The translations under genes and the position numbers were made by a program. This document shows positions 1 to 64,000 of a DNA stretch of 64,000 nt, piece after piece (within the stretch, counting starts at the first letter, position 1; each line of letters begins with the position of its first letter). Source of the DNA: an uncultured Lachnospiraceae bacterium (lineage in GTDB: Bacteria > Bacillota > Clostridia > Lachnospirales > Lachnospiraceae); contig CAMNSZ010000009.1 of assembly GCA_946557105.1 (NCBI GenBank), positions 1 to 64,000 on the forward strand, written 5' to 3'. The notes beneath the pieces were generated by a model. It was not told the origin of the DNA, ran no database searches, and saw nothing but the letters and a program-made list of their open reading frames with translations.

Positions 1-55
1 CGCTAACTTGTGGGGGAAATCAAATGACCGCCTTGCGGTCGCTTGATTTCCTTCC
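1..55. repeat. Palindromic repeat, copy 1 (right arm missing)
   Basis: The first 55 bases match 117-171 exactly. The unit contains a nested inverted repeat: GGAAATCAA pairs with TTGATTTCC around GACCGC/GCGGTC. In this copy the outer right arm (CCCACAAGTTA) is absent and the sequence turns into ttaacatgctc. The window starts here, so the repeat may extend to the left. The 60 bases between the copies carry two small hairpins (ATTTCGCTTCGCGAAAT and GCGCTTCGCGC). Confidence 0.85.
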
Positions 56-116
56 TTAACATGCTCAAAAAACATTTCGCTTCGCGAAATCCGCGCTTCG
101 CGCTCTTCGTTTTTTT

Positions 117-180
117 CGCTAACTTGTGGGGGAAATCAAATGACCGCCTTGCGGTCGCTTGATTTCCTTCCCACAAGTTA
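117..180. repeat. Palindromic repeat, copy 2 (complete)
   Basis: Positions 120-180 form a 61-nt inverted repeat with three nested stems: TAACTTGTGGG with CCCACAAGTTA, GGAAATCAA with TTGATTTCC, and GACCGC with GCGGTC around a short loop. It has no coding capacity and sits upstream of the tRNA gene. It resembles an extragenic palindromic (REP- or MITE-like) element, but I do not recognise the family. Confidence 0.85.
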
Positions 181-251
181 CATTATATCCTATATTTGGT
201 TTGGATACAACTTGCTGGGGGGAAAAAATGTGAAAAAATTTAAAAAGGAGC

Positions 252-280
252 TTGTAAAAACAGAAGTTTTCCTATAAAAT
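252..280 (+). promoter_or_regulatory. Promoter of tRNA-Ser
   Basis: A TTGTAA -35 box at 252-257 and a TAAAAT -10 box at 275-280 are separated by exactly 17 bases. The tRNA begins 31 bases after the -10 box, which fits a short trimmed 5' leader. Confidence 0.65.
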
Positions 281-311
281 AAACTAGTCTGATAATAAAT
301 CACTTAAGTTT

Positions 312-397
312 GGAGAGTTGTCCGAGTGGTTTAAGGTGCGGCTCTCGAAAAGCCGTGTGCCCAAAAGGCACCGTGGGTTCGAATCCCATGCTCTCCG
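312..397 (+). tRNA. tRNA-Ser, anticodon CGA
   Basis: The 86-nt cloverleaf has acceptor arms GGAGAGT/GCTCTCC with discriminator G. The anticodon stem CGGCT/AGCCG encloses the loop CTCGAAA, giving anticodon CGA, which reads the serine codon UCG. A long variable arm (GTGCCCAAAAGGCAC) marks a class II tRNA, and the T arm is GTGGGTTCGAATCCCAT. The 3' CCA is not encoded. Confidence 0.97.
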
Positions 398-402
398 CTT
401 AG

Positions 403-443
403 AGGAGCTGTCTCACTAATCAATTAGAGTGCAGCTCCTTTTC
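403..443 (+). terminator. Terminator after tRNA-Ser
   Basis: AGGAGCTG (403-410) pairs with CAGCTCCT (432-439), with an inner CTAAT/ATTAG stem, and a short T run follows. It lies six bases after the tRNA. Confidence 0.75.
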
Positions 444-531
444 TGTACCAAAAGTAACTGCCAAACCTTAAAAGAATTCAGCCGTTGGTGTAAAATATAA
501 GTATGTTACCATCTATTAAGAAGGTTTTATT

Positions 532-1045
532 ATTGCAAGAAAAAGCAAAAGCTCACAGAAAGCAGCAATAAGGGAAATGATACGCTGCTATCTCAAAAGA
601 ATGACATCAATATTAAAATGGAACAGATGTGAATGCCGTCATGCATGACATGATGTCCGTGATTCTGGAAGATGTACTGGATGAAGAACTTGGCTACTCA
701 AAGTACGATTACCGGAACAAGGACACGGACAACAGTCGCAATGGGTATTCTAAAAAGACCATGCACACCAGCTACGGCGACATGGATGTTGCAATCCCGC
801 GCAACCGTAACGGTGAGTATGAGCTTCAACTCATTAAAAAATACCCGAATACCGTGAAGAAGGACATGGGGAAAAATGCTTTCCATGGTACGCATACTAT
901 CCTGCGGATAGCTCAGGGCATGACATCCGGTAATATAGAATCCCACATGAAGGAGCTCCATGATATGGATATATCCGACAGTACCGGCCAGAGCACGGGC
1001 AAAATACTTCCCAACTGGACATTTATCTCCCAACTTTTGCTCTAA
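532..1045 (+). pseudogene. IS256-family transposase remnant
   Basis: The longest open piece (629-1045) reads DEELGYSKYDYRNKDTDNS and then SYGDMDVAIPRNRNGEYE, which is the conserved N-terminal part of IS256-type DDE transposases. Upstream, from 532, the frame encodes the usual basic start (IARKSKSSQKAAIREM), but at least two frame changes separate it from the main piece. After residue 125 the similarity stops near TGKILP and the frame runs into unrelated sequence. The catalytic DDE core is missing, so the copy is dead. No terminal repeats were found around it. Confidence 0.85.
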
Positions 1046-1102
1046 TGCTGTTTTTTTACAACCCCTTTATATTATCCTAATCTCTCTTATTCAAAAATAT
1101 TT

Positions 1103-1339
1103 TTATTCTTTTAAAATCTGAATTATTACATCATAGCTCTCAGGTTGATGGGGGAAAGTACAATACGTACAAATTTTTATCCTTCTCCCATCCCTTTCTA
1201 TATACTGAGGATTTCCTGGGCAATTTTCTCTTACATACAACGGACAATAACAAAATAAACAGTTAAAATTGCCTAATCCTTTATGACAGGGGAAATATTT
1301 ACACTCTTTATTTTCAAAAAAACAATACGAATTTTCCAT
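1103..1339 (-). CDS. Cysteine-rich small-domain protein
   Basis: This 78-residue protein has paired-Cys motifs throughout (CFFENKECKYFPCH, CLFCYCP, CPGNPQYIE, CTYCTFPH). It matches the cysteine-rich small domain seen in Clostridia next to, or fused to, cobalamin biosynthesis proteins; the spacing suggests zinc or Fe-S binding. I chose the ATG at 1339 because the conserved family starts with MENSYCFF. A longer frame to 1450 overlaps the cobB remnant. The gene starts 7 bases after the broken cobB and was probably its operon partner. The reading frame is intact although its partner is destroyed. Its exact function is not known to me. Confidence 0.75.
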   Translation of the reverse strand: MENSYCFFENKECKYFPCHKGLGNFNCLFCYCPLYVRENCPGNPQYIERDGRRIKICTYCTFPHQPESYDVIIQILKE

Positions 1340-1346
1340 ATTACAC

Positions 1347-1685
1347 TTATACCCTTTTCTTATATCTCTCTGCTTTGTTGACAAGTGATTTCGCAAACAC
1401 AAAATTTGATGAATAATATAAATGGAAATACCCCATCCACCAATTATCATTTTCTATTATACAGAAATATTTTTTTCTTGTCACGGTTTTTTCCACTATC
1501 ATGTTAATTCCGCTATGGTTACTGTCATAATAATGGAATTCATGCCCTTTTATCCGTTCGCCTTCCAGAAGAAAACAGCTCCGGTTTTCTTGAAGCTTTA
1601 TGTAATCAAAACGCACCGATTTTCCAGCATAAATTCCGTCATTCGAATCTTTAACTCCTTTTCTATCAACAGTATTATAATTTCC
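1347..1685 (-). pseudogene. cobB: cobB/cbiA C-terminal remnant
   Basis: The frame reads EGERIKGHEFHYYDS, then GYFHLYYSSN and AERYKKR. These match the C-terminal glutamine-amidotransferase-like end of cobyrinate a,c-diamide synthase, including the conserved GHEFHY stretch. Open frame continues upstream to a stop at about 1686 (GIYAGKSVRFDYIKL), but the central part of a normal ~450-residue protein is absent. The matching N-terminal piece lies at 1764-1898 on the same strand, so this is one gene with a large internal deletion. Confidence 0.75.
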
Positions 1686-1763
1686 TTATATCTATATTAA
1701 TATCTTGTTTAGTTACACTCCCCGAATCATATGTTCTGTGCCACAGTCAAAAAATCCTTCCAT

Positions 1764-1898
1764 TTACAATATCCCTCCCCCTTTCATCAGCAGCAACCAC
1801 AATAGGATATCATTGTTTTCCAAGGCCTGAAGAAAAACACAAACAACTGTCGTTTTTCCGCTTCCACTCTTTGAAGTGGCAATCTTTACCCTTTTTAT
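1764..1898 (-). pseudogene. cobB: cobB/cbiA N-terminal remnant with P-loop
   Basis: Translation gives KRVKIATSKSGSGKTTVVC then FLQALENND. This is the start of CobB/CbiA with its P-loop GSGKTT, normally the ATP site that drives amidation of the corrin ring a and c side chains. The expected start codon is ATA, not ATG, and a stop precedes it. Similarity ends after about 29 residues and the frame closes at 1764. It is too short for the main gene track and was found by reading the gap. It lies five bases from the truncated end of an IS200-type transposase. Confidence 0.75.
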
Positions 1899-1902
1899 TC
1901 AG

Positions 1903-2133
1903 TTATACACTTGCCACGCTGATGCTTGGCGGAATCTCCACAAGCATATGCACGTGATCCGGACATGTCTCTGCTTCTGCTATATTGACTCCTTTTCTTT
2001 TACACAGCATGCTTAAAATATTTGCTATATCCTGACGTAATGCTCCATATGTTACTTTTCTTCGGAACTTTAGCGCAAATACAATATGGTACTTACAATT
2101 CGATTTACTGTGTGATAAACTATTTACATCCAT
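1903..2133 (-). pseudogene. tnpA: IS200/IS605-family transposase TnpA, truncated
   Basis: The 76-residue product has the typical N-terminus SNCKYHIVFALKFRRKV and the HUH motif (DHVHML) of the Y1 transposases that move IS200-type elements as single-stranded circles. A complete TnpA is about 150 residues and uses a tyrosine in its second half. This copy ends at IPPSISVASV, so it lacks that tyrosine and cannot act. I start it at the ATG at 2133 behind GGAGG. The break falls five bases before the cobB N-terminal remnant, which points to a deletion that joined the two. Confidence 0.88.
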
Positions 2134-2140
2134 TTGGATA

Positions 2141-2187
2141 CCTCCTTTGATTAGTGCGGTTGGCGAACCAGCACTAATCAAAGGAGG
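2141..2187 (-). promoter_or_regulatory. Stem-loop sequestering the tnpA ribosome binding site
   Basis: A perfect 17-bp stem (CCTCCTTTGATTAGTGC with its complement) encloses a 13-base loop. On the transcribed strand the GGAGG for tnpA forms one end of the stem, so translation would be hidden in the folded leader. IS200 is known to carry such a leader hairpin. Confidence 0.75.
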
Positions 2188-2217
2188 TTTTTTACTGTAA
2201 GCTAAAGCGATTGTTAT

Positions 2218-2236
2218 CCACCTGCATAGCAGGTGG
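2218..2236. repeat. IS200-type left-end hairpin
   Basis: CCACCTGC ATA GCAGGTGG is an 8-bp stem with a 3-base loop, upstream of tnpA. Subterminal imperfect palindromes of this kind are what Y1 transposases recognise at element ends. No matching right end is seen because that side of the element is deleted. Confidence 0.6.
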
Positions 2237-2261
2237 TTTATTTAAAAACTGCTATACAATA

Positions 2262-2294
2262 AGAATGGGCATAGCTTTTGGCTATGCCCATTCT
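2262..2294 (-). terminator. Terminator of the chemoreceptor gene
   Basis: AGAATGGGCATAGC and GCTATGCCCATTCT form a perfect 14-bp stem, 17 bases beyond the chemoreceptor stop codon. Only a weak T run follows on the minus strand. Confidence 0.7.
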
Positions 2295-2311
2295 CAACAC
2301 TATTCCATACA

Positions 2312-4345
2312 TTACACAGTGAATCCGCCCATGCTCTTCTCTATCGCCTCCGATACGTTTATCAGCTGGTTGGATACATCCGATATATCCTTTACCATGT
2401 CGTTCACCAGCTCGGTGGAAGCCAGCGTCTGCTGGGTACTTGCCGCATTTGCCTCAGCAATTGCCGACAGGTTCTGTACTACCTCAACTACCATCATTCT
2501 TTCCTCGTCCATGCTCTTAACCGTATGGTAAATAGCATTAACGCTCTGCTTGGTAACCTCAATATCCTGATACATATCTTGGAACTGTTCTTCCGTATTA
2601 GAAAGCTGCCTGCTCTGCTCAAGCATGATATTCTTCATTTCATGCATGGAGTCCACGGCCTTTCCGGAGTCTTCAATCAATGTATTAATGATATTGTCAA
2701 TAAATTTAGCGGAATCGTTTGACTGCTCGGCAAGTTTCTGAATCTGATTAGCCACTACCGCAAAGCCTCTGCCCTGCTCGCCTGCGCGAGCTGCCTCGAT
2801 GGATGCGTTTAAGGACAAAAGATTGGTTTCTTCCGCAATGGAAGTAATCAGCTGAGCCGCATCTTTTATCTTCATTGCGGACTCATTCGTTGACAAGGTC
2901 TGCGCGCTAATCTCCTCAATTGCCTTTTCCGTATTGCCGTTTACCTCCGACAATGCTCTTACGGTATTTCGCATACCCTCGCTGGTCTCTTGAATATTTC
3001 CTGTGTATTTGCTTAAAGCTTCCGCTTCCTCCATGGTTGTCTCAATGGTCTCCCCAATATGCAGAACGCTTTCAGCTGCCTGCTGTGTATCGGTCGCCTG
3101 TTGTGCAGCGCTGCCCGCAATCTCATTGATCGCCTTCTCAACATTGTCAACAGAGCCCTTTGTAACCTCTGCTCCCGTCATAAGATTTTTGGAAGCTACG
3201 GAAAGCTCTTCGTTTTTAGCCTTAAGCAGCTTAACCGCCTCCCCTACCGTCTCGGTCAGATACAGCGTTGCATTAGCAATCATACCGACCTCATCCTTGC
3301 GGGAAGCATATGCATTAAGCTTATGTCTCAAGGTCAAATCCAGCGTACCAAGCTCTCTGATAATACCCGCTTCCTTAGCCACATTTCTTGCAATGAGTTT
3401 GGACGCCACGAAAACACATACGGAAATCACTACCAATACAATTACGCACAAAGCGATAAGTAAAACGGACATCTGATTAATTGCCGCAAACGCCACATCA
3501 CAGTCGGTCATAATGACAAGCACCCAGTCCCTCGCAGGCATATACTCATATACCGCCAACATTTTTTTACCGTTTTCCGTATATTCACAGTACCCTGATT
3601 TTTCTTTATCGGCGCTCGCATTTTCTATTACCTTTAGTACGTTTTCTTCCTCGATAGCCGCGCCTATCTTACTTTCGTCGGCACAGAAAATATATGTATT
3701 CTTTGTAGCATCCAAAAGCATATAATCCGTTTTGTTTTCCTCTGCCTCCTGCAAAGCATTCAGAGTATTTCTTAATTCCTCCGCATAAATAGCGCCTCCC
3801 ACATAGCCTATGGGCTTATTGTTGTTATAAATAGGATAATACATGGAAACCACCTGCATACCTGTGGACGGAGACGCCATAATTCCTGTATTCCAAATTT
3901 CATTTGAATCGAACACGGCATCCCTCAGCTGCTGTAAGGCATCGCCCTCGCGCAGCGTCTTACCAATGGGGCCCTTAACAAATGATGTTAAGACCTTGGA
4001 GTTATAATCCGCTAAATATATATTTTCCAGATTTGGATTTACTGCCGCATAATTATCCGTATAACCCTGTCCATCGGCTATTACATCTGCCGCATCAGGC
4101 TTTAACAGACTTTGTTTGAGTTCCAAGGACTGCCCGTATCCAATCAGATATGACTCCGCCGACTGCACATACTGCTCGACAATTTCACTTCTGGTAGACA
4201 CCGCATCGTTCATTTCTTCCAGTACCTGCTCCCGCATTAACGAAGATACGCCCAAATCTGTAACAACCCACAATGCTACGAGTCCTACCGCCAAAATAGC
4301 AATAACTATAATGCTCATTTTGGTCGCCAGTTTAACATTTTTCAT
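2312..4345 (-). CDS. Methyl-accepting chemotaxis protein with Cache-type sensor
   Basis: This 677-residue chemoreceptor relays an extracellular ligand signal to CheA/CheW. It has a transmembrane helix near residues 10-31, an extracellular region of about 240 residues of double-Cache type ([33 protein letters not shown]), a second helix near 281-308, then a long cytoplasmic coiled coil. The signalling tip carries the hallmark [21 protein letters not shown] clear HAMP motif is hard to see after the second helix. The start has a good AAGGAGG site. It lies 81 bases downstream of the GH43 gene on the same strand, and a small TGCAAA/TTTGCA hairpin sits between them. The two could be co-transcribed, but no link between this receptor and sugar sensing is shown. 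No other chemotaxis genes are nearby. Confidence 0.95.
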
Positions 4346-4426
4346 AATTGTGCCTCCTTAGTATATATTATTTATATTCATACTGCAAACGCCCATGCCT
4401 TTGCAGCGAGCCCCTTTAACGAACAA

Positions 4427-6091
4427 TTAACGAACAAAATGCCAGCTGTCCACCTCATAGCCTTTTCCCGAGAAAATCAAGAACAAATCATGAACACCCG
4501 TAACCTCTGTCTCCAACGCTGCAATACGCTCCTCAAAATCCTGATCAACGGATTTTTCAATGGGAAGATATCCTAAAATCTCCCCCTCAGGATTGTCAAT
4601 GCGAAGCTGAATAACCCCCTCTTCCCCTTCCGTATTTTTTATTGCGGCTTTCCACTGCTCAGGAGCCTCTTCACCAAAATCAACTCCCTGTATTTTAACA
4701 AAATCCCCTGTATCAATACCGCCTAGCGCCATATTGCCCGCGCCATAGTATTTACTCTGAGCGTCCGCGGGCACGCATTCCACTCCCCCCATAACCGCCA
4801 TATTGCATGCTCTGTTCTCTTCATACGGATTTACATAACCAAGCTGCTCCCTGCCCTTAAGTGTCTGCCGGATTTTCCCGATGGTTCCGTCCTCCTGCAT
4901 GTCGAAAGCGTCTATATGGGTACAGCGATAGCCTTTTTCCACTCCCATTGCCTGCTCCAGCACTCTGGTATGATAAGTAATGTACCATTTATCCTTAAAG
5001 GTAAATACACAATGATGATTATTGCCATACAGACCAAATGTCCGGCCCGGATTCTCCAATATAGTCTCTTTTATCTTGAAAGGACCCATGGGGCCGTCGC
5101 TTTCCATACAGACTATCTCCGCGCTGTGAAAGCCGTATTCTGCCGTACCCGCATCGTCTACCTGCCAGTTGGAGCAGTATGTGTAGTAATATTTGTCATT
5201 AAATTTATGGATACCGGAATCCTCAAACAAATAAGGAACATCTATTTTAACCGGTTCTCCTACTATGCTGATCATATCCTCGCCAAGCTCAACTACCCTT
5301 GCGGTACCCGGATCCGCTGTCTTCCCCTCGGGAATACCTCCTCCGAAATACAGATATGCCCTTCCGTCATCATCTACCAGCACGGCAGGGTCAAACAGCC
5401 ACGTTACATTGGCGCAGTTAGGCGTCTGCCGGGTTATCAGCCCTTTTCCGAGAGGATCCGTAAACGGACCCGTGGGACTGTCGGCAGTCAACACACCGAT
5501 TCCGCCGCCTGCATCTGCAAAATACAGGAAAAACTTAGGCTTTCCATCAATCTCCTTCCATGCTGCGGCAGGCGCCCATGAATTGTTCGCCCACTTAGCG
5601 CTGCCCTGCGAGGAAGCCGCATTGATAGAACCGTGATCCGTAAAATTCACCATATCGGCGGTGGAAATTACATTTATGCTATGTATCTTTCCATATGTAT
5701 TTTCTCCCACATTTCCTTCCGCATCATACTCAAAGGCGTCCGCAGTCATATAAAAATATACTCTGTCCTCATACACCATGGCATAAGGATCTGCTCCGAA
5801 CCTCTGCGTCATCAGCGGGTTGGCATTATCTAAGCCCTTGTAGCTGTCTGTCAGCTTTAGGCTATCAAACAGTGCCGCATATTTACTTTGTTGTTCGTTC
5901 CCTGCATTCATGTCTTCCGAATCCTCCGTCTCTGTAGAAGCATTAATATCTTCACTGCCTTCCCCTGATGTCTGTTCCCCTATTTCATGCGCTCCTGTCT
6001 GCACCTGATTTCCTTCTCCGCCACAGGCACATAGGCTTAAAAAACACACGGCGCTTACCAAACCCAGTCTTTGCAACATCTTCTTTCGCAT
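4427..6091 (-). CDS. GH43-family glycoside hydrolase lipoprotein
   Basis: This is a probable exported arabinofuranosidase or beta-xylosidase. A signal peptide with lipobox LCAC anchors it outside the membrane, followed by a Ser/Glu-rich linker and a five-bladed GH43 domain. The expected acidic residues are visible: the general base Asp in RFGADPYAM, the pKa-modulating Asp in WLFDPAVLVDDDG and the acid Glu in YLFEDSGIHKF. The last ~120 residues (VKIQGVDFG to DLFLIFSGKG) look like a CBM6-type xylan- or arabinan-binding module. I start at the ATG at 6091, ten bases after GGAG; a GTG at 6100 is the other option. It is 554 residues and complete. Substrate within GH43 is inferred, and pentose genes elsewhere in the window fit arabinoxylan. 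Confidence 0.9.
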   Translation of the reverse strand: MRKKMLQRLGLVSAVCFLSLCACGGEGNQVQTGAHEIGEQTSGEGSEDINASTETEDSEDMNAGNEQQSKYAALFDSLKLTDSYKGLDNANPLMTQRFGADPYAMVYEDRVYFYMTADAFEYDAEGNVGENTYGKIHSINVISTADMVNFTDHGSINAASSQGSAKWANNSWAPAAAWKEIDGKPKFFLYFADAGGGIGVLTADSPTGPFTDPLGKGLITRQTPNCANVTWLFDPAVLVDDDGRAYLYFGGGIPEGKTADPGTARVVELGEDMISIVGEPVKIDVPYLFEDSGIHKFNDKYYYTYCSNWQVDDAGTAEYGFHSAEIVCMESDGPMGPFKIKETILENPGRTFGLYGNNHHCVFTFKDKWYITYHTRVLEQAMGVEKGYRCTHIDAFDMQEDGTIGKIRQTLKGREQLGYVNPYEENRACNMAVMGGVECVPADAQSKYYGAGNMALGGIDTGDFVKIQGVDFGEEAPEQWKAAIKNTEGEEGVIQLRIDNPEGEILGYLPIEKSVDQDFEERIAALETEVTGVHDLFLIFSGKGYEVDSWHFVR

Positions 6092-6328
6092 ATCCTGCAC
6101 ACTCCGTATAACAATTTACACTATATTTATCATAATAGCACACTTTTGAGAAAAAAGCACTGTATTTTATGTCATATTTATAACAAAATTTGCTAAATTT
6201 TATATATTAATCCTTTTAATGTATGGTATTATTAGGAGAGGGCACACTATATCTGACATATTACCAAAACTTCAGGCGCAAATCGCCGCCGCCGATACAA
6301 TAAAAATTCAACAAGAATGGAGGCTCCC

Positions 6329-7318
6329 ATGAAAATATTATTTTATGATACCAAAAGCTATGATCAAAACACCTTCAATAACGCCCTGCCGCAATTTCCC
6401 GGTTTGGAAATAGATTATATCAAATCCGACCTCGACCCCAGAACAGCCGCTCTCGCAGATGGCTTTGACGCCGTGTGCGCATTCGTAAACTCAGACGTAG
6501 GTACGAAAACCTTGGAAATCCTACACGGAAAAAACATAAAGCTGATACTGATGCGTTGCGCCGGCTTTAATAATGTAGATTTGGAAAAAGCACACCAATA
6601 TGGCATGCGCGTCATGCGCGTACCCGGTTACTCTCCGGAAGCCGTTGCGGAACATGCCATGGCTCTTGCCCTAGCCTGCAACCGCCGCCTATATAAGGCA
6701 TATAATAAGGTACGCGAAAATGATTTCAGCTTAAGCGGTCTTATGGGCTTTAATTTTCATACCAAAACGGCCGGTATCATAGGCACAGGTAAAATCGGCG
6801 CCGCAATGTGCCGTATCTGTCACGGGTTCGGAATGAAGGTCATCGCGTATGACGTATATCAAAACGAAGCGCTAAAGGCTTTTGTAGAATATGTGAGCCT
6901 AGAGCAGCTGTTGGAGCAAAGTGACTTAATCTCCCTTCATTGCCCGCTTATGGACTCCACCTACCACATTGTTCATCTGGACACCATTAAGCAGATGAAG
7001 GACGGCGTCATTCTCGTAAATACCTCCCGGGGCGCTTTGGTAAATACCGAAGACTTAATCGAGGGCATCCGCATGCATAAATTCGCCGGCGTGGGTCTCG
7101 ATGTGTATGAGGAGGAAACCGAAAATGTATTTGAGGATCGCTCCGACGAAATCCTTGAGCACTCTACCACCGCAAGGCTTCTCTCCTTCCCTAACGTGAT
7201 GATTACGTCTCATCAGGGATTTTTTACCAGAGAGGCGTTACAGGCAATCGCCGAAACCACCCTGCAAAACGCTACGGATTACCTTGCCGGTAAAGAGAGC
7301 CCCAACGACGTAAAGTAA
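6329..7318 (+). CDS. ldhA: D-lactate dehydrogenase (D-2-hydroxyacid dehydrogenase family)
   Basis: The enzyme reduces pyruvate to D-lactate with NADH in the cytoplasm. The 329 residues include the Rossmann motif GTGKIG near 150 and the family signature around NTSRGALVNTEDL. The catalytic residues appear as Arg in that signature, Glu in the DVYEEE region and His in TSHQGFFT. YEEETENVFEDRS is typical of fermentative D-LDH. The ATG at 6329 follows GGAGG by five bases; an earlier ATG at 6317 overlaps that site and is less likely. It is monocistronic and convergent with the MATE gene, with only four bases between the stops. Confidence 0.93.
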   Translation: MKILFYDTKSYDQNTFNNALPQFPGLEIDYIKSDLDPRTAALADGFDAVCAFVNSDVGTKTLEILHGKNIKLILMRCAGFNNVDLEKAHQYGMRVMRVPGYSPEAVAEHAMALALACNRRLYKAYNKVRENDFSLSGLMGFNFHTKTAGIIGTGKIGAAMCRICHGFGMKVIAYDVYQNEALKAFVEYVSLEQLLEQSDLISLHCPLMDSTYHIVHLDTIKQMKDGVILVNTSRGALVNTEDLIEGIRMHKFAGVGLDVYEEETENVFEDRSDEILEHSTTARLLSFPNVMITSHQGFFTREALQAIAETTLQNATDYLAGKESPNDVK

Positions 7319-7322
7319 ATCT

Positions 7323-8711
7323 TTATTTTTTCACAATATTCTGAATCCAGACGCCCTTTTTTACAAGCACGAAGCCGATAGCGCATTTTATCAAATCTAT
7401 CAGCTGGCAAAATAGATACAGCGGAATAATGTGCAGCCCGGTAAAACGACTGAGCACAAAGGCAAGAGGAATGCTGGCGCACCACATGAAGACGCTGTCA
7501 AACAGAAAAGTAACAATAGTCTTTCCTCCTGAACGCAGTGTAAAATAAGTAGCGTGCATAAAAGCAAAAATAGGCATACACGCCGCCGCAATGCGGATAA
7601 ACCATGTGGCAAGCCCTTTCACTGCATCCGTAGTATTATAGAGCATGGGGAACAAAGGCGCCAAAATAATAAGCACAAGGCCAATCCCCACACAGCTCAT
7701 TACGGAAAATGCAATCAGCTTAGTGTCCGTATCCTTTGCCTCCTCCATTTTACCGGCCCCCAAAAGCTGCCCTACCAAAATGGAGATAGCGCTTCCCATG
7801 GCAATAAACACAACATTAAACAGATTAGAAATGGTTGTGGAGATATTAAGCGCCGCCACTGCGTCCAGCCCCCGCACGGAATAACACTGCATCAGCGTTG
7901 CCATTCCTGCCGCCCAAAGAATTTCGTTTATCATAAGAGGCGTTCCCTTGATTACAATATTGCCGGCCAGCTGGGGCGGAATGCACGCCTTCCTGTAGGC
8001 GCCCACAATAAACGGCATGCGCTCTTTATGGGTATGGGTCCATATCACTACAACCGCCGCCTGCACATAGCGGGAAATAACCGTTGCAAGCGCCGCTCCC
8101 ACCACGCCAAGCTTAGGGAATCCCAGACTGCCGAATATCAAAAGATAGTTTAATATTAAATTGACAAATACCGCTATGATACCGGCCTTCATGGGCACCA
8201 TTGTCTCCCCGCATTCCCGCAGTGTACCGGTGTAAATCTGCTCTACTCCAAAGGGCAAAAGCCCGAACAGCATTACCAGAAGATATTCCTTCCCATAGCC
8301 TAACGCGGCGTATAACGCCTCCTCGTTGCCCTCCCCGTGAAGATACATAAGTATCAGATTTTCTCCGAAGAAAAGCAAAATCAAAATGCCTATAAGTACA
8401 ATTGCCGCACATATATACAGCTTGAAGCGAAAGGTATGACGGACTCCCTTGTGATCCTTGCAGCCGTAATATTGCGCCCCAAAAATACCTGCGCCGGAAA
8501 TCGCCCCGAATATAGCCAGATTAAATACCAAAAGAAGCTGATTGACAATGGCGATGCCGGACATTTGCTCCGTTCCCACGCGCCCCACCATAATATTGTC
8601 AAGCAGACCCACAAAATTTGTGATACCGTTTTGCACCATAATTGGCACTGCCACCGACAGCGCCAGCCTATAAAACGCCCTGTCGCCGATTAACTTCTTC
8701 CTTATACTCAT
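7323..8711 (-). CDS. MATE-family multidrug efflux transporter
   Basis: A 462-residue polytopic protein with about 12 hydrophobic segments and the family's repeated features (VPIMVQNGITNFVGLLDNIM near the start, NQLLLVFNLAIFG, and a mirrored second half from residue ~240). MATE proteins export cationic drugs or metabolites using Na+ or H+. I start at the ATG at 8711, preceded by GGAGAGG. A GTG at 8750 overlaps the stop of the upstream radical SAM gene and would also have a usable site, so translational coupling is possible. Substrate cannot be inferred. Confidence 0.92.
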   Translation of the reverse strand: MSIRKKLIGDRAFYRLALSVAVPIMVQNGITNFVGLLDNIMVGRVGTEQMSGIAIVNQLLLVFNLAIFGAISGAGIFGAQYYGCKDHKGVRHTFRFKLYICAAIVLIGILILLFFGENLILMYLHGEGNEEALYAALGYGKEYLLVMLFGLLPFGVEQIYTGTLRECGETMVPMKAGIIAVFVNLILNYLLIFGSLGFPKLGVVGAALATVISRYVQAAVVVIWTHTHKERMPFIVGAYRKACIPPQLAGNIVIKGTPLMINEILWAAGMATLMQCYSVRGLDAVAALNISTTISNLFNVVFIAMGSAISILVGQLLGAGKMEEAKDTDTKLIAFSVMSCVGIGLVLIILAPLFPMLYNTTDAVKGLATWFIRIAAACMPIFAFMHATYFTLRSGGKTIVTFLFDSVFMWCASIPLAFVLSRFTGLHIIPLYLFCQLIDLIKCAIGFVLVKKGVWIQNIVKK

Positions 8712-8746
8712 AATCCTCTCCATTCCTGTATAATCCACAGATCCAA

Positions 8747-9442
8747 TCACTCCACTCCGCGAAGTCTGACTGTATCAATATATTGCCCGGCTAAAGCAGC
8801 CGCCCGCTTCATTTCCTCTGCGGAAAAAGCCCCAAAGCCTTGTACCAGCACGTTATCGCTCTCCCGAAATCCCTGCAAAAAATATGCCCTGCTGCCTTCA
8901 AGCCACTTCCCGATACGCTCAAATTCTTCTATGTTATGTATCCCCTTTACCACGGTAGTACGAAATTCGTACGAAATCTTACAGCATTTTAGCATGGCAA
9001 TGCTCTCCTCAATCCGGGATAAATCAATATCCCGAACGCCTGCCGCCGCGCCGTAATTTTCTCTGGAAGCCTTCACATCCATTGCCACATAATCCAAAAG
9101 CTCCTCCTCGAGCAGCTCCCACAGCGCCCCCGGATTAAAGCCGTTGGTATCCAGCTTTACCGGATAACCCAGAGCCTTTATCTCACGGATAAATTCCGCT
9201 AAATCCTTTTCCAGAGTAGGCTCTCCGCCGGTAATGCAGACTCCCTCCAAAATTCCCTGCCTTTTCTCAAGGTATCCTAAAACCTCGCTTTTAAGCATTA
9301 CCGGCTGACGCTCCGGATTCAATACCAGATTTTTATTGTGGCAGAAGGGACAACGCAAATTGCAGCCCCCTGTAAACACAGTGGCTGCCACATGCTCCGG
9401 ATAATCCAATAAAGTTGTTTTGTTAAAGCCATGTATCCGCAT
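8747..9442 (-). CDS. nrdG: Anaerobic ribonucleotide reductase activating protein (NrdG-type radical SAM)
   Basis: A 231-residue radical SAM protein with the cluster motif CNLRCPFC near residue 28, a glycine-rich SAM site CITGGEPTLEKD and the start MRIHGFNKTTLLDYP typical of the second NrdG subfamily. Such activases put the glycyl radical on the class III reductase NrdD, so deoxynucleotides can be made without oxygen. NrdD is not in this window, so the partner is assumed to be elsewhere. The start has GAGGG just upstream. The stop meets the MATE frame, suggesting loose co-transcription without an obvious functional link. Confidence 0.88.
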   Translation of the reverse strand: MRIHGFNKTTLLDYPEHVAATVFTGGCNLRCPFCHNKNLVLNPERQPVMLKSEVLGYLEKRQGILEGVCITGGEPTLEKDLAEFIREIKALGYPVKLDTNGFNPGALWELLEEELLDYVAMDVKASRENYGAAAGVRDIDLSRIEESIAMLKCCKISYEFRTTVVKGIHNIEEFERIGKWLEGSRAYFLQGFRESDNVLVQGFGAFSAEEMKRAAALAGQYIDTVRLRGVE

Positions 9443-9580
9443 CCCTCAACCATGCCCTTTCTTCCGTAAAATTGCATCCGCCGGTTCTTCATTACTTTTT
9501 TGCAGCGTACTTATAGAATATCCTTAGACGGCTGATTTTGCAACCAAAACCGTAAATCTTTTTGCATGGCTCTTTCCCCG

Positions 9581-10420
9581 TTATCCTTTTACCGCTCCGG
9601 CGACTACTCCCTCGATAATATATTTCTGACAGGCGAGATAAAAAACGATAATAGGAATCACGGATAATACCAGAAGCGCCATCATCGCTCCCATGTCCTT
9701 GGAACCGTAGGAGCCAATCAGATATTGTACGGCTACCGGTATAGTCTTATAGGGCGTGCTCAGGCCGATTACCAGATAAGGCAGAAGATAATCGTTCCAA
9801 ATCCACATGGCGTTTAAGATGGCCACGGTAATGGCAGTGGGCTTTAAAATGGGCATTACAACCCTGAAAAAGGTCTGCAGGGGATTGCAGCCATCTATCA
9901 TAGCAGCCTCTTCTATCTCCAGCGGAATGCTTTTGATAAACCCGCAGAACATGAATACAGCCAGCCCGGCGCCAAAGCCCAGATATAACAGTACCATGCC
10001 CGGCGGATTATTCAGCTTAAAAATATTGGCAAGCTTTGACATGGTGAACATAACCATTTGAAAGGGTACAATCATGGAAAACACATACATATAATAAAGG
10101 CCGTTTGTCACACCGTTATTTACCCTTGTCAGATAGTAAGCCGTCATAGAAGTAAACAAAAGAATTGCCAATACCGAGAACACCGTTATAAAAGCCGACC
10201 AGCCAAAGGCGGAAAAGAAACCTGTTTTTTCCACGCCGTTAATATAATTGGCAAGCCCGGAAAAGGTATCCTGCGTAGGGAGAGCAAAGGGCGCATTGCT
10301 GATATAAAGCCTTCCCTTAAAGGAATTCATCAGCACGAAGAGAATCGGCGCCAGAAAAGCCGCCACCAATATACACAAAATGACAAAAATGATTCCGTTC
10401 CACGCCGTTTTTCTTTTCAT
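9581..10420 (-). CDS. Carbohydrate ABC transporter permease (MalG-like)
   Basis: An inner-membrane permease of 279 residues with six predicted helices and the EAA loop (EEAAMIDGCNPLQTFFRVVMP), where the ATPase docks. The N-terminus and the ending EGVVAGAVKG fit the MalG/LacG branch. It is the last gene of the glgP-malEFG-type operon and abuts the previous permease (stop and start share one base). No ATPase follows, so it must borrow one, most simply the MsmK-like protein at 23166-24278. Confidence 0.94.
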   Translation of the reverse strand: MKRKTAWNGIIFVILCILVAAFLAPILFVLMNSFKGRLYISNAPFALPTQDTFSGLANYINGVEKTGFFSAFGWSAFITVFSVLAILLFTSMTAYYLTRVNNGVTNGLYYMYVFSMIVPFQMVMFTMSKLANIFKLNNPPGMVLLYLGFGAGLAVFMFCGFIKSIPLEIEEAAMIDGCNPLQTFFRVVMPILKPTAITVAILNAMWIWNDYLLPYLVIGLSTPYKTIPVAVQYLIGSYGSKDMGAMMALLVLSVIPIIVFYLACQKYIIEGVVAGAVKG

Positions 10421-11262
10421 TATGCCTCAACCTCTTTTCTTCTTGTCATTGCAAGCTGCGTCAAAGCAATCGCCGCTACCGCAATAAAGAACAAAACCGC
10501 CTTCGCCTGACCTACGCCTTCATAACCCATACGTCCGTAAAAGGTATTGTAAATATCCAGAGCAAGCATTGCCGTCCTCTTGCTGGGCGCCCCTGCCGTA
10601 AGAGCAAGGTTCTGGTCAAAAAGCTTAAAGCTGTTTGATACCGTCAAAAAAAGACAAATAGTGATGGAGGGCATTACCAGAGGAATTTTCACTCTGGTAA
10701 GTGCCTGCCAGCCGGTAGCTCCGTCTATCTGCGCAGCCTCCAGCAAATCCGTGGGAACATTCTGCAGTCCTGCAATATAGATGATCATCATATAACCAAT
10801 CATCTGCCAATTCATGAGAATAATCAGCCCCCAAAAGCCATAGGTCGCATTTGCCACCAACGTTGTCTCAAATTGGAGAAGAACCGCATTAATCATCTGC
10901 TGCCAAATATAGCCTAGAATAATTCCTCCTATCAGGTTAGGCATAAAAAACACGGTTCTGAACAAATTTGTTCCCCTGATTCTCCGCGTCAGGGCAAGCG
11001 CCAATATAAAGGCAAAAATATTGATGGTTAAAATAGAGAGCACCGACACTTTAATCGTAAACCAAAAGGCATTTATAAAATCCCTGTCGGCAAAAATCTT
11101 CACATAATTGTCAATTCCCGTAAACTGTGCGTTTGTGATTGTCTTAAATTTGCAAAACGAAAGATACACGCCCATTGCAAAGGGCAATATGAAAGCAAAG
11201 GCAAAAGCAATCAGCGTTGGCAGTATAAAAATGGGAAAATACCTTCTTAACGTTTTCTGCAT
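10420..11262 (-). CDS. Carbohydrate ABC transporter permease (MalF-like)
   Basis: The partner permease has 280 residues. It shows six hydrophobic segments and an EAA loop at LLEAAQIDGATGWQALTRVKIP, with the FFMPNLIGGIILGYIWQ stretch common to sugar-transport MalF homologues. It lacks the long periplasmic loop of Enterobacterial MalF, as is usual in Gram-positives. One base overlaps the binding-protein stop upstream and the MalG-like start downstream, so translation is coupled. Confidence 0.94.
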   Translation of the reverse strand: MQKTLRRYFPIFILPTLIAFAFAFILPFAMGVYLSFCKFKTITNAQFTGIDNYVKIFADRDFINAFWFTIKVSVLSILTINIFAFILALALTRRIRGTNLFRTVFFMPNLIGGIILGYIWQQMINAVLLQFETTLVANATYGFWGLIILMNWQMIGYMMIIYIAGLQNVPTDLLEAAQIDGATGWQALTRVKIPLVMPSITICLFLTVSNSFKLFDQNLALTAGAPSKRTAMLALDIYNTFYGRMGYEGVGQAKAVLFFIAVAAIALTQLAMTRRKEVEA

Positions 11263-12680
11263 TATTGTGTCACCGCCGCCTTTTCAGCCGCCCAATCCGA
11301 AATTACCTGTTCCTTTACCTCTTCCCATTTCTTGCTTCCGGAAGCATACTCCAACAAAGCCGCTCCGAAATTATCCTTAAAACGAATGCTTGGGAAGGTT
11401 GTAAATTGCCATGGTATCGACGTGGTAGTCTCATCAGCCATATCGCGCAGAACCTCTCTTGCCAAAGGGTCGTTGGGCTTCTCCTCATCCGAAAAGGTAT
11501 TAAAGGGCGCGATAAGACCTAAATCGTTTGTAACGGCAGCCTTACCCTCATCTGAAGAAAACAGCCATTCTACAAAGGCAATGGACGCTGCCTGATCCTC
11601 CGGCTTCGCCTTGCTGTTGATACAGAAGAAATTTTCCGTTCCCACACACAGGCCCTGTCCTTCCTCGCCTTCTATTCCCGCATATATGGGGAGAAATTTA
11701 ACATCCTCAGCCTTAACGGCTATATCTCCCACATCGGAAATCTGGCTCCATGCCCAGTTTCCGTTCTGCACCATTGCCACCTGACCCAAAGCGAACTCAG
11801 CCATGGAATCGCTCACGGATTTATTACCCAAAAGGCCCGGCGCCGTACAGGAATTGTTAATATACAGATCAAACACATTTTTAAAGTTATCTGCATAGGT
11901 AAAATCTATGGTATCGGCGTCCGTCACTCCCTTATCCTTATATTCGTATGCTATGGGAATATTTGCAAGATGGGTCTGCCATCTCCAATCCTCCCCTGGC
12001 GTCAGCGAGGTGGAGGCAAAGACACCGTTAATTCCTAAATCATCCTTTTTCGCCTGCATATCCTCCACTACGGCCTTCAATGTCTTAAAATTCTTTATCT
12101 CATCCATGGACGCCGCTTTTGCACCCTCCATGGCAAAATATTTATCCATAATCGCATTATTATAGATAATACCATAGCCCTCCACTACATAAGGGATACC
12201 GTATACTCCCCCGTCTTCTCCCGTAATGGCAATGCTCTTGTCCAAAAGCCACTCATAAAGCTGGGTATCCTTTAAATCGGCACAATAATCCTTCCAGCTT
12301 TGATAACCGATAAGTCCGTTTATCTGAAAAAGTGTAGGCGCCTCCGTATTGGCAATTTCCGACATTAGCGTCTGCTCGTAGGTACCGCTTGCCGCCGTAA
12401 CCACTTTTACGGGTACACCCGTCTCCTGTGTGTACTTCTGTGCAAGATCCTGCCAAATGTTGTTGACCTCGGGTTTAAAGCTCAGATAATACACCTGCCC
12501 CTTTGCCGTATTCTGATTATTATTCTGATTGTTTGCCTGATTATCATTTTCTTGCGTGCTTGTGGGATTTTGTGCGGTATTTTGCGGTGTATCGCCATTT
12601 TCGGCCTTTCGTCCGCATCCCGTAAAAAGACTCATTGTCATAATGGCACATAATGTAGCGCCGATCACTTTGTTTTTCAT
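11262..12680 (-). CDS. Extracellular sugar-binding lipoprotein (family 1)
   Basis: This 472-residue lipoprotein captures substrate for the adjacent permeases. The lipobox is LFTGC at about residue 22, followed by an Asn/Gln/Thr-rich linker and a two-lobed binding domain with typical features (TLFQINGLIGYQSWKDYC, FALGQVAMVQNGNWAW, FVEWLFSSDEGK). Placement behind a glycogen/maltodextrin phosphorylase suggests a malto-oligosaccharide ligand, which is inference. The start has a good AGGAAGG-like site, and the gap to the phosphorylase is 89 bases. Confidence 0.93.
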   Translation of the reverse strand: MKNKVIGATLCAIMTMSLFTGCGRKAENGDTPQNTAQNPTSTQENDNQANNQNNNQNTAKGQVYYLSFKPEVNNIWQDLAQKYTQETGVPVKVVTAASGTYEQTLMSEIANTEAPTLFQINGLIGYQSWKDYCADLKDTQLYEWLLDKSIAITGEDGGVYGIPYVVEGYGIIYNNAIMDKYFAMEGAKAASMDEIKNFKTLKAVVEDMQAKKDDLGINGVFASTSLTPGEDWRWQTHLANIPIAYEYKDKGVTDADTIDFTYADNFKNVFDLYINNSCTAPGLLGNKSVSDSMAEFALGQVAMVQNGNWAWSQISDVGDIAVKAEDVKFLPIYAGIEGEEGQGLCVGTENFFCINSKAKPEDQAASIAFVEWLFSSDEGKAAVTNDLGLIAPFNTFSDEEKPNDPLAREVLRDMADETTTSIPWQFTTFPSIRFKDNFGAALLEYASGSKKWEEVKEQVISDWAAEKAAVTQ

Positions 12681-12769
12681 TGCTTTGTTTTCCTTCCTTT
12701 CGTTCTTTCTGTTCTCCGGCTTTTAGAGCTTCCTCTTTCTGCCGCTCCTGCATCCGTTTTACAAACCGC

Positions 12770-15061
12770 TTACGGCGTGTCTTCCGCCCGCTTTGTCAGC
12801 TTCCAGATATCCTTGTTATATTCCTCAATAGTTCTGTCCGAGGAAAAGTACCCCGCCTTAGCGATATTGGTGAGCATCATTCTCCTCCATTTTTCCTGAT
12901 TGCGGTAATCCGCAAAGGCTTGCTCCTTCACTCTGATATAATCTTCAAAGTCGAGCAGTGTCATAAACCAATCCTGGTGCAACAGCTCTCTATACAAACG
13001 CTCCAAGTTTTCCTTTCGCCCTATGGAGAGCATTTCCTTTCCCACCATAAAATCCATGACACGCTTGATTACAGAGCTCTTTTTATAATATTTCTCCGGG
13101 TCGTAGTCCTTTTTTTCATAATGGTCTATTACTGCCTTACTGTCTTGCCCGAAGATATAGATATTGTCGTCTCCAACAAGCTCTCTGATCTCTACGTTTG
13201 CACCGTCTTGCGTTCCCAGCGTGACTGCGCCGTTAAGCATAAATTTCATATTGCTGGTGCCGGACGCCTCCTTTGAGGCGAGTGAAATCTGCTCTGAAAC
13301 ATCGCAGGCAGGTATAAGCTTTTCCGCATAGGTCACATTGTAGTTTTCCACCATGACCACCCTCATATAGGGATTTACATCCGCATCCTGATTCACAAGC
13401 TCGGCCAACACCAATATCAAATGAATAATATCCTTTGCAATTACATAGGCAGGCGCCGCCTTTGCCCCGAAAATAAATGCAAGAGGCGTTTCGGGTTTTT
13501 TGCCTCCCTTTATTTCCAAATATTTGTGAATAATATAGAGCGCGTTCAACTGCTGACGCTTATATTCATGGAGGCGCTTTACCTGAATATCAAAAATAGC
13601 CTCCTCCTTAAGCGTCACACCCTCGTGTTCCTTTAAATACGCAATTAAATCCCTCTTTTTTTTCTGCTTTATTTCAGAGAGTCTCTCAAGCACTCTGCTG
13701 TCATCCCGTTTTTCCAGCAATTGCTCCAGCTCTACTGCATTCTTCCGATATCCCGGACCAATAGTCTTTGCGAGAAAATCCGCAAGCTCCTCGTTACAAG
13801 ACAGAAGCCATCTTCTGAAGGTTATGCCGTTTGTCTTGTTATTAAATTTTTCGGGATAAATTTTATAAAAATGATCCAGCTCGCTCTGCTTTAGAATTTC
13901 CGTGTGGATGGCGGCCACCCCGTTTACGCTGAACCCGCAGTGAATATCAATGTGCGCCATATGCACCCTGTCGTCTTTGTCTATTATCCGTACCTTTTCA
14001 TCCCTATATTTTTCCGATACAAACTTATCAAGCGTTTTGATTATGGGAACCAATCCCGGCACCACTCTTTCCAGATAGGCAAGGGGCCATTTCTCCAATG
14101 CCTCCGCCAGAATGGTGTGATTGGTGTAAGCGCAGGTTTTGCTCACAACCGCAATAGCCTCCTTTATACCGAAGCCTTCTTCTTCGCTCAAAATACGTAT
14201 CAGCTCAGGAATTATCATGGTGGGATGCGTGTCGTTAATCTGGACTACCGCATGCTCATAGAGGTGATGCAGGTCATATCCCTTTTCCTTCATTTCGTGA
14301 ATAATCAGTCGGGCGCCGCAGCTTACCAGAAAATATTCTTGATAAATACGCAGTAAATTTCCCGCCTCATCGGAATCGTCAGGGTATAGAAACAGGGTCA
14401 GGTTCTTTTCTACAGCCGATTTATCAAAATCTATCCCCTGTTTTACCAGACCTTCGTCAACACTGGCTATATCGAACAAATGTAGCTTATTGACACCGTT
14501 TTCATATCCTATGACATCAATGTCATAAAGTACTGCCGTAACCTTTTTATCACCAAAGGGTACCTGAAAGGAAATATCCGTAGCATTCAGCCAGCCGTTT
14601 CTTTCCAGCCATTCGTTTTTTTCCTGCATCTGCAGATGATTTTTAAATACCTGACGAAAAAGCCCAAAATGATAATTTAAGCCTATGCCGTCTCCAGACA
14701 GCCCCAAGGTGGCAATGGAATCCAAAAAGCATGCCGCCAAACGTCCAAGCCCGCCGTTTCCCAAAGAAGGCTCCGGCTCCAACTCCTCAATTGCCGACAA
14801 ATTCTTTTTATTTTTTTCCAAAATGTGCTCCAGCTCCTTATAAATGCCCAGATTAATCAGGTTATTGCTCAAAAGCTTTCCTATCAGAAATTCCATGGAA
14901 ACATAATATACCTTTTTATTACCTGTTATAACCGGGGTTTGAGCTATTTTATTTTTGCAAAGCTGCAGCACGCAGTCATACAACTGCGCATCGGTACATG
15001 CAGAAATACTTTTTCCATATGTTCTTCCCGTCAGCTCGTTTAACTGCTGCTCCAGATTCAT
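12770..15061 (-). CDS. glgP: Glycogen/maltodextrin phosphorylase (GT35)
   Basis: The enzyme cleaves alpha-1,4-glucan with phosphate to give glucose-1-phosphate, so imported maltodextrin is used without spending ATP. The protein is 763 residues, somewhat short for the family but with all core blocks: [38 protein letters not shown], and the PLP site [15 protein letters not shown] with its lysine. The C-terminal part ([16 protein letters not shown]) is intact. It is the first gene of the operon with the family-1 importer, which fits a maltodextrin phosphorylase (MalP) role. Start ATG follows GGAGG. The 15062-15158 leader probably holds the promoter, but no clean -35/-10 pair stands out. Confidence 0.94.
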
Positions 15062-15245
15062 TACATACCCTCCTTTAACCGATATACTAACGCTTATTCT
15101 AACCTTCTTGACAAAATTTATACCCTTCCTTACGGCAATTTTAGGACGTTAATATAATATGATTCCAGACAACAAGATGTGGACAGCACAATATTTTTAT
15201 TATAAAATTGATTCAATAATACTTTGTAGAGGAGTAAATACTTAT

Positions 15246-15809
15246 ATGGCACAGAAAATTATCCTAATTGCCGGGGCATCGGCCTCCGGAAAGTCCCGGT
15301 ACGCAAAGCATTTGGAGAATACGATAAATCTACCTGTTTTATGCAAGGATACCATTAAAGAAGTACTGCACGACGGGCTTTGCTATGATGCCTCTACGGT
15401 GGAGAAAACCCAGTTTTACGGAGCCTGCGCTTACAAGCTATTATTTTATTTTGCCGAATGTCTGATGAAGATAGGCATGGATTTTGTAATGGAAAGCAAC
15501 TTTACAAATGATGGAAAAGAACCCATCCTATCCCTGCTTAAAAAATATGACTACGATAGTATTACCATATTTTTTGACGCTCCGCTTCAAATACTCCACC
15601 AAAGATTTCTAAACAGGGAAAATACCGAGGAACGCCATATCGGACTGAGCAAGGGAATATATCTTGACTTTGAAACCTACAGACGGGTAGCGGAAAAACA
15701 GACTACGTTTGATTTGGGCGGCAGAAAGCTTTCCGTTGACGTAACCGATTTAAGCAGGGTAGACTATGCTGCCATCGACGATGTCATCCGAAATTTTCTT
15801 ACTCCATAA
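15246..15809 (+). CDS. AAA-family P-loop kinase-like protein
   Basis: A 187-residue nucleotide-binding protein with Walker A GASASGKSRYAKHL at the N-terminus. A conserved KDTIKEVLHDGL and a FVMESNFTND block resemble the zeta-toxin/chloramphenicol-phosphotransferase and gluconate-kinase-like families. These transfer phosphate from ATP to small substrates; the substrate here cannot be told. The ATG at 15246 follows GAGGAG; an upstream frame from 15159 has no site and is not used. No antitoxin-like gene lies next to it, which argues against a toxin role. Confidence 0.75.
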   Translation: MAQKIILIAGASASGKSRYAKHLENTINLPVLCKDTIKEVLHDGLCYDASTVEKTQFYGACAYKLLFYFAECLMKIGMDFVMESNFTNDGKEPILSLLKKYDYDSITIFFDAPLQILHQRFLNRENTEERHIGLSKGIYLDFETYRRVAEKQTTFDLGGRKLSVDVTDLSRVDYAAIDDVIRNFLTP

Positions 15810-15850
15810 AATTCCACAAAAAACAATACCGAAACAAGAGGAACGGCATT

Positions 15851-16363
15851 ATGGCAATCATAAAAAATATTCACGAAAAATACATGAAGGAAGCCCTTCG
15901 ACAGGCTAAGAAGGCGCTCGCCTTGGGCGAGGTTCCCATTGGCTGCATTATTGTACATGAGGGCAAAATCATCGGGCGCGGCTACAACCGCCGCAACACG
16001 GATAAGAATACCCTCTCCCACGCAGAAATCACAGCCATAAAAAGGGCAAGCAAGGTTATAGGCGACTGGCGTTTAGAGGAATGTGTGCTATATGTAACCT
16101 TGGAACCCTGCCAAATGTGTGCCGGCGCCATAGTTCAGGCGCGCATTCCCGAGGTGGTAATGGGCTGCATGAATCCCAAGGCAGGGTGCGCCGGCTCCGT
16201 ATTAAATATATTAGAGCTGCCACAGTTCAACCATCAGGCAGCAGTGACCCGCGGCATTCTAGAGGATGAGTGCAGTGAAATTCTAAAGAAATTTTTTGCC
16301 AGCCTAAGGGAGCGCAATAAGAAAGAAAAAGAAGAAAAGGCAGCCTCCTCCGAGACTACCTGA
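15851..16363 (+). CDS. tadA: tRNA-specific adenosine deaminase TadA
   Basis: TadA converts adenosine 34 to inosine in tRNA-Arg(ACG), and is essential in most bacteria. The 170-residue protein carries the zinc and catalytic motifs HAEITAI and PCQMCAGAIV, plus the family start YMKEALRQAKKAL. A charged Lys/Glu tail of about 20 residues is typical of Clostridial homologues. The gap to the preceding kinase-like gene is 41 bases, so they may share a transcript. Confidence 0.96.
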   Translation: MAIIKNIHEKYMKEALRQAKKALALGEVPIGCIIVHEGKIIGRGYNRRNTDKNTLSHAEITAIKRASKVIGDWRLEECVLYVTLEPCQMCAGAIVQARIPEVVMGCMNPKAGCAGSVLNILELPQFNHQAAVTRGILEDECSEILKKFFASLRERNKKEKEEKAASSETT

Positions 16364-16428
16364 CAATGTCATAAATATCTTTTCCTCCTATTTCTAATCC
16401 CCTTCCGCCGATTCCTTAATCTTACTTT

Positions 16429-16929
16429 TTATTCCGCAATGTATGTGGGAGCATTTTTCGGGCTTTTTCCCTTGATTACCTTGTGATAATACGCATAAGT
16501 CATGGGATCGTCCGCACTTAATATGTCCGCGTCCAAAACCTTTCCCAAGAAAACCGTATGCGTGGAGGTTTCCATCTTATCAACCACCTCGCACACAGCA
16601 TAAGCGCAGGCGTCAGCCACAACCGGCATACATTCCCGTAATTCCTGCTTTACCTCGTTAAATTTATTGCTATCCCTGCCGCTCTTAAAACCGAAGGTTC
16701 CGATAATCCCGGGATCTGAATTTTCTCCTAAAATAGAAACGGCAAATTTACCCGTGTCCTGAATACACTGATTTGTATAATTATCGTGATTAATACTTAC
16801 CGCAATAGTAGCAGGCTCGGAGGTAATCTGCATAGCGCTGTTTGCCGTACAGCCGGTTGCCCTGCCCTTATCCCATGTACTCACCACATAAACTCCGTAT
16901 GACAATTGACGAAACGCATTCTTGTTCAT
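16429..16929 (-). CDS. Flavin reductase domain protein
   Basis: This 166-residue protein binds FMN through the flavin-reductase-like fold. The start FRQLSYGVYVVSTWDKGRATGCTAN, quoted in part as YGVYVVSTWDKG, and the NHDNYTNQCI and GTFGFKSGRDSNKF blocks are characteristic. Clostridial relatives are often fused to rubredoxin and help reduce oxygen or NO; here the rubredoxin is absent. The partner is therefore unknown. It has its own ribosome binding site and is a single gene. Confidence 0.85.
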   Translation of the reverse strand: MNKNAFRQLSYGVYVVSTWDKGRATGCTANSAMQITSEPATIAVSINHDNYTNQCIQDTGKFAVSILGENSDPGIIGTFGFKSGRDSNKFNEVKQELRECMPVVADACAYAVCEVVDKMETSTHTVFLGKVLDADILSADDPMTYAYYHKVIKGKSPKNAPTYIAE

Positions 16930-17000
16930 AATCTTTTTCTCCTTTTCCTTTCACCTTTCCTTCATTTCAGACATTGTATGCAGGAAATGAAGGATATCGC

Positions 17001-17636
17001 TTATGATTTATCAGCTAACAGCTTTTTGCTGAAATGCTCGTTAAAAAAATGAATAAACGGACCTAAACCAAAGGCGGACACCAATGTTCCAAGACCCACA
17101 ATCCCTCCGGCCAGATAACAAACCAACGCAGCAATGCCGTCGTCTAGAATCCTGTGCCAGAAGTACGGTATTTTAGGCAAACGCTTCTGCGTAATCAGGG
17201 ACAGACTGTCATAAGGCGCTACCCCTACATCCGAGGTCTGATAAAGAGACAAGCCGAAGCTGCAGATCACGACTCCCATGCACACTACAAGAATCTGCAG
17301 CCAAAGCATGGACGGCTCTCCGAACAATCCGTATAATATATCATAGAAAAATGTTACAATATACCCTAGAAAACAAGCGTTTACAATAGTTCCCACTCCG
17401 ATAAATTCCTTGCCCAAAAGCCATTGTACCACAAACAGGCAAAGATTAAAAATCACTTGAAAGTGCGCATATTCCAAACCTACGCATGCCGCCAGTGACA
17501 TATTCATACCCGAAAAAGGATCATTCCCTAAGCCGGAAAGCTTAAAAATCCCGATTCCCAAGCCTATAAAGATATTCCCCGCCACTGTCATGAGAACTCT
17601 TTTGGCCCCCACTCTCTGAAAATATTTCCTCAGCAT
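17001..17636 (-). CDS. YczE/YyaS-type integral membrane protein
   Basis: A 211-residue membrane protein with five or six hydrophobic segments. GLGNDPFSGMNMSLA at residues 30-45 and TSDVGVAPYDSLSLI in the second half are the repeated motif of the YczE/YitT-like family (DUF6198). In Bacillus YczE affects surfactin production, but no general function is established. It stands alone, 71 bases downstream of the flavin reductase start on the same strand. Confidence 0.8.
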   Translation of the reverse strand: MLRKYFQRVGAKRVLMTVAGNIFIGLGIGIFKLSGLGNDPFSGMNMSLAACVGLEYAHFQVIFNLCLFVVQWLLGKEFIGVGTIVNACFLGYIVTFFYDILYGLFGEPSMLWLQILVVCMGVVICSFGLSLYQTSDVGVAPYDSLSLITQKRLPKIPYFWHRILDDGIAALVCYLAGGIVGLGTLVSAFGLGPFIHFFNEHFSKKLLADKS

Positions 17637-17909
17637 AATAAACTCCGTTTCTTAAATAACATAAGCTCAATCCTCCATGAGATGCTCTCAAATATATTTT
17701 ACCATAACTTTACGCGCATAGGAATGGGTTTTTATCACAATATCTTTTATATAAGCAGGTGACGGGCCGCTCCATAATGCAATAGACGCTCCGAATCGGC
17801 TCACAATTTTTTATAAAAATGTAGGAGGTGGCATGTTCTTTTTATATATGATATGGTAATTACGGCTGTGGAAAATTGAGAATTCTTGCACGGCACAGGG
17901 AGGAGTATC

Positions 17910-18626
17910 ATGACATCAACAGATAAATACCTAGCGGAATTGAAACAATGGCTTGCGGATACAGCAGATGAACCCTTAGAGGATATGGCCGCCTTCTTTA
18001 CAAAACGGCTTTCTGATTACGAGAAGCATATGGCAATTTGGGAAAAGTCTTATCAAAATCTTGCCGAATCTCTGCCTGTCTGGTGTAAAAACATTTTGGA
18101 TTTAGGATGCGGAACCGGATTGGAATTGGACAAGATTTGGAATTTGAACCCCGATATTGCAGTAACGGGTGTAGATTTATGTCAAGGCATGTTGGATAAA
18201 TTGTCGGAAAAGCATTCCCAAAGAAAACTTACCACAGTTTGTCAGGATTATTTCCGATACGATTTCGGTAAAAACATATGGGACGCCGTTATTTCCTTTG
18301 AGAGCCTACACCATTTCTTACCTGAACCCAAAAAAGAACTTTATCAAAGGATTTATCAAAGCATAAAGGAGGGAGGGGTTTTTCTATTGGGCGATTACAC
18401 TGCCTGCTGTGAAGAGGAAGAAGCTCTTCTGCGGGGCGCTTATTTAGAAAAAAGAAAAAGATTTGGCATAGCCGAGGGCAGCTTTGTTCACTTTGATATT
18501 CCTTTAACTATAGAGCACGAATCGGACTTGTTGAAAAACGCCGGTTTTACTATTGAAAAAATATGGGATGCTCCCGATGAAGCAACTCTCCTTATAGCCC
18601 GTAAGACAAAAAGGAAGGGGAAATAA
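17910..18626 (+). CDS. Class I SAM-dependent methyltransferase
   Basis: A 238-residue methyltransferase with motif I ILDLGCGTGLELDKI, an acidic residue at the end of beta-2 (VTGVDLCQGML) and motif IV SFESLHHFLPEPKK. The acceptor is unknown. The ATG at 17910 follows GGGAGGAG at good spacing. It sits four bases before the GNAT gene, so the two form an operon and may act on the same small molecule. Confidence 0.88.
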   Translation: MTSTDKYLAELKQWLADTADEPLEDMAAFFTKRLSDYEKHMAIWEKSYQNLAESLPVWCKNILDLGCGTGLELDKIWNLNPDIAVTGVDLCQGMLDKLSEKHSQRKLTTVCQDYFRYDFGKNIWDAVISFESLHHFLPEPKKELYQRIYQSIKEGGVFLLGDYTACCEEEEALLRGAYLEKRKRFGIAEGSFVHFDIPLTIEHESDLLKNAGFTIEKIWDAPDEATLLIARKTKRKGK

Positions 18627-18630
18627 ATAA

Positions 18631-19494
18631 ATGCAACAGCTTATAAAAAATTACCAAAAGAACTGCTTTTTAAGAAAAAGCTTCAACAATCTGGCTCAAA
18701 AAACCTTTGGGCTGCAATTCGAGACTTGGTATCGAAACGGTTTTTGGCGCGACTGCTACATTCCTTATTCCATAATACAAAATGAAAGCATTATTGCGAA
18801 TGTATCTGTTAATGTAATCAATATGTCATGGAACGGAAACAGGAAGCACTTTATCCAATTAGGAACCGTCATGACAGAGGAGAACTATCGACATCAGGGC
18901 TTAATCCGCAGAATTATGGAAGAAATAGAAAAGGATTATTCCCATATAGACGGTATATATCTTTTTGCAAACGACAGCGTACTTGATTTTTACCCCAAAT
19001 TTGGCTTTAGCATGGCATCGGAATTTCAATGCTCTAAACAGATATTCACGGCTGATGAGGGAACCATGCTCCCTGTTTTGATGAATAACAAAAGGTCCTG
19101 GGATTTATTGGAGAATGCCATAAAGTGCAGCGCTCCCCAAGGGTGCTTTGAAATGTACGGAAATAGTGAATTGATCATGTTTTATATCACCGGTTTCATG
19201 CAGAATAACGTATATTACGATAAGTTCTTGAACGCATATGCCATAGCCGAAATCATTGACGAGCAGCTATTTCTGTATGCAATTTTTGCTCCCTGTAAAA
19301 TTGCGTTAGACTCCATTATTCACGCCTTCGGAAATAAAATTAAAAAAGTCCTTCTGGGTTTCACTCCCGAATGCAGGACCGGATACACTATCACCCCGCT
19401 AAAGGAAGCCGATACCACATTATTTATCAAGGGAAGCGGATTCCCGGATTTTGAAAGGGAACAATTAATGTTCCCGCCGCTCACTCATGCATAA
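18631..19494 (+). CDS. GNAT-family acetyltransferase (Eis-like)
   Basis: The 287-residue protein has a GNAT domain in its first half, with the acetyl-CoA P-loop region at EENYRHQGLIRRIMEEI and NDSVLDFYPKFGF. The second half looks like the extra C-terminal domain of Eis-type enzymes. Acyl acceptor unknown; Eis relatives modify aminoglycosides or lysines. It follows the methyltransferase by four bases. Confidence 0.8.
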   Translation: MQQLIKNYQKNCFLRKSFNNLAQKTFGLQFETWYRNGFWRDCYIPYSIIQNESIIANVSVNVINMSWNGNRKHFIQLGTVMTEENYRHQGLIRRIMEEIEKDYSHIDGIYLFANDSVLDFYPKFGFSMASEFQCSKQIFTADEGTMLPVLMNNKRSWDLLENAIKCSAPQGCFEMYGNSELIMFYITGFMQNNVYYDKFLNAYAIAEIIDEQLFLYAIFAPCKIALDSIIHAFGNKIKKVLLGFTPECRTGYTITPLKEADTTLFIKGSGFPDFEREQLMFPPLTHA

Positions 19495-19499
19495 AACCC

Positions 19500-19528
19500 T
19501 TGACAAAGCCTTTTAAAAACGATACACT
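19500..19528 (+). promoter_or_regulatory. Strong promoter of the SRP RNA gene
   Basis: TTGACA (19500-19505), a 17-base spacer, then TACACT (19523-19528). The first base of the folded RNA falls seven bases after the -10 box, as expected for a constitutive stable-RNA promoter. Confidence 0.85.
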
Positions 19529-19534
19529 AATAAA

Positions 19535-19698
19535 GCCGTACATTGTCTGGGATTTGACTACAATGTTGAAATCCGGTCTTGCGCAATGAGAATCTACGAA
19601 CCGTGTCAGGTTGGGAACAAAGCAGCACTAAGTAGAACCTTTCATGTGCCGCAAGGGCGCCGGATGGAGCTGTAGCCAATGCCCGGCATGTACGGTAT
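19535..19698 (+). ncRNA. ffs: Signal recognition particle RNA
   Basis: The apical helix-8 region reads CGTGTCAGGTTGGGAACA followed by AAGCAGCACTAAG, the hallmark of bacterial SRP RNA where Ffh binds (GGAA-type tetraloop and internal loop). Flanking strands pair along a rod: GCCGTACA with TGTACGGT at the ends, ATCCGG with CCGGAT, and TTGCGCAATGAGAA with the strand containing TTTCATGTGCCGCAA. The latter two segments closely follow the Bacillus scRNA. The RNA is about 164 nt, shorter than the ~270-nt Bacillus form, and I see no room for an Alu-like domain. The exact 3' end is uncertain by several bases. Confidence 0.92.
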
Positions 19699-19755
19699 TT
19701 GTATCTCCAAAACGCCTTATGGCGGCAAAGCTTTCCCAATCTAAATAGGTGCATA

Positions 19756-20733
19756 ATGACTTATATAAAAGACAACAAAGACAAAATAAGTTCCGAAAGG
19801 GCTTCCTGTATAAGCTATAATGAGGACTGGGTCGCCTCGCTTATGAAGGATTGTACACTTTGCCCGCGCAAATGCCATGCGAACCGTCTGGCAAAAGCCT
19901 GTGGCTTTTGCGGGCAGGATGCACGGCTAAGCGCGGCCCGCGCCGCGCTTCACTATTGGGAAGAGCCTTGTATTTCTGGCACGCACGGCTCCGGAACAGT
20001 CTTCTTTTCCGGCTGCAATCTACGCTGCTCCTTTTGCCAGAATTACGAAATAGCCCATGGGAAAAGCAGCCGGGAAATTTCCATACGGCGCCTGTGTGAG
20101 ATTTTTCTAGAGCTGCAGGATAAGGGAGCTCACAATATTAATCTGGTAACCCCCACCCATTTTATCCCGCAAATATGTGTCGCCCTGCAAAATGCTAAGG
20201 CGCTAGGCCTGTCCGTTCCTGTAGTGTATAACACGGGCTGCTATGAAAGTGTAGCTTCCTTAAAATATTTACAAGGGCTGGTGGACATTTATTTACCTGA
20301 CTTTAAATACCATTCCGGCAAGCTAAGTCAATTGCTTTCTCAGGCTCCGGATTATTACACCGTGGCTTCGTCTGCGCTTTTGGAAATGTACAGACAGGTC
20401 AACCGTCCCGTCTTTGCTCCGGAAAGCGGACTCATGACAAGAGGAATCATTGTTCGTCATCTACTGCTCCCCGGACAGTCAAAGGATTCCAAAAAAATAC
20501 TGCGTTACCTTCACGAAGCCTACGGAAACGACATATATGTCAGTATTATGAATCAATATACTCCTCTTAAGCATATAGCAGGACAACCGCACTTAAATCG
20601 CAGAATAACTTCGGCGGAATATACCCGTATATTAAGCTTTGCCGAGGCAATCGGTATTGAAAACGGCTTTTTTCAAGAGGGGGAAACTGCCGATGAAAGC
20701 TTTATCCCGCCATTCGACTATGAGGGATTATAG
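19756..20733 (+). CDS. PflA-like radical SAM protein
   Basis: A 325-residue radical SAM protein. An N-terminal four-Cys segment (CTLCPRKC, CGFCG) precedes the cluster motif SGCNLRCSFCQNYEIA, and LVTPTHFIP follows. This layout defines the PflX/AmmeMemoRadiSam-like group, annotated as putative pyruvate formate-lyase activators; the real target is not known. I start at the ATG at 19756. An earlier frame start would overlap the SRP RNA. It is convergent with the DUF6128 gene, with six overlapping bases. Confidence 0.85.
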   Translation: MTYIKDNKDKISSERASCISYNEDWVASLMKDCTLCPRKCHANRLAKACGFCGQDARLSAARAALHYWEEPCISGTHGSGTVFFSGCNLRCSFCQNYEIAHGKSSREISIRRLCEIFLELQDKGAHNINLVTPTHFIPQICVALQNAKALGLSVPVVYNTGCYESVASLKYLQGLVDIYLPDFKYHSGKLSQLLSQAPDYYTVASSALLEMYRQVNRPVFAPESGLMTRGIIVRHLLLPGQSKDSKKILRYLHEAYGNDIYVSIMNQYTPLKHIAGQPHLNRRITSAEYTRILSFAEAIGIENGFFQEGETADESFIPPFDYEGL

Positions 20734-21798
20734 TTCCACCTTCATCATATAATATCCGTAATCCCCCGGCCTCGCCGGCTCCTTGGAGCATTCAAAGCTT
20801 TCAAAACCAAACAATAGGGCAACCTGCTTTTCTCTCTCATAAAAATTTCCCGGAACGCCTACATAATAAGCGGCGCTTCCCCTTTTTTCTATTTTCCCCA
20901 AAATCAAATGCCTGTAATTATAGTAACCGTGCAGGAGAAAGCTGTTATTGGCCATACCATAATACTTTTCCGTTAGAACAACAAAATCTCCGGGGCTTAT
21001 GGACAAGTAATCCCTCTCGTCACGAAAAGGCCTGACATGAGGATAAATAGAAGCAAGCTGCCCCCATTTGTTTTCCTGCAGCCCCCTGTTTACGGAGGGT
21101 TGGGATTCCGGAATTGTCTCTTCTCCTCCTTCCTTTTTCTCCCCGCCGTCATTCTCCTGTTCTTCTGCACACAGTGCTCTTTTTACGAATTCCTCTATGT
21201 TTTGCGCCACCATATCCTGTGAGTCCTCAGACACATCCTTTAAGTCCGTCTCCTCAGGCGAATTCTTTTCATCCTCGGACTCTCCTTCCGCCACATCTTC
21301 TTGTTCCTGAGGTTCAGCCTCTGCCAACGCTTCTGCTTCCGCCTCCGGTCCAACCTCTTTTGGTATATTGTCCTCCTGCAGAGCTTCGGCCTCTGCCTGT
21401 TCGCTAATTATTTTTATCTGTGCTTTCTCCTCTAAGGTTTTCTCCTTTGGAGCTTCCTGAATAGAACAATAAATTTCTTTTCCTGCCGCAATCGGAATGC
21501 GAATACCGCATAACTGCATATAAGAAATACCGCTGTCCGCCAGATTTTTACTGTCCAGATTTTGAAAATCTGCACATCCTCTTCCCTTTTCAAGGGTTAT
21601 TTCACAAAGCACGGCCTCCTCTTCCTCACTTACAAGCATAAGCTTTCTCGCAAAATTATCCGTGATATGCATACCGTTTACTTGTATATGCAGCTCACAG
21701 ATATCATCCCTCACTTCTACCCTTACAAAACCGACGCCCTTAATACGCTCCTTATTCTCCAGATAATCTAAATACTTAATCTTTCTATCATAAAACAT
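20728..21798 (-). CDS. DUF6128-type protein with long acidic linker
   Basis: A 356-residue protein with a conserved N-terminal domain (FYDRKIKYLDYLENKERI), then about 100 residues very rich in Glu, Ala, Asp and Ser. A conserved C-terminal domain follows (YPHVRPFRDERDYLSISPGD; NNSFLLHGYYNYRHLILG). Both ends match proteins found only in Lachnospiraceae, known as DUF6128. No signal peptide or membrane segment. The ATG at 21798 follows GGGGGTA; the longer frame lacks a site. Function is unknown. Confidence 0.75.
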   Translation of the reverse strand: MFYDRKIKYLDYLENKERIKGVGFVRVEVRDDICELHIQVNGMHITDNFARKLMLVSEEEEAVLCEITLEKGRGCADFQNLDSKNLADSGISYMQLCGIRIPIAAGKEIYCSIQEAPKEKTLEEKAQIKIISEQAEAEALQEDNIPKEVGPEAEAEALAEAEPQEQEDVAEGESEDEKNSPEETDLKDVSEDSQDMVAQNIEEFVKRALCAEEQENDGGEKKEGGEETIPESQPSVNRGLQENKWGQLASIYPHVRPFRDERDYLSISPGDFVVLTEKYYGMANNSFLLHGYYNYRHLILGKIEKRGSAAYYVGVPGNFYEREKQVALLFGFESFECSKEPARPGDYGYYMMKVEL

Positions 21799-21901
21799 AA
21801 AAATACCCCCGAATATATTGAGCTTACTCACTAAGTAAAACCACATACCGTCTCCGGCGCCATTTTACTCCTTCCACTTCATTATATTCGAGGGGTTGTC
21901 T

Positions 21902-22990
21902 TTAATATTCCTGATTATCCAAATATTTCATATAATTCACCACCATAAGGGCGATTTTAAACGTTAAGGCATCGTCAAAATTACGCAAGTCAAGTCCTGT
22001 GCTCCTTTGGATTTTCTCAATCCGATATACCAATGTGTTGCGATGCACAAAGAGCTGTCTGGATGTTTCCGACACATTCAGGTTATTCTCAAAAAATTTA
22101 TTCAGCGTGGTCAGCGTCTCCTCATCCAAATCATTTGGAACATTATCTCCAAAAATTTCATCTATAAAAATTTTGCACAAATTTACCGGCAGCTGATAAA
22201 TCAACCGACCAATTCCCAATGTAGTGTATGCGACCACATTCTTCTCTGCATAGAATATCTTTCCCACATCCAATGCCATTTTGGCTTCCTTGTAGGATTT
22301 GGACACATCCTTCAGCTCCTGAACTACTGTGCCATAGGCAACCTTGACATTCGTCATAGCCTCTGCGTTCATCATACCCACAATCGTCTGTGCCACAGTC
22401 TCCAATGCATCATTGGAGAAATCTGCCTCCAATGCTTTTATCAAAATAATACTGCTTTCATCTACCGCTGTAATATAGTCGCCTCCCTGATTGGTAAACA
22501 TACCCTTCAAAAGCTCGGTAATAATTCCATCCTTTTCCAGCTGGGTCTCTATCAGGAAAACTGCCCTTGGAGCCGACGCCTCAATATGAAGCTTTTTTGC
22601 CCTGTTATAAATATCTACCAACAATAAATTATCTAAAAGCAAATTCTGGAAAAAATTGTTCCTGTCAAAGCGCTCTTTATAAGCTATAACCAGATTCTGA
22701 ATCTGGCAAACCGCTATCTTTCCCACCATATACACATCATCGCTCATGCCCTTCGCTACCAATATATAAAGAAGGTCTCCCTCATCCAAAATCTTCAGCA
22801 AATGATGAGTTCCTATTACTTGGCTATCTGCAGGCGAAGCTGCAAAGCTGCTTATCAGGTCATCGGTGATTTCGGTCTTGTCCACTGTAGACGCAATCAA
22901 AGCTCCGGTTAAATCATATACACATAAATCTACCTTTGTAATTGTCCTCAACTCGTCAATACTGGTCTGTATTATCTGACTTGAAATCAT
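21902..22990 (-). CDS. CdaR-family transcriptional regulator
   Basis: A 362-residue regulator. Its N-terminal sugar-diacid-type sensor region (SIDELRTITKVDLCVYDLTG) is followed by a GGDEF-like middle part and a C-terminal PucR-type helix-turn-helix (NVSETSRQLFVHRNTLVYRI). Relatives respond to sugar acids or small metabolites. It lies immediately downstream of the MsmK-type ATPase gene on the same strand (175-base gap containing a terminator), so control of that ATPase is possible but not shown. Confidence 0.88.
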   Translation of the reverse strand: MISSQIIQTSIDELRTITKVDLCVYDLTGALIASTVDKTEITDDLISSFAASPADSQVIGTHHLLKILDEGDLLYILVAKGMSDDVYMVGKIAVCQIQNLVIAYKERFDRNNFFQNLLLDNLLLVDIYNRAKKLHIEASAPRAVFLIETQLEKDGIITELLKGMFTNQGGDYITAVDESSIILIKALEADFSNDALETVAQTIVGMMNAEAMTNVKVAYGTVVQELKDVSKSYKEAKMALDVGKIFYAEKNVVAYTTLGIGRLIYQLPVNLCKIFIDEIFGDNVPNDLDEETLTTLNKFFENNLNVSETSRQLFVHRNTLVYRIEKIQRSTGLDLRNFDDALTFKIALMVVNYMKYLDNQEY

Positions 22991-23130
22991 ATTTCCTCCT
23001 GTCCGCTATCCGTCGGCAGCCAATAATGTTTTCTATATTATCATATATGATTTTATAATCATTCGCAACAAATTTTCATTGGCTTTAGAAAAATGTAATT
23101 ATTCATAAGCTCACTGCCATACAAAAATAA

Positions 23131-23155
23131 GGGGTACTGTCTCCAGCACCCCTGA
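23131..23155 (-). terminator. Terminator of the MsmK-type ATPase gene
   Basis: GGGGTGCTGG and CAGTACCCC form a short stem on the minus strand, followed by TTATTTTT. It starts 11 bases after the stop. Confidence 0.75.
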
Positions 23156-23165
23156 AAGTATCTTA

Positions 23166-24278
23166 TTAGTTGGTAATAACCTGCTCGGTCTCCTTGTCAA
23201 ATACATGAATCTTCTCAACGTCAAGAGCAAACTTAACGTTATCCCCGGGTCTTGCAGTCGTACGGGAATCAACTCTTGCAGTCATAGGGAACTCATCCAA
23301 ATCAAAGTACAAGTAAACTTCTGCACCCAAAAGCTCGTATACCTTAATAGAAGACTCGAACACGCTCTGAGGAGATGTCTCGATGTACATTTCAGAATCA
23401 TATACATCCTCAGGACGGATACCGAATACTACTTCCTTACCGTCATAACCGCCGTCAATAATCTTCTTGGATTTTGCGGGAGGAAGAGGAATGCTATGTC
23501 CTGCAATCTCAAGGTGAGCAACATCGCCTTCCACCTTGACAACAGCATTCAGGAAGTTCATCTGAGGTGAACCCATAAATCCTGCTACGAACAGATTCTG
23601 AGGCTTCTCATATAGATTCTGAGGAGTGTCAACCTGCTGGATAACGCCGTCCTTCATAACAACAATTCTGGTACCAAGGGTCATAGCCTCTGTCTGGTCA
23701 TGTGTAACGTATATTATGGTAGTACCCAATCTCTGATGCAGCTTTGCAATCTCAATACGCATCTGTACACGAAGCTTTGCATCCAAGTTGGAAAGAGGCT
23801 CATCCATAAGGAATACCTTGGGGTTACGGACAATAGCACGACCCATAGCAACACGCTGTCTCTGTCCACCGGACAAAGCCTTTGGTTTACGGTCAAGAAG
23901 AGGAGTCAAGTCAAGGATTTTGGCAGCTTCCTTAACCATTTTATCAATTTGATCCTTGGGAACCTTTCTTAATTTCAAACCAAACGCCATATTATCATAT
24001 ACGGACATGTGAGGATACAAAGCATAATTCTGGAATACCATCGCGATATCCCTATCCTTAGGCTCTACATCATTTACTACTCTGTCGCCAATCTTTAATT
24101 CACCGGAAGAAATGTCCTCCAAACCTGCAATCATACGGAGCGTGGTAGACTTACCACAACCTGAAGGTCCTACGAAAATAATGAACTCCTGATCTGCAAT
24201 TTCCAAATTAAAGTCTTTAACTGCTTCAAATCCGTTGGGATATACCTTGCAGATATTCTTCAAGGATAAACTTGCCAT
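23166..24278 (-). CDS. msmK: Sugar ABC transporter ATPase (MsmK/UgpC type)
   Basis: A 370-residue ATPase with Walker A GPSGCGKST, Q-loop, signature LSGGQRQRVAMGRAIVR and Walker B VFLMDEPLSNLD. A C-terminal TOBE/regulatory domain of the MalK type follows (VVFGIRPEDVYDSE). Such proteins energise many family-1 sugar importers in Gram-positives. It is encoded alone, while both importers in this window (9581-12680 and 29318-32980) lack an ATPase, so it is their likely shared motor. The ATG at 24278 sits behind AAAGGAG. Confidence 0.95.
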   Translation of the reverse strand: MASLSLKNICKVYPNGFEAVKDFNLEIADQEFIIFVGPSGCGKSTTLRMIAGLEDISSGELKIGDRVVNDVEPKDRDIAMVFQNYALYPHMSVYDNMAFGLKLRKVPKDQIDKMVKEAAKILDLTPLLDRKPKALSGGQRQRVAMGRAIVRNPKVFLMDEPLSNLDAKLRVQMRIEIAKLHQRLGTTIIYVTHDQTEAMTLGTRIVVMKDGVIQQVDTPQNLYEKPQNLFVAGFMGSPQMNFLNAVVKVEGDVAHLEIAGHSIPLPPAKSKKIIDGGYDGKEVVFGIRPEDVYDSEMYIETSPQSVFESSIKVYELLGAEVYLYFDLDEFPMTARVDSRTTARPGDNVKFALDVEKIHVFDKETEQVITN

Positions 24279-24430
24279 AATAATAACTCCTTTCGCACTT
24301 TTCAATATGCTTTAATTTTATTTTCAGCTTTCGCTATATGAATCTTTATTTAGTATAACTAAAAAAAGGAACTTTTGCCATACCACTATTCCACAAATAT
24401 TTTAAATCTCATTGTATGAATTGCTTATAA

Positions 24431-24459
24431 TATATACTTTTTTTCAAAATGCTTGTCAA
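24431..24459 (-). promoter_or_regulatory. Promoter of the MsmK-type ATPase gene
   Basis: On the minus strand TTGACA (24454-24459) and TATATA (24431-24436) are spaced by 17 bases. The leader to the start codon is about 150 nt long and AT-rich, with no folded regulator visible. Confidence 0.65.
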
Positions 24460-24542
24460 TTTGAATAAAATTTTGAGCTGTTATTAGTCAAAATAGACAA
24501 TGTATTTGTCATTCCTTGCCTTACAAAATACTCACTGAGCTA

Positions 24543-25262
24543 TTATTGCTCTTTGCTTCCTACAGAGAGAGTCTCATCCAATTCATCCTTAAATATCCTT
24601 ATGTCCTCTCCTTCATCCTCCACTACATTCTCAGGTGGATTCGACTCAGCCACCTTGGCCTCCAATTTCTTAAAAAATTTGTTGTAGAGCTTGGCAAAAA
24701 GAAATGCCGGTATGGACAAGCCAAACATAAGTACAATGGGAACAAGAGTCGGCGCAATGATTACCAATACAATCGGCAGCACACTCATAACCACCATGGC
24801 AAGCGTCTTAGGGAACTGCAATATGCTAACATAAAGCGCATTCTTAATCGTTCGGAATATTGAATTATCAAACTTTGCCAAAACGGGATAAACAAAGGTA
24901 GTGGTAAATATTACAATCATAGCCACAATCATTAACAAGACTTGAAAAACAATATGAAACTCCGTCTCGGATCTATACATAATATAAAAATCCCCTGCCA
25001 GCACTACTGTAATTACCAGCTGAATCAGCCATATTACCGTCGCCTGCCTGAAATTACTTTTGAAGGATTTAAAAAATCCTCTGGTAATATAAGTATCTTC
25101 ATTACGCACTATCTTTAATAGCATATAGTGCATTGCCGTCAGGGATGCGCCAACCGTCACCACCGGGATACAGCAGATAACCGTGAGTACATTCAGCCAC
25201 ATTAAATCTGCCATTTTATTCAGCGCCTGCATTAACGGACTGTCCAAACTAAATAACTTCAT
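24543..25262 (-). CDS. YesL-family membrane protein
   Basis: A 239-residue protein with about five membrane segments and the DUF624/YesL pattern (LMWLNVLTVICCIPVVTVGAS). These are found beside polysaccharide-use importers, with no defined role. A hydrophilic Glu-rich tail of ~45 residues ends the protein. The ATG at 25262 follows GGAGG; an ATG four codons earlier overlaps that site. It lies just upstream of the MsmK-type ATPase promoter. Confidence 0.85.
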   Translation of the reverse strand: MKLFSLDSPLMQALNKMADLMWLNVLTVICCIPVVTVGASLTAMHYMLLKIVRNEDTYITRGFFKSFKSNFRQATVIWLIQLVITVVLAGDFYIMYRSETEFHIVFQVLLMIVAMIVIFTTTFVYPVLAKFDNSIFRTIKNALYVSILQFPKTLAMVVMSVLPIVLVIIAPTLVPIVLMFGLSIPAFLFAKLYNKFFKKLEAKVAESNPPENVVEDEGEDIRIFKDELDETLSVGSKEQ

Positions 25263-25422
25263 TTTTTCCTCCATTCCGAAGCGTTTTCGCCGGTAATCAT
25301 CGGCAGCAGCTACAATTCCACGCTGCGCTCAATAGAATTTATGACGCTTCGACACAAATTCTCGGTTGAATAAATTGCTTGCAAAATTATTCAGCCCTTG
25401 TTTTTCCTTTTGTATTTTTGTC

Positions 25423-25908
25423 TTATAAAAACTTTTCCATGGATGTCACACGAATGCCGGAGTACTCCTGCTCCTCCGTTACGGCACGGAAACCCAGTTT
25501 ACGGTAAAAGTTCACGGCGTAGGGCGCCGCCTTCAGCGACATATAATGTTCGCCCTCTTCCATTCTCAGATAGTCGCAAAGCCCGTCCATCAAAGCCCTG
25601 CCCACCCCCCTGCGATGATAGTTCTCGTCCACAAACAGCAGGGAAAGATGGTTCCTGTTACGAACGGAGCCTGCGCCTACAATCTTCTCCCCGTCCACTG
25701 CCACCATAAGCTGATAATCCCCCTTCAAAAACGACTTATACAAATTAACGTCAGTGATAAAATCAAAAAAATTACGGATTCCCTCTTCCGTATAATCATT
25801 TCCTTCAAATTTCAAAAAGGTCCTCCAAATCATTTCCATGGTAGGCTTCCACTCTTCCTGCTTCGCCCACCTGACCTGATAAGGAACCTCATTTATTCGC
25901 CTATCCAT
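25423..25908 (-). CDS. GNAT-family N-acetyltransferase
   Basis: A 161-residue GNAT enzyme with the acetyl-CoA motif DENYHRRGVGRALM and the late motif APYAVNFYRKLGF. The acceptor is unknown. I start at the ATG at 25908 behind AAAGGA; the frame is open to 26007, but the first 33 codons run through the metG terminator hairpin and are not protein-like. Confidence 0.8.
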   Translation of the reverse strand: MDRRINEVPYQVRWAKQEEWKPTMEMIWRTFLKFEGNDYTEEGIRNFFDFITDVNLYKSFLKGDYQLMVAVDGEKIVGAGSVRNRNHLSLLFVDENYHRRGVGRALMDGLCDYLRMEEGEHYMSLKAAPYAVNFYRKLGFRAVTEEQEYSGIRVTSMEKFL

Positions 25909-25973
25909 AGCTTTGTTCCTTTCCGCTGCTCTATCAGGCATTACGCCGCTCCTTCGCGGCGGTTTGTTGAGAA

Positions 25974-26006
25974 AAATGCATGGCCCCTCACAGAGCCATG
26001 CATTCA
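25974..26006 (-). terminator. Terminator of metG
   Basis: TGCATGGC and GCCATGCA pair on either side of a 10-base loop on the minus strand, and ATTTTTC follows. It lies about 85 bases after the metG stop. Confidence 0.7.
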
Positions 26007-26090
26007 TTATAACCTATTCCTTCTCAAATTTTAACCATTTTAGAAAAAATTTATAAACAGCGCTGGGCAAAAATCCACCCGTACCTGCCC

Positions 26091-28070
26091 CTAACAGATT
26101 TCAGCCCCTGCCGGCATATTCTTCTCAGGCGTCATCAGGGCAAGATTTCCGTCCGCATCCTCGGCACATAAAAGCATACCCTCGGAGAGAACCCCCGCAA
26201 GCGTTGCCGGTTTTAGGTTTACAAGCACCATAACCTTTTTTCCTACCATTTCCTCCGGAGTATAATATGCCTTAATCCCCGACACAATCTGACGCACCCT
26301 GCTTCCCACACGGACCTGACTGCACAGAAGCTTCTTGGACTTGGGTACTGCCTCACAAGCTATAATCTCTCCTACCTGAAACTGCATTGCCGCAAAATCA
26401 TCATATGTGATTTCCGCCTTCGGTTCAACATCTACCACTGCTTCCTCTCTTGCCTCGCTGTCCTCAGCCTCCTTAACCGACGCTGTCATAGCCATCCTTA
26501 ATTCCTCCTCTCTCTTTGCCACTTCCTCCATGTCCCATCGTGCAAATAGAATCTCAGGCTGTTTCGTAACCCTTGTTCCGCTCTCATATAGCCCGAAGCT
26601 CTCCAACTCATCAAAACCTCTCAGCTTTGTATTTAACTGAGCGGCAATCTTTTGCGCAGTCTGCGGCATAAAGGGCTCAAGCAGGGAAGCTCCTATTATG
26701 ATACCCTCCACCAGATTATACAGTACCGTAGATAAACGCTCTTCCTTGCTTTCGTCCTTTGCCAAAATCCAAGGCTGCGTCTCGTCTATATATTTGTTAC
26801 AACGCTTAAAAATCCCGAAAATCTCCGTGAGGGCGTCGGCAACCCGCAGAGTCGCCATTTTATCCGCCACTTTGGCATAGGTTCCCGTAACGGTATTCTT
26901 TAAATCCTCATCAACAGCAATATCCTGCACCTTTCTGTCGACAACTACCCCGTCAAAATATTTATTGCTCATAGAAACGGTTCGATTCACCAAATTGCCA
27001 AGCGTATTCGCCAAATCGGCATTGGACCGCTCCGCAATCAGCTCCCATGTAGCGTTTCCGTCATTTTCATAGGGCATTTCATGAAGCACATAATAGCGCA
27101 CCGCATCCACACCGAAATAATCCACCAGATCGTCTGCATAGATAACATTCCCTTTGGATTTGCTCATTTTGTCGTTATTCATTAAAAGCCACGGATGACC
27201 AAATACCTGCTTCGGCAGCTCCTCGCCTAAAGCCATAAGGAAAATAGGCCAATAAATAGTATGGAACCGGATAATATCCTTTCCTATCAAATGCAGGTCG
27301 GCAGGCCAAAGCTTTCTATACTGCTCAGTGCTGCCTCCCTCCGCATCATAGCCCACGCCGGTTATATAGTTAGTCAACGCGTCCAGCCATACATAAACCA
27401 CATGCCTGTCATCAAAATCTACCGGGATACCCCACTTAAAGGAGGTACGGGATACACATAAGTCCTGCAGACCCGGAAGCAAAAAATTATTCATCATCTC
27501 GTTTTTGCGGGAGACGGGCCAAATAAATTGAGGATGGCTGTTAATATGGTCAATCAGCCTATCTGCATACTTACTCATACGAAAGAAATATGCCTCCTCC
27601 TTGGCAGGCTTTACTTCCCTGCCACAATCAGGGCATTTTCCGTCCACCAGCTGAGATTCGGTCCAGAAGGATTCACAGGGCGTACAATACATTCCCTCAT
27701 AGGAACCCTTATAAATATCTCCCTGCTCGTAAAAGCGTTTAAAAATCTTCTGGACCTGCTTCTCATGATAATCATCCGTTGTCCGAATAAATTTGTCATA
27801 GGATATATCCAAAAGATCACAAAGCCCCTGAATTGTTCCCGTCACATTATCCACGAATTCCTTGGGGGTCATCCCTGCTTCCTGCGCCTTCAGCTCGATT
27901 TTCTGGCCATGCTCGTCAGTACCTGTCTGAAAAAAGACATCATATCCTTCTTTTCTCTTAAAGCGGGCTATACTGTCCGCCAGAACAATTTCATAATTGT
28001 TCCCAATGTGCGGCTTGCCTGAGGTGTAAGCAATTGCCGTTGTCAAATAATATTTTCCTTTGTTACTCAT
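26091..28070 (-). CDS. metG: Methionyl-tRNA synthetase
   Basis: The enzyme charges tRNA-Met. The 659 residues include the HIGH-type motif PHIGNN, a zinc-binding pair (CTPCESFW, CPDCGRE) and the KMSKS loop NDKMSKSKGN. The C-terminal tRNA-binding domain (QVGEIIACEAVPKSKKLL; NLKPATLAGVLSEGM) is fused, as in other Firmicutes. The ATG at 28070 follows AAAGGAG; the longer frame reads through the T-box terminator. The gene is controlled by the T-box leader just upstream. Confidence 0.98.
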   Translation of the reverse strand: MSNKGKYYLTTAIAYTSGKPHIGNNYEIVLADSIARFKRKEGYDVFFQTGTDEHGQKIELKAQEAGMTPKEFVDNVTGTIQGLCDLLDISYDKFIRTTDDYHEKQVQKIFKRFYEQGDIYKGSYEGMYCTPCESFWTESQLVDGKCPDCGREVKPAKEEAYFFRMSKYADRLIDHINSHPQFIWPVSRKNEMMNNFLLPGLQDLCVSRTSFKWGIPVDFDDRHVVYVWLDALTNYITGVGYDAEGGSTEQYRKLWPADLHLIGKDIIRFHTIYWPIFLMALGEELPKQVFGHPWLLMNNDKMSKSKGNVIYADDLVDYFGVDAVRYYVLHEMPYENDGNATWELIAERSNADLANTLGNLVNRTVSMSNKYFDGVVVDRKVQDIAVDEDLKNTVTGTYAKVADKMATLRVADALTEIFGIFKRCNKYIDETQPWILAKDESKEERLSTVLYNLVEGIIIGASLLEPFMPQTAQKIAAQLNTKLRGFDELESFGLYESGTRVTKQPEILFARWDMEEVAKREEELRMAMTASVKEAEDSEAREEAVVDVEPKAEITYDDFAAMQFQVGEIIACEAVPKSKKLLCSQVRVGSRVRQIVSGIKAYYTPEEMVGKKVMVLVNLKPATLAGVLSEGMLLCAEDADGNLALMTPEKNMPAGAEIC

Positions 28071-28111
28071 ATGCTGCTCCTTTCCTAAATAATAGAAAGC
28101 GATAACAAAAC

Positions 28112-28345
28112 AAAAAAGCCCGTCCTCTATGTGCAGTATTATCATGCACATAGAAGACGAGCCGTATGCCCGTGTTACCACTTCTCTTCATCCGGACCTC
28201 GCGATACGGACCTCTTCAGGTCAAAAACCCTATCCGCTATAACAGGCGGAGCCTGTCGCAGCCTTGCCTCTGGCTAATGCCTCAACGGTTCGGTGCGCTG
28301 CTCGGAAGCCATTTTCCACTTACCTGACTTCATTCCTCTCAGCCT
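28112..28345 (-). promoter_or_regulatory. T-box riboswitch leader of metG
   Basis: On the minus strand the T-box sequence GAAGTGGTAACACGGGC (28168-28184) matches the UGGNACCGCG-type core that pairs with the uncharged tRNA CCA end. It is followed by a strong terminator: GTCTTCTATGTGCA pairs with TGCACATAGAGGAC, then TTTTTT. A K-turn-like GAGAGGAATGAAG with an AUG triplet at the 5' side could hold the methionine specifier. In the usual model, uncharged tRNA-Met stabilises the antiterminator. The stem I boundary is approximate. Confidence 0.82.
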
Positions 28346-28476
28346 ATGGGAACAGCCACAATAAAATTATCATTGTAGCGCATACCCGCCGGAATGCTCT
28401 CTGTAAAGTATTGATAAAGTGTACTCTCTTCGTCATTGCTTTTATCATCTATGCAATAGACTATCATGCGCTCCAT
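28339..28476 (-). CDS. Possible 45-residue ORF upstream of the T-box
   Basis: An ATG at 28476 opens a 45-residue frame (MERMIVYCIDDKSNDEEST ... FIVAVPIG) that ends at the 5' edge of the T-box. The product is protein-like with an acidic middle and no membrane segment. The ribosome binding site is poor, and a TTGACA sits just ahead of the start. It could be a real small gene, a remnant, or chance. I do not recognise it. Confidence 0.3.
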   Translation of the reverse strand: MERMIVYCIDDKSNDEESTLYQYFTESIPAGMRYNDNFIVAVPIG

Positions 28477-28494
28477 GATTCTGTCAATAAAAAT

Positions 28495-29142
28495 TTATTC
28501 CTTGGCGGATAACTTTCTATACTCGCCCTTCCTGTCATAGGAATCCAACAGATAACTATCGTCCGTCAAAATACATTCTACCTCTATATCATCCTTGCGG
28601 TATCTGCTGTGCCTACTCAAATCTTCTTTGGGCTTTTCCTGCTTTGTCTGGAAAGAATTCCTGCCCGAAAACTGCTTTTTTAAACGGTATGCGACATTAT
28701 TGATACGAAGACGCGCCCTCTGCCAGACATTCTCCTGCGGTTTTACAGTATTGTCCAACGGAACAAAATAAGGATTTACAGCCTCGTGACCATGAATGGA
28801 CGTCCTTTCACCGGCCTGCTGCTTCCCAAGCCGGACCATCTCCTGTGAAGTCTTTGACGCAGCTTCCTCTTTACCCTTCACGTCGACGGCTTCAACATTA
28901 CTTCCTCCCCATATTTTCAGCCAAAGACCTTTTCTGACAGAAGAAAGCTTTTGCAGCCATGCCGACAGGGAAAAGCCTCCGGTCTGCATCGTCTGTAAGT
29001 CCGATTTTACCTGCGCCGCTTCATTATCCACAGACAAAGCTTTTAAACCTCCGGAAGGTTTTTTGTCCGCCGTATGACTATGTATGCAATTTGTCACCTG
29101 ATGCGAGGACGGGTTGTGTCCGCCAATTCCATTGAACTGCAT
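28495..29142 (-). CDS. Unrecognised Lachnospiraceae-type protein
   Basis: A 215-residue protein without signal peptide or membrane helices. The N-terminus (MQFNGIGGHNPSSHQV) and middle are rich in Ser, Gln and Lys, and the part around 75-85 is aromatic (GLWLKIWGG). The C-terminal 40 residues look the most conserved (IEVECILTDDSYLLDSYDRK). The start has GAAAGGGAAG. I recall similar endings in related genomes but no function. It lies between the Lpl-type importer and metG. Confidence 0.65.
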   Translation of the reverse strand: MQFNGIGGHNPSSHQVTNCIHSHTADKKPSGGLKALSVDNEAAQVKSDLQTMQTGGFSLSAWLQKLSSVRKGLWLKIWGGSNVEAVDVKGKEEAASKTSQEMVRLGKQQAGERTSIHGHEAVNPYFVPLDNTVKPQENVWQRARLRINNVAYRLKKQFSGRNSFQTKQEKPKEDLSRHSRYRKDDIEVECILTDDSYLLDSYDRKGEYRKLSAKE

Positions 29143-29262
29143 ATGTTCTTCCCTTTCAATAGGATATCCTTTTATGTATTATCGGTATAAATCCTCCCTA
29201 TCTTTATCAAAACAGAAAAACATCCCAAATTATTTCTTCCTGCTTCTATTTAAACAAATAAA

Positions 29263-29294
29263 TTGACGACCGCACCCTAAAGCGCAGCCGCCAA
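29263..29294 (-). terminator. Terminator of the Lpl-type importer operon
   Basis: On the minus strand TTGGCGGCTGCGC pairs with GTGCGGTCGTCAA through 13 pairs including several G-U, then TTTATTTG. It lies 24 bases after the binding-protein stop. Confidence 0.7.
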
Positions 29295-29317
29295 TGTAAA
29301 AATTTTAATCGTATTTA

Positions 29318-30988
29318 TTAGGGAAGCTGGGTAGCATCACCAAATGCAGCGTTCCATTTCTCTTCGCGCTCATCCATGATAGCCTGACCGCCCGATGCCA
29401 GATAATCGGCAACTCCGTCGTCCCATATCTTGTCAAAATCAGCTTCTTTTGCTACAACTGCGTTGTCATATACGATATCTCTCTTAGAGCTTAAGGTATC
29501 GCCTATACCCTCTTCAGCAGCAATAGCGCCTACATTTACATTCTTTCCAACTCTCAAGTCCGTATTGGCAAGATTATGTGCGTTTATTACATCATCAGGA
29601 TCCACACCGGGATAAGCCAGAGCCCTTGACAGGTTGGTAATATTCTCATCTGCAAACTTCAGACCGTTACAGGTAATGGTATAGTCAATGTTCATACCGG
29701 AATTCATGATTGCTTCGCCGGTTGCCGCCTGCGTCGCAATTGCACCATTAGCTTCTACGGTGTGAGTCACACCCTCATCACCAATCTGCAGATACTGGAT
29801 ATGTTCAGGATCGCTAATCCAGTCAAGATACAGCATGGACGCCAAAGGCTCCTTATTGGTGATAGGGAAGAATACCTTACGATCGATAGGACCGGGTACA
29901 AACTTAGTGTAGGTTCCCTTGCTGTCCTCAAAGCAGTCGATTGCAACATATTTTGCATCCTCGCCCACCTGTCTCTTCAGGTTTGCACTGATACTATCCT
30001 CACCGTTACGCCAAGGATAATCCCAGTTATGTGTGAAGGCTCCTACATAACCGGCCTTCATCATGGAATCCTCAGTAGTATCGCCGCTTCCATACAGAGC
30101 AAAGTCATTCCACATAAGTCCCATATTGTACCACTTGTTCAACAATTTAACGGCTTCCTTTGTACCGTTCTGGGTAAGCTTTCTGTCGTCAAAGCCGTTC
30201 ACATAAAACTCCTTGTCAGACATGTCAGGGTCAAGAAAAGACTCAATCAATGTAGCCGCTCTCCAGCCCACATCATAGCTTACAGAGTAAGGAATCATCT
30301 TGGAAGCGTCTGCTCCCAGCAAAAGCTCGGCATTATCCCTAAACGCAATCAGCATCTCTTCAAACTCAGCCTTAGTGGTAGGAGCTTTCATTTCCAACTT
30401 ATCCAACCAGTCCTGACGAACAAAGGTTAAAACACGGTTGCTTACTGCAAGTTTAGCCTCGATAGCCCACAATGTGCCCTTGTCAGGATCCTGATCCCAA
30501 TAAATATTCGACTCGCCAAGCCAATTCCAGAGATTGGGAAGGTCATCCTTGTAGTCCTCCACATACTGGCTCAAATCCAATACGCCGCCCATCTGTGCAT
30601 ATGTCAGAATGGTGGGGTAGCTATAGGTTACACAAACGTCCGGAGCGTCGCTTGCCGCCAACAGGTTATTGATTTCCTCAACCTCTGTCCAACGGGGAAC
30701 TGCTTTGAACTCTACCTCTACATTATGATCTTCCAGCATACCCTTCTTAATATACTCGGTATACATATTGTTGGTAGGGTCGGAACCGCCGTCATTTCCA
30801 CGGTCATAAACCTCCACTACAATCTTTCTGGTCTCGGCAAACTTGCCGTCTACCAGCTCGCTTGCCGACTTTTTGTCCCCCGAACCGGAAGACTTGTCTG
30901 CAGAGCCCTGCGTCTCAGTGCTGCTGCATGCAGTCATGGCAAATACCATGGAGCATGCAAGCAAGATAGACAAAATCTTTTTCTTCAT
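29318..30988 (-). CDS. Extracellular sugar-binding lipoprotein (LplA type)
   Basis: A 556-residue lipoprotein with lipobox MTACS near residue 20 and an acidic/Ser linker. The large binding domain is typical of the LplA/YtcQ group (YTEYIKKGMLEDHNVEVEF; FVRQDWLDKLEMKAPTT; LDWISDPEHIQYLQIG). These bind complex oligosaccharides of plant or host glycans; the ligand is not inferable here. It is the last gene of a three-gene importer with the two permeases upstream, and its own good ribosome binding site suggests high expression. Confidence 0.93.
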   Translation of the reverse strand: MKKKILSILLACSMVFAMTACSSTETQGSADKSSGSGDKKSASELVDGKFAETRKIVVEVYDRGNDGGSDPTNNMYTEYIKKGMLEDHNVEVEFKAVPRWTEVEEINNLLAASDAPDVCVTYSYPTILTYAQMGGVLDLSQYVEDYKDDLPNLWNWLGESNIYWDQDPDKGTLWAIEAKLAVSNRVLTFVRQDWLDKLEMKAPTTKAEFEEMLIAFRDNAELLLGADASKMIPYSVSYDVGWRAATLIESFLDPDMSDKEFYVNGFDDRKLTQNGTKEAVKLLNKWYNMGLMWNDFALYGSGDTTEDSMMKAGYVGAFTHNWDYPWRNGEDSISANLKRQVGEDAKYVAIDCFEDSKGTYTKFVPGPIDRKVFFPITNKEPLASMLYLDWISDPEHIQYLQIGDEGVTHTVEANGAIATQAATGEAIMNSGMNIDYTITCNGLKFADENITNLSRALAYPGVDPDDVINAHNLANTDLRVGKNVNVGAIAAEEGIGDTLSSKRDIVYDNAVVAKEADFDKIWDDGVADYLASGGQAIMDEREEKWNAAFGDATQLP

Positions 30989-31052
30989 GCTTTTTCCTCC
31001 CTTAAATAGTAAATAATTTATGAATAACAGATATTTCTACCTGTATATTCCG

Positions 31053-31946
31053 TTACTCCTTTACCGCTCCCAATGTTACCCCATGGATAAAATATTTCTG
31101 CAGCCATGGATAGATTAACAGAATCGGTATTGTCGAGAACATAACAATCGCCGCTTTTAGCGCCTCCGAGAGCCCCGGAGCGGAAAAGCCCTCCTGCGTA
31201 GCCACCTCTACCTGATTAATATTGTTTAGAATATTGTATAAGAGAAGCTGCAACGGATAATATTTCGTATTCTTCATATACATCAGAGCATCGGAATAAC
31301 CGTTCCAGCGTCCTACTGCATAAAATAACGCAAGCGTTGCAAAAACCGGCTTTGACAGCGGCACATAAATCTTCATCAATATCTGGAAGAACGTGGCTCC
31401 ATCTATTTCCGCCGACTCCCTCAGACTGTCCGGAATACCATAGAAAAAGCTGCGCATGATAATCATGTTATATACGCTCAGACAGCTGGGTATGATCAAT
31501 ACCAACGGATTGTTTAACAAATTCAACGATTTCATCAACAGGTAATTGGGAATGGTACCCGCGTTGAAAAACATAGTGATTGTTATAAATACATTAATGG
31601 CAGAACGTCCTCTTAATTTTTCAAATATAAGAGGATATGCACAGAAGGTAGTCATTAACAGTGAGAATACGGTACACACAAAGGTTAAAATTACCGTCCA
31701 AAAAAACGCCCTCACATACTTCATATCCTTCAAAACCGTAGTATACGCGTCCAAATTGAGTCCCTTCGGCAAAAGATAAATTTCATTTCGTATTAAATAA
31801 TCCGTATGGCTCAACGACTTTGCCAACAGGTTAATCATAGGAACAACGCATATAATACTTAAAATCACACAAATCAATACAAATACCCAATCGCCTATTT
31901 TGGCGGATGTCGATTTAATTTTCATACTTATACCCATGCCTTTCAT
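31053..31946 (-). CDS. ABC transporter permease (LplC/YtcP type)
   Basis: A 297-residue permease with six hydrophobic segments. The EAA loop is LRESAEIDGATFFQILMKIYVP and the end is KYFIHGVTLGAVKE. The start is uncertain among ATGs at 31946, 31937 and 31925; none has a strong site, and I keep the longest. It partners the LplB-type permease 86 bases upstream. Confidence 0.92.
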   Translation of the reverse strand: MKGMGISMKIKSTSAKIGDWVFVLICVILSIICVVPMINLLAKSLSHTDYLIRNEIYLLPKGLNLDAYTTVLKDMKYVRAFFWTVILTFVCTVFSLLMTTFCAYPLIFEKLRGRSAINVFITITMFFNAGTIPNYLLMKSLNLLNNPLVLIIPSCLSVYNMIIMRSFFYGIPDSLRESAEIDGATFFQILMKIYVPLSKPVFATLALFYAVGRWNGYSDALMYMKNTKYYPLQLLLYNILNNINQVEVATQEGFSAPGLSEALKAAIVMFSTIPILLIYPWLQKYFIHGVTLGAVKE

Positions 31947-32032
31947 GCTTGGGCTTTCCCCAGTGGGAATAGGCCCAGATACGTAGCGTTCCGTCTGCCC
32001 GCCATGGCAGACACTCTCGCCTTACCTTTGTC

Positions 32033-32980
32033 CTACCAGATACCGCGCTCTCCAAGCTTTCGTGCCAGCCAGTTTGCAAAAAGCAAAAAGATTACGCCCA
32101 CAACCGATTGGAAAAGGCCTACTGCAGTAGTAAGGGAGAATTGCAGCCCCTTAATACCAACCTTGTAAACATAAGTAGAAATAACCTCCGCAACCCTCAT
32201 GACCAGATTGTTTTGGAATGCAAAAGGACGGTCGAATCCGCTTCCCAAAATATTTCCTAAATTCATGATGAGTAATACTATAATAGTGGGCTTCAGACCT
32301 GGAAGGGTGACATGCCACATCTTCTTAAAGCGTCCGGCGCCGTCTACCGATGCCGCTTCATATAATTCGGGATTAATGCCTGCAATGGCGGCCAAATACA
32401 CAATGGAATTCCAACCAAAGCTCTGCCATACACCCAGCCCTATGTAAGTTCCGACCCAATGGGCAGGCTCATTCAAAAAGGGAATCGTCTCGCCGCCCAT
32501 ATCCCTGATAAGCATATTTATCAAGCCTGCGTCAGGTGCAAACAGCTGCAGCGCCAAGCTATAAACGATAACCCACGAAAGGAAGTGGGGCATATATGCA
32601 ATGGTCTGTACCACTCGTTTAAATCGTTTAAAGCATATTTCATTCAAAATCAGCGCAAAAATAATGGGAGCGGGAAACCCTAAAACCAAATCAAGCAGAT
32701 TCAGACTTAAGGTGTTTCTCAAGGCGTAAAGAAAATCCTTGCTGTTAAATGCCTTGATAAAATACTCAAATCCATAGTTTGCCGCCAACGGAAGCTTCCA
32801 AATGCTTTCCACGATGCTGTATTTTTTAAATGCAATCTGTATGTACAACATCGGAATATACTTAAAAACCAACAAATACGTCAGGGGCAGCAGCAACAAT
32901 GCATACAGCTGCCAATATCTCTTAAAATAAACGCCAAACGGCATTTTCCTCTGTGAAACAGTGGTTTTTTGTTTCTTCAT
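32033..32980 (-). CDS. ABC transporter permease (LplB/YteP type)
   Basis: First gene of the importer, 315 residues, six hydrophobic segments. It has the family motif YMPHFLSWVIVY and an EAA loop at LYEAASVDGAGRFKKMWHVTLP. The ATG at 32980 is five bases after GGAGG. LplB-LplC-binding-protein order without an ATPase is the standard arrangement, with energy from a shared MsmK-type ATPase. Confidence 0.94.
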   Translation of the reverse strand: MKKQKTTVSQRKMPFGVYFKRYWQLYALLLLPLTYLLVFKYIPMLYIQIAFKKYSIVESIWKLPLAANYGFEYFIKAFNSKDFLYALRNTLSLNLLDLVLGFPAPIIFALILNEICFKRFKRVVQTIAYMPHFLSWVIVYSLALQLFAPDAGLINMLIRDMGGETIPFLNEPAHWVGTYIGLGVWQSFGWNSIVYLAAIAGINPELYEAASVDGAGRFKKMWHVTLPGLKPTIIVLLIMNLGNILGSGFDRPFAFQNNLVMRVAEVISTYVYKVGIKGLQFSLTTAVGLFQSVVGVIFLLFANWLARKLGERGIW

Positions 32981-33398
32981 TTTTACCTCCAATCCGAAAC
33001 CTTTACGCCGAGGAGGCGAATGAAAGTTGAACCCGCCCTGTTATCACGTGATTTGTGATAAATACACACAAATTCCAAAATAAGCAGGCCGACATCCGGC
33101 AATTTATTCAACCCTCTCCCTCATACTTCTCGTTTCCCTGTACATGTAAGTGCTTTCATAGTGTTATTATATAAGAAAAGCTATGCAAAACGCTTATCAT
33201 TTTTTGCTTTTTTATTGCTAAATATTGCTACTATGTGTATTTTTTGTGTTTTTTTTGTTTTCAATTTAAAACGAGCATATACAAACGGTCTAAATAGCAA
33301 TTTGTGCATATACAAAAAACTGCCCACCTATCCGTGACGGATAAATGAGCAGCTTTAGTATGTAAAAGCTTTTATATATTCTATTCCAATCGACGCAA
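32981..33398. promoter_or_regulatory. Leader and control region of the Lpl-type operon
   Basis: This 418-base gap has three visible items. TTATCAC(N7)GTGATAA at 33041-33061, with an inner ATCACGTGAT palindrome, looks like an operator. A TATAAT on the minus strand at 33166-33171 lacks a good -35 box, which fits an activated promoter. The phosphoketolase terminator is at 33312-33353 (entered separately). No gene is seen. Confidence 0.5.
33312..33353 (-). terminator. Terminator of phosphoketolase
   Basis: CTGCTCATTTATCCG and CGGATAGGTGGGCAG pair on the minus strand around a 3-base loop, then TTTTTT. It lies about 46 bases after the stop. Confidence 0.8.
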
Positions 33399-35771
33399 TT
33401 ATGCCTCTTTCGGCGTATGCCATACCCAGTCGCGAACCTCGGGCAAATCCTGTCCGTATTCGGAAATATACTGGTCATGCGCTACCAGTGTGTCGCGCAT
33501 TTTCTGTAACAAATACGCACCGCGGTTGCCGAGCTGAGGCAGGTGATTTATAACGTCCATCACGAGATGGAAACGGTCAATCTCATTCTGCACGCGCATA
33601 TCAAAGGGTGTGGTAATCGTACCCTCTTCCTGATAACCATGCACATATAAATTGCGGTTATGACGGTTGTATGTAAGCTCATGTACCAGCGTAGGATAAC
33701 CATGGAAGGCAAAAATGATAGGCTTATCCTTGGTAAACAATGCGTCGTAATCCACATCGGTCAGTCCGTGGGGATGCTTGCTGTGGGGCTCAAGCTTCAT
33801 CATATCAACTACGTTGATGAAACGAATCTTAATCTCGGGAAGGTTGTCCCGCAGGATGGTAACTGCCGCCAACGCCTCTTTGGTAGGCGTGTCGCCGCAG
33901 CACGCCAGTACAACGTCCGGCTCCTCGCCTTGGTCGTTGCTCGCCCAATCCCAGATACCGATACCCTGTGTGCAATGCTTAACAGCCTGCTCCATAGTAA
34001 GCCACTGATGGCTGGGATGCTTGGAAGCCACAATTACATTGACATAATTCTTGCTGCGGATGCAATGGTCAAAGCAGGAAAGCAAACAGTTTGCATCGGG
34101 AGGCAGGTACATACGGACAACATCCGCCTTCTTATTGGAAATATGGTCAAGGAAGCCGGGGTCCTGATGCGTAAAGCCGTTATGATCCTGCTGCCATACA
34201 TTGGAGGTCAATATCAGGTTCAGGGAGGCAATTTTCTGTCTCCAAGGAAGCTCGCTGCAAACCTTTAACCACTTGGCATGCTGCGCGCACATGGAATCCA
34301 CCACGCGGATAAACGCCTCATAGGAAGCAAAGAAGCCATGACGTCCTGTGAGAAGATAACCCTCCAGCCAGCCCTCGCACATATGCTCGCTCAAATAAGA
34401 ATCCATGATTCTGCCGTCGCAGGCAACATCCTCGTCTGCGGGATGGGTGTCTGCATTCCAGTCACGCTTCTCAACCTCAAATACCTTATACATACGGTTG
34501 GACATCGTCTCGTCCGGTCCGAAAATCCGGAAATTCTTGGAATCCTTGTTCAACTTGAAAATATCCCGGATAAATCCGCCAAGCTCAATCATATCCTGCT
34601 TCTCTACGGCGCCGGGCTTCGTCACCTCAACGGCATAATCCTTAAAGTCGGGCAGGCGAAGGTCGCGAAGGAGCTTCCCTCCGTTCGCATGAGGATTTGC
34701 GCTGATTCTTCTGTCACCCTTAGGCGCAATATAGCGCAGTCTCTCAATCAATCTTCCGTCGTCTCCGAACAGTTCTTCAGGATGGTAGCTCATCAGCCAT
34801 TCCTTAAGCAGGTCAAGATGCTCAGGTTTCTCCATGGTAATGGGAACCTGATGCGCGCGGAAGGAGCCCTCTACCTGAAGTCCATCCACAAACTTAGGAC
34901 CGGTCCAGCCCTTGGGCGTACGCAAAACAATCATGGGCCAGAAGGGTCTGGCGGTATTACCGTTTTCTCTCGCATCCTTCTGAATAGCCATAATTTCTTC
35001 AATACACTTATCCACGGTCTCAGCCATCAGCTTGTGCATTGTCATAGGGTCGTCGCCCTCCACAAAATAAGGCTTCCAGCCGCAGCCATGGAAAAAGCTT
35101 TCCACCTCGTCATGTGAAATATGTGAAAATACGGTAGGATTGCTAATCTTATAACCGTTCATATGTAAAATAGGAAGAACCGCACCGTCATTCTTTGCAT
35201 TTAAAAATTTATTGGAGTGCCATGCCGTGGCGAGAGGTCCTGTCTCGGCTTCGCCGTCTCCTACGATAACAGTGGCAATCAAACCGGGGTTGTCAAACGC
35301 AGCGCCGAAGGCATGCGCAATGGAGTAGCCAAGCTCGCCGCCCTCGTTGATGGAGCCGGGAGTCTCGGGCGCCACATGGCTAGAGATACCGCCCGGAAAG
35401 GAGAACTGTTTATTTAATCTCTTAAGCCCCTCAATATCCTGACTGATATTAGGATACACCTCGCTGTAGGTTCCCTCCAGATAAGAGTTAGCCACAAAGA
35501 AATTTCCGCCGTGTCCGGGTCCGGAAATCAAAATCATGTCCAAATCATACTTGTTGATTGCACGGTTCATATGCGCATAAACAAAGTTCTGTCCGGGCAC
35601 CGTTCCCCAGTGTCCTACAATTTTTTTCTTAATCTGATCCTGTGTCAGCGGCTCCTTCAACAAAGGATTGTCCAATAAATACAATTGGGTTGCCGCCAAA
35701 TAGTTTGCCGCACGCCAATATGCATTCAAGTCATCCAAATATTGATCCGTTAAAAATTTATCAACTGACAT
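33399..35771 (-). CDS. xfp: Xylulose-5-phosphate/fructose-6-phosphate phosphoketolase
   Basis: This thiamine-diphosphate enzyme splits xylulose-5-P (and perhaps fructose-6-P) with phosphate into acetyl-P plus a triose or tetrose phosphate. The 790 residues match the family's normal length. Family blocks include [35 protein letters not shown] and [19 protein letters not shown]. The promoter (35817-35845) and GGAGG site are strong, so it is probably highly expressed. Together with araB, araD and rpe in this window it completes a pentose route to acetate. Confidence 0.97.
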
Positions 35772-35816
35772 ACTACTTTTCCTCCTGTAAAATGATATTC
35801 TTCATTACCGCGTTAT

Positions 35817-35845
35817 ATTATATAGCATGTGTTTCTCAAAAACAA
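35817..35845 (-). promoter_or_regulatory. Promoter of phosphoketolase
   Basis: On the minus strand TTGTTT (35840-35845), 17-base spacer, TATAAT (35817-35822). The start codon follows 46 bases later, behind AGGAGG. Confidence 0.75.
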
Positions 35846-35906
35846 TGTGACTTCTTTTACGAAAAATTTTGTTTTTTGTAGATTTTTATGTTAAAAATCC
35901 TCACAA

Positions 35907-37175
35907 CTACTGCATATCCTTTTCTTCCGTTCGGTACTTTGAATATATAATTCTTTGAGTATGATATAAGCTATGATAGCCTGAAAGCATAAAGCTGACT
36001 CCCACTCCAAGCATAAAATATAGCGCCGCATCCATCCCAAACAGCTCTAACGCAAGTAACAAAGAAGCAATGGGGCTGTTTGTAACTCCACAGAAGACCG
36101 CGATCATCCCCACCGCCGCACACAGCGAAGGCGGCAGCCCCAAAAGTCCGCCTATAAGGCAGCCGAAGGTAGCCCCGACAAAAAAGGAAGGAACAATCTC
36201 ACCGCCCTTGAAGCCCGCCCCCAAGGTAAGCGCCGTAAAGAGAATCTTTAGAACAAACGCTTCCGGTCTCACCTCCCCGGACTCCACGCAATGCTCAATC
36301 ACCTGCATACCCGCTCCCATATAGTCCGTAGAGCGCACAAGCAAAGTGAGCGCGATAATGAGCGCACCTGCCGTAACAATACGAAGATAGCGGTTGGGAA
36401 TCCATTTTTTCCCTTTCTCTGCCGCAACATGGAGCGCCACACAAAACAGCACGCTCACAATGGCGCACAAAATTGCAAGCAGCACCGTTTTGCTCCCGGT
36501 TATCACCGTAAACTCGGGAACCTCAAAAATTACCATAGCCTCGCTTCCAACTCCCAACGCCTTGGAAATTTCCGCAGCAATAAGGGCAGAGAACACACAG
36601 GGCACCAATGCGGAATAATACATGATACCAACGTTTACAACCTCCATGGAAAACACAGCCGCCGCCAAAGGCGTTCCGAACAATGCGGAAAAGCAGGCGC
36701 TCATACCGCACATAATCATTACATGCACATCCGACTTCTTCATGCGAAGCAGACGCCCAAAGCCGTTACCGATGCTTCCTCCTAACTGCAGCGCCGCTCC
36801 CTCTCTTCCCGCCGAACCTCCGAATAAATGAGTCAAAATCGTACTTATAAAAATCAGGGGCGCCATAACAATGGACAGCTCCTCCTCCGAGCGGATAGCG
36901 GAAAGAACACTGTCGGTTCCCTTATCGTTGTCACGATGAGCCAAATGATATAAAAATACAATTATAACGCCCGCAACAGGCAGTCCTACCATAATCCAAG
37001 GCTTGTCCGTCCTAAAATCCGTCACAATATGCATAGCATAAGAAAAGGCAGTGCCAATCAACCCCACCGTGGTTCCGATAACGGTTGATATCACTACCCA
37101 CTTTATAAACTGCCAAAATTGAATTATAAGCTTTTTAAAAAAGTGTATCCAATTTTTTATATTAGATTGTTCCAT
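35907..37175 (-). CDS. CLC-family chloride/fluoride channel or antiporter
   Basis: A 422-residue CLC protein with about ten helices. The gating-glutamate motif is present as GSAGREGAALQLGG, and THLFGGSAGREG strongly recalls the fluoride-exporting CLC-F branch. The chloride filter motif GSGIP is not seen; the matching place reads KGTDSVLSA. CLC-F proteins export fluoride in exchange for protons. No fluoride riboswitch precedes it, so the ion stays uncertain. Its start overlaps the end of rpe by 14 bases, so the two are translated from one transcript. Confidence 0.85.
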   Translation of the reverse strand: MEQSNIKNWIHFFKKLIIQFWQFIKWVVISTVIGTTVGLIGTAFSYAMHIVTDFRTDKPWIMVGLPVAGVIIVFLYHLAHRDNDKGTDSVLSAIRSEEELSIVMAPLIFISTILTHLFGGSAGREGAALQLGGSIGNGFGRLLRMKKSDVHVMIMCGMSACFSALFGTPLAAAVFSMEVVNVGIMYYSALVPCVFSALIAAEISKALGVGSEAMVIFEVPEFTVITGSKTVLLAILCAIVSVLFCVALHVAAEKGKKWIPNRYLRIVTAGALIIALTLLVRSTDYMGAGMQVIEHCVESGEVRPEAFVLKILFTALTLGAGFKGGEIVPSFFVGATFGCLIGGLLGLPPSLCAAVGMIAVFCGVTNSPIASLLLALELFGMDAALYFMLGVGVSFMLSGYHSLYHTQRIIYSKYRTEEKDMQ

Positions 37176-37842
37176 TGTTTACTCCAAGTTCTTGCTGCAT
37201 TTTATCCAAAAAAAGCTTTGCATTGACAGCAATGTCATTTTTAAATATCGCAGAACCGGCTACAATCACATTCGCCCCTGCTTCCAAAACCTGTTCCAGA
37301 TTGTCGATATTTACTCCGCCGTCCACCTCTATATCAAAGCGTAACCCTCTTTTATACATTACATTCCTAAGCTCTTTAACCTTTTCAAGACAGCCGGGAA
37401 TCAATTTCTGTCCGCCGGCGCCCGGCTCCACCGTCATCACCAACACCATATCCACCTTATCCAAATACGGTAAAAGCGCATCTACGGACGTTTCCGGCTT
37501 AATTGTAATGCCTGCCTTCTTACCAAAGCTGCGAATCAGCTCAATTACCTCCGCAGCGTCCTCGGCAGCCTCTAAATGAAAATTAATCATATCGGCTCCC
37601 AAACCGGCAATTGCCTCTATATAGCGCCGGGGCTGCTCTATCATAAGATGCACATCCAAAAACAACTCCGTCTCCTTGCGAATTGACCGGATAATCGGCA
37701 TACCAAAGGAAATGGAAGGTACGAAGCATCCGTCCATAACATCAATATGCAAGTATTGCACTCCTGCCTTTTCTACTTCTCTGACCTGCTCGCCCAGCCT
37801 CCAAAAATCGGCGGCAAGAATCGAAGGCGCTAAAATATTCAT
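37162..37842 (-). CDS. rpe: Ribulose-phosphate 3-epimerase
   Basis: Rpe interconverts ribulose-5-P and xylulose-5-P. The 226-residue TIM barrel shows APSILAADF, LHIDVMDGCFVP, VHLMI, the metal-site region MTVEPGAGGQ and the phosphate-binding VDGGVN and IVAGSAIF. The ATG at 37842 follows GGAGAGG. Most Firmicutes have rpe beside ribosome-linked genes; here it is in a pair with a CLC protein and near phosphoketolase. Confidence 0.95.
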   Translation of the reverse strand: MNILAPSILAADFWRLGEQVREVEKAGVQYLHIDVMDGCFVPSISFGMPIIRSIRKETELFLDVHLMIEQPRRYIEAIAGLGADMINFHLEAAEDAAEVIELIRSFGKKAGITIKPETSVDALLPYLDKVDMVLVMTVEPGAGGQKLIPGCLEKVKELRNVMYKRGLRFDIEVDGGVNIDNLEQVLEAGANVIVAGSAIFKNDIAVNAKLFLDKMQQELGVNNGTI

Positions 37843-37994
37843 TATGTAATCCTCTCCCATACCCTTAACAGTTGATTTATCATAATTATTTTAACAAAAT
37901 TTCTTATAAATAGCAACTATTGAATGGACATAAAAAAGTGTCTTCTACACTTCAAAGATTGCTCCGCATTCTTTCCTTACAAAGACGAATTGTC

Positions 37995-38849
37995 CTATTT
38001 GATAAAATAACGCCGTTGTCTGCGATACTGGGTGGGCGATTGTCCTACGCTTTTCCGAAAGACCTTACAAAAATAATTGCCGTTGGCAAAACCGTTTCGC
38101 AGTGCAATGCTCTCCAAATTGTCATCGGTGTTGAGCAAGTCATTCATCGCCGCCTGAAGCTTCAGCCCCGTCAGGTATTTGATAGGCGTCATTCCCATCT
38201 CATTGCAAAAACGGCGGGTAAAATGCTCCGGCGATACCCCGGACCGCTCCGCTATGCTCTCTACACTAATCGTCTGCCGGAACTCCTCTTCCATTATCCT
38301 TACTGCGTTTTTAATCATAGGACTTCCACCCGGGCTTTCAGGCTCCTCTAACTCCCGCAGGAAGGCGCACAAAAAGCAATACAAAAATTCCCCGCCCTCA
38401 TATCTTGCAAGCCGCTCTCCGGAAACAAGCCTTTGCTGCAGCTCTATAATCATCCTCACAGGCGCGCTGTTCTGTCTCAGTGCAAACACGCCGCCGCTTA
38501 ATTCCCTGATTCTCTCCGCAAAGGGAAAGACGGCGCTTCCTTTAAAATGTAAATAGAGATATTCCCAGCCCTGCTCGCAATCACCCAGCCAATAACGGCT
38601 GTTCTCCGGCATTTTCGCCAAAAACCCCTTCCCCTGCTTAAGGGTGTAAGCATTCCCGTTTTGCTCAAAGCATCCCTCTCCTTCCAGTGTATACTGAAAA
38701 AGATATCCTTCATAACCCGGTCTTTTGTCATTTTGAAAATCATATTTTTCCCCACAGCGATGCTCTATCCCGCCATCCAATAATACTAACGGCGGTTCCT
38801 TGATTGTGTCCTGATTAAAAATTCCGAAACAGCCTCTTTCATATTTCAT
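37995..38849 (-). CDS. AraC-family regulator, likely of the alpha-galactosidase
   Basis: A 284-residue regulator with an N-terminal cupin-like sugar-sensing domain (YEGYLFQYTLEGEGCFEQNG) and two C-terminal helix-turn-helix motifs (SVESIAERSGVSPEHFTRRF; NLESIALRNGFANGNYFCKVF). It is divergent from the GH27 gene, 171 bases apart, the usual place for its regulator. The ATG at 38849 is preferred over a TTG at 38873. Confidence 0.9.
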   Translation of the reverse strand: MKYERGCFGIFNQDTIKEPPLVLLDGGIEHRCGEKYDFQNDKRPGYEGYLFQYTLEGEGCFEQNGNAYTLKQGKGFLAKMPENSRYWLGDCEQGWEYLYLHFKGSAVFPFAERIRELSGGVFALRQNSAPVRMIIELQQRLVSGERLARYEGGEFLYCFLCAFLRELEEPESPGGSPMIKNAVRIMEEEFRQTISVESIAERSGVSPEHFTRRFCNEMGMTPIKYLTGLKLQAAMNDLLNTDDNLESIALRNGFANGNYFCKVFRKSVGQSPTQYRRQRRYFIK

Positions 38850-38904
38850 CAAAAAATTACCCTTCTTAATCAAATTTCTATTCTTTTATCTTTTCAATAT
38901 ATAC

Positions 38905-38933
38905 ATTATAATAGCCTATATACTAGAAATCAA
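38905..38933 (-). promoter_or_regulatory. Promoter of the AraC-family gene
   Basis: On the minus strand TTGATT (38928-38933), 17-base spacer, TATAAT (38905-38910). The same AT-rich block carries a TATAAT for the plus strand (38907-38912) without a good -35 box, consistent with an activator-dependent GH27 promoter. Confidence 0.6.
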
Positions 38934-39020
38934 TTTAATACCATCAAATTGCAGCTCTTTCAATATGTATATCAAAAAATAATTGTTTTGCAGCGGCTTA
39001 CTCCGCAGAAAGGATTCTTT

Positions 39021-40301
39021 ATGGACAAAAACGCCTTTGCCAAGGTTCCTCCCATGGGGTGGAACAGCTACGACTACTACGACACTACCGTAAATGAGGC
39101 GCAGGTGCGCGCCAATGCCGAATACATGGCAGAGCATCTAAAAGACTTCGGCTGGGAATATATTGTAGTGGATATCCAATGGTATGCCCACAAGGCAGGC
39201 TCCATGCGGGATAAGCATCAATATATCCCGTTTTCCAAGCTAGAGATGGACGAATATTCAAGGCTTCTGCCCGACCCCGAACGCTTCCCCTCCTCCAAGG
39301 ACGGCGCAGGCTTTAAGCCTTTAGCCGATTATATCCACAGTCTGGGCTTAAAATTCGGGATTCATATCATGAGGGGTATTCCCCGGATTGCCGCCCACAA
39401 TCATTCTGCCGTGAAAGGCTGCGCCGCCACCGCAGACGAAATTGCAATCCCAAATTCCATCTGCTGGTGGAATCCCGATATGTACGGCGTAACCGACACG
39501 CCACAGGGGCAGGCTTATTACGATTCTATTTTTGAATTGTATGCCCGGTGGGGCGTAGATTTTATCAAATGTGATGATATCTGCCGTCTTGACCAGCCCT
39601 CGGCGCGCTATGAAACCGAGATGCTTGCCAAAGCAATCCAAAAAAGCGGTCGCCCCATGGTGCTTTCCCTCTCTCCGGGACCTGCAAAAATCGACTGGGC
39701 ATGGCACTACGAGACTTATGCAAATATGTGGCGCATCACGGATGATTTCTGGGATAACTGGAAGCTGTTAAAGGATATGTTCCATCGCTGCGAGATTTGG
39801 CAAAGACATGTATCCGAAGGCTGCTATCCCGATTGCGACATGCTGCCCTTGGGCTATCTGGGCAAAGGCTTCGGGGAGGAACGCACCACCCGCTTTACCA
39901 AGGAGGAGCAGCGGACCATGATAACCATGTGGTGCTTATTCGGCTCCCCCCTTATGCTGGGCTGTGAAATGACCAAGCTGGACGACTGGACGCTTTCTCT
40001 TTTGACCAACAAAGAAGTGCTTTCCATGCTGACGCCCAAGTGCGTTCCTCGTCAAATTTGTCTGGATGAAAACAAAGCAGTCTGGACTGCCCACAACGAG
40101 GAGACCAGCCGCTCCTATCTCGCCCTGTTTAATTTAAGCGACGAGGCGTCTTACGTTTCCGTTGTCTGGGAAAAGCTGCAAATGGACGAGGCGCCCCACA
40201 GGCTTGTGGAACTCTGGAGCGGAGAGACTGTCTGTACGGATACCGCCGCGACGCTATCCGTTTCATTACCCCCACATGGATGCATTGTATATAAATGGTA
40301 A
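39021..40301 (+). CDS. GH27 alpha-galactosidase
   Basis: A 426-residue cytoplasmic (no signal peptide) glycosidase that removes terminal alpha-galactose. Family blocks: PPMGWNSYDYYDT, VVDIQWYAH, the nucleophile Asp in DFIKCDDICR, the acid Asp in WRITDDFWDNW and FGSPLMLGCEM. A C-terminal beta domain completes the length. The ATG at 39021 follows AAAGGA. Because it is intracellular, its substrates (raffinose-type or melibiose-type) must first be imported. Confidence 0.93.
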   Translation: MDKNAFAKVPPMGWNSYDYYDTTVNEAQVRANAEYMAEHLKDFGWEYIVVDIQWYAHKAGSMRDKHQYIPFSKLEMDEYSRLLPDPERFPSSKDGAGFKPLADYIHSLGLKFGIHIMRGIPRIAAHNHSAVKGCAATADEIAIPNSICWWNPDMYGVTDTPQGQAYYDSIFELYARWGVDFIKCDDICRLDQPSARYETEMLAKAIQKSGRPMVLSLSPGPAKIDWAWHYETYANMWRITDDFWDNWKLLKDMFHRCEIWQRHVSEGCYPDCDMLPLGYLGKGFGEERTTRFTKEEQRTMITMWCLFGSPLMLGCEMTKLDDWTLSLLTNKEVLSMLTPKCVPRQICLDENKAVWTAHNEETSRSYLALFNLSDEASYVSVVWEKLQMDEAPHRLVELWSGETVCTDTAATLSVSLPPHGCIVYKW

Positions 40302-40314
40302 TACATAAAAAACG

Positions 40315-40346
40315 CTATGAAAGCCGGCAGCCGCCGGCTTTCATAG
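40315..40346. terminator. Hairpin between GH27 and the broken lipoprotein gene
   Basis: CTATGAAAGCCGGC and GCCGGCTTTCATAG form a perfect 14-bp stem with a 4-base loop. It separates convergent genes and could end transcripts from both sides, though no long T run follows. Confidence 0.7.
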
Positions 40347-40361
40347 TATCCCCTTTTACCC

Positions 40362-42670
40362 TCAATTACCTAATTTATTTTCATCCAGATACAGCTGTAC
40401 TCTTCTGTCTATCAGCCGCGTCACCTCCAGCGCATTCTTCTGCCCTGACCAGAATGCGCCTGCCTCCTCCGCTACTATATCGTAGATCGGGCAGTAGTCC
40501 TTATAGGGAACGGCGCTCCTAAGCAATTCCTTGTATTCCTCCGTATATGTGGTGCCGTCCTCCTTTTGTCTCAATACTATCCAGTCGTCGCTTCCGTCCA
40601 GCCAATAATACTTCTTCTCCGGCTCATTATACCACACCTGAGTATCTACTATGCCGTCTATGACGCTGATATCGTTGTGAAGCTTTTTCTGGCAGTCCAT
40701 GCTTAGAAAATATCCTATCAGTCCTTCGATTACCTCCATTTTATCCTCGTCCACGTCTGCATTGACTGCCAAGAGTCCCTCCGCTATCAGATAAGTGCCC
40801 CTGCGGTCCTCGGCAGGCAGTCCTACGGGGTAGCAGTCGCTTCCGAGCTCACTGCTCAGGTAAAAAAAACCTTCCGCCCCCGCCATTCCCCGGCTTAATG
40901 CCAAAACAGATTTTGTAGTTATCCCGTATTTCTCATAGGTTTCCTTTCCCGCCCAGCGCTCGTCATAATCTCTCACCACCTCAAGGAGCCTCATAAAATC
41001 CTTTTCCTCAAAACGGCTGATGCCTTCCTCCCAGTCGACAAATTTTGATTTCCTTTGGGCAAGGTCATACTCCACCAAAAGGGGAAGCACATCATAATAG
41101 TCAATATTGCTGCCGAATCCCCTTGTGAAGATACCGCAGATATTCTGGCGGCTATCCGCCAGCTCCAGCACATCGTCAAGCGTCCAGCCCTCTTCATTTC
41201 AAATCTCCCTGTGAGTAAACATTGTCTTCACATCCACACTGATGGGAATACCGTAGAGCTTTCCTCCCATCTCCCCGTACTCAAGCACACCGGGAAGCAA
41301 CGTGTCCTTTACGGAATCCGGTATCAGTTCCCCCATTTCCGCAAGGGCCCCGTTCTCCCAAAGCTTCCGTAAATCCTTATAGGGTATGTACAGCAGGTCG
41401 GGGCCTTTTCCGTTTAACACCTCCACCAGCATCCGTTCCTTGGAATTATCCGTCTGTGAGGTTTTTTCCACCGTCACCGGACACTGGGGATTCTTTCTGC
41501 TAAAGGTGGCAATAGAAGCCTCGACAAAATTAGCCCCAGATTCCTGTGTCATAATCCCCACCCTCACCGGGTTCCTTAATTTGGGTTCTTCATAGGAAAG
41601 GCGGCTCACCCAGTCCTCCGTTTTTGATATATACCGCAAATATGCGTTGCCGCTGCTGTTCCAGAACAGCATGGTACTTAACTGTTCCCCGATGCCGTTT
41701 GCCTTTAAGTCAAATACCCTTTCCCTTTTCCCGGTTCCCACATTCCATCTCACGACAGACCCTTTCCATGCATAATAAAGCTCGCTGCCCTGCATGCCGT
41801 ACCATTTATCTATGATCTCGTTTTCCGTTCTGCCCAGCTCGACTATCTCGTTCCTCTCGTTTTTCCACACTAACCTTGTTCCGTTTACGTCGGAATCCTT
41901 TATAGGGAAAAACATTCTTCCGGCGGCGTCGCGCACGGGTTCATATATCATATCTCGTGAAGAATCCTGACAGATATATGCAGTCACGGCATTCCCCTCG
42001 TCGTCCACAATGTAGAGGCCGTCTTGATTTTCCTCCATTACAGTGACATAGAAATATCCTGCCCCGTCCCTGTACAGGCCTTTGAATCCCCCCCAAACCC
42101 AAGCTCCTTAAGCCCCGGCAGGATATCAACCTGCGATTTGAGCCTGCCCTTTTTGTCCGTCGTCACCACATAACACTGCGTGGGAGCGTCAGCCTGCCAT
42201 GCCGCTTCCCCGTCGCACGCGCCCGCCAAAAAATAATACTCGCCGCCAATGGCGTCAAAGCCCCAGATTTCATTGCCCTCAATGCCCCAATCTTTCGGGT
42301 GGAGCTTAACGCTGTCCGCCTCTCCTTCGCCCATGGGGATTGTCTCCAGATAATATACGGTTCTTTCGTCAAGATAATACCTACACAGGTCCAGATAATC
42401 GTCGCCATCTGCCCTGACCACATGCAGTCTTGGTAAGTTATTATCGTCGGGATGTTCATGCGACACCTCCCGGTAATCCAACACATATAACTGCTCTCCA
42501 TCTCCCAGCGACTCCCTACGAAATCCCTGCTGCCAGTCCGCAAGAGTATGCTCCGATACAGCCCCTTCCCTGACAGCATCCTCTGTCGTGCCGCAGCCCG
42601 CTGCGGCGGCTCCCCACAGCAGACATACAACAAAAAAAATATATATTTTCTTTTTTGTTCCGTTCCGCAT
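40362..42670 (-). pseudogene. Broken paralogue of the 760-residue binding-protein-like lipoprotein
   Basis: Three frames in series match the intact neighbour from end to end. Piece 1 (42670-42038) has lipobox AAAGC and the N-terminal half. The frame is then lost in a run of seven C (42088-42094, G on the coding strand): one more G restores alignment (FKGLYRDGAGYFYV). Piece 2 runs to an in-frame TGA at 41199-41201, where the neighbour has Trp. Piece 3 (from before 41171) completes the C-terminus to VQLYLDENK. The gene therefore has one frameshift and one nonsense codon, with the rest well preserved, which suggests recent inactivation or, for the G run, a sequencing slip. Confidence 0.88.
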
Positions 42671-42713
42671 ACCTCTTACTCCTCATAAACCTAATAATGC
42701 GCGTTAAAATTTT

Positions 42714-44996
42714 CTATTTATTTTCATCCAGATACAGCTGTACTCTTCTGTCTATCAGCCGCGTCACCTCCGTCGCATCCTTCTGCCCCGACCAAAATGC
42801 GCCTGCTTCCTCCGCTACTATATCGTAGATCGGACAGTAGTCCTTATAGGGAACGGCGCTCCTAAGCAATTCTCTAAACTCCCCGGTATAGGGCGTACCG
42901 TCTTTTTTCGCTGACAGAAGCTTCTTAACGTCGGTTCCATCATCCCAATAATATTGGTTATGTATTTCACTGTATTTTATATGCGTATCTATCAGCCCGT
43001 CTATAACACTGATATCATCCCAGATTTTCTGCTGACACTCCATGCCCAAAAAGTACTCTATCAGCTTCCCAATCGTCTTAAGCTTCTCCTCCTCCACGTT
43101 GACATTTACCACGAACAGCCCCTCCGCAATCAGATAATTACCCCTGTGATCCTCCGCCGGCAGCCCTACGGCATAACAATCCTCCCCAAGCTTACTGCTT
43201 AAAATCGAAAAGATCCCTATACCGATTTCGCTGCTATCCATTCCCAAAGCAGATTGCATGGCTATCCCATAGTCCTCATCGGCTTCTTTTCCTGTCCGTT
43301 GCTCTTCATAATTTTTTACCGTTTCAAGTACCCTCATGAAATTCTTTTCCTCAAAATGGCTGGTTCTCTTCTCCCAATCAATAAACTTAGATTTCTCCTG
43401 CGCAATGTCAGGCTCCACCAGAAGGCGCAACGTGTCATATTCATTTAAGCCGTAGCCGGTCTGCGCTGTAAAGATGCCATGGATGGCAGGATTGTTCTCC
43501 GCCGCCTCCAATGCCTCATCAAGGGTCCATCCCTTCCCGTTCCATATATTTCTGTTGGTAAACATCGTCTGCATTTGGACGCAGACGGGGATCCCATACA
43601 GACCGTCCTCAATCTCCCCGTATTCAATTACTCCCGGCAACAGCGTAGCTTTTACGGCTTCCGGCAAAAGCCCTTCTATTTCTCTGAGGGCGCCATTATT
43701 GTTCAACCGCAGTAAATCCCTGTAAGAAACATACAGCATATCAGGACCTTTTCCCGTAATCACATCAACCAGCATCCGCTCCTTTGAATTGTCCGTTGGC
43801 ACGGTATCCTCCACCTTCAGCGGGCACTGGGGATTCTCCCTTTTATAGGTAGCAAGCTCGCTCTTAATAAAATTGGCTCCCCTTCCCCATGTGGTTATCC
43901 CAATATCAATTGAATCCTTACTTTCGGGCTCCTCATAGGACATCCTGCTCACCCAGTCTTCACTTTTCGATATATACCTCAGGTAAAGATTCCCACTGTC
44001 ATCCCATAGCAGAGTGGTACAAGACCGCTCTGCTATGCCGTTTTCTTCTAAGTCAAATACCTCTTCCCGTTTTCCGGTAATTACGTCCCACCTGACTATC
44101 ATATTGAGCTCCACGTAATATAATTTGCTTTCCCTCATACAATACCAGGTATCTATGCCGGCATTTTCCATCCTGCACAGCTCGGCAATCTCATTCTTCC
44201 CGTTTTTCCACAGAAGTCTTGTTGCCTGCTCCGATGAATCCTTCACAGGGAAAAAAATTCTGCCACTGTCGTCTTTCACCGGGCTGAATATGATATCCGC
44301 GAAAGCCACCCGGCAAATATAGGAAGCAACGGCCGTACCTTTACCATCGGTAACATACAGACCTCCCTTTCCCTCGTCCATTGTAGTAACATAAATATAT
44401 CCGTCACCATCCACACAAAAGCTCAACAGTATCCCACCATACCCCAGCTCCTTAAGGCCCGGCAGAATATCCGCCTGCATCTGCAGGCGTCCTTTACCGT
44501 CTGTTTCCACAATCCGAAGCTGCTCCGGCACGTCGTCCTCTTTTGGTTCGCTCTCATCATATATTGCAACCAGAAAATAATAATTGCCTCCCATAACGTC
44601 AAATCCCCAGATTTCGTTGCTCTCGATGCCCCAGCTCTTTGGATGGATATTGATATAGGACGTCTCTCCCCCTCCCATAGGAATGGTTTCCAGATAGTAT
44701 TCAGTTCTTTCATCAAGATAGTATCTGGTAAAATCCACATAATCATTACCCAGCGTCCTGACAACATGCAGCCTTGGCAAATTATTTTCCTTAGGATGTT
44801 CATGATTTAGCTTCCGATAGTCTAACGCATACATCCTGTCGTTTCCGTCCTTTTTTAAATTCCCCTTATGGAAGCCCTGTTCCCAATCTGCATGGACGCG
44901 CTGCGCCGCCGCGTCCTCTTGCCTTGTGCCACAGCTCGTTATTGCCGCTATACATATAATGCATACTGCAAATAATATGTACAGATTTCTTCTCAT
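42714..44996 (-). CDS. Large lipoprotein with solute-binding-protein-like C-terminal half
   Basis: A 760-residue exported lipoprotein (lipobox ITSCG). The first ~330 residues look like a beta-rich, possibly propeller-type region with repeated phrases (GDGYIYVTT, KGGLYVTDGKGT, SGNLYLRYISK). From about 350 on the features of family-1 binding proteins appear (SELATYKRENPQCPL; MLVDVITGKGPDMLYVSYRDL; LYGIPVCVQMQTMFT; VVNVNVEEEKLKTIG). No permease or ATPase adjoins, so it may sense or capture a ligand rather than feed an importer. The ATG at 44996 is seven bases after GGAGG. It is the intact member of a tandem pair; the ligand is unknown. Confidence 0.8.
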   Translation of the reverse strand: MRRNLYILFAVCIICIAAITSCGTRQEDAAAQRVHADWEQGFHKGNLKKDGNDRMYALDYRKLNHEHPKENNLPRLHVVRTLGNDYVDFTRYYLDERTEYYLETIPMGGGETSYINIHPKSWGIESNEIWGFDVMGGNYYFLVAIYDESEPKEDDVPEQLRIVETDGKGRLQMQADILPGLKELGYGGILLSFCVDGDGYIYVTTMDEGKGGLYVTDGKGTAVASYICRVAFADIIFSPVKDDSGRIFFPVKDSSEQATRLLWKNGKNEIAELCRMENAGIDTWYCMRESKLYYVELNMIVRWDVITGKREEVFDLEENGIAERSCTTLLWDDSGNLYLRYISKSEDWVSRMSYEEPESKDSIDIGITTWGRGANFIKSELATYKRENPQCPLKVEDTVPTDNSKERMLVDVITGKGPDMLYVSYRDLLRLNNNGALREIEGLLPEAVKATLLPGVIEYGEIEDGLYGIPVCVQMQTMFTNRNIWNGKGWTLDEALEAAENNPAIHGIFTAQTGYGLNEYDTLRLLVEPDIAQEKSKFIDWEKRTSHFEEKNFMRVLETVKNYEEQRTGKEADEDYGIAMQSALGMDSSEIGIGIFSILSSKLGEDCYAVGLPAEDHRGNYLIAEGLFVVNVNVEEEKLKTIGKLIEYFLGMECQQKIWDDISVIDGLIDTHIKYSEIHNQYYWDDGTDVKKLLSAKKDGTPYTGEFRELLRSAVPYKDYCPIYDIVAEEAGAFWSGQKDATEVTRLIDRRVQLYLDENK

Positions 44997-45134
44997 AATC
45001 AATCCTCCAAGCCGAGAGCGCCTTATGGCGCAGCAGCTTTCAAATTCTGTTCCGCAATCAAATATCCCGCAACGACTAATAGGGTAAAAACCTTACTGTG
45101 TGAAGTTTGTCTTATTGACTATATTTTAGACCAC

Positions 45135-45446
45135 CTATACCCTTTTGTCATAGTTTGCGTCACTACAGCTTGAATGCCGCCCATGCTCCGTAAATATTTC
45201 CCATTTCTTTTTCCCACATTCCTTACATTGCTCAAACTCACTTGATACCCAGCAATTTACCAGACAGTGTCCTCCGTCCACATTTGAACTATGGGTATAT
45301 GACCATGAATTAACATTGGGATTTCCCGAAATTACCCATGTGTGCACATGGTTTTCCGCCGCAGCCGCATGCACAGGCATACTGCCGGAAAGCATACATG
45401 CCAACAACAGACCCATAACCACTTTTTTTGTTGTTCTCTTAATCAT
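45135..45446 (-). CDS. Small secreted Cys/His-rich protein
   Basis: A 103-residue pre-protein: a basic start, a hydrophobic stretch and a likely signal peptidase site after PVHAAAA. The mature part is about 70 residues with five Cys and six His (HVHTWV, GGHCLVNC, CKECGKK, HGRHSSC), which could bind metal or form disulphides. Good AAGGAAGG site. I do not recognise the family. It is divergent from the XRE regulator gene, and its upstream region carries three GTTAAA motifs. Confidence 0.75.
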   Translation of the reverse strand: MIKRTTKKVVMGLLLACMLSGSMPVHAAAAENHVHTWVISGNPNVNSWSYTHSSNVDGGHCLVNCWVSSEFEQCKECGKKKWEIFTEHGRHSSCSDANYDKRV

Positions 45447-45485
45447 TATATTTCCTTCCTTTCTAATTATTAAATTATTAAAAAT

Positions 45486-45668
45486 GTTAAAGTGTTAAAA
45501 ATATTAAAACAATTAATGTTAAAGTAATTTGCAACATTGGCTTGCAAATATCATGTTAACGGTACCTGTCAACAAACCCACATTAACATTTATTGGCATT
45601 ATATTCAATGGAGAAAAAGTTAAACGGAGGTTAAATAGAAATTTAACCTTTTCTCTACTTGATTTAAC
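45486..45668. promoter_or_regulatory. Array of seven GTTAAA motifs between divergent genes
   Basis: GTTAAA occurs at 45486, 45494, 45518, 45619 and 45630, and its complement TTTAAC at 45642 and 45663. The two central ones form AGGTTAAAT(N4)ATTTAACCT (45628-45649), nested within GAGAAAA arms (45611-45617 and TTTTCTC at 45649-45655). Three motifs sit before the secreted-protein gene, four before the regulator, with the last overlapping its -35 box. This is the pattern of an operator for a dimeric repressor or activator. Confidence 0.6.
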
Positions 45669-45687
45669 TTTATTATCATAGTAAAAT
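45659..45687 (+). promoter_or_regulatory. Promoter of the membrane-anchored XRE gene
   Basis: TTGATT (45659-45664), a 17-base spacer, TAAAAT (45682-45687). The TTTAAC motif at 45663 overlaps the -35 box, which suggests autoregulation. Confidence 0.65.
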
Positions 45688-45722
45688 AATAGTAGATATT
45701 GTGTATGATTGGGGAAAATAAA

Positions 45723-46370
45723 ATGAATAAAGACGAATTTGGTAAACTGCTGAGGACATTGCGCGAACAGCAAAATTTAACGCAGGCTCATCTTGCCGAT
45801 GTGCTGCATGTAACCACGGCTTCCGTCAGCAAATGGGAAACCGGAAAAAATTTACCTAACAATGATATTCAGGACAGATTATGCCAATTTTTTCATCTCA
45901 CACATGATGAATTGCATAATCCTGAGACTACTCTTTCGCATTTAAGCCCGGCTGACACTTTCTCCACCGTCGTAAAGCCCGCGGTCGAATCCAAAGAAAA
46001 ACCGTTTGCAAAAAAGAAACAGCTGTTTGCTTACTCTACAGCTGTCCTTGTCGTATTGGTTGTTGTGGCAGGAATACTATTATTCATGCACAGGAAGAAT
46101 GATGCTAATAGTTTCTCCGTATATCATGTAAATTCACGATATTATTTTGATGAGTATTCGGGGGAAGAGATATATGAATACTCCTGCGTATACATAGGGG
46201 CTTTTACCCTTAAAAATGCTTCCGGATTCAGCGAACACGTCCGCCAAAAGTGGATGGAGGACAATAACGTGCGCAAAGACATAAATACCTTGAAGATTTC
46301 CTTTTACAAAAACGAGCAGGCTGCCCTCGGCTGGGCGCCCACTAACGAATGGGTTTACCTGTTCCGATGA
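45723..46370 (+). CDS. Membrane-anchored XRE-family regulator
   Basis: A 215-residue protein with an N-terminal helix-turn-helix (residues 5-60; LTQAHLADVLHVTTASVSKWETG), a linker, one hydrophobic helix at about 101-122 and an extracytoplasmic tail of ~90 residues (VNSRYYFDEYSGEEIYEY; KISFYKNEQAALGW). This single-pass layout suggests direct coupling of an outside signal to DNA binding. I do not recognise the tail. The ATG at 45723 follows GGGG at seven bases. It is followed after 17 bases by another small secreted protein, and flanked upstream by a divergent one. Confidence 0.8.
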   Translation: MNKDEFGKLLRTLREQQNLTQAHLADVLHVTTASVSKWETGKNLPNNDIQDRLCQFFHLTHDELHNPETTLSHLSPADTFSTVVKPAVESKEKPFAKKKQLFAYSTAVLVVLVVVAGILLFMHRKNDANSFSVYHVNSRYYFDEYSGEEIYEYSCVYIGAFTLKNASGFSEHVRQKWMEDNNVRKDINTLKISFYKNEQAALGWAPTNEWVYLFR

Positions 46371-46387
46371 CAAGAAAGGTATATGCC

Positions 46388-46675
46388 ATGAAAAAATTTA
46401 TTATATTTATTATATGTATAATACTTTGTTTATTTTTTCGCTTTACTCCGGTTCTGGCTGAACCGGCCGGCGGCGAGGAGCCTATAAGTCTCGTCGAAAC
46501 GGTTCCGTACATTTCGCGTGATTTTGTTTTTGACGGCAATACCTTTCCTCCCGAGCAAATCCACTGTCAAGAAACAATGAACGGCAAACAGCAGGAATAT
46601 GTGCTGACACGTTACTCCTTTATCGCCTGTGACAATAAAGTTATCGCCACTTACCGCATCGGCCAATTTCCGTGA
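46388..46675 (+). CDS. Small secreted protein downstream of the XRE regulator
   Basis: A 95-residue pre-protein with a clear signal peptide (KKFIIFIICIILCLFF, cleavage near VLAEPA). The mature part is ~70 residues, with two Cys, a DFVFDGNTFPPEQIHC stretch and the end TYRIGQFP. No family recognised. It starts 17 bases after the regulator stop behind AAAGG and is probably co-transcribed. Small size and export make it a candidate signal or inhibitor for the regulator's outside domain, which is inference. Confidence 0.7.
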   Translation: MKKFIIFIICIILCLFFRFTPVLAEPAGGEEPISLVETVPYISRDFVFDGNTFPPEQIHCQETMNGKQQEYVLTRYSFIACDNKVIATYRIGQFP

Positions 46676-46698
46676 CATGCAGGCACTAATTTATTAGC

Positions 46699-47760
46699 TT
46701 ACATTTCCTTTACATCACGCTTTAACCGCTCCCATGCGTCAGGGTGCTCCGTATAGTACAGAGGGCATTTCTTTCCGCCGCAGTCATAATGCCGAAGTAT
46801 ATCCTCCGTATCAAGAGAATATGCTTCCGTAAGCCACTTCAGCAATGAAATCAAAGAATCATAGGTCTCCTGTGTAAAGGAGCCGTCCTCCTCCAAGTAG
46901 CAGCATTCTATGGAAATAGAGTCGTAATTTCTGGTCTGTACCGCATAGCCAATCTCATCCAACGGCAGACACTGAATAATCTCACCCTCATAGCCCACGA
47001 TAAAATGTGCGCTGACACTACGGTCATGCGTATCCTTGAGCTGTTCAAAATAACTGCGGTTCTGCGCCGCGCTTGTGCCGGGATTTGCCGTATAATGGAC
47101 AAATATACTTTCCACCGTCTCCAGACTGTTCCCCGGTCTTGAATATTCATTGGGGGTCAGAAGCTTCTCCTCCCACTGAGGGTGCCTGTCAAATACCTCC
47201 CTGCTGATTCCCTGTATTGTTTCCGCCTGCTGCCCGTACAAAACGCCCGGTTCCTGTATCTCTTTACCCGGCGCTATAGTACCGTCTATCTGCGGCTCGT
47301 CATACAGTCTTGTAAGAACCACAGAAAACAATGCGACTACACCCACACAACACATCAGCCCAAATAAAAAGCGAATCCTTTTGATCCGTCTGATACGCCT
47401 GTTTCTCATCTGCGCATTCTGCGTACGGCGTCGCGCCGAGGTCGTTTCATATGTAAATTGTTGACGTTTTACAGAAGGTCCGGCTCCTGTCGATTGCCTT
47501 TTACTTGTAGGACGTCGGGGATTTCCTGCAACCCGGTATCCTTCCTGAATCATTTGGTCATTTATAAACCTTCCCGAAGCCTGAACATAATCTATCGGCT
47601 GCTGCTTAACGCTCCTCGCCCTCTGCGATTGTCCGTAATTTTCCAAATAGGGATTTCGCCTGTTCTCTCTTGCCGCCAAATCCTGTCTTCTTCTCAAGTT
47701 CTCAATCTGTACCGCACTTCTTCTTTGCGGAATTCTTGCATTTGTACTCTGTTCCCTCAT
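46699..47760 (-). CDS. N-acetylmuramoyl-L-alanine amidase (Amidase_2), membrane-anchored
   Basis: A 353-residue type II membrane protein. A very basic cytoplasmic N-terminus of ~130 residues (many Arg/Gln) precedes a membrane helix at ~130-150 and an extracellular amidase domain that cuts the peptide from the glycan strand. Zinc ligands are visible as His in VHYTANPGT, His in LRHYDCGGKKCP and the adjacent Cys. The Arg-rich tail might bind nucleic acid or lipid. It is convergent with the small secreted-protein gene, 23 bases apart. Confidence 0.88.
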   Translation of the reverse strand: MREQSTNARIPQRRSAVQIENLRRRQDLAARENRRNPYLENYGQSQRARSVKQQPIDYVQASGRFINDQMIQEGYRVAGNPRRPTSKRQSTGAGPSVKRQQFTYETTSARRRTQNAQMRNRRIRRIKRIRFLFGLMCCVGVVALFSVVLTRLYDEPQIDGTIAPGKEIQEPGVLYGQQAETIQGISREVFDRHPQWEEKLLTPNEYSRPGNSLETVESIFVHYTANPGTSAAQNRSYFEQLKDTHDRSVSAHFIVGYEGEIIQCLPLDEIGYAVQTRNYDSISIECCYLEEDGSFTQETYDSLISLLKWLTEAYSLDTEDILRHYDCGGKKCPLYYTEHPDAWERLKRDVKEM

Positions 47761-47893
47761 AACCCCATCCGTCTTTCTGTTTTCCGATATTGCAATTACA
47801 GTATAAATACAAATTGTTACATATTTTGATAGGAAATTATTAAAATTTTCTTAACATTGTATGTCGTGGGGGTATAGCTTGCGGAAATAAAAA

Positions 47894-47931
47894 AGCTTCG
47901 GCAGCCCGTTTCCCATGACCCTGCCGAAGCT
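47894..47931 (-). terminator. Terminator of the ara/transketolase operon
   Basis: GAGCTTCGGCAG and CTGCCGAAGCTT pair on the minus strand, then TTTTTATTT. It lies 20 bases after the transketolase C-subunit stop. Confidence 0.8.
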
Positions 47932-47951
47932 CTTTTCATTTTTCAATTTAC

Positions 47952-48908
47952 CTACAGAAATTCCTTTACTGACTTATAAACGCCTGCCGCGTCCAGTCCG
48001 TACTTTTCAACCAAGGCTCCTGCAGAACCCGACTCGCCAAAGATATCCTGCATACCCAGCTTTTTCACGGGAGTAGGAAGCTTCTCGCTTAAGCAATCGC
48101 ATACTGCGCTTCCCAAGCCTCCTATAACGGAATGCTCCTCCACCGTAACTACCTTGCCGGTCTTCTTAGCGCTGTTGACAATTATCTCCTCGTCAAGAGG
48201 CTTAATGGTGCAAATATTAATAACCTCTGCGTCAATGCCGTCTGCCGCAAGCTTCTCTGCCGCACCCAGCGCGGAATCCACACAGATACCTGTTGCTACG
48301 ATCGTTACGTCCTTACCTTCACGAACCACGGTACCCTTGCCTATTTCAAATTTATAATCGGGCTTATCATTTATCACAGGCACTGCTGCACGTCCGAAAC
48401 GGATATACACGGGCCCTTCATGCTCCAAGGCCGCACGAACTGCCGCCTTAGCCTCTATATCATCGGAAGGACACATTACCACCATGCCGGGAATGGTTCT
48501 CATCAGCGCAAGATCTTCGTTACACTGATGGGTAGCGCCGTCCTCACCCACGGTAATACCTGCATGAGTTGCGCCGATTTTAACGTTTAAATGGGGATAA
48601 CCTACGGAGTTGCGAACCTGCTCGTATGCACGGCCTGCCGCAAACATTGCAAAAGAGCTTACAAAAGGAATTTTACCCACTAAGGACAAGCCCGCTGCAA
48701 CACCCATCATGTTACATTCTGCGATACCGCAGTCTATATGACGCTCCGGATAAGCTTTCTTGAAAATACCGGTTTTGGTAGCTGCTGCAAGGTCAGCATC
48801 CAGTACCACTAAATCCGGAAATTCTTCGGCCAATTCCTTCAAGGCATTACCGTAGCTTTCTCTGGTTGCTATTTTTTTAATGGTGTCTTTTACCATATTG
48901 TCTGCCAT
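47952..48908 (-). CDS. tktB: Transketolase, C-terminal subunit
   Basis: The pyrimidine-binding and C-terminal part of a split transketolase, 318 residues. DLVVLDADLAAATKTG, the active-site region GITVGEDGATHQCNEDLALM and EEHSVIGGLGSAV are visible. With the N-subunit it moves two-carbon units between pentose phosphates. The start overlaps the N-subunit stop by one base. Confidence 0.94.
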   Translation of the reverse strand: MADNMVKDTIKKIATRESYGNALKELAEEFPDLVVLDADLAAATKTGIFKKAYPERHIDCGIAECNMMGVAAGLSLVGKIPFVSSFAMFAAGRAYEQVRNSVGYPHLNVKIGATHAGITVGEDGATHQCNEDLALMRTIPGMVVMCPSDDIEAKAAVRAALEHEGPVYIRFGRAAVPVINDKPDYKFEIGKGTVVREGKDVTIVATGICVDSALGAAEKLAADGIDAEVINICTIKPLDEEIIVNSAKKTGKVVTVEEHSVIGGLGSAVCDCLSEKLPTPVKKLGMQDIFGESGSAGALVEKYGLDAAGVYKSVKEFL

Positions 48909-49750
48909 TATGCTTCACCTGCTTTCTCTAATTCTGCACCGATTTTATCCAAATCAGCCATTGCTACGGCATACTGCTCGTCATTAGGAGCCGTGCCATG
49001 CCATGCGACATTATTCTCCATAAAGGAAACTCCCTTGCCCTTTACGCTATGTACAACAATACAAGTAGGCATACCCTTCGTCTCTCTTGCCTCCTTGAAA
49101 GCAGCGCGCAAAGAATCAAAATCATGAGCATCCGCATTGATTACATGGAAGTTAAAGGATTCAAATTTCTTATCAATAGGATAAGGCGAGCAGACCTCGT
49201 CAATAGGTCCGTCAATCTGCAGATTATTGTTGTCTACAATCACGCACAGGTTATCTAATTTGCGGAAGCCTGCAAACATTGCCGCCTCCCAAACCTGACC
49301 CTCCTGAATTTCGCCGTCGCCCAACACAGTGTAAACACGGAAATCCTTATCATCCAGCTTACCGCCAAGCGCCATGCCTACGGCCGCAGAAATACCCTGA
49401 CCCAAAGAGCCGGAGGACATGTCTACGCCGGGAATATGAATACAGGGATGTCCCTGAAGATAAGAGCCCAGCTTTCGCAATGTCTTTAAATCCTCCACAG
49501 GGAAATATCCTCTGTTCGCCATAGCCGAATACAGACCGGGAGCAGTGTGACCCTTTGATAATACAAAACGGTCTCTGTTTTCCATCTCGGGATTCTTGGG
49601 GTCTATGTTCATTTCTTCAAAATAAAGAAAAGTAAACACATCTGCCGCAGAAAGAGAACCGCCCGGATGCCCTGCCTTTGCACTGTGAACTGCCGTTACA
49701 ATGCCTTTGCGAACTTCATTCGCGTGTTTTTGCAGTTCTAAATTGTTCAT
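48908..49750 (-). CDS. tktA: Transketolase, N-terminal subunit
   Basis: The thiamine-diphosphate-binding half, 280 residues: GHPGGSLSAADVFTFLYF, VLSKGHTAPGLYSAM, the TPP motif VLGDGEIQEGQVWEAAMFA and IDGPIDEVCSPYP. Split transketolases are common in Clostridia and Archaea. The ATG at 49750 is five bases after GGAGG. It is in the ara operon, downstream of the DUF6020 gene. Confidence 0.94.
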   Translation of the reverse strand: MNNLELQKHANEVRKGIVTAVHSAKAGHPGGSLSAADVFTFLYFEEMNIDPKNPEMENRDRFVLSKGHTAPGLYSAMANRGYFPVEDLKTLRKLGSYLQGHPCIHIPGVDMSSGSLGQGISAAVGMALGGKLDDKDFRVYTVLGDGEIQEGQVWEAAMFAGFRKLDNLCVIVDNNNLQIDGPIDEVCSPYPIDKKFESFNFHVINADAHDFDSLRAAFKEARETKGMPTCIVVHSVKGKGVSFMENNVAWHGTAPNDEQYAVAMADLDKIGAELEKAGEA

Positions 49751-49883
49751 TGTTTCCTCCATTCTGCCGTAAGCTTACATACGGCTGTCGCTTTTATGCC
49801 TTATTTATTTATACTAGCATAATTTGTGTTTTAAGTCTAGATATCCCAAAATATTCTTTGCTTTTCGACTGAATGCCGCCTTG

Positions 49884-51716
49884 TTATATGCAGACAGAAT
49901 CGACGTTTCCCCGCTCATGCAGGGAATAATATGTCCAGCCTATCAGCAAAGGAATTGTTGCAACTATAGGAAGCTCATACCTCATTGCCGACGCCAATGG
50001 CGAAGCAATGCACACCAACAAATTCATAAGACTCGGAACAAGCATAATCAAAGCGCCAAATTTGCGGTGCCTTATCAATAACGCCGCCAGAACCAGCAAA
50101 ATCCATGAATATAATCCCGGTGTACACAAATACCTTATTAAAGGTAAATGCAGACTGATATTCCAGCTCTGTCTCAAAATCTCGGAGGTGTTTTCACCAA
50201 ACACATGGTAAATGCCTTTTTCTTTCTCATAATCATAGGGAACTCTTCCGACCCATGCGCCTATATCCTGAGACACCGGAGCAATATATCCGTAGCTTTT
50301 ATTTATTATGGCTGCCATATAGCTTCCCGGATGTTTTAGGAACATGCCAAACCATACGTCAAAATATTCCGCCAAATTCCCTCCCTTATAACAGTTCTTG
50401 ATCGGATCGGATATCACAGGATTATAATTTATTAGATTATCGTAACTTAGTACATTGTCTATTACTTCCTTTTCATAATCCGTAACCTCATCCCCGAAAT
50501 AGCAGACATACCTTGCCGTCTGTTGAAAGGGAATGCTCAATGCCTCCGATATGGGCGCCCCGCCTATTCCCAGCGCCGGATATATCCCTTTGGTAACTCC
50601 TCCGTAAACCACCAAGGTAACCACTAAAACCGTTACAACCCTTCTGCGCGCTACCTTCTTTACAAAGACCGCCAACACAATCAGCGCCGGTATCAGGGCA
50701 TATATTCCGTTGTTTCTCAAAAAACAGGACAATATTCCCGATAACGCCAGTAAAATCCCCGCTTTAAGGCTGCATTCCTTCTTCTTGACAACCTCTAACA
50801 TACAAACAGCCTGCAGCAGCGTTATTTCCGCATATAACAAATCCTTTTCAAACCATTGCGCGTATGCTCCCCAAAGGGGGGTAAGGGCAAAAAACAATAT
50901 ACCCGTCATACACCACTTAAACGATATTCCCATATCGTACAGCTTTCTCATACTCAGAGAAAACACCCATGCACCTACACAGGTATGTAAGAGGCAATAC
51001 AAAAAGCAGCCAAAATTCGCATCCGCAATCCTGCTTCCCATTGTAAACAGAATTCCCATGAGGTAGGAGGACAGCGGAGGCTGCCATGCCGTCCATTCCG
51101 ATTCACCTAAGAATTGCTGCAGCTGCACAAATGTGTCCGGCATTCCCGTACCCGGATAGTTCAGCAAAATCCAAGGCAGCCAACATATAAATATTATTAA
51201 TGCCCCGCTCCCCCCAAAATGCTTCCTCAAAAGCTTGAAGCTCTCCGACCTTCCGTTCTCTTCCTTTAACTCCCTTTCAAACAAGTAATATACCGTTCTT
51301 AAGGTAAGATATATTAAGACGCCAAAACCTATTATGCAAAAGCCTGACAATAGGACCTGATATTTGTTGGCAATCAGAAATGAACCGTTATTGTATTTTT
51401 TGAAGCTTATGGATGTAACAAGGATTCCTGCCAGCAGCAATGAAAAAAACGCCGTTCCCGCATAAATCCCTTTATCCCTGTCAGCTACGGTCCAAAGCAG
51501 CCGCAAAACGGCTCCAAATACCACTATGTCCAAAAAATCCGGCTCCGAAAATGAATTCCAAACTTTATAGAATCCGTTAAACATGGAGGTCTCCGGCAGT
51601 CCTCCCACCGCCACCTCAAATCTGCATAGCAGCGCAAGGGTCGCCATACATGCCAATATTGCGAAACTTATTCCTCTTAAGCGTTTCACCCTTTCGGTTC
51701 CTTTATCCCTGTCCAT
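49884..51716 (-). CDS. DUF6020-family polytopic membrane protein
   Basis: A 610-residue membrane protein with 12 or more predicted helices. Features typical of the DUF6020 group are [37 protein letters not shown] and [16 protein letters not shown]. These resemble GT-C glycosyltransferase-like proteins, but no activity is established. The ATG at 51716 overlaps the last 14 bases of araD, so translation is coupled. Its place in a pentose operon is odd and may reflect arabinose as a donor sugar for surface glycans, or chance. Confidence 0.82.
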
Positions 51717-52398
51717 AGTATGCGCCCTCACCGTGCTTACGATAATAATGCTTATCCTGAAGCTCTTTAGGCGCGGGCTGTATTCTGGGGTTGATGGCCT
51801 CTGCACGATATGCCATCTTTGCCACCTCCTCCAGTACTACCGCATTGTGCACTGCCTCCGCTGCGTTCTTGCCCCATGCAAAAGGACCATGGTTTTTACA
51901 AAGTACGGCAGGAACCGCCATAGGATCTTTTCCCATACGCTTAAACTCGTTAACTATAAGATGTCCTGTATTCTCCTCATAGGCGTCTGCAATTTCCTCC
52001 TTTGTCAACACTCTGAGGCAGGGAACCTCGCCGTAAATATAATCCGCATGAGTAGTTCCGTAGCACGGAATACTGCGTCCTGCCTGCGCCCAGCTTGTAG
52101 CATAGGAGGAGTGAGTATGCACTACGCCGCCTATTTCGGGAAACGCCTTATACAGCTCCAGATGAGTGGGGGTGTCCGAGGAGGGCTTATATTTTCCCTC
52201 TACTCTATTGCCCTTCAAATCCATAACCACCATATCCTCCGGAGTTAATTTATCATAATCAACACCGCTTGGTTTAATAACGAATAACCCGCTCTCTCTG
52301 TCAATGGCGCTGACATTTCCCCACGTAAAGGTCACAAGACCGTACTTGGGTAAATCCATATTTGCTTCATATACCAGTTGTTTTAATTCTTCTAACAT
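51703..52398 (-). CDS. araD: L-ribulose-5-phosphate 4-epimerase
   Basis: AraD converts L-ribulose-5-P to D-xylulose-5-P. The 231-residue class II aldolase-like protein has zinc ligands in [14 protein letters not shown] and NHGPFAWG, and the family blocks [13 protein letters not shown] and [14 protein letters not shown]. It lies 184 bases after araB, with an imperfect CCGGAAAGG/CCTTCCGG hairpin between them that may process or shape the message. Confidence 0.96.
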
Positions 52399-52582
52399 AC
52401 TAATCCTCCTTATCAGAGCTTCTTACCGCCGTAACGCGCACCGGAAAGGAAATCTCAACCTTCCGGCGGCGCGCACCGCATATCAAAACTCCGACTCAAA
52501 ATTACCGGTTAAAAACCAAGCCGCCAAGCCTGATATTCCCTTCACGATTAATCCTATATATCCCACAAGTATACCTTGGAAA

Positions 52583-54181
52583 CTATCGCAGCCCCTCTAC
52601 GGCAGCCCTCTCTGCGGGAAGAGTCTGAACATATTTTTTCACAAAGCAGTCAAATCCGGCGATATCCTCCGCCTTGGGTTCAATAGTTGTTCCAGTCTGT
52701 CCTGCAAAAATCTTGTTGTTCAGATAGTCGGGCAGACTTTCACCGCTCTCCTTCTCCTGCATATAGGCTGCAAGTATGGCAATGCCCCATGCGCCGCCCT
52801 CGCTGGCGGTGTCCATAATGGTAACGGGAGCGCCCAGAGCCGCCGCCAAAATCTGCTGGCCTACCACAGGAGTCTTGAACAAGCCTCCATGACCCATAAG
52901 AGAATCCACCTTAACCTTTTCCTCCTTGAGAAGAATATCATTTCCCACCTTAAGTGTGGCAAGCGCACTATATAAATGGCTTCTCATAAAATTGGCGAGA
53001 CTGAATTTGGCGTCGGGAGTGCGGACAAACATAGGCCTTCCCTCGTTCAAGCCGGTTACGGGCTCTCCCGAAAAATAATTATAAGCAAGCAGTCCGCCGC
53101 AGTCGGTATCGGCTTCCAATGCCTTGCGGTAAAGAGTACCGTACAAATCATTTTTGTCTATTTTCATTCCAAAGGTATCCGCAAACTCTTCAAACAGGTT
53201 TACCCATGCGTTCAAATCAGAGGTACAGTTATTGCAATGCACCATAGCCACAGGCATACCATCGGGAGTGGTAACCATGTCTATCTCCTCATGCACCCTT
53301 GACATTGCCTCCTCCAGTACCACCATGGAAAATACCGATGTTCCGGCAGACACGTTACCCGTGCGCACCGCCACGCTGTTTGTCGCGACCATGCCCGTGC
53401 CTGCGTCTCCCTCGGGAGGACACATCGGACAGCCGGGCTTCAGCGTGCCCGTCACGTCCAAAAGCTTTGCCCCCTCTTCAGTGAGGGCTCCGGCATTCTC
53501 TCCGGCGCCAAGCACCTTGGGAAGAATGTCCTTCAGCTTCCATGAAAAGCCCTTATCGGCTATTAATTCGTCAAATTGTACCAGCATTTTTGCATCGTAG
53601 CCGCCTGTTTTTGAGTCAATGGGGAACATACCGGACGCCTCTCCTACACCCAGTACCTTCTCGCCTGTAAGCTTCCAGTGTATGTATCCTGCAAGAGTGG
53701 TAAAGAACGCAATATCCTTTACATGCTCCTCCCCGCTCAAAATCGCCTGATAAAGATGAGCAATGCTCCATCTTTGAGGTATGTTAAAATTAAAGACGGG
53801 CACCAGCTTTTTACATGCTTCTCCGGTCATGGTGTTGCGCCATGTACGGAAGGGCACCAAAAGCTCCCCTTTATCATCAAAGGGCATATAACCGTGCATC
53901 ATACCGCTGAATCCGATAGCCCCTATGTTAGTGAGGACAAGACCATACTTTTCCTCCACATCCTTAGCAAGACTTTGGTAACAGTCCTGTAATCCGCTCC
54001 ATATATCCTCCAGACTATAGGTCCAGATATTATTTTGAAGACGGTTCTCCCAGTCATGGGTTCCCATGGCGATGGGAGCATGGTTTTCATCTACCAATAC
54101 TGCCTTGATACGGGTGGAACCAAATTCAATTCCAAGCGCTGTCCTTCCTGACTGAATACTGTTTTTTACTGCTTCGCTCAT
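52583..54181 (-). CDS. araB: FGGY-family sugar kinase, probable ribulokinase
   Basis: A 532-residue sugar kinase with the two FGGY domains: [16 protein letters not shown] (phosphate 1), the [10 protein letters not shown] region, a central [12 protein letters not shown] and the C-terminal phosphate 2/adenosine region ([30 protein letters not shown]). Sequence also resembles xylulokinases, so ribulose versus xylulose is uncertain. Direct linkage to araD favours L-ribulose. First gene of the operon, behind a consensus promoter. Confidence 0.88.
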
Positions 54182-54322
54182 CTCTCCTCCTTACCTTTGA
54201 AACCCGCTTTTGCGGGCGTCAAACTCATAGCTTGGTCTTTTTATTTTATATATTAATATGCTTAATAAATACAATGGGGATTTAAGATACAGATTTGGGT
54301 GATGCAAATATTCCTACGATTT

Positions 54323-54351
54323 AGTATAATAATCCTCATGAAACATGTCAA
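54323..54351 (-). promoter_or_regulatory. Promoter of the ara/transketolase operon
   Basis: On the minus strand TTGACA (54346-54351), a 17-base spacer and TATACT (54323-54328): near-consensus. A small CCCGC/GCGGG hairpin just before the araB ribosome binding site (about 54202-54218) could influence translation. Confidence 0.8.
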
Positions 54352-54452
54352 TAAGCTTATTTAACTTTTCAAGCATTGTTCCTTATCATACTTCCGCTGC
54401 GGATATCATAAGATAAAGCAAAATAATTCAATATGCAAGGTTCTGATATCCA

Positions 54453-56315
54453 TTGAGAAAACATACCCGTTTTACCGTCAAACAAATACTTTTTGCCTGT
54501 GCCTTTCTCATTGCTTTTATGGGGCTCACGGTTTTTCTTTTCACCTACAAAAGAGATGAAAAACGTTTTACACATATCAGTTCACAGCTTTTTACAAATG
54601 AAATGTGTGGCAATACCTTAAGCATGCACTATACGCTGGCTTATCCGGAGAATTTCGGAATACACGGTTACAGCCCAACTCTCCCCGCCTACAGCAGGCA
54701 GAAAAGCAGCGCCGGCGAAGCAGCCGCCGAAAGTATACTGGACTCCCTGAAGTCTATCAATCCCGGGAAGCTATCGGAATCCGACCGCTATACATATACA
54801 TTGTTGATGCGTTCCATGGAAAACAATCTGGAGCTTAACCGCCTGAAATATTTTGAAGAACCGCTGAAGCCCTCCTCGGGAATGCAGGCACAGCTGCCCA
54901 TCCTGCTTGCAGAGTACGCCTTCCGCAGCAAAAAAGACGTGAAGGATTACTTATCATTGCTGGATCAGACCGACGAATACTTTGCCTCCATCCTTATATA
55001 TGAACAGGAAAAGGCTGCCGCAGGGTTGCTTATGCCTGCATCCAGTCTGGAGAAGGTAAAAGAGCAATGTGACAATATTGTCACAAAAGAAGAATTGGAA
55101 AACGGAACCCATTTTTTACAGACTACCTTTAGTGAAAGACTACAATTATTGTACAATAACGGGGAGGTTACAAAGGAGGAGGCCTTGGAATTTTTAGCCC
55201 AGAATAACCGACTGCTTAGGACCGTGCTTCTTCCGGCATATGAAGCGCTTGCAGACGGGCTTTTCATCTTGGAGGACAGCTCCATTCCCCTGCAGGGTCT
55301 TGCCTCCAAGCCTCAGGGCGCCGAATACTATAAACGCCTCTTAATTGCAGAAACCGGTTCTTACCGCTCCCTTCAGGATATCACCGCGTTATTGTCTGCA
55401 AAGCTGAAAGAAAACTATCAGGCCATAGACGCCCTTGCCGCACAATATCCCCAGTGCGCCGAACTTCTCTCCACAGAGGACTATGCCGTCCTTCCCTATA
55501 AGGACGCGGCTACCATGCTTGCCGATGTGCAAAACCGGATGAGGGGAGATTTCCCCGAGCTAAACAACGGGAAACAAACTGCTCCTAATGTGGTGATCAA
55601 AACCGTCTCCCCCAGCTTGGAGGATTATTGCGCGCCTGCCTTTTACCTTACCACCCCCATTGATGATACCGACAATAATGTCATTTACATTAATCAGAAA
55701 AACTCTCCCAACGGCTTGGAGCTATACACCACTCTTGCTCATGAGGGTTACCCCGGTCATCTTTACCAAAACGTGTATTGCGGCCGCCGCCTTATGGACA
55801 ATAACGAAAATAAGCTTCGCACCATTTTGATGTACGGCGGCTATATGGAGGGCTGGGCGCTTTATGTGGAATTTACCTCCTTCGACTACGCCTCTGACCT
55901 AATGAAGGAAGCAGACCGCACTCAGGACGCCGTGTGTATACAATTAGAAAAGCATAACCGCAGCATGCAGCTATGCTTGTATTCCTTGCTGGATATTATG
56001 ATTCATTACAAGAATGCTTCTTATGAGCAGATTGCGGAAATACTGAGATCCTTCGGCATCGAAAATCCTTCCTCTGCCGACGCCATCTACACTTACATAG
56101 CGGAGAATCCCTGCAACTACTTAAAATACTATTTGGGCTATCTGGAAATCTTAGAGTTAAAAAAAGAGGCCGCCGCCTTATGGGGCGACGACTATTCCGA
56201 TTACGCCTTTCATACCTTTTATCTAAATTGTGGCTCCTCGGATTTTACTACGCTTCGGGAGGCTCTGCTTTCGTCCTCCCCTGCTTCTTATCCACAGTCC
56301 GGAAAAATTGATTGA
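54453..56315 (+). CDS. DUF885-family membrane-anchored metallopeptidase-like protein
   Basis: A 620-residue protein with an N-terminal membrane helix (ILFACAFLIAFMGLTVFLF) and an extracellular DUF885 domain. The zinc motif appears as TLAHEGYPGHLYQNVY, with a glutamate later in GGYMEGWALYVEF, the gluzincin-like set. Substrates of DUF885 proteins are largely unknown. The only start without a stop upstream is a TTG at 54453; its ribosome binding site is weak. The last 68 bases overlap the convergent MarR gene. Confidence 0.85.
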   Translation: MRKHTRFTVKQILFACAFLIAFMGLTVFLFTYKRDEKRFTHISSQLFTNEMCGNTLSMHYTLAYPENFGIHGYSPTLPAYSRQKSSAGEAAAESILDSLKSINPGKLSESDRYTYTLLMRSMENNLELNRLKYFEEPLKPSSGMQAQLPILLAEYAFRSKKDVKDYLSLLDQTDEYFASILIYEQEKAAAGLLMPASSLEKVKEQCDNIVTKEELENGTHFLQTTFSERLQLLYNNGEVTKEEALEFLAQNNRLLRTVLLPAYEALADGLFILEDSSIPLQGLASKPQGAEYYKRLLIAETGSYRSLQDITALLSAKLKENYQAIDALAAQYPQCAELLSTEDYAVLPYKDAATMLADVQNRMRGDFPELNNGKQTAPNVVIKTVSPSLEDYCAPAFYLTTPIDDTDNNVIYINQKNSPNGLELYTTLAHEGYPGHLYQNVYCGRRLMDNNENKLRTILMYGGYMEGWALYVEFTSFDYASDLMKEADRTQDAVCIQLEKHNRSMQLCLYSLLDIMIHYKNASYEQIAEILRSFGIENPSSADAIYTYIAENPCNYLKYYLGYLEILELKKEAAALWGDDYSDYAFHTFYLNCGSSDFTTLREALLSSSPASYPQSGKID

Positions 56316-56724
56316 CATTGCGCAGCGCTCTCTCCAAAATCTCCTGCTCCTCGTCGGATAAGCCTTCCACAATGGAAGCTATCATCTCCTGATGAAAGCG
56401 TTGATGCTGCAAAAAGGCCCGCCGCCCCTTGGACGTTAGAGAAATTAACACTACTCTCCTGTCCTCCTCACTGCGGGTGCGCTCCACATATCCCTTTTTC
56501 ACAAGACCGTTCACGGATATAGTCAGCGTACCTGTGGTGACCGAAAGCGCCTTTGCCACAGATGTCATGTTTTTTGCTTCCCTGATATCTATAGCCTCTA
56601 TAACATGCATATCATTCACGGTCAATTCCTTATATTCTCCCGTTTTTATGACTTGCTCTTCAATTGTGGTAATATCACGAAACAGCTTTACCAGCACTTC
56701 GTTTAGGGTCGACCTGATATCCAC
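56248..56724 (-). CDS. MarR-family transcriptional regulator
   Basis: A 158-residue winged-helix regulator (KNMTSVAKALSVTTGTLTISVNGLVKKGYV; RSEEDRRVVLISLTSKG). I start at a GTG at 56724, five bases after GGAGG; an ATG at 56766 would add 14 unlike residues. The GTG lies inside the end of the Mrr-like gene, so the two are translationally coupled. Clostridial relatives include the FabT-type fatty-acid regulators. Its target is unknown. Confidence 0.88.
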   Translation of the reverse strand: MDIRSTLNEVLVKLFRDITTIEEQVIKTGEYKELTVNDMHVIEAIDIREAKNMTSVAKALSVTTGTLTISVNGLVKKGYVERTRSEEDRRVVLISLTSKGRRAFLQHQRFHQEMIASIVEGLSDEEQEILERALRNVNQFFRTVDKKQGRTKAEPPEA

Positions 56725-57179
56725 TTTGTCTCCTCCATCATCGTTTCTAAATATCCCCTGTCCCAAAGCAATATCTTAAGGCGCTTAGCCGCTTCCACCG
56801 CCGGCTCGGTAAAATATTGATTTGTCAAAACGGCTCCCACCATTCTGTCATAATAATCCCTTCCCGCATATGCCTCTTGAACAGCCTTTATCCCCACCGG
56901 CGCACCGTAGCGTTTACATTGAATAGCATAGGTGACACCATCCTTCTCAGCCAAAATATCAACACCGTAATCGCCGCTTCCTTTGGTTACCTCCACCTCC
57001 AGAAATCCACGTTCACGAAGCAGTCCGGCGCAAAAATACTCAAAATCATGTCCTTCCATTATGTCTATATCGCTAGGTTCTGCTGATTTGCGCCTTCTTC
57101 GCACCCCAAAATACACCCCGGCAAAAGCTGGCAATATTATCAAAAATATTATTATCAAAATCGGTAAATTTTCATTCAT
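56703..57179 (-). CDS. Membrane-anchored Mrr-like restriction endonuclease
   Basis: A 158-residue protein with an N-terminal helix (ENLPILIIIFLIILPAFAG) followed by a cytoplasmic Mrr_cat domain. The PD-(D/E)XK catalytic set is visible as GDYGVDILAEKDGVTYAIQCKRY, quoted in pieces: Asp in GDYGVD and QCK. Mrr-type enzymes cut modified or foreign DNA, but small membrane-linked versions have no settled function. It shares 22 bases with the MarR gene downstream, so both come from one transcript. No methylase is nearby. Confidence 0.85.
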   Translation of the reverse strand: MNENLPILIIIFLIILPAFAGVYFGVRRRRKSAEPSDIDIMEGHDFEYFCAGLLRERGFLEVEVTKGSGDYGVDILAEKDGVTYAIQCKRYGAPVGIKAVQEAYAGRDYYDRMVGAVLTNQYFTEPAVEAAKRLKILLWDRGYLETMMEETKWISGRP

Positions 57180-57480
57180 GTTTCTATTGTATCACAAAAC
57201 TTCTTCCTTGTTCTACAAAAAATGTTTTTTTCCATGCAATTATTGCCATGACTCCAGCCCTCCTCCTATATCAAATCAGCGGTAGCGACAACAGTTGCTA
57301 TTGCCAACTAAAATATATTATGCTATGATAAGTCTAATAAACTGTTTATATTTACCCATTTTACTACAAAAAATTGTACATATTGCATATACCGAGACAA
57401 TATTCGCATAGCACATATTGCCTCCTTTTTACATCATGTTGTATCGGAGATAATAACATTTAGAAAGGATGATTTCCTAA
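57180..57480. promoter_or_regulatory. Control region of the AraC-family gene at 57481
   Basis: This 301-base gap is AT-rich. ACATATTGC is repeated at 57378-57386 and 57413-57421 in direct orientation, 35 bases apart, which suits an AraC-type dimer. No convincing -35/-10 pair and no small gene are seen. Confidence 0.35.
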
Positions 57481-58470
57481 ATGAATCCAAAACAAATTTT
57501 TGAGTTGACTCCCAAGCAAAAGCAGCATTATATGGTTCAACCGGATATGATTCCCGGATATGAACGTTCCTTGGTGGGTGATTTAGAAACATCCAAATAT
57601 TTGAAGGGTCTCTCTCTGCGTTTTTGGTATAATACCCAATATGCCAATTTTTCTCCTCATTGGCACACCAGCCTTGAGATTATCATGCCGTTGGAGGAGG
57701 GCTATACCGTAATCGTGCAACAACAGCAATACAATTTGGAGGCTGGCGATATTTTTGTGATACCCGCCGGCAATATTCATGCGCTGCGCTGCCCTGACTG
57801 CGGCTCACGGTTTATTTTCCTTCTTGAGCTTGACTTTTTTTCACAGCTTCCCGGCTTTAACTATATTCTTTCTCTGTTAAGCCAGCCCATTCACATCAGT
57901 CACGACAAAAATCCCGGCTTTTATGAGGATGAGGCAGGAATCATGATGCGGCTTGCAGAGCATTACTGGAGCGACGGCATCACAAAGGAAATGAACATCT
58001 ATTCCTGTCTGCTGAGCTTTTTTGCCAAAATAGGTGAAAATGCCATGAACACCGTCGCGCCTACATTGACCACTTCCTCAAAGGCAGGTTCCCTTGTCAA
58101 CCGGCTTTCCATGGTGCTTGACTATTTGGACACCCATTATTCCGAAAATATTACTTTGGAGGAGGCCGCCTCCATCGCCTGCTTTTCCAAGTTTTACTTT
58201 ACAAGACTTTTTAAACAATACACTAATCAGACCTTCTATGATTACCTGAGCGCCAAAAGGATTAAGGCGGCCGAGCAAATGCTCATTATACCTAATTTGG
58301 CGATAACCGAGATTTCCCTGAAATCAGGTTTTTCAAGCCTGTCCTCCTTTAACCGGACCTTCAAAAGGCTAAAGGGCTGTTCCCCGTCGGAATACCGCAC
58401 GCTATATACTATCAGCAGCAACGAAAATTTCTTTCTTCGCGAGAATCCGGCAATTGACAAAAGGGAATAA
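57481..58470 (+). CDS. AraC-family regulator with cupin sensor
   Basis: A 329-residue regulator: N-terminal cupin-like domain (HWHTSLEIIMPLEEGYTVIV; GDIFVIPAGNIHALRCPD) and C-terminal two-HTH domain (NITLEEAASIACFSKFYFTRLF; AITEISLKSGFSSLSSFNRTF). The AEC transporter follows 77 bases later on the same strand and is its most likely target. The ATG follows AAAGGATG. Confidence 0.92.
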   Translation: MNPKQIFELTPKQKQHYMVQPDMIPGYERSLVGDLETSKYLKGLSLRFWYNTQYANFSPHWHTSLEIIMPLEEGYTVIVQQQQYNLEAGDIFVIPAGNIHALRCPDCGSRFIFLLELDFFSQLPGFNYILSLLSQPIHISHDKNPGFYEDEAGIMMRLAEHYWSDGITKEMNIYSCLLSFFAKIGENAMNTVAPTLTTSSKAGSLVNRLSMVLDYLDTHYSENITLEEAASIACFSKFYFTRLFKQYTNQTFYDYLSAKRIKAAEQMLIIPNLAITEISLKSGFSSLSSFNRTFKRLKGCSPSEYRTLYTISSNENFFLRENPAIDKRE

Positions 58471-58547
58471 ACGTTCTATACTTCGAGTACGTTAAAAATG
58501 ATACGCTTACGGCCGCAAGATAGGCGCTGTAAGAATCGAGGAGCCTT

Positions 58548-59495
58548 ATGGAACAATTATTTTTCAGCCTGAACGCCACAATCCCTGTATTTCTGGTTAT
58601 GGTCTTGGGCTATACGCTAAAAAATTTTCATGTTGTAGACGAACCCTTTGTAAAAACCTTAAACTCTTTTAATTATAAAATCACTTTGCCGGTACTTCTC
58701 TTTCGGGATATTGCCGAATCCGATTTTTACAGCGCTTGGGATACCAAATATGTATTATACTGCTTTCTGGTAACCTTAAGCTGCATTGTAGTCATTTGGT
58801 GCCTCGCCGGACTTTTCTACAAAAATAAAGCGCAGCTTGGAGAATTTATACAGAGCTCCTACAGGAGCAGCGCCGCCGTGCTGGGCATTGCCTTTATCCA
58901 GAATATATACGGCACCTCGGGTATGGCTCCGCTCATGATTATCGGCACCGTTCCCCTTTACAACATTGCCGCCGTGTTAATTTTATCCTTTACGGGCCCC
59001 GATTCCCACGGCTTAACGAAGACCTCCCTGAAATCCTCCGTAAAGGGCATACTCACCAATCCTATCATAATCGGTATTGTATTGGGAATGCTTGTATCTG
59101 CATGCAAAATATCCTTTCCTGCCATCATCACCAAAACAATAGGCAATGTTTCGGTTCTGGCCACTCCTCTTGCCTTAATCGGGCTGGGCGCGGGTTTTGA
59201 GGGGCGCAAGGCTTTAAAGCAGCTTACCCCCACGGCTTTTGCTTCCTTTATAAAGCTGGTGGCTCTACCCTGCATTTTCCTGCCGCTTGCAGTCTTTATG
59301 GGCTTTTCCGGCGAAAAGCTGGTCGCCATATTAATCATGCTGGGCTCCCCCACCACCGTAAGCTGCTATATTATGGCAAAAAATATGGGGCATGAGGGTA
59401 CTTTAACCTCCAGCATAGTGGTAACTACCACCTTCCTAAGCTCCATAACCCTCACTGCATTTTTGTTTGTCTTAAGAAGCATGGGGCTGATATAA
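58548..59495 (+). CDS. AEC-family transporter
   Basis: A 315-residue membrane protein with about ten helices in the auxin-efflux-carrier pattern (NATIPVFLVMVLGYTLKNF; SVLATPLALIGLGAGFEG; GHEGTLTSSIVVTTTFLS). Bacterial members often carry malate or other carboxylates. Substrate unknown. Downstream of the AraC-type regulator. Confidence 0.9.
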   Translation: MEQLFFSLNATIPVFLVMVLGYTLKNFHVVDEPFVKTLNSFNYKITLPVLLFRDIAESDFYSAWDTKYVLYCFLVTLSCIVVIWCLAGLFYKNKAQLGEFIQSSYRSSAAVLGIAFIQNIYGTSGMAPLMIIGTVPLYNIAAVLILSFTGPDSHGLTKTSLKSSVKGILTNPIIIGIVLGMLVSACKISFPAIITKTIGNVSVLATPLALIGLGAGFEGRKALKQLTPTAFASFIKLVALPCIFLPLAVFMGFSGEKLVAILIMLGSPTTVSCYIMAKNMGHEGTLTSSIVVTTTFLSSITLTAFLFVLRSMGLI

Positions 59496-59512
59496 CAATA
59501 TCACTTAACGCA

Positions 59513-59720
59513 TGCAATATAAAGAAGTAAAAGAAGTGTAAAGAAGTTTTCCGTTCCCTATTCGGCTCACTGTCCTCGTACAGCCGATTGAAGATAGCGC
59601 AAAGTTCCGCAATTTGCTTTTCTGCCGCTTCCGGCTCTTGCTTCTTGGCGGCATTTTGGCTTGGCTCATTTTGCAGAGAGTGACACGCTCGAAAAACTCG
59701 GCGTATTCTTCCTTGGTCAA
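59513..59720 (-). pseudogene. Large serine recombinase remnant (mobile-element scar)
   Basis: Two frames share the piece. From 59720, EYAEFFERVTLCKMSQAK, then after a frame change AKKQEPEAAEKQIAELCAIF and NRLYEDSEPNRERK. The QIAELxxIFxRLYED pattern is that of the coiled-coil region of large serine recombinases on conjugative transposons. The rest is absent. The stretch to 59892 on the plus strand also reads GDAYKTAKSRMGASRQETFS, a phrase common beside such elements. Confidence 0.65.
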
Positions 59721-59782
59721 GTATGTTTTGATTACCCGGCGGCGGTGGGGCGATGCCTACAAAACCGCAAAAAGCAGAATGG

Positions 59783-59831
59783 GCGCATCAAGACAGGAAA
59801 CCTTTTCTTGATTGCCTGTCTTGATGCGCCG
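59783..59831. terminator. Long hairpin within the mobile-element scar
   Basis: GGCGCATCAAGACAGG and CCTGTCTTGATGCGCC form a 16-bp stem around a 17-base loop. It resembles the terminators left by integrative elements; direction is uncertain. Confidence 0.65.
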
Positions 59832-59892
59832 TTCTGTATGTACGGCTGTTATTCAATTTTTAACTGGCTGCAATTCTACAAACTCAAATTTG

Positions 59893-60240
59893 CTACTCGG
59901 CATATATTTCTAAAAATGAGGTGATTTTGCCATGTGCATATTCACCCTCAATTACGCCAAACTCTGGGTCATAGTATTTATTATCATACAGCAACACCCA
60001 ATGTGTATATCCCGCATTTGTATGAACCGTTAAAATAGAAAACTTGTAAGGAACAGGATTTTTTTGGGAAATCCGCTTGTTCCTCTCTGCATGTCTGATT
60101 CCATAAAAATCAAGTATCTCTGTCAGTTGACCGATACTCGTAGCTCTGTCTGTTTTCATATCTTTGATTACTTCTTCAACACTTTTTCCAGTAATCATGG
60201 CAATACACGCCTGTCCACACGTTGAAAAAGTAGACTGCAT
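59893..60240 (-). CDS. Stand-alone C39-type cysteine peptidase-like protein
   Basis: A 115-residue protein with the C39 peptidase pattern: Cys in STCGQACIAMITGKS, His in GYTHWVLLYDNKYYDP and Asp right after. C39 peptidases remove double-glycine leaders from bacteriocins and usually sit at the front of an ABC exporter; here there is neither transporter nor membrane helix. The ATG at 60240 is used. A TTG two codons earlier has the GGAGGG site at better distance. The start may be abnormal because the gene borders the scar. Confidence 0.7.
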   Translation of the reverse strand: MQSTFSTCGQACIAMITGKSVEEVIKDMKTDRATSIGQLTEILDFYGIRHAERNKRISQKNPVPYKFSILTVHTNAGYTHWVLLYDNKYYDPEFGVIEGEYAHGKITSFLEIYAE

Positions 60241-60410
60241 AATCAATTCTATATATTACCCTCCAGCAAATTTCATTTTCTGTTTTATTATATATCCTTT
60301 TCCCCACAAATGAAAGCAATTTCTTATACTTCCTGTTCATTAAAGCGGAACTTGAACAGGGCGGCGGCAAGCCGCTGTGATGTGCTCCACTGATTATCCT
60401 TTAGTAATTA

Positions 60411-61063
60411 TTAGATTTCAAAATCTTCTGAATGAAAATTACTGTAATATCTTCCTTTTATGGCTGTAAACTTCAACACACAATAGTCCGGGTCTGTTAC
60501 GCCGCCTTTGTAATACATGGTATCACCTTCTCGCCATATTCTTTCTTTGGCTTCACTTGTTTCTAAGACTTCTACAGTTCCTGTCAGACTAACTCCGCGA
60601 AAGAAACGCCTATCCATAAAATATATACTTGCTTTTGGATTCTCGCGGAAAAATTTCACTTTATTTGATGATGTATTCGTACTAAACCAAAATGCTTTTA
60701 TACCTTGACGTTCTCGCGGTTTCAGCATTGCTTTTTCTTCCTTTCCGTCCTCCTTCATCAATTCAATTCCAATTTCCTGCATGGTAACAATAACATTTAA
60801 CATTCGCTTGCCCTTGTCTGTAAGCGAGTATTCCACTTTTAACGGGTATCCTTCAAACTGTTCTTTCTGTACCATTCCGAAATCCTGCAATTCTCCTAAA
60901 TGCTACAACAACATTTTTGTCCAATCCCGACTATGCCATTTTGCAAAACCGATAACGAAGTTGCACCTTTTCCCAGCTGCCATAATATAATAGGCTTCCA
61001 TTTTCCACGAATAATATCATGTGTCAGTTCCAACGGGCATGTATAACTGTCACGTACTTTCAC
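60411..61063 (-). pseudogene. Broken HxlR regulator fused to a pyridoxamine-oxidase-like domain
   Basis: From a GTG at 61063 behind GGAGG the frame reads VKVRDSYTCPLELTHDIIRG, then KWKPIILWQLGKGATSLS, the HxlR helix-turn-helix. It is lost in an A run (coding-strand GGACAAAAATG) where one A appears missing, and two codons later a TAG stands where Gln is expected. The remainder (60890-60411) continues HxlR (MVQKEQFEGYPLKVEYSLTD) and adds an FMN-binding PPOX-like domain (AFWFSTNTSSNKVKFFREN; FFRGVSLTGTVEVLE). Both lesions sit within about 15 bases. The fused protein would be about 217 residues. Confidence 0.82.
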
Positions 61064-61119
61064 ATCAATTACCTCCCAGTTTTATCAGTTGTTGTTCCCC
61101 TATGATTTTATCATATTCA

Positions 61120-61266
61120 TTAAAGATATAGAAAGCGGGCTTCCGTAGTAGTCGGCATTGTGAGAACATCGTATCCCGTACCTACGCCATTGTCCATAAC
61201 TATCATTTTATTTGTTTTATGATCTATAATAAGCTGAAACTTCCGTAAAATATGGAATCTAGCCAT
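61120..61266 (-). CDS. Possible small ORF after spmB
   Basis: A 48-residue frame (MARFHILRKFQLIIDHKTNK ... TTTEARFLYL) opens 28 bases after the spmB stop and in the same frame. It looks protein-like (KMIVMDNGVGTGYDV) but has only a weak ribosome binding site and may be the end of a lost gene. Not recognised. Confidence 0.3.
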   Translation of the reverse strand: MARFHILRKFQLIIDHKTNKMIVMDNGVGTGYDVLTMPTTTEARFLYL

Positions 61267-61293
61267 ACTTTTCCAAACGCTTTGCTTCTTCCT

Positions 61294-61821
61294 CTACAGC
61301 ATCCATCTCGCCAGCGCCACGCTCGCTACCGTTCCCGCCAAAGTGGCAAGCAGCGCCCCTGTCAGGGTGTACCGGGTCTTTGTTACCTTCGCCGCCAGAA
61401 AATACACGCTCATAGTGTAAAAAACCGTCTCCGTGCAGCTCATCAGTATGGACGTTACCATACCCGCATAGGAGTCCGGGCCGTTTGTCTTAAAAATATC
61501 CAATACCAGACCGGTTGCCGCCGAGGAGGAAAACAGCTTTACAATCAAAAGCGGCAATATCTGGGAGGGCAATCCTACCGCCTCCGTGACAGGAGCAAGC
61601 CACACCCCCAAAAATTCAAAAAAGCCTGAGGCGCGCAACACTCCCACCGCCACCATGAGCCCAATCAGGGTGGGCATAATATCAATCACCACCTTAAGGC
61701 CATCCTTCGCTCCCTTCAAAAAAGTTTCATAGGTCTTTACTCCGGATACCATTCCGTAACCCACCACAAAAAAAATAATTATGGGAATAATAATATCCGA
61801 CATCCGCGTCATAATAGCCAT
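61294..61821 (-). CDS. spmB: Spore maturation protein B
   Basis: A 175-residue membrane protein of the nucleoside-recognition (Gate) family. KTYETFLKGAKDGLKVVIDI, MPTLIGLMVAVGVLRASG and PLLIVKLFSSSAATG are family hallmarks. SpmA and SpmB are needed for normal spore core dehydration. The ATG at 61821 follows CGGAG. 37 bases separate it from spmA. Confidence 0.94.
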   Translation of the reverse strand: MAIMTRMSDIIIPIIIFFVVGYGMVSGVKTYETFLKGAKDGLKVVIDIMPTLIGLMVAVGVLRASGFFEFLGVWLAPVTEAVGLPSQILPLLIVKLFSSSAATGLVLDIFKTNGPDSYAGMVTSILMSCTETVFYTMSVYFLAAKVTKTRYTLTGALLATLAGTVASVALARWML

Positions 61822-61858
61822 AATAAATCTCCGATACAATAAAGCTCTTACTTTTACA

Positions 61859-62515
61859 TTATGATTGTCTTGAATCTAAAATGACACCCTTTCTGTCCTT
61901 CACCTTACAATACGCCACCGCTACCAGCGTGCTGACAAAGGTTGCGGCGATTGCCGGAGCGATAATGCACGCAGGGTTTGCACTACCGTATTGGCTGCGA
62001 TAGGCTATCATATTTACGGGAATCAATTGTAAGGAAGAAATATTTAATATCAGAAAGGTACACATTTCATTGCTTGCCGTACGCTCTGCCGTTCCTCCCT
62101 TGAAGGCCGTCTCTTTTTTATCCTGATAACCGATATTCCCACGCTCCCGCTCTAAATTTGCCAGCTCCTCCATTCCTTTAAGCCCTGCGGGAGTACACGC
62201 CCAGCCCAATCCCAACACATTGGCTATGATATTGGTGGCTATGTAACCCCGTGCGGGATGGTTTTTCGGAATACGAGGGAACAAAAAGCTTAAAAAAGGC
62301 CCTATTCCTCTTGTCATCTTCTCAATCAAGCCCGCCTTCGACGCAATTTCCATAAGCCCCATCCAAAGCGCCATGACACCCGCCATTGTGATGCACAATG
62401 AAATTGCCTCTCCCGCACTGTCAAGCGCTGCATTTGTAACCTCACTCATGCGCCCCGTACATGCCGCAAAAATTACTCCCAACAAAATCATGGATGCCCA
62501 AAGCATGTTCAACAT
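61859..62515 (-). CDS. spmA: Spore maturation protein A
   Basis: A 218-residue membrane protein with the Gate-type motif GEAISLCITMAGVMALWMGL and the well-conserved TNIIANVLGLGWACTPAGLK, and TFLILNISSLQLIPVNMIAYR. It works with SpmB in spore maturation. The ATG at 62515 follows GTGAGGA. Its presence shows the host forms spores or descends from a spore-former. Confidence 0.95.
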   Translation of the reverse strand: MLNMLWASMILLGVIFAACTGRMSEVTNAALDSAGEAISLCITMAGVMALWMGLMEIASKAGLIEKMTRGIGPFLSFLFPRIPKNHPARGYIATNIIANVLGLGWACTPAGLKGMEELANLERERGNIGYQDKKETAFKGGTAERTASNEMCTFLILNISSLQLIPVNMIAYRSQYGSANPACIIAPAIAATFVSTLVAVAYCKVKDRKGVILDSRQS

Positions 62516-62667
62516 AGTACATTCCTCACTTATTATATGGCAAAACCCGATATAGAGGCGGCACGGTCTGTCTCTCACCCGTCACTATACCGGACTTCAC
62601 TAAGCTTCATAAAATATACTATGCCAAAGCTCAGGCATCCATGTTACAAAATCAAATTTACAGGCTT

Positions 62668-63630
62668 CTACCACTCAAGCAAAGCCGTTCCCCATGTCAA
62701 TCCTGCTCCGAAGCCCGAAAGAATTATCCTGTCTCCGCGCTTCAGCATTCCCTTTCTATTCATCTCGTCAAGAAGAATGGGAACACTCCCCGCCGAAATA
62801 TTACCGCAGTGATCCAGACTAATGGGAAATTTATCCTCGGACAGCTTCAACCGCTTTGCCACCGATTGGATAATCCGGATATTTGCCTGATGTAACACAT
62901 AATAGTCTACCTCTGCGGCCGTAAGTCCGACCTTTTCCAACACTCTGTTTATGGACTTCGGCACTGTGCTTACCGCAAATTTATAAACCTCCTGACCATC
63001 CATATGTACATAATCCAACTCTATAGGATTCTCTACCAGAGGGTTATTATTAGCCCTGCTGCGGCAGGCAAGCACATGCCCCCTTTGACCGTCGCTTCCC
63101 TGTTCAAAGGCAAGCAGACCCTGTTCCTCCCTACGGACAACAGCGGCTCCCGCACCGTCGCCAAAAAGCACGCAGGTACTCCTGTCACTCCAATCCATTA
63201 TCTTAGACAAAGTCTCTGCGCCCAATAACAATGCGTTTTTGTATACTCCTGTCTGTAAATAGGCATATGCCGTATGAAGGGCAAATAGAAAGCCCGAGCA
63301 AGCCGCATTCACATCAAACGCCACCGCCTTGTGAGCGCCAAGCGCCGCCTGTACTTCGCACGCGGTAGAGGGCGTTACGTAATCTCCCGTAATGGTTCCC
63401 ACGATAATCAGTTCAAGCTCCTGAGCCTGCATCCCCGCATTCTTAAGCGCTCTCTTTGCCGCCTCAACACACATAAATGCAGTGCTCTCCTTCTTTACCA
63501 GATGCCTCTTCCTTATACCGGTCCTGCTGGAAATCCATTCGTCGGAGGTGTCCATTATCTTTGATAAATCGTCATTTGTCACTATTGTCTCGGGAAGATA
63601 GCTTCCTGTTCCGATTATTCTGGTCGTCAT
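62668..63630 (-). CDS. fabH: 3-oxoacyl-ACP synthase III
   Basis: FabH starts fatty acid synthesis by joining acetyl-CoA to malonyl-ACP. The 320 residues carry the catalytic triad: Cys in DVNAACSGFLFALH, His in VLHQANIRI and Asn in DHCGNISAGS. The start TTRIIGTGSYLPE and TSDEWISSRTGIRKR fit. The ATG at 63630 is behind GAGGAAC. It follows a FabK-like gene and precedes spmA. Confidence 0.96.
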   Translation of the reverse strand: MTTRIIGTGSYLPETIVTNDDLSKIMDTSDEWISSRTGIRKRHLVKKESTAFMCVEAAKRALKNAGMQAQELELIIVGTITGDYVTPSTACEVQAALGAHKAVAFDVNAACSGFLFALHTAYAYLQTGVYKNALLLGAETLSKIMDWSDRSTCVLFGDGAGAAVVRREEQGLLAFEQGSDGQRGHVLACRSRANNNPLVENPIELDYVHMDGQEVYKFAVSTVPKSINRVLEKVGLTAAEVDYYVLHQANIRIIQSVAKRLKLSEDKFPISLDHCGNISAGSVPILLDEMNRKGMLKRGDRIILSGFGAGLTWGTALLEW

Positions 63631-63715
63631 GCCGTTCCTCATTTCTATCACTCTCATTACTAAATCAATAGTCGAACAATGCAGGGCAATAAGCCAAATG
63701 CCCTTGATTCTCTAT

Positions 63716-64000
63716 TCAGGCAAACTCCTGCATAATATCATGTACATGCTCCAGCTTATTTGCCCTCCATGCATTTATTCCGCAAAATAGTAGTGCATTA
63801 TCCGTGTCGCCCCTTGCTGCGTTTACCAGTGCGTCCGTAATACAATAAGGAGTCTTGTCAGGCTTGCAGGTACTGACGCACAGATGACATTTTCCGTGCG
63901 GCACGGCTCCATTCTTGGTTTTTTCCAGAAAAGCATTACGAATAGCTCTTCCCGGCATTCCCACCGGGCTTTTTACCAGCGTAATGTCCTCCTTCTTTGC
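63716..64000 (-). CDS. Nitronate monooxygenase/FabK-like flavoprotein, C-terminal part (partial)
   Basis: The last 94 residues of a gene that continues beyond the window edge: frame open to 64000 (KKEDITLVKSPVGMPGRAI). A C-terminal Cys cluster (CHLCVSTCKPDKTPYC) and the end of a TIM-barrel FMN enzyme are visible. Members are annotated as nitronate monooxygenase or enoyl-ACP reductase II. Linkage to fabH favours a fatty-acid role, but only the tail can be seen. Confidence 0.75.
   Translation of the reverse strand, partial: AKKEDITLVKSPVGMPGRAIRNAFLEKTKNGAVPHGKCHLCVSTCKPDKTPYCITDALVNAARGDTDNALLFCGINAWRANKLEHVHDIMQEFA

Follow-up and report, generated by a model that had tools for sequence, protein, structure and literature searches.

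How might a regulator fixed in the cell membrane be informed of what happens outside, and which of its neighbours would carry the message? The question is raised by a short locus in an uncultured Lachnospiraceae bacterium (GenBank assembly GCA_946557105.1, contig CAMNSZ010000009.1), of which we analysed the 64,000 nucleotides at positions 1 to 64,000, hereafter the window. An initial annotation had seen there a sensing trio: a membrane-anchored XRE regulator and two small secreted proteins, one of them, named C/H below, rich in cysteine and histidine, the other named S.

The regulator gene (45723..46370, plus strand; 215 residues) starts at an ATG at 45723 with GGGGA ahead of it and stops at 46370. 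It is defined by its open reading frame (ORF), Pfam matches, hydropathy and a model of its tail. The second gene of the unit, S (46388..46675, plus strand, ATG 46388), encodes a small beta protein of 95 residues, predicted to be exported, and the gap of 17 bases announced between the two genes is confirmed by the ORF coordinates. On the other side, the divergent exported neighbour is indeed found as described: C/H, read on the minus strand from 45446 to 45135, is a predicted-exported protein of 103 residues, with 6 Cys and 7 His. Behind it comes a gene that the annotation had overlooked, and which is C/H's constant partner. It encodes a lipoprotein (42714..45002, minus strand, likely start ATG 44996), and it is followed in tandem by a second lipoprotein-like stretch (40362..42670, minus strand), broken over three frames (ORFs of 210, 279 and 269 residues). 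The region between the two start codons, 276 bp long with 24% GC (45447..45722), is the divergent control region common to both operons. All three genes of the trio were believed to face this AT-rich region; this is true of the regulator and of C/H, but S is second in the regulator's likely operon.

The regulator had been pictured as a helix-turn-helix (HTH) protein with a single membrane helix and an outside tail of about 90 residues belonging to no known family, and this picture is borne out by Pfam and by hydropathy. Its HTH (residues 5-64) is of the XRE type (HTH_31, E 1e-12, 48.6 bits for a cutoff of 27; HTH_3, E 3e-10, 40.5 bits for a cutoff of 23). A hydrophobic helix at residues 104-122, predicted by hydropathy only to cross the membrane, has a Lys-rich inner flank and is followed by a tail of 91 residues (residues 125-215; 46095..46367, plus strand). 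The DNA-binding end would thus be inside, with one membrane crossing and the tail outside. Every one of the 24 regulator frames that we inspected, the window included, displays the hydrophobic helix with its basic inner flank, then a tail of 86-111 residues, while the HTH is missing from three of them (L024, L025 and the second of L073). The predicted extracytoplasmic tail proves to be a conserved domain, which AlphaFold models confidently as a compact beta-beta-alpha-beta-alpha-beta fold (pLDDT 92.3, pTM 0.81), with strands at tail residues 9-20, 25-35, 66-72 and 87-91 and helices at 40-56 and 75-79. No convincing relative of the tail, of S or of C/H came out of Pfam, NCBIfam, PADLOC or PHROGs; solved structures gave a clear match for neither the tail model nor the S model, and the protein database yielded few relatives (1, 2 and 2 matches, 58-100% identical).

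Membrane-integrated regulators account for 3% of one-component systems (PMC5936718). Among these, ToxR and CadC have a cytoplasmic DNA-binding domain, one membrane helix and an outside domain, which is also the predicted layout of the window regulator, and CadC is set by a partner protein as well, LysP (PMC5936718). ToxR and CadC are winged-helix proteins, however, whereas our regulator is XRE (HTH_3/HTH_31), its outside tail is of a different family, and its partner, unlike theirs, would be a small predicted-exported beta protein from the adjoining gene. No OmpR-type winged helix appeared among the 16 Pfam families matched up to E 1, the MarR-type winged helices being below cutoff. As its output domain is XRE and not an OmpR-type winged helix, the regulator is not a member of the ToxR/CadC group. 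RodZ, a single-pass membrane protein with a Cro/CI-type HTH and an outside domain, resembles our regulator in its HTH and its single membrane pass. Identity with RodZ was discarded: HTH_25 was matched at E 0.18 and 12.1 bits only, for a cutoff of 24.6, and the RodZ outside domain was not matched.

The S family is recognized by a core, vvYxGxvxPPxtfyyxexxnGxxYxGtLxLxxxxxxxktxAtYxGxLY. Its canonical form, taken at locus L067, is modelled by AlphaFold as a six-strand beta domain (pLDDT 87.1, pTM 0.69), preceded at residues 2-17 by a helix, the predicted signal helix. By eye, both S and C/H start with segments that look like signal peptides, and both are probably exported. The window S belongs to the family, as it aligns with that of L067 by BLASTP (35% over 112 positions, E 9e-14). 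Its sequence makes it a shortened, atypical member: it has 95 residues, against 112 or more for the other complete S genes aligned from its genus, the first predicted strand pair is absent and the YxGxLY end of the core is altered. With the strand pair and that end gone the protein may be drifting; two database proteins, 88% and 96% identical to it, have kept the same form. Fifteen S members compared with Pfam yielded two chance-level matches only (E 0.025 and 0.053), neither of a penicillin-binding type, and the S protein of L072 had no match in plasmid and phage records. A type II toxin-antitoxin pair, where an XRE antitoxin goes with a cytosolic toxin, was considered and rejected, S having a predicted signal helix and matching no toxin family.

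Does S follow the regulator elsewhere? In the window's genus the tail profile finds 21 full-length matches in 13 of 138 genomes (14 weaker rows being left out of the count). In the sample of the family it matches at least 5 of 397 genomes, the window's own match alone being full length. A system found in so few genomes is accessory. S is the next gene at 14 of the 21 tail loci, and at one more the regulator is the first of a tandem pair placed before S, which makes 15 of 21. The six regulators without an intact S are those of G004 and G007, one of two in G006, one of two in G462 and both of G476, one of which retains an S remnant. Seen from S, the genus has 26 rows, 16 of them strong (E 6e-23 or better); of the ten left out, one is a partial S that adjoins a regulator (G491) and the nine others are weak, the G476 remnant being one of them. 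Each of the 16 strong S genes lies directly behind a frame for a tailed membrane regulator, 0-45 bases away. In two cases this frame is damaged: at L073, where it is the second regulator, an in-frame stop interrupts the HTH, and at L024, where a recombinase gene lies next to it, the HTH has been lost.

Outside the genus, the S profile matches at least 11 of the 397 genomes of the family sample, with three strong rows besides the window (one in G210, two in G246); tallies in the family and order samples are minimum values, some of their weak rows being chance matches. The genus of G246 carries S in 5 of 18 genomes, at six loci. At five of these the regulator adjoins S (L181, L190, L191, L192 and L193, the last with S first), and at the sixth, L182, two genes separate them. 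The tails of this second genus are related to those of the first (hhalign 93%, E 3.5e-7, 72 columns), although a single-profile search gives them 3.5 to 18 bits only. The regulator-S order is therefore conserved in two genera, and, far from occurring without either secreted gene in most genomes, the tail gene has S next to it in 10 of the 13 genomes of the window's genus that bear it. Judged by gene order, the link between regulator and S is real.

What lies next to this pair varies: C/H with its lipoprotein, a lipoprotein alone, an ABC importer (L068), an exported protein with an ABC exporter (L023, L181) or a protease-like gene (L182), the names of transporters and proteases at these loci being mostly given by eye. 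A regulator-S pair that stays constant while its neighbours change is what one would see in a signalling core whose outputs can be exchanged.

S is also found in quite another company. With a wider profile, at least 21 of the 325 genomes of the order sample match, and many of the matches fall within frames of 370-460 residues. These long frames encode membrane proteases of the M56 (BlaR1) type, six of them tested against Pfam giving Peptidase_M56 at E 1e-28 to 7e-39. Similarity brings the number of M56 proteins fused to S to 14, and a gene for a BlaI-type repressor adjoins 12 of them (one recognized by Pfam, the others by their similarity to that one). In all 14 the S core comes after the last of the predicted membrane helices, some 100 residues beyond HExxH, and in six the match extends into that helix; similarity and placement were scored in small sequence sets of our own making, to which their E-values refer. 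One of the 14, at L212, is a doubtful match, since it overlaps a Cys/His-rich end; the idea that this end is C/H, as the sensor of the L212 protein, was dropped, as it scored 4 bits. The relation of S to eight M56 C-termini is found again by hhalign (96.9%, E 1.9e-10, 50 columns), and in the family of G770, where 11 of 58 genomes have matches, 12 of the 14 matches are M56 proteins.

The outside sensor of BlaR1 is C-terminal, behind the last membrane helix (PMC7593790). As the S core is fused at the sensor position of BlaR1-like M56 proteins, S would be a domain of the input side. The likeness to BlaR1/MecR1-BlaI/MecI lies in that position and in the neighbouring BlaI-type repressors (PMC7593790). 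It has its limits: the S of the window is a separate gene, and the classical sensor of BlaR1 and MecR1 is a penicillin-binding, class D-like domain (PMC7593790), for which the S members compared gave no match. The M56 domain was absent, according to Pfam, from the window's regulator, S, C/H, lipoprotein and amidase; with no such domain in the genes tested, the window system is not BlaR1.

Free S genes are met in further contexts. At L198 S comes after an XRE protein that has two membrane helices, by eye, and is left unmatched by the tail profile. At L197 it precedes an ECF sigma factor and a membrane protein, and at L183 a distant S lies between agrB and a solute-binding-type lipoprotein within an Agr locus (AgrD, TIGR04223, E 1.7e-8). 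By eye, no tail regulator is present at L183, at L197 (in 3.4 kb only) or at L180 (at a contig end). The likeness of the window to Agr (AgrBDCA) amounts to the place of this L183 gene, the window having a membrane XRE regulator where Agr has a histidine kinase and a response regulator, and neither AgrB nor AgrD being noticed among its genes. To judge from the genes around S, the common thread of these loci is transmembrane signalling, of several kinds.

Taken together, the constancy of the regulator-S pair among changing neighbours and the M56 fusions lead us to see S as most likely a detached sensor, or a ligand, for the tail. Regulator and S would form a two-part transmembrane sensor, with S acting on the tail and the regulator controlling both divergent operons, a reading to which we give an even chance. 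The earlier proposal, which saw in one of the secreted proteins a ligand or something that blocks it, would then suit S, whose relatives occupy the sensor position of BlaR1-like proteins; it suits C/H poorly.

The strongest competitor turns the role of S around. S would be an output only, a secreted effector co-transcribed with the regulator, while the tail reads another cue and the M56 sensors have borrowed an effector fold. The S genes of L183, beside a lipoprotein in an Agr locus, and of L197, before an ECF sigma factor, speak for this, in view of the tail regulator that we do not see there by eye, as do the six tail regulators out of 21 that have no intact S. A mirror-tree analysis of 19 pairs points the same way. 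Tail and S correlate at r 0.21 (reached by 2% of permutations), which drops to 0.09 (20%) when the HTH is held fixed; HTH and S correlate at r 0.23 (3%) with the tail fixed, and within the genus (14 pairs) tail and S give r 0.00. Tail and S accordingly show no co-divergence beyond that with the HTH among these 19 pairs, in which distances are near saturation, so that power is low. Yet S accompanies the regulator through many neighbourhoods, whereas true outputs change, and its core takes the place of the sensor in 14 M56 proteins, which leaves S as a pure output unlikely, if still deserving attention.

Two other proposals have little in their favour. The locus could be a cassette for self-protection or competition, where a bacteriocin-like secreted protein goes with a membrane regulator; the lipoprotein and C/H would then serve as decoys or as immunity factors. 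Indeed, a further small exported protein and ABC exporter genes come behind the regulator-S pair at L023 and L181, and the best model for the L181 ATPase is of the lantibiotic-protection type, although below its cutoff. But exporter genes were noticed, by eye, only at these two among the regulator loci, no bacteriocin, defence or toxin family is matched by any member of S or C/H, and S is found fused into M56 sensors; we find a cassette of this kind highly improbable. The second proposal is that regulated intramembrane proteolysis frees the regulator from its membrane anchor, S being the bait or the inhibitor of the first cut. One-component regulators under proteolytic control have been described (PMC7593790), and the BlaR1-like proteins that carry S are proteases. 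By eye, however, no protease gene recurs at the loci, a trypsin-like gene being seen at L182 alone, so that release by proteolysis has very little probability.

There remains C/H, which the annotation had counted as a member of the trio. Fetching 65 context loci, to which the count is restricted, gave 51 C/H genes. For 48 of them the next gene for a solute-binding-type lipoprotein is on the same strand, within 450 bases; for one other it is 1,080 bases on, and for two none was found. By contrast, a tail regulator is present within 800 bases of 9 of the 51 only. The window's genome even has a second C/H-lipoprotein pair, at L065, without a tail regulator. For these three reasons C/H and the lipoprotein make an independent unit, and the trio as proposed is not supported. 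The regulator-S unit joins this second unit at 8 of the 21 tail loci (the window, four in G503, one each in G467 and G471, and one in G521), and at the 13 others there is no C/H beside the regulator. In the second genus, regulator, S, C/H and lipoprotein are four consecutive genes on one strand at L190 (C/H 34 bits, lipoprotein 141 bits, again scored within our small sets), which supports the four acting as one system.

A CxxC motif is present in 42 of the 51 C/H proteins, which are likely to bind a metal. The best stray match to a family is Zn_ribbon_8, in 1 of 12 C/H members, at E 0.0011. Weak rows were left out of the C/H search, many of them being short matches within frames of at least 500 residues. 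As for the window's lipoprotein, it has a C-terminal domain of the solute-binding type, weakly matched (PDB, E 0.004 at residues 362-476; TIGR03851, E 4e-5, below cutoff), and an N-terminal half that is, by eye only, possibly propeller-like; a relative at L026 matches SBP_bac_1 at E 1.9e-11. By eye, no permease gene was noticed among the neighbouring ORFs of the window, and two permease-like genes were seen at L068. That C/H, and not S, should be the ligand or a metal-loaded cue for the tail is the poorest of the alternatives and very improbable, for the places that C/H occupies, divergent from or downstream of the regulator at those eight loci and directly behind S at L190, weigh little against its constant lipoprotein partner, the few tail regulators beside it and the 13 tail loci that lack it.

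If regulator and S make a two-part sensor, what would the regulator act upon? The control region of the window holds seven half-sites, GTTAAA or TTTAAC, at 45486, 45494, 45518, 45619, 45630, 45642 and 45663, of which three lie towards C/H and the other four around the promoter of the regulator. Seven copies of any hexamer holding G or C were reached in 0 of 1000 shuffles (mean maximum 3.2), it being understood that the motif was chosen after viewing the sequence. A candidate operator, the perfect 9-bp inverted repeat AGGTTAAAT-N4-ATTTAACCT (45628..45649), has an arm length, 9 or more, reached in about 3% of 200 shuffles. It stops nine bases upstream of the -35 box of a candidate sigma-70-type promoter for the regulator-S unit (TTGATT, 17 bp, TAAAAT; 45659..45687, plus strand), proposed from its match to the consensus only. 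Half-sites and palindrome make autoregulation and control of the divergent operon likely.

Other loci have a different content. The control region of L067 has an array of its own, ATTCGA in 6 copies (0 of 1000 shuffles), a change that is expected if operators changed with the HTH. An array of this kind is prominent in only 2 of the 7 divergent control regions compared, the other five showing none, and palindromes at 5% or better occur in 6 of 17 upstream regions. No operator conserved over all loci was found in these 7 and 17 regions.

The chain of events that we propose runs as follows. The outside tail and S, detached sensor subunit, ligand or blocker, would together set the state of the regulator. 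Once its state has changed, the regulator would bind the half-site arrays and palindromes of the shared control region, and it would thereby control both its own unit and the divergent C/H-lipoprotein operon. With control of that operon, the likely output would be a surface lipoprotein of the solute-binding type, together with the exported Cys/His protein that is its partner. Of these steps, the action of the regulator on its own unit and on the divergent operon is likely, and S may be in contact with the tail.

A last comparison may be useful. In Listeria, a pair of XRE regulators adjoins a secreted protein, a metzincin, and a TIMP-like lipoprotein (PMC8235301), which recalls our locus. That pair is a CI/Cro-like switch of phage or mobile-element origin, and the word 'transmembrane' does not occur in the paper (PMC8235301). 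More generally, among the matches listed from the open-licence literature, none describes a membrane XRE regulator with an exported partner, a C/H-lipoprotein pair or the S domain.

We may finally venture beyond the window. S could be a mix-and-match input domain of Gram-positive transmembrane signalling, absent from Pfam and NCBIfam; some lineages would have it as part of BlaR1-like proteases, others as a free exported subunit for membrane XRE regulators, perhaps also for ECF sigma and Agr loci. The pair of the window would then be a split receptor, a one-component transcription factor with a secreted sensor half. This broader view is tentative, and we regard it as possible rather than probable. 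Three uncharacterized families, the tail, S and C/H, are now connected with a C/H-lipoprotein pair found again and again in the genus. An XRE DNA-binding end with an exported partner encoded separately would be a new way of building a receptor, and, as the domain of that partner is also the likely sensor end of BlaR1-like proteases, it links two architectures of signalling. M56-BlaI pairs that respond to an unknown cue gain from S an input domain that can be tested. And, if the receptor is truly split, the S made by one cell could also instruct its neighbours.

The gene for C/H, the predicted-exported Cys/His-rich protein, keeps constant company with the one behind it: across the 65 context loci, a solute-binding-type lipoprotein follows C/H in 48 of its 51 genes, and the two form a unit of their own. 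At E 0.01, C/H matches number up to 11 per genome (in G503, of the window's genus). Behind the first lipoprotein in the window comes a second lipoprotein-like copy (40362-42670, minus strand), split over three frames with ORFs of 210, 279 and 269 aa, which is either a tandem copy in decay or the product of assembly errors. To the eye, the Cys/His-rich C-terminus of an M56/BlaR1-like protein from another genome (L212, 448-1830, plus strand) looks similar to C/H. Scored against the C/H profile, however, this protein reaches just 4 bits, and kinship between the two is a lead at most.

Several observations concern the module of the membrane-anchored XRE regulator and S, the small predicted-exported protein encoded after it. 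L073 (1-19901) holds the whole module in two copies, each followed by a gene that looks threonine-synthase-like by eye; this is a segmental duplication, and the DNA-binding domain of the second regulator contains an in-frame stop. At L024 (2646-4931, plus strand) a serine-recombinase-like gene, again by eye, lies directly 5' of a regulator frame lacking that domain: the regulator gene was probably the insertion site of a mobile element. L182 has a trypsin-like exported protease (by eye; 6682-7710, minus strand) between regulator and S. In the window, an N-acetylmuramoyl-L-alanine amidase gene (46699-47760, minus strand; Amidase_2, E 6e-23), its product probably membrane-anchored as judged by eye, is convergent with S and displays no sign of membership in the module.

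Finally, S also appears in other signalling loci. At L197 (138-1881, minus strand) a free S gene is directly followed by that of an ECF sigma factor, beside which a membrane protein is encoded that may be the matching anti-sigma factor. In an Agr locus (L183; 5985-7087, minus strand, and 7227-9265, plus strand), AgrD, recognized by TIGR04223, is followed by AgrB, then by a remote member of the S family and by a lipoprotein of the solute-binding type. An AgrC-like kinase and a response regulator of LytTR-like type are divergent from these four genes; to all appearances S and the lipoprotein belong here to a quorum-sensing operon.
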